Shown: positions 1-6,902 of the stretch, in pieces | Position numbering within the stretch: the first letter of the stretch is position 1 | Layout of the letters: every line of letters begins with the position of its first letter | NCBI GenBank assembly: GCA_025935735.1 | Contig: JAICUS010000331.1 | Coordinates: 1 to 6,902 of the forward strand | Direction of reading: 5' to 3' | From: Solirubrobacteraceae bacterium | GTDB taxonomy: Bacteria; Actinomycetota; Thermoleophilia; Solirubrobacterales; Solirubrobacteraceae | Length of the DNA stretch: 6,902 nt | Program-made: the position numbers and the translations under genes | Notes under the pieces: model-generated | What the model saw: only the letters and a program-made list of their open reading frames with translations | The model's database searches: none | What the model was told of the DNA's origin: nothing

Positions 1-1
1 C

Positions 2-364
2 GACCGGGTCGGCGAGGCGGTGATCGGCAGCGAGGGGCACCATCTCGGCCACCGCGTCGTCGAGGATGGACCCGGGCACCGCGTGCCGGCCACGACGCTC
101 GACGCCCTCGTCGCCGAGCACGGCATCTCCCGGATCGACCTGCTCAAGGTCAATGTCGAGGGCTCCGAGGCGGCGGCGTTCCAGGGCATGCGGGAGAGCA
201 TCGGGCTGGTGCGCCACGTCGCCGTCAGCTGCCACGACTTCATGGGCCGCCCGACCGCCGCGGCCGTCCGCGCGTTCCTGGCCGCCCACGGGTTCGCGCT
301 CTCCGGCCGGCGGGCCGAGGACACGCGCGACTGGGCGCGCAGCTGGCTCTACGCGAGCCGCTGA
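2..364 (+). CDS. FkbM-family SAM-dependent methyltransferase, C-terminal part (5' end outside window)
   Basis: The reading frame is already open at the left edge and runs 120 codons to TGA, so only the C-terminal part is present. The diagnostic FkbM (Methyltransf_21) block is visible: TTLDALVAEHGI, then DLLKVNVEGSEAAAFQGM, in which the family's K-x-D/N-x-E-G-x-E motif appears as KVNVEGSE. A final beta strand (VRHVAVSCHDF) and a closing helix with a GFAL strand follow. FkbM enzymes are SAM-dependent methyltransferases, usually O-methylating sugars, glycans or polyketides. The SAM-binding N-terminal half lies outside the window, so completeness cannot be judged. The neighbouring sugar epimerase, aminotransferases and second FkbM gene suggest a carbohydrate substrate. 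A 26-base gap separates it from the epimerase gene. The family call is firm; the substrate is inference. Confidence 0.85.
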   Translation, partial: DRVGEAVIGSEGHHLGHRVVEDGPGHRVPATTLDALVAEHGISRIDLLKVNVEGSEAAAFQGMRESIGLVRHVAVSCHDFMGRPTAAAVRAFLAAHGFALSGRRAEDTRDWARSWLYASR

Positions 365-374
365 GGCGGCCCGC

Positions 375-378
375 GATA
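375..378 (+). promoter_or_regulatory. Candidate -10-like GATA box before the epimerase gene
   Basis: GATA, continuing as GATACCGT, is the only AT-rich string in the 26-base gap between the FkbM stop and the epimerase ATG. TACCGT (377-382) fits the actinobacterial -10 pattern TANNNT and ends 8 bases before the ATG, which would give a nearly leaderless transcript. I see no -35 element. Similar ATA boxes precede the other two genes that could lead a transcription unit here. It could be chance. Confidence 0.22.
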
Positions 379-390
379 CCGTCTGGGCCC

Positions 391-1365
391 ATGGCGAGAA
401 CGCTGGTGACGGGCGGGGCGGGCTACATCGGCATGCTGCTGGCCGACGAGTTGCTGCGTGCGGGGCGCGAGGTCACGGTGCTCGACGTGCTGCTGCACGC
501 GCAGCGCGAGCACGCCGACGCGCTGCGCGAGCGCGGCGTGCGGCTGGTGCAGGGCGACATCCGCGACCCGGAGGCGCGCGACCGGGCCCTGGAGGACGCC
601 GAGGCGGTCGTGCACCTGGCCGCGATCGTCGGCGACCCGGCCTGCGCGCGCGACCCGCAGCTCGCCCGGGAGGTCAACGTCGACGCGGCGCTGGCGCTGG
701 CCGGCGACGCGGCACGCCACGGGGTCGAGCGCTTCGTGATGGCCAGCACGTGCTCGAACTACGGCCGGATGGCCGACCCGACCGTGCCGATCGACGAGAC
801 CGGCGTGCTCGCGCCGGTGTCGCTGTACGCCGAGCAGAAGGTGGCCGTGGAGAAGCACCTGCTCGCGCTCGACCCTGCGCCGTTCGCCGTCACCTGCCTG
901 CGCTTCGCCACCGTCTACGGCGCCGCGCCGCGGATGCGCTTCGACCTCACGGTCAACGAGTTCACCCGCGACCTGTGGGCCGACCGGCGCCTGGAGGTGT
1001 TCGGCGAGCAGTTCTGGCGGCCCTACGTCCACGTGCGCGACGCCGCGCGCGGGATCCGCACGGTGCTGGAGGCGCCGGTCGAACAGGTGTCCGGCGAGGT
1101 CTACAACGTCGGCGACTCTGCCGAGAACTATCGCAAGCTGGACCTCGTCGAGCGCATCCGCGAGCAGACCGACCGCGGCGAGGTCGCCTACGTTCACCGT
1201 GACGAAGATCCCCGCGACTACAAGGTGTCCTTCGAGAAGATCCGCGCCCGGCTGGGGTACGAGGTGACCATGACCGTCCCCAAGGGGATCGGCGAGGTGA
1301 TCGCGGAGCTCGACGCCGGCCGCTTCCCCGACTCCTTCGATGTCCGCTACCGGAACGTTCCCTGA
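391..1365 (+). CDS. NAD-dependent epimerase/dehydratase (extended SDR family)
   Basis: This 324-residue protein has the length and layout of extended short-chain dehydrogenases acting on nucleotide sugars. The N-terminal Rossmann motif is TGGAGYIG (G8-x2-G11-x2-G14), and the dinucleotide-contacting acidic residue is in VTVLD (D32). GDIRD (55-59) and VVHLAA (73-78) are standard SDR blocks. The catalytic set is ASTCSNYG (S119/T120 with S122) and YAEQK (Y146, K150). RFATVYG (171-177), WRPYVHVRDAAR (209-220) and VYNVGD (238-243) are typical of sugar-nucleotide epimerases/dehydratases. The family oxidises the sugar transiently with NAD(P), giving C4 or C3/C5 epimers, dehydrated keto-sugars or reduced sugars; which reaction applies here cannot be read off. 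The ATG is chosen because the Rossmann strand begins at residue 4. The end overlaps the next gene by 26 bases. The keto-sugar could feed the aminotransferases next door (inference). Confidence 0.9.
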   Translation: MARTLVTGGAGYIGMLLADELLRAGREVTVLDVLLHAQREHADALRERGVRLVQGDIRDPEARDRALEDAEAVVHLAAIVGDPACARDPQLAREVNVDAALALAGDAARHGVERFVMASTCSNYGRMADPTVPIDETGVLAPVSLYAEQKVAVEKHLLALDPAPFAVTCLRFATVYGAAPRMRFDLTVNEFTRDLWADRRLEVFGEQFWRPYVHVRDAARGIRTVLEAPVEQVSGEVYNVGDSAENYRKLDLVERIREQTDRGEVAYVHRDEDPRDYKVSFEKIRARLGYEVTMTVPKGIGEVIAELDAGRFPDSFDVRYRNVP

Positions 1366-2491
1366 GGTCCCGCTCTTCGACCTCCGGCTGGATCCGGAGG
1401 ACGTCGAGGCGGTGATGGACGTGCTGCGCTCGGGCTGGCTGACCATGGGCCCGCGCACGGCGGAGTTCGAGGCGGCGTTCGGGGCCCACCTGGGCGCCCG
1501 CCACGCCGTGGCCGTCTCCAGCTGCACGGCCGCGCTGCACCTGGCCTACCTGGCGGCCGGCGTCGGGCCGGGCGACGAGGTGATCGTGCCGGCGATGACG
1601 TTCGCCGCGACCGCGGCGGCCGCGCTGTACTGCGGCGCCACGCCGGTGTTCGCCGACATCCTCGGGCCGCACGACCTCTCGCTGGACCCCGATGACGTCG
1701 AGCGGCGGATCACCGACCGCACGCGCGCGGTGGCCGTCGTGCACTTCGCCGGCTATCCCGCGCCGGTCGAGCGGCTGCGGGCGCTGACCGACGCGCACGG
1801 GATCCCGCTGATCGAGGACGCCGCCCACTCGCCGGACGCCCACGTCGGCGGGCGCATGCTCGGCACCTGGGGGCTCGCCGGCGCGTTCAGCTTCTTCTCC
1901 AACAAGGTCCTGGCCTGCGGCGAGGGCGGCCTGCTGGCCACCGACGACGACGACGTGGCCGCGCTCGCGCGCTCGCTGCGCAGCCAGGGGATGACCTCGG
2001 GCTCCTGGAGCCGCTTCACCGGCGAGACCGACTCCTATGACGCGAGCGGGCTGGGGTTCAACTACCGGCTCGACGAGCCGCGGGCGGCGCTGCTGCTCTC
2101 GCGGCTGGGCCGGCTGGAGCGCGACGTCGCCCGCCGGCGCGAGCTGACCCGGGCCTACCGGGCCAAGCTGGCCGGCATCCCCGGGCTCTCGGTGCCCTAC
2201 ACCGGCGACGCCGTGGCGCACTCGACGTGCTACGTGATGCCGGTCGTGGTCGACGACGAGGCGCGGCGCGACGGCGTGCGCCGCCACCTGCGCGAGCGCC
2301 ACGGCGTGCAGACCTCGCTGTTCTATCCCGCGATCCACGAGTTCACCGCCTACCGCGAGCGCTTCGGGGAGTTGAGCCTGCCGCGCAGCGAGCACATCGC
2401 CCGCGCCGAGATCACGATCCCGCTGTTCCCGGAGATGGACGAGGCCACCCAGGACCGCGTCGTCGCCGCGCTGGCCGAGGCGCTGGCGTGA
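1340..2491 (+). CDS. DegT/DnrJ/EryC1/StrS aminotransferase, copy 1
   Basis: This 383-residue protein is a PLP-dependent sugar aminotransferase (fold type I, DegT/StrS family). It transfers an amino group, usually from glutamate, to a nucleotide keto-sugar. Visible blocks are SGWLTMGPRT (31-40), the cofactor-phosphate loop VSSCTAALHLA (59-69), GDEVIVPAMTF (78-88), the PLP-ring Asp and stacking His in EDAAHS (D160, H163), the Schiff-base lysine in FFSNK (K189) with CGEGG after it, and GFNYRLDEPRAAL (239-251). The C-terminal GVQTSLFYPAIHEFTAY block (322-338) is typical of DegT enzymes. It starts inside the epimerase gene (26-base overlap), and the next gene begins within its stop (GTGA). The segment SQGMTSGSWSRFTGETDSYD (215-234) departs from the RHRGH form kept in copy 2. 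Substrate and amination position are unknown. Confidence 0.93.
   Translation: MSATGTFPEVPLFDLRLDPEDVEAVMDVLRSGWLTMGPRTAEFEAAFGAHLGARHAVAVSSCTAALHLAYLAAGVGPGDEVIVPAMTFAATAAAALYCGATPVFADILGPHDLSLDPDDVERRITDRTRAVAVVHFAGYPAPVERLRALTDAHGIPLIEDAAHSPDAHVGGRMLGTWGLAGAFSFFSNKVLACGEGGLLATDDDDVAALARSLRSQGMTSGSWSRFTGETDSYDASGLGFNYRLDEPRAALLLSRLGRLERDVARRRELTRAYRAKLAGIPGLSVPYTGDAVAHSTCYVMPVVVDDEARRDGVRRHLRERHGVQTSLFYPAIHEFTAYRERFGELSLPRSEHIARAEITIPLFPEMDEATQDRVVAALAEALA
1424..1459 (+). repeat. 36-base direct repeat, copy in aminotransferase 1
   Basis: A 36-base stretch coding for LRSGWLTMGPRT is identical, including every third codon position, to 2557-2592 in the next aminotransferase gene. A second shared exact stretch of 27 bases lies at 2065-2091 and 3204-3230. 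Both fall in conserved protein blocks of a tandem gene pair, so they are most simply remnants of duplication or the outcome of extreme GC3 codon bias, not a mobile repeat. Confidence 0.85.
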
Positions 2492-3621
2492 GCTGGACCG
2501 TCCCGCTCACCGACGTCCACATGGCCGAGGAGGACCTCGCGGCGGTGGCCGAGTGCCTGCGCTCGGGCTGGCTGACCATGGGCCCGCGCACGCAGGCGTT
2601 CGAGGCGGCGGTGGCCGAGTGGACCGGCGCGGAGCACGCCGTGGCGGTGTCGAGCGGCACGGCGGCGCTGCACCTGGCCTGCGCCGCGCTGGAGCTCGGG
2701 CCGGGCGACGAGGTCATCCTGCCGGCGTTCACGTTCCTGGCCACGGCCCACGCGCCGCGTTACGTGGGCGCCCAGCCCGTCCTGGCCGACGTGGTGTCGG
2801 CGGAGGCGCCGAACCTCGACGTGGCCGACGTCGAGCGGCGGATCACGTCGCGCACGAAGGCCGTGATCGCCGTGCACATGTGCGGCTACGCGGCGGACAT
2901 GCCGGCGCTGCGCGCACTCTGCGCCGAGCGCGGCCTGCACCTGGTCGAGGACGCCGCGCAGGCGCTGGGCGCGCGGGTCTGCCCGGACGGCGCGCTCGCC
3001 GGCACGTCGGCGGCGCTCGGGTGCCTGTCGTTCTTCTCCAAGAAGCAGCTCTGCCTGGGCGAGGGCGGCATGGTCCTCACCGCCGACGAGGCGCTGGCCC
3101 GGCGCGTGCGGCTGCTGCGCAGCCACGCCATGACCTCCGGCACCTGGGACCGCCACCGAGGCCACGAGGACTCCTACGACGTCGTGGACATCGGCTTCAA
3201 CTTCCGGCTCGACGAGCCGCGGGCGGCGCTCGGGCTCTCCCGGCTGCCGCGGCTGACGGCGGCGATCGAGCACCGACGCGCGGTCGTGCGGGCCTACCGC
3301 GAGCAGCTGGGCGGCCTGGACGGCGTGACGCTGATGTGGGACGAGGCCGCGGTGGAAACCGGCTCGCATTTCGCCTTCCCGATCCTGTTCGCGTCCGGCG
3401 AGGCCCGCGTGCGCGCCCGGGAGAAGATGACCGCGCGCGGCGTCCAGACCACGCGCTACCCGGTGCTCCACGCGCTGACCGAGTACGCACCGCTTGCGCC
3501 CATGGGCTCGCTGCCGCGCGCCGAGGCCGCCGCCGACCGCCACCTCGCCCTGCCGCTGTCCTCGCACACCACGCCCGAGCAGGTCGAGCTCGTCGTGGAC
3601 GCGGTGCGGGCGGCGCTGTAG
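2488..3621 (+). CDS. DegT/DnrJ/EryC1/StrS aminotransferase, copy 2
   Basis: This 377-residue protein is a second sugar aminotransferase of the same family, alignable along its whole length with the preceding one and identical at roughly half the positions by eye. It carries SGWLTMGPRT (26-35), the phosphate loop VSSGTAALHLA (54-64), GDEVILPAFTF (73-83), EDAAQ (D155, with Q158 where copy 1 has His), FFSKK (K186 is the likely Schiff-base lysine, aligned with K189 of copy 1), GEGG and GFNFRLDEPRAAL (236-248). It retains MTSGTWDRHRGHEDSYDVV (215-233), the commoner form of this block as I recall it. The frame stays open upstream into copy 1, but GTG at 2488 is chosen because it forms a GTGA overlap with the copy 1 stop and aligns the N-termini (VPLTDV with VPLFDL). 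It could aminate a different position, or pair with copy 1 as a heterodimer (inference). Confidence 0.93.
   Translation: MSWTVPLTDVHMAEEDLAAVAECLRSGWLTMGPRTQAFEAAVAEWTGAEHAVAVSSGTAALHLACAALELGPGDEVILPAFTFLATAHAPRYVGAQPVLADVVSAEAPNLDVADVERRITSRTKAVIAVHMCGYAADMPALRALCAERGLHLVEDAAQALGARVCPDGALAGTSAALGCLSFFSKKQLCLGEGGMVLTADEALARRVRLLRSHAMTSGTWDRHRGHEDSYDVVDIGFNFRLDEPRAALGLSRLPRLTAAIEHRRAVVRAYREQLGGLDGVTLMWDEAAVETGSHFAFPILFASGEARVRAREKMTARGVQTTRYPVLHALTEYAPLAPMGSLPRAEAAADRHLALPLSSHTTPEQVELVVDAVRAAL
2557..2592 (+). repeat. 36-base direct repeat, copy in aminotransferase 2
   Basis: This is the partner of 1424-1459: identical over 36 bases and bounded by mismatches on both sides. It codes for the same 12 residues (LRSGWLTMGPRT) in the equivalent place of the paralogous enzyme. 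Confidence 0.85.
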
Positions 3622-4346
3622 TGCGCGGCCGCGTGCGCTCTCTCGTCCTGGCCGGCACGCGGCTGCTGCTGCGCGGCGACCGCCACGAGTGCCCGTGCTG
3701 CGGCGGGCGCTTCGCGCGCTTCATCGTGCGCGACGACGCCAGCCGCGTCTGCCCGCGCTGCCGCTCGCGCGAGCGCCAGCGGGTGCTGTGGCTCTACCTG
3801 CGGCGGGAGCTGGGGATCGAGGCGTCGGACGCCCGCGTGCTCCACCTCGCTCCCGAGCCGGCGCTGCACGAGCGGCTGCGGGCGCTGCCGCGGCTGCGCT
3901 ACGAGACCGGCGACCTCGCGCCGGGGCCGCTGGTCGACCGCACGATGGACGTCGAGCGGCTCCCGCATGAAGACGATTCGCTCGACCTCGTGCTGTGCAG
4001 CCACGTGCTCGAGCACGTCGCCGACGACGTGGGCGCGGCGCGCGAGCTGGCCCGCGTGCTCGCGCCGGGCGGGCTGGCGTTGGTCCAGGTGCCGGTCGAG
4101 CCCACCCAGGCGCGCACCTACGAGGACTTCTCGATCGACACGCCGGCGGGGCGCGAGCACGCCTTCGGGCAGGCCGACCACGTGCGCATCTACGCCGCCG
4201 ACGTGATCGACCGGCTGCGCTCGGGCGGGCTCGATGTGACCCTGGTCCCGTACGCGGACGAGGTCCCGGCGGAGTTGCGCTTCCGCTGCCTGCTGGCCGA
4301 CCGCGGGCGCCGCCCCGGCTCCGACATCTACCGGTGCGCCGCGTGA
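3621..4346 (+). CDS. Zinc-ribbon class I SAM-dependent methyltransferase (Methyltransf_11-like)
   Basis: This 241-residue protein opens with a basic segment and then a four-cysteine ribbon, ECPCCGG (C24, C27) and VCPRC (C44, C47), spaced CxxC-16-CxxC, which should bind zinc. The methyltransferase core follows. The SAM loop is unusual, VLHLAPEPAL (73-82) in place of the textbook GxGxG. The acidic strand end is YETGDLAPG (95-103). The Methyltransf_11 hallmark LDLVLCSHVLEHVADD (121-136) and RVLAPGGLALVQVP (145-158) come next. The tail FGQADHVRIYAADVIDRL (172-189) matches, from memory, a family common in polysaccharide loci. The acceptor is unknown; a sugar or glycan is likely from the neighbours. 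GTG at 3621 overlaps the preceding TAG by one base. GTG at 3633 is an alternative and would leave the cysteines intact. The next gene starts within its stop through GTGA. Confidence 0.87.
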   Translation: MRGRVRSLVLAGTRLLLRGDRHECPCCGGRFARFIVRDDASRVCPRCRSRERQRVLWLYLRRELGIEASDARVLHLAPEPALHERLRALPRLRYETGDLAPGPLVDRTMDVERLPHEDDSLDLVLCSHVLEHVADDVGAARELARVLAPGGLALVQVPVEPTQARTYEDFSIDTPAGREHAFGQADHVRIYAADVIDRLRSGGLDVTLVPYADEVPAELRFRCLLADRGRRPGSDIYRCAA

Positions 4347-5200
4347 CGCGCCCGACGGGCACCTGGACCGACCGGCTGCGCCGCGCCTGGCGCGCCCGGC
4401 TCGGCCGCTTCGGCCGGCTCGACCACCTCGCCCACCGGGCGTACTTCCACTGGCAGCGGGCGCTGTTCGCGGTGCGGCTGAACGCTGACGCGCGCAGTGT
4501 CGTTCGCTACCTGCGCGTGGAGAGCCGCTGGGCGGGCCCGGAGGCCGTGCCGGTGCGGGTGCGGCCGCTGGACGGCGCCACGATCTGGCTGCGCCCGCGG
4601 ACGACCGACCCGATCATGCTGCGCGACACGTTCCGCGACCGGGTGCACCCGCCGCCGCCGGAGATCGCCGCGCGCGGCGTGCGCTGGATCGTCGACCTGG
4701 GCGCGAACGCGGGCGTGACGGTGGCGGACAACGCGCGGCGCTTCCCGGCCGCGCGGATCGTCGCCGTCGAGCTCGACCCGGGCAACGCCGAGGCCGCGCG
4801 GCGCAACACGCGGCCGTGGGCCGACCGGGTGGAGATCCTGCAGGGCGCGGTGTGGGAGTCAGACGGCGAGGTCCCGTTCGTGCACGAGACCGGCCACGAG
4901 TACGGCTTCCGCGTCGCCGAGGGCGCGGCGTCGACGACGCGGGCGCTGTCGCTGGACACGATCCTGTCGCACGTGCCGGAGGGCGAGCGGGTGGACTACG
5001 TGAAGATGGACATCGAGGGCGTGGAGGCGCGGCTGCTCTCCGGCCCGGCCGCCGCCTGGACCGCGCGGATCGACTCGATCTCGCTGCAGGTCCACGACCC
5101 GTACACGCTGGGCGACTGCGCGCGCGACCTGGCGGCGCTGGGGTTCAGCGCGCGCGTGGACCCGCGGCGGATGAACTACATCGTGGGGGTGCGGACGTGA
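4343..5200 (+). CDS. FkbM-family SAM-dependent methyltransferase (complete)
   Basis: This 285-residue FkbM (Methyltransf_21) enzyme would O-methylate a sugar or related acceptor using SAM. The SAM-binding motif I is WIVDLGANAGVT (115-126), the acidic ribose contact is AVELDPGN (151 region starts AVELD; E153), and the family signature is YVKMDIEGVEARLL (219-232), with K221, D223 and E225. DTILSHV (205-211) is the usual helix before it. About 110 residues precede the core. The first 50 are rich in Arg, Trp and His and look amphipathic and basic, with no clear signal peptide; contact with membrane or lipid-linked glycan is possible (inference). GTG at 4343 is chosen for its GTGA overlap with the preceding stop; GTG at 4334 would add three residues. 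Its own stop overlaps the DUF1697 start in the same way. It is the second FkbM gene in the window. Confidence 0.88.
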   Translation: MTRPTGTWTDRLRRAWRARLGRFGRLDHLAHRAYFHWQRALFAVRLNADARSVVRYLRVESRWAGPEAVPVRVRPLDGATIWLRPRTTDPIMLRDTFRDRVHPPPPEIAARGVRWIVDLGANAGVTVADNARRFPAARIVAVELDPGNAEAARRNTRPWADRVEILQGAVWESDGEVPFVHETGHEYGFRVAEGAASTTRALSLDTILSHVPEGERVDYVKMDIEGVEARLLSGPAAAWTARIDSISLQVHDPYTLGDCARDLAALGFSARVDPRRMNYIVGVRT

Positions 5201-5724
5201 GGCTCGTGGTGTTCCTGCGCGGCATCAACGTCGGCGGCCACAAGCGGATCTCGATGGCCGACCTGCGCGGGCTGCTCTCCGACCGCGGCTACGCGGACGT
5301 CAAGACGTACCTGCAGAGCGGCAACGCGGTGGTGACGAGCGACCGCTCGCCGGCCGAGGCCGAGGCGGACATCTCGGCGGCGATCGCCTCGGCGCTCGGC
5401 CATGAGGTGGCGGTCGTCGTGCGCACCGCCGACCAGCTCGCGAAGGTCGTGCGCGACGACCCGTTCGCCGACGTGCGCACCGATCACCGCTTCCACCAGG
5501 CGGTCTTCCTCGGCGGCAAGCCCGACGCGAAGGCGATCGCCGCGCTGCGGGACACCGACTTCTCGCCCGAGCAGCTCGTCGTCGCCCCGGGCGTGCTGCA
5601 CGCCTGGTGCCCGGACGGCGTCAACGACAGCCCGCTGATCAAGGCGCTGACCAAGGTGCGCACCACCGCCACCGCGCGCAACTGGCGCACGGTGGAGAAG
5701 CTGCTGGAGCTGTCTGCCGGCTAG
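5197..5724 (+). CDS. DUF1697 domain-containing protein
   Basis: This 175-residue protein spans the usual length of the DUF1697 family. The N-terminal signature is clear: VVFLRGINVGGHKRISM (4-20), DLRGLL, then DVKTYLQSGNAVV (34-46). The C-terminal end SPLIKALTKVRTTATARNWRTVEKL (residues about 145-170) is also typical, with the RNWRTV strand-helix turn that closes the fold. I know of no established biochemical function for the family; members are small cytoplasmic proteins found widely in actinobacteria and firmicutes. GTG at 5197 overlaps the FkbM stop (GTGA), and an N-terminus of MRLVVFLRGINVGG is just what the family shows, so the start is well supported. It is therefore probably cotranslated with the sugar genes, although no link to them is obvious. 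Its TAG lies in a CTAG that also ends the opposing cupin gene. Confidence 0.92.
   Translation: MRLVVFLRGINVGGHKRISMADLRGLLSDRGYADVKTYLQSGNAVVTSDRSPAEAEADISAAIASALGHEVAVVVRTADQLAKVVRDDPFADVRTDHRFHQAVFLGGKPDAKAIAALRDTDFSPEQLVVAPGVLHAWCPDGVNDSPLIKALTKVRTTATARNWRTVEKLLELSAG
5721..5724. other. Shared palindromic CTAG: stop codons of two convergent genes
   Basis: CTAG reads TAG on the plus strand (5722-5724, ending DUF1697) and TAG on the minus strand (5723-5721, ending the cupin gene). The two genes therefore overlap tail to tail by four bases, leaving no intergenic DNA for a terminator. Transcription from either side must end inside the other gene, or the two mRNAs must be complementary at their 3' ends. 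Confidence 0.9.
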
Positions 5725-6137
5725 CGCTTCTGCGCGGCGTCCGGCGACGCCTCCCAGAAGTCGTCGAGCTTCGTCGCGTCGTGCTTGCCGAGCCGCCGCG
5801 ACAGCGCCCACATCTCCACGGGCTCGTCGCCCTCGTTGCGGTGCGAGCGCGGCGTGCGCGGCGCAACCCGGACGGCCGCGGGCGCGCCGACCCGCTCGAT
5901 CTCGTCGCCGAAGCGCATGGTCAGCGTCCCGCGGGTCACGAGGTAGAGCTCCTCGATCTCGGCGTGATAGTGGCCGGTGCCCTGCTCGAAGTCGCTGTGC
6001 GGCGGGACGCGGATGAGCGTCGCCGCGAGCTGCTCGCAGCCCAGCGCCGCCGTCAGCCGGCGGAACTCGCCGGGGACGTCGCTGCCCGCGTAGTGGTCCT
6101 CGACCTCGTCGGGGGCGACGATCGCGTAGTCGGTCAT
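5721..6137 (-). CDS. Single-domain cupin protein
   Basis: This 138-residue protein is a small cupin of the conserved-barrel type. Cupin motif 1 is visible as GHYHAEIEELYLVTRG (55-70): H56 and H58 are metal ligands, E62 or E63 supplies the third, and G70 closes the motif. Motif 2 is VAPRTPRSHRN (91-101), with H99 as the fourth ligand. A divalent metal is therefore expected. No catalytic class can be named; such proteins range from small dioxygenases and isomerases to sugar-binding or sensor proteins. ATG at 6137 is chosen because MTDYAIVAPDEV gives a normal length and the upstream open frame is Arg/Pro-rich with no family resemblance. AGGGGG abuts the ATG, too close for a standard ribosome site. 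It is transcribed divergently from the LysR-hydrolase gene, which may regulate it (inference). Confidence 0.88.
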   Translation of the reverse strand: MTDYAIVAPDEVEDHYAGSDVPGEFRRLTAALGCEQLAATLIRVPPHSDFEQGTGHYHAEIEELYLVTRGTLTMRFGDEIERVGAPAAVRVAPRTPRSHRNEGDEPVEMWALSRRLGKHDATKLDDFWEASPDAAQKR

Positions 6138-6148
6138 CCCCCTAGGCC

Positions 6149-6152
6149 TATC
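6149..6152 (-). promoter_or_regulatory. Candidate -10-like GATA box before the cupin gene
   Basis: On the minus strand GATA (within GTGATAGGCC) lies 11 bases before the cupin ATG. It resembles the GATA box before the epimerase gene in position and sequence. It does not match TANNNT cleanly, and no -35 hexamer is visible. It overlaps the 8-base palindrome TAGGCCTA at 6143-6150. Confidence 0.2.
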
Positions 6153-6180
6153 ACCCGGGGCGGGGTCCGGTCCACGCCGC

Positions 6181-6198
6181 CCGCTGCGGGGGCAGCGG
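6181..6198. repeat. Inverted repeat in the divergent region (possible operator)
   Basis: Arms CCGCTGC (6181-6187) and GCAGCGG (6192-6198) are perfect reverse complements around a GGGG spacer. The right arm overlaps a second dyad, CAGCG-G-CGCTG (6193-6203). It sits between two divergent genes, so a dimeric regulator could bind here. Short GC-only dyads arise readily by chance in DNA of this composition. No T-run follows, so it is not an intrinsic terminator. Confidence 0.4.
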
Positions 6199-6340
6199 CG
6201 CTGGTGCGCGCGCAGCCGGCGACGGGCGATGGCGGGGTGGGTCATGGCGGCGATGCTGGCGCGGAGACGCGCGAAAGGGAAAGGCCGATCGCGCATCGCG
6301 GTCGTGCGGAATCGGCATCACCGGCGCGAGCGGGGCGGGG

Positions 6341-6346
6341 CATACT
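6341..6346 (+). promoter_or_regulatory. Candidate -10 box (CATACT) before the LysR-hydrolase gene
   Basis: CATACT matches four of the six TATAAT positions, including the A at position 2 and the T at position 6, and is the only AT-rich string near the start. It ends 7 bases before the GTG at 6354, so the transcript would start at or next to the start codon and be leaderless. This fits the lack of a Shine-Dalgarno sequence at normal spacing. No -35 element is evident. Confidence 0.3.
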
Positions 6347-6353
6347 CAGCGGC

Positions 6354-6902
6354 GTGGCCGGCGAGGTCGTCCCCTTCCCCCAGGCTCCCGACGGCGTCGA
6401 GATCCGCCACCTGCGGGCGTTCGTGGCGGTCGCCGAGGAGCTGAACTTCAGCCGCGCCGCCGCCCGGCTGTACGTCTCCCAGCCGGCGCTCAGCCGCCAG
6501 ATCCGCGCGCTCGAGCGGCTGCTCGGCTGCGAGCTGCTGCGCCGCTCGACGCACCGGGTGGAGCTGACCGTCGCCGGCAGCGCGCTGCTCGACCGCGCGC
6601 GCCGGCTGCTGGGCGACCTCGACGAGGCGATCGCCGCCACGCAGTCCGTCGGCGGCGAGCTGGCGAACCGGATGGCGACGCTGTGGGCGCCGGTGCTCGA
6701 GGTCGTGGCGGCCGATCGCGACATCCAGGAGACGCGCGCCGCCTACGAGAGCCTGCTCGCCCAGGTGCCGATGCCCGACGACATCCAGGTCCGGCCCGCC
6801 CTGGCCGGCGGCGTGTCCTCCCTGGAGGTCAGCGCCGGCAGCGAGCTGGGCACCGCGATCCTCTACCTGCACGGCGGCGGCTACATCGTCGGCTCGTCCT
6901 AC
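6354..6902 (+). CDS. LysR-type HTH domain fused to a hormone-sensitive-lipase-type alpha/beta hydrolase (3' end outside window)
   Basis: One uninterrupted frame of 183 codons runs from GTG to the right edge. Residues about 16-78 are a LysR-type winged helix: EIRHLRAFVAVAEELNFSRA, then AAARLYVSQPALSRQIRALE (recognition helix) and LGCELLRRSTHRVELTVAG (wing). A linker helix follows (about 79-98). A canonical regulator would then begin its periplasmic-binding-type effector domain. Instead RAAYESLLAQVPMPDDI (128-144) leads to a GGVSSLEV strand and ILYLHGGGYIVGSS (169-182), the oxyanion-hole HGGG (H173-G176) of the hormone-sensitive-lipase (Abhydrolase_3) family, at the usual distance from that family's N-terminus. 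The catalytic Ser, Asp and His would lie beyond the window. GTG is chosen because I find no nearer in-frame ATG or GTG and the HTH begins soon after it. The product is probably a cytoplasmic regulator that senses or hydrolyses an ester-like ligand (inference). Confidence 0.85.
   Translation, partial: MAGEVVPFPQAPDGVEIRHLRAFVAVAEELNFSRAAARLYVSQPALSRQIRALERLLGCELLRRSTHRVELTVAGSALLDRARRLLGDLDEAIAATQSVGGELANRMATLWAPVLEVVAADRDIQETRAAYESLLAQVPMPDDIQVRPALAGGVSSLEVSAGSELGTAILYLHGGGYIVGSSY

Follow-up and report, generated by a model that had tools for sequence, protein, structure and literature searches.

A LysR-type DNA-binding domain fused to a probably active hormone-sensitive-lipase-type esterase, with a conserved predicted operator between divergent promoters, in actinobacteria

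We detected in actinobacteria a gene that joins the winged helix of LysR-type transcriptional regulators (LTTRs) in frame to a hydrolase of the hormone-sensitive lipase (HSL) type. It is likely, judging from comparison of the fusion loci, that the product is a LysR-type one-component regulator that uses a probably live HSL esterase as its sensor and acts at one 46-bp operator placed between divergent promoters. What the comparison establishes is the fusion itself, the kept catalytic residues, the element with its fixed spacing, and the joint occurrence of gene and element. The gene lies at the end of the window, by which we mean the whole stretch of 6,902 nucleotides of Solirubrobacteraceae DNA that was analysed.

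The 5' part of the fusion gene (6354..6902, forward strand; 183 of about 400 codons) is open from a GTG at 6354 to the window end, where the gene exits, and its 183 residues are read without a stop. GTG 6354 is taken as the start because a -10-like hexamer, CATACT (6341..6346, forward strand), is located 7 nt upstream. Such a hexamer, sought with a permissive rule (A at position 2, T at position 6), precedes an ATG or GTG by 5-9 nt on the fusion side of all 25 element-bearing loci. Residues 17-75 (6402..6578, forward strand) form the HTH_1 winged helix, with a Pfam score of 84.3 bits against a cut-off of 26.6. The linker helix was placed at residues 73-119 (6570..6710, forward strand) by analogy with a model of the Solirubrobacter soli homologue, since residues 1-183 of the two proteins align over 549 bases with equal numbering. 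The HSL-type alpha/beta hydrolase domain begins at residue 121 and runs to residue 183 (6714..6902, forward strand), as indicated by PDB matches, relatives and an alignment with the esterase Est8. Its oxyanion-hole motif HGGG (residues 173-176; 6870..6881, forward strand) was read from the translation and is conserved in relatives, and HGGGY covers residues 173-177 (6870-6884) of the frame.

Using PDB, we retrieved 69 distinct sequences for the window protein, and 15 of the 60 shown are esterases (EstD11, E40, Est8, EstE5 and others) that match within residues 118-182 with E-values of 9e-7 to 2.5e-3. The rest of those shown comprise LysR-type regulators, aligned through their DNA-binding part, and a viral protein at chance level (E 0.13). 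Pfam gave no hydrolase match in the 183-residue piece, because the window ends there: the last visible residues are HGGGYIVGSSY and the catalytic Ser, Asp and His fall beyond it. Statements on the catalytic triad consequently rest on relatives, as the 3' part of the gene lies outside the sequence. The open frame, the HTH_1 score and the esterase matches bear out the in-frame joining of a LysR winged helix to an HSL region that the earlier note had read from the letters of the window.

Ten genome contigs from eight genera match the window protein from residue 1-5 to residue 183 with 52-79% identity and some small gaps, the nearest relative being that of Solirubrobacter soli (79%), and none of the other 70 loci in the same genome match list aligned past residue 154. 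The frames of all ten contigs continue unbroken for 392-431 codons from the matched start, with no stop or frameshift between the domains. All five full-length copies scanned with Pfam carry HTH_1 and Abhydrolase_3 (152-184 bits). The LysR substrate-binding (PBP-II) domain is absent from these five, and Abhydrolase_3 spans that part of the protein, in agreement with the proposal in the earlier note of a one-component regulator in which an esterase fold replaces the LysR effector domain. A search with the S. soli protein returned 6964 of 7998 scored candidates at E 1e-3, and both domains are present in all of the best 120 of these 6964 matches (query included). Homologues with this pair of domains, for which the earlier note had proposed a domain-architecture search, thus exist. 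Public databases label the fusions "alpha/beta hydrolase fold domain-containing protein" or "LysR family transcriptional regulator", among others. An assembly or frameshift artefact, which the cutting of the gene in mid-frame by the window might suggest, has a negligible probability: the same open frame occurs in many assemblies of different genera and refutes it for the family. On the evidence of these genomes, the fusion is confirmed as a genuine gene architecture.

The fusion is sporadic in actinobacteria. It was identified in 1 of 199 genomes of a class sample, in 1 of 396 genomes of a phylum sample (the anchor genome itself) and in 3/146, 4/200, 5/200, 5/38, 2/297 and 3/22 genomes of six family samples; every sample includes its own anchor genome (two of the first ten fusion genomes in the sample of 22), and in the large samples the best 4-12 candidates per genome were scored and fusions may be missed. 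A tree of the hydrolase part was built with 30 fusions and 17 other HSL genes, the latter drawn from nine genomes among the first ten with a fusion; the fusions group in a single clade (100/100), which fits a single origin. Duplicates were left out before counting (L081, L087, L090 and L097, identical with L001, L002, L004 and L010; L098, L101 and L102, identical with L003, L007 and L009).

The earlier note had allowed for either a dead enzyme acting as a receptor or a live one, and had suggested looking beyond HGGGY for the GxSxG nucleophile with its Asp and His. These residues are present in full-length relatives. We aligned 129 full-length fusions (120 protein-search matches and nine loci, in S. 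soli numbering), many of them close relatives of the window protein, and found the oxyanion HGG in 129/129 and its fourth Gly in 126/129. Ser242 and His360 are each conserved in all 129, and position 330 carries Asp in 127 proteins and Glu in the other 2. Alignment of the S. soli fusion with Est8 places Ser242 on the Ser of GDSAG and His360 on the His of HVWH; Est8 itself has Glu at the position of Asp330, so Glu is not odd there. The model of the S. soli fusion (mean pLDDT 85.9, 46 sequences) consists of the winged helix, a 47-residue linker helix and the HSL domain. EstD11 is its best solved match in Foldseek (41% identity, TM-score 0.87 by target), and the rows shown have identities of 36-42% for EstD11, 39% for Est8 and 36-38% for E40.

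Because the catalytic residues are kept in relatives, the hydrolase domain is probably a live esterase rather than a dead receptor; the live branch of the earlier alternative thereby gains and the dead branch, which would fit a loss of these residues, recedes. A receptor of the GID1 kind, whose esterase fold binds a ligand that it no longer cuts, would suit an esterase fold within a regulator, and GID1 is thought to descend from HSL enzymes. GID1 has, however, lost the active-site His (both points from passages of PMC3531792), whereas the fusions retain His and Ser in 129/129 and Asp in 127/129, which makes such a receptor quite improbable. The conserved residues also include Met at position 107 (121/129) and at position 127 (105/129), which could serve as internal starts for a free-standing hydrolase; close relatives of the window protein predominate in this set. 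Two separate proteins are nevertheless very improbable, as the linker keeps a length of 97 residues in 105/129 fusions and contains conserved residues such as TQSVGGE, none of the ten first loci shows a break in the frame, and the conserved predicted operator described below favours a fused product.

An ungapped 46-bp element adjoins the fusion gene in 25 of 26 fusion loci (6277..6322 of the window, forward strand). This predicted operator lies inside 6138-6353, the region where the earlier note had placed the target DNA. Columns 29-41 hold a T-N11-A LysR box, TGC-N7-GCA (6305..6317, forward strand), whose T (column 29) and A (column 41) are present in 25/25 elements, as in the T-N11-A rule of LysR sites. 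Columns 7-19 hold a second, half-conserved box, GGC-N7-GCA (6283..6295, forward strand), which is 22 bp from the first, weaker, and its mirror. Around column 24 the element reads as a pseudo-palindrome with 58% complementarity, compared with 55% about the centre of the T-N11-A box and 13-44% about other centres. Mean information is 1.24 bits per column within the element vs 0.18-0.23 outside. A site in the Solirubrobacter family (L083:1413-1458, reverse strand), with a perfect 15-bp inverted repeat around one base, is the cleanest found.

A search for conserved neighbours by all-against-all BLAST of crude ORFs was swamped by shadow ORFs, and it was the reading of upstream regions that revealed the element. 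We built a weight matrix from ten loci (the window and L001-L009), which scores 33-63 bits in 15/15 further non-redundant fusion loci; in the retrieved DNA (1.95 million positions) no unrelated place scores above 12.2 bits, and reverse-strand readings of the element sites themselves give values of 8-22 (maximum 22.3). The test was not blind, as the 15 further upstream regions had been read before the site-locating consensus was written; the matrix itself is independent of them, being made from the first ten only. Chance as the source of the element is rejected by the 15/15 further loci and by the reversed-pattern controls given below. Shared recent ancestry was also considered and set aside, as the flanks are not conserved and the fusion proteins, leaving out that of the window, are 50-62% identical to the S. 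soli protein.

The one fusion locus in which the element is absent belongs to Kribbella catacumbae (L010:5700-5985). Fusion and element are both present in four further genomes of its family. Regulation of the K. catacumbae fusion must differ from that of its family members.

Whole genomes were scanned with the element pattern, allowing up to 3 mismatches, and with the reversed pattern as control. At the fusion gene, the pattern is present once in 24 of 25 fusion genomes and missing in G010; a single second site among the 25 was found, in Herbihabitans, and the reversed pattern gave 0 matches in the same genomes. In a sample of 200 genomes from the Herbihabitans family, pattern and fusion are found in the same five genomes and in no others (5/5 vs 0/195; Fisher 4e-10, a value that ignores kinship). 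Among 200 genomes of the Nonomuraea rhizosphaerae family, the pattern is present in 4/4 genomes with the fusion and in 2/196 without it, both stray sites having 3 mismatches. One of these (L148, in G327, a genome with no fusion match) adjoins an MFS gene and RibD-like pieces; the MFS gene shares 72% identity with its counterpart at a Kribbella-family fusion locus, and the site looks like a relic of the module. The other lies inside an ORF and may be due to chance.

The spacing of the promoters around the element differs between its two sides. On the divergent side, which carries GGGAAA, an A-N3-T hexamer is located 18 or 19 nt from the element in 25/25 loci (CAGCAT in the window, 6253..6258, reverse strand), compared with a mean of 0.76 of 25 loci for other offsets. 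These hexamers match TATAAT poorly and are regular only at A2 and T6. In 17/25 loci an accepted ORF of 113 aa or more opens with an ATG or GTG at a distance of 30-32 nt from the element (L095 being counted by an in-frame ATG), and no accepted gene start was found at that distance in the other 8; the 119-aa frame of L099, 32 nt from the element, was left uncounted as it overlaps an SMP-30-like frame. From these distances we infer that the divergent transcript, like that of the fusion gene, may be leaderless.

If +1 is set at the divergent ATG at 31 nt, the centres of the T-N11-A box and of the second box fall at -66 and -44, respectively, and GGGAAA extends from -32 to -37. The hexamer at 18/19 nt would therefore put the T-N11-A box near -66, in the classical position for a LysR activator. 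In classical LysR systems, as outlined in parts of PMC4834489, a T-N11-A site lies near -65 of the divergent target and overlaps the regulator's own promoter, a second site lies towards -35, and the target is activated while the regulator represses itself. Spacing on the fusion side is variable, with 9 to 45 nt between A41 and the -10-like hexamer (22-25 nt in 16/25 loci). Rigid spacing on one side and loose spacing on the other suggest that the divergent operon is activated and that the fusion gene is under looser control, probably repression. Helical phasing of the fusion promoter was tried as proof of activation and dropped, being weak (p 0.07 on distinct offsets).

The extra site in Herbihabitans (L127:1501-2850) is on another contig than the fusion gene and has, on its GGGAAA side, a hexamer at 19 nt and an ATG at 31 nt, a geometry that supports the reading of activation on the divergent side. 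An ORF that looks leaderless and then, in another frame, a GDSL lipase domain follow. This GDSL-region gene is broken or misread.

PutA, BirA and other trigger enzymes also carry an enzyme and a DNA-binding domain in one chain, their folds being different from those of the fusion, and act mainly as autorepressors. The fusion could be a trigger enzyme of the PutA kind, in which the protein serves chiefly as an esterase and uses its HTH merely to silence its own gene until substrate appears. The live-looking catalytic residues of the relatives, the usual single element per genome at the fusion gene itself (24/25) and the variation of the divergent genes among species would all agree with it. We regard it as unlikely, as the spacing is rigid at the divergent promoter (25/25) and variable on the fusion gene's own side, and as the extra element of Herbihabitans faces a different gene.

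The divergent operon in 15 of 25 loci encodes a miniature hydrolase of the same fold as the fusion, as first gene in 14 loci and as second in L086 (135-199 aa where the full frame was taken). Pfam detected Abhydrolase_3 in nine of ten small proteins scanned, six above its cut-off, and the remaining miniatures were assigned by tblastn to a tested one and by alignment. The 113-aa ORF of L008 is in the right place and is a doubtful 16th, because neither Pfam nor tblastn against the other miniatures gives a match. A profile search gave 172 matches. We aligned 127 proteins: 15 small locus proteins (L008 included) and 112 matches of at most 230 aa, from the best 120 of the 172 with 8 longer ones left out, partly the same proteins as those of the loci. 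The nucleophile position in the 127 holds Ala in 97, Gly in 28, a gap in 2 and Ser in none; the oxyanion His is found in 0/127, and the column of the catalytic His shows a gap in 126 proteins and Lys in the remaining one. One 164-aa miniature was modelled with pLDDT 93.0 and eight strands, and its TM-scores with HSL esterases are 0.68-0.81 by query among the 50 matches shown. The miniature thus modelled looks like a folded pseudo-enzyme without catalytic residues. That the miniatures are mere debris was ruled out by the 172 profile matches and the model.

An MFS transporter, a RibD-type reductase or a sigma factor accompanies the miniature in 14/15 loci. Over the 25 loci, the other divergent genes encode MFS transporters (9), RibD_C proteins (7) and ECF sigma factors (3), and more rarely SMP-30-like proteins (2), hydrolases with a signal-like N-terminus (2), the cupin of the window (1) and an NmrA-like protein (1). 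Pfam was run for L084 and L094 (MFS), L005, L086 and L091 (RibD_C), L001 (sigma), L003 and L099 (SMP-30-like, slightly above and slightly below the cut-off, respectively), L088 and L089 (hydrolase) and the window; the remaining divergent genes were labelled by similarity, and "NmrA" by eye. As these genes vary by species, no single pathway is implied. The presence of MFS, RibD-type reductase or ECF sigma genes alongside the miniature suggests that the divergent operon handles a toxic or signalling ester. In the window, an ORF with a cupin domain detected by Pfam (5721..6245, reverse strand; ATG 31 nt from the element, a start further in at MTDYA being equally likely) occupies the place of the miniature hydrolase of other loci. 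The earlier note foresaw neither the divergent promoter with its fixed position nor the dead miniature hydrolase.

Taken as the probable sensor-esterase regulator, the fusion protein would bind the 46-bp element through its LysR half and its HSL domain would sense an ester or lactone. Ligand binding or covalent attack could alter the contact with DNA, the attack perhaps being nucleophilic as proposed for DAD2 in passages of PMC3531792. Given the positions of the two boxes (-66 for T-N11-A, -44 for the second) and of GGGAAA (about -35), the regulator should activate the divergent operon in classical LysR fashion; as the element abuts the promoter of the fusion gene, it should also control itself. 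Hydrolysis, or turnover, might end the signal. The dead miniature hydrolase, at a guess, may be a ligand sink, a partner of the sensor domain or a means of feedback. A more specific version is possible and is offered here as a tentative proposal: the switch would read its signal by hydrolysis, a covalent or product-bound esterase would set the DNA-bound state, turnover would reset it, and the miniature, produced once the divergent promoter is activated, would exert feedback by trapping ligand or pairing with the sensor.

With LTTRs the fusion system shares HTH_1, the linker helix, a divergent target and a T-N11-A box beside its own promoter, about -65 of the target as in the layout given in parts of PMC4834489 (-66 if the divergent ATG at 31 nt is +1). 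It is set apart from the LysR definition because its effector domain is an HSL hydrolase, found instead of the LysR substrate-binding domain in 5/5 copies scanned. With the HSL or family IV esterases EstD11, Est8 and E40 it shares fold, HGGG, GDS-G, Asp and His, and it differs from them in carrying a DNA-binding domain and a predicted operator of its own. The family, by its sequence, is LysR-like in the DNA half and the promoter layout, and HSL in the sensor half.

The plant proteins DAD2/D14 and GID1 likewise use an alpha/beta hydrolase fold as receptor, which we draw on as an analogy only. They act via partner proteins, whereas the fusion holds receptor and DNA-binding domain in one chain. 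The active-site His whose loss would mark a dead receptor like GID1 is present in 129/129 fusions; DAD2 keeps its triad and cuts a ligand analogue, according to passages of PMC3531792. BzdR is another case in which an enzyme fold, similar to shikimate kinase, was recruited as the effector domain of a regulator; as described in parts of PMC3602430, it involves other HTH and enzyme families and a loss of activity on its path, whereas the fusion keeps its residues.

No description of a LysR-HSL fusion was found among the matches listed in the open literature. The apparent close case in PMC7837296 contains no hydrolase in the sections available, and the main text of a LysR survey with 24 companion domains (PMC5882156), as far as it was accessible, does not mention hydrolases. 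If the proposed regulator is correct, a LysR regulator can exchange its sensor for a working enzyme. One protein and one 46-bp site would make a compact test system for whether alpha/beta hydrolase signalling works by binding or by catalysis. The same choice is debated for plant strigolactone receptors, and if the signal is read by hydrolysis, the fusion would be a prokaryotic counterpart of a strigolactone receptor fused to a DNA-binding output. The loci also indicate a family of dead miniature hydrolases linked to a genetic partner, and the transcription factor and its operator could serve as an ester or lactone biosensor.

Upstream in the window, the genes at 391-5724 resemble a sugar-nucleotide or glycan set. 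Labelled by eye, their frames correspond to an NAD-dependent epimerase, two DegT/DnrJ-type aminotransferases, methyltransferase-like proteins and a DUF1697-like protein.
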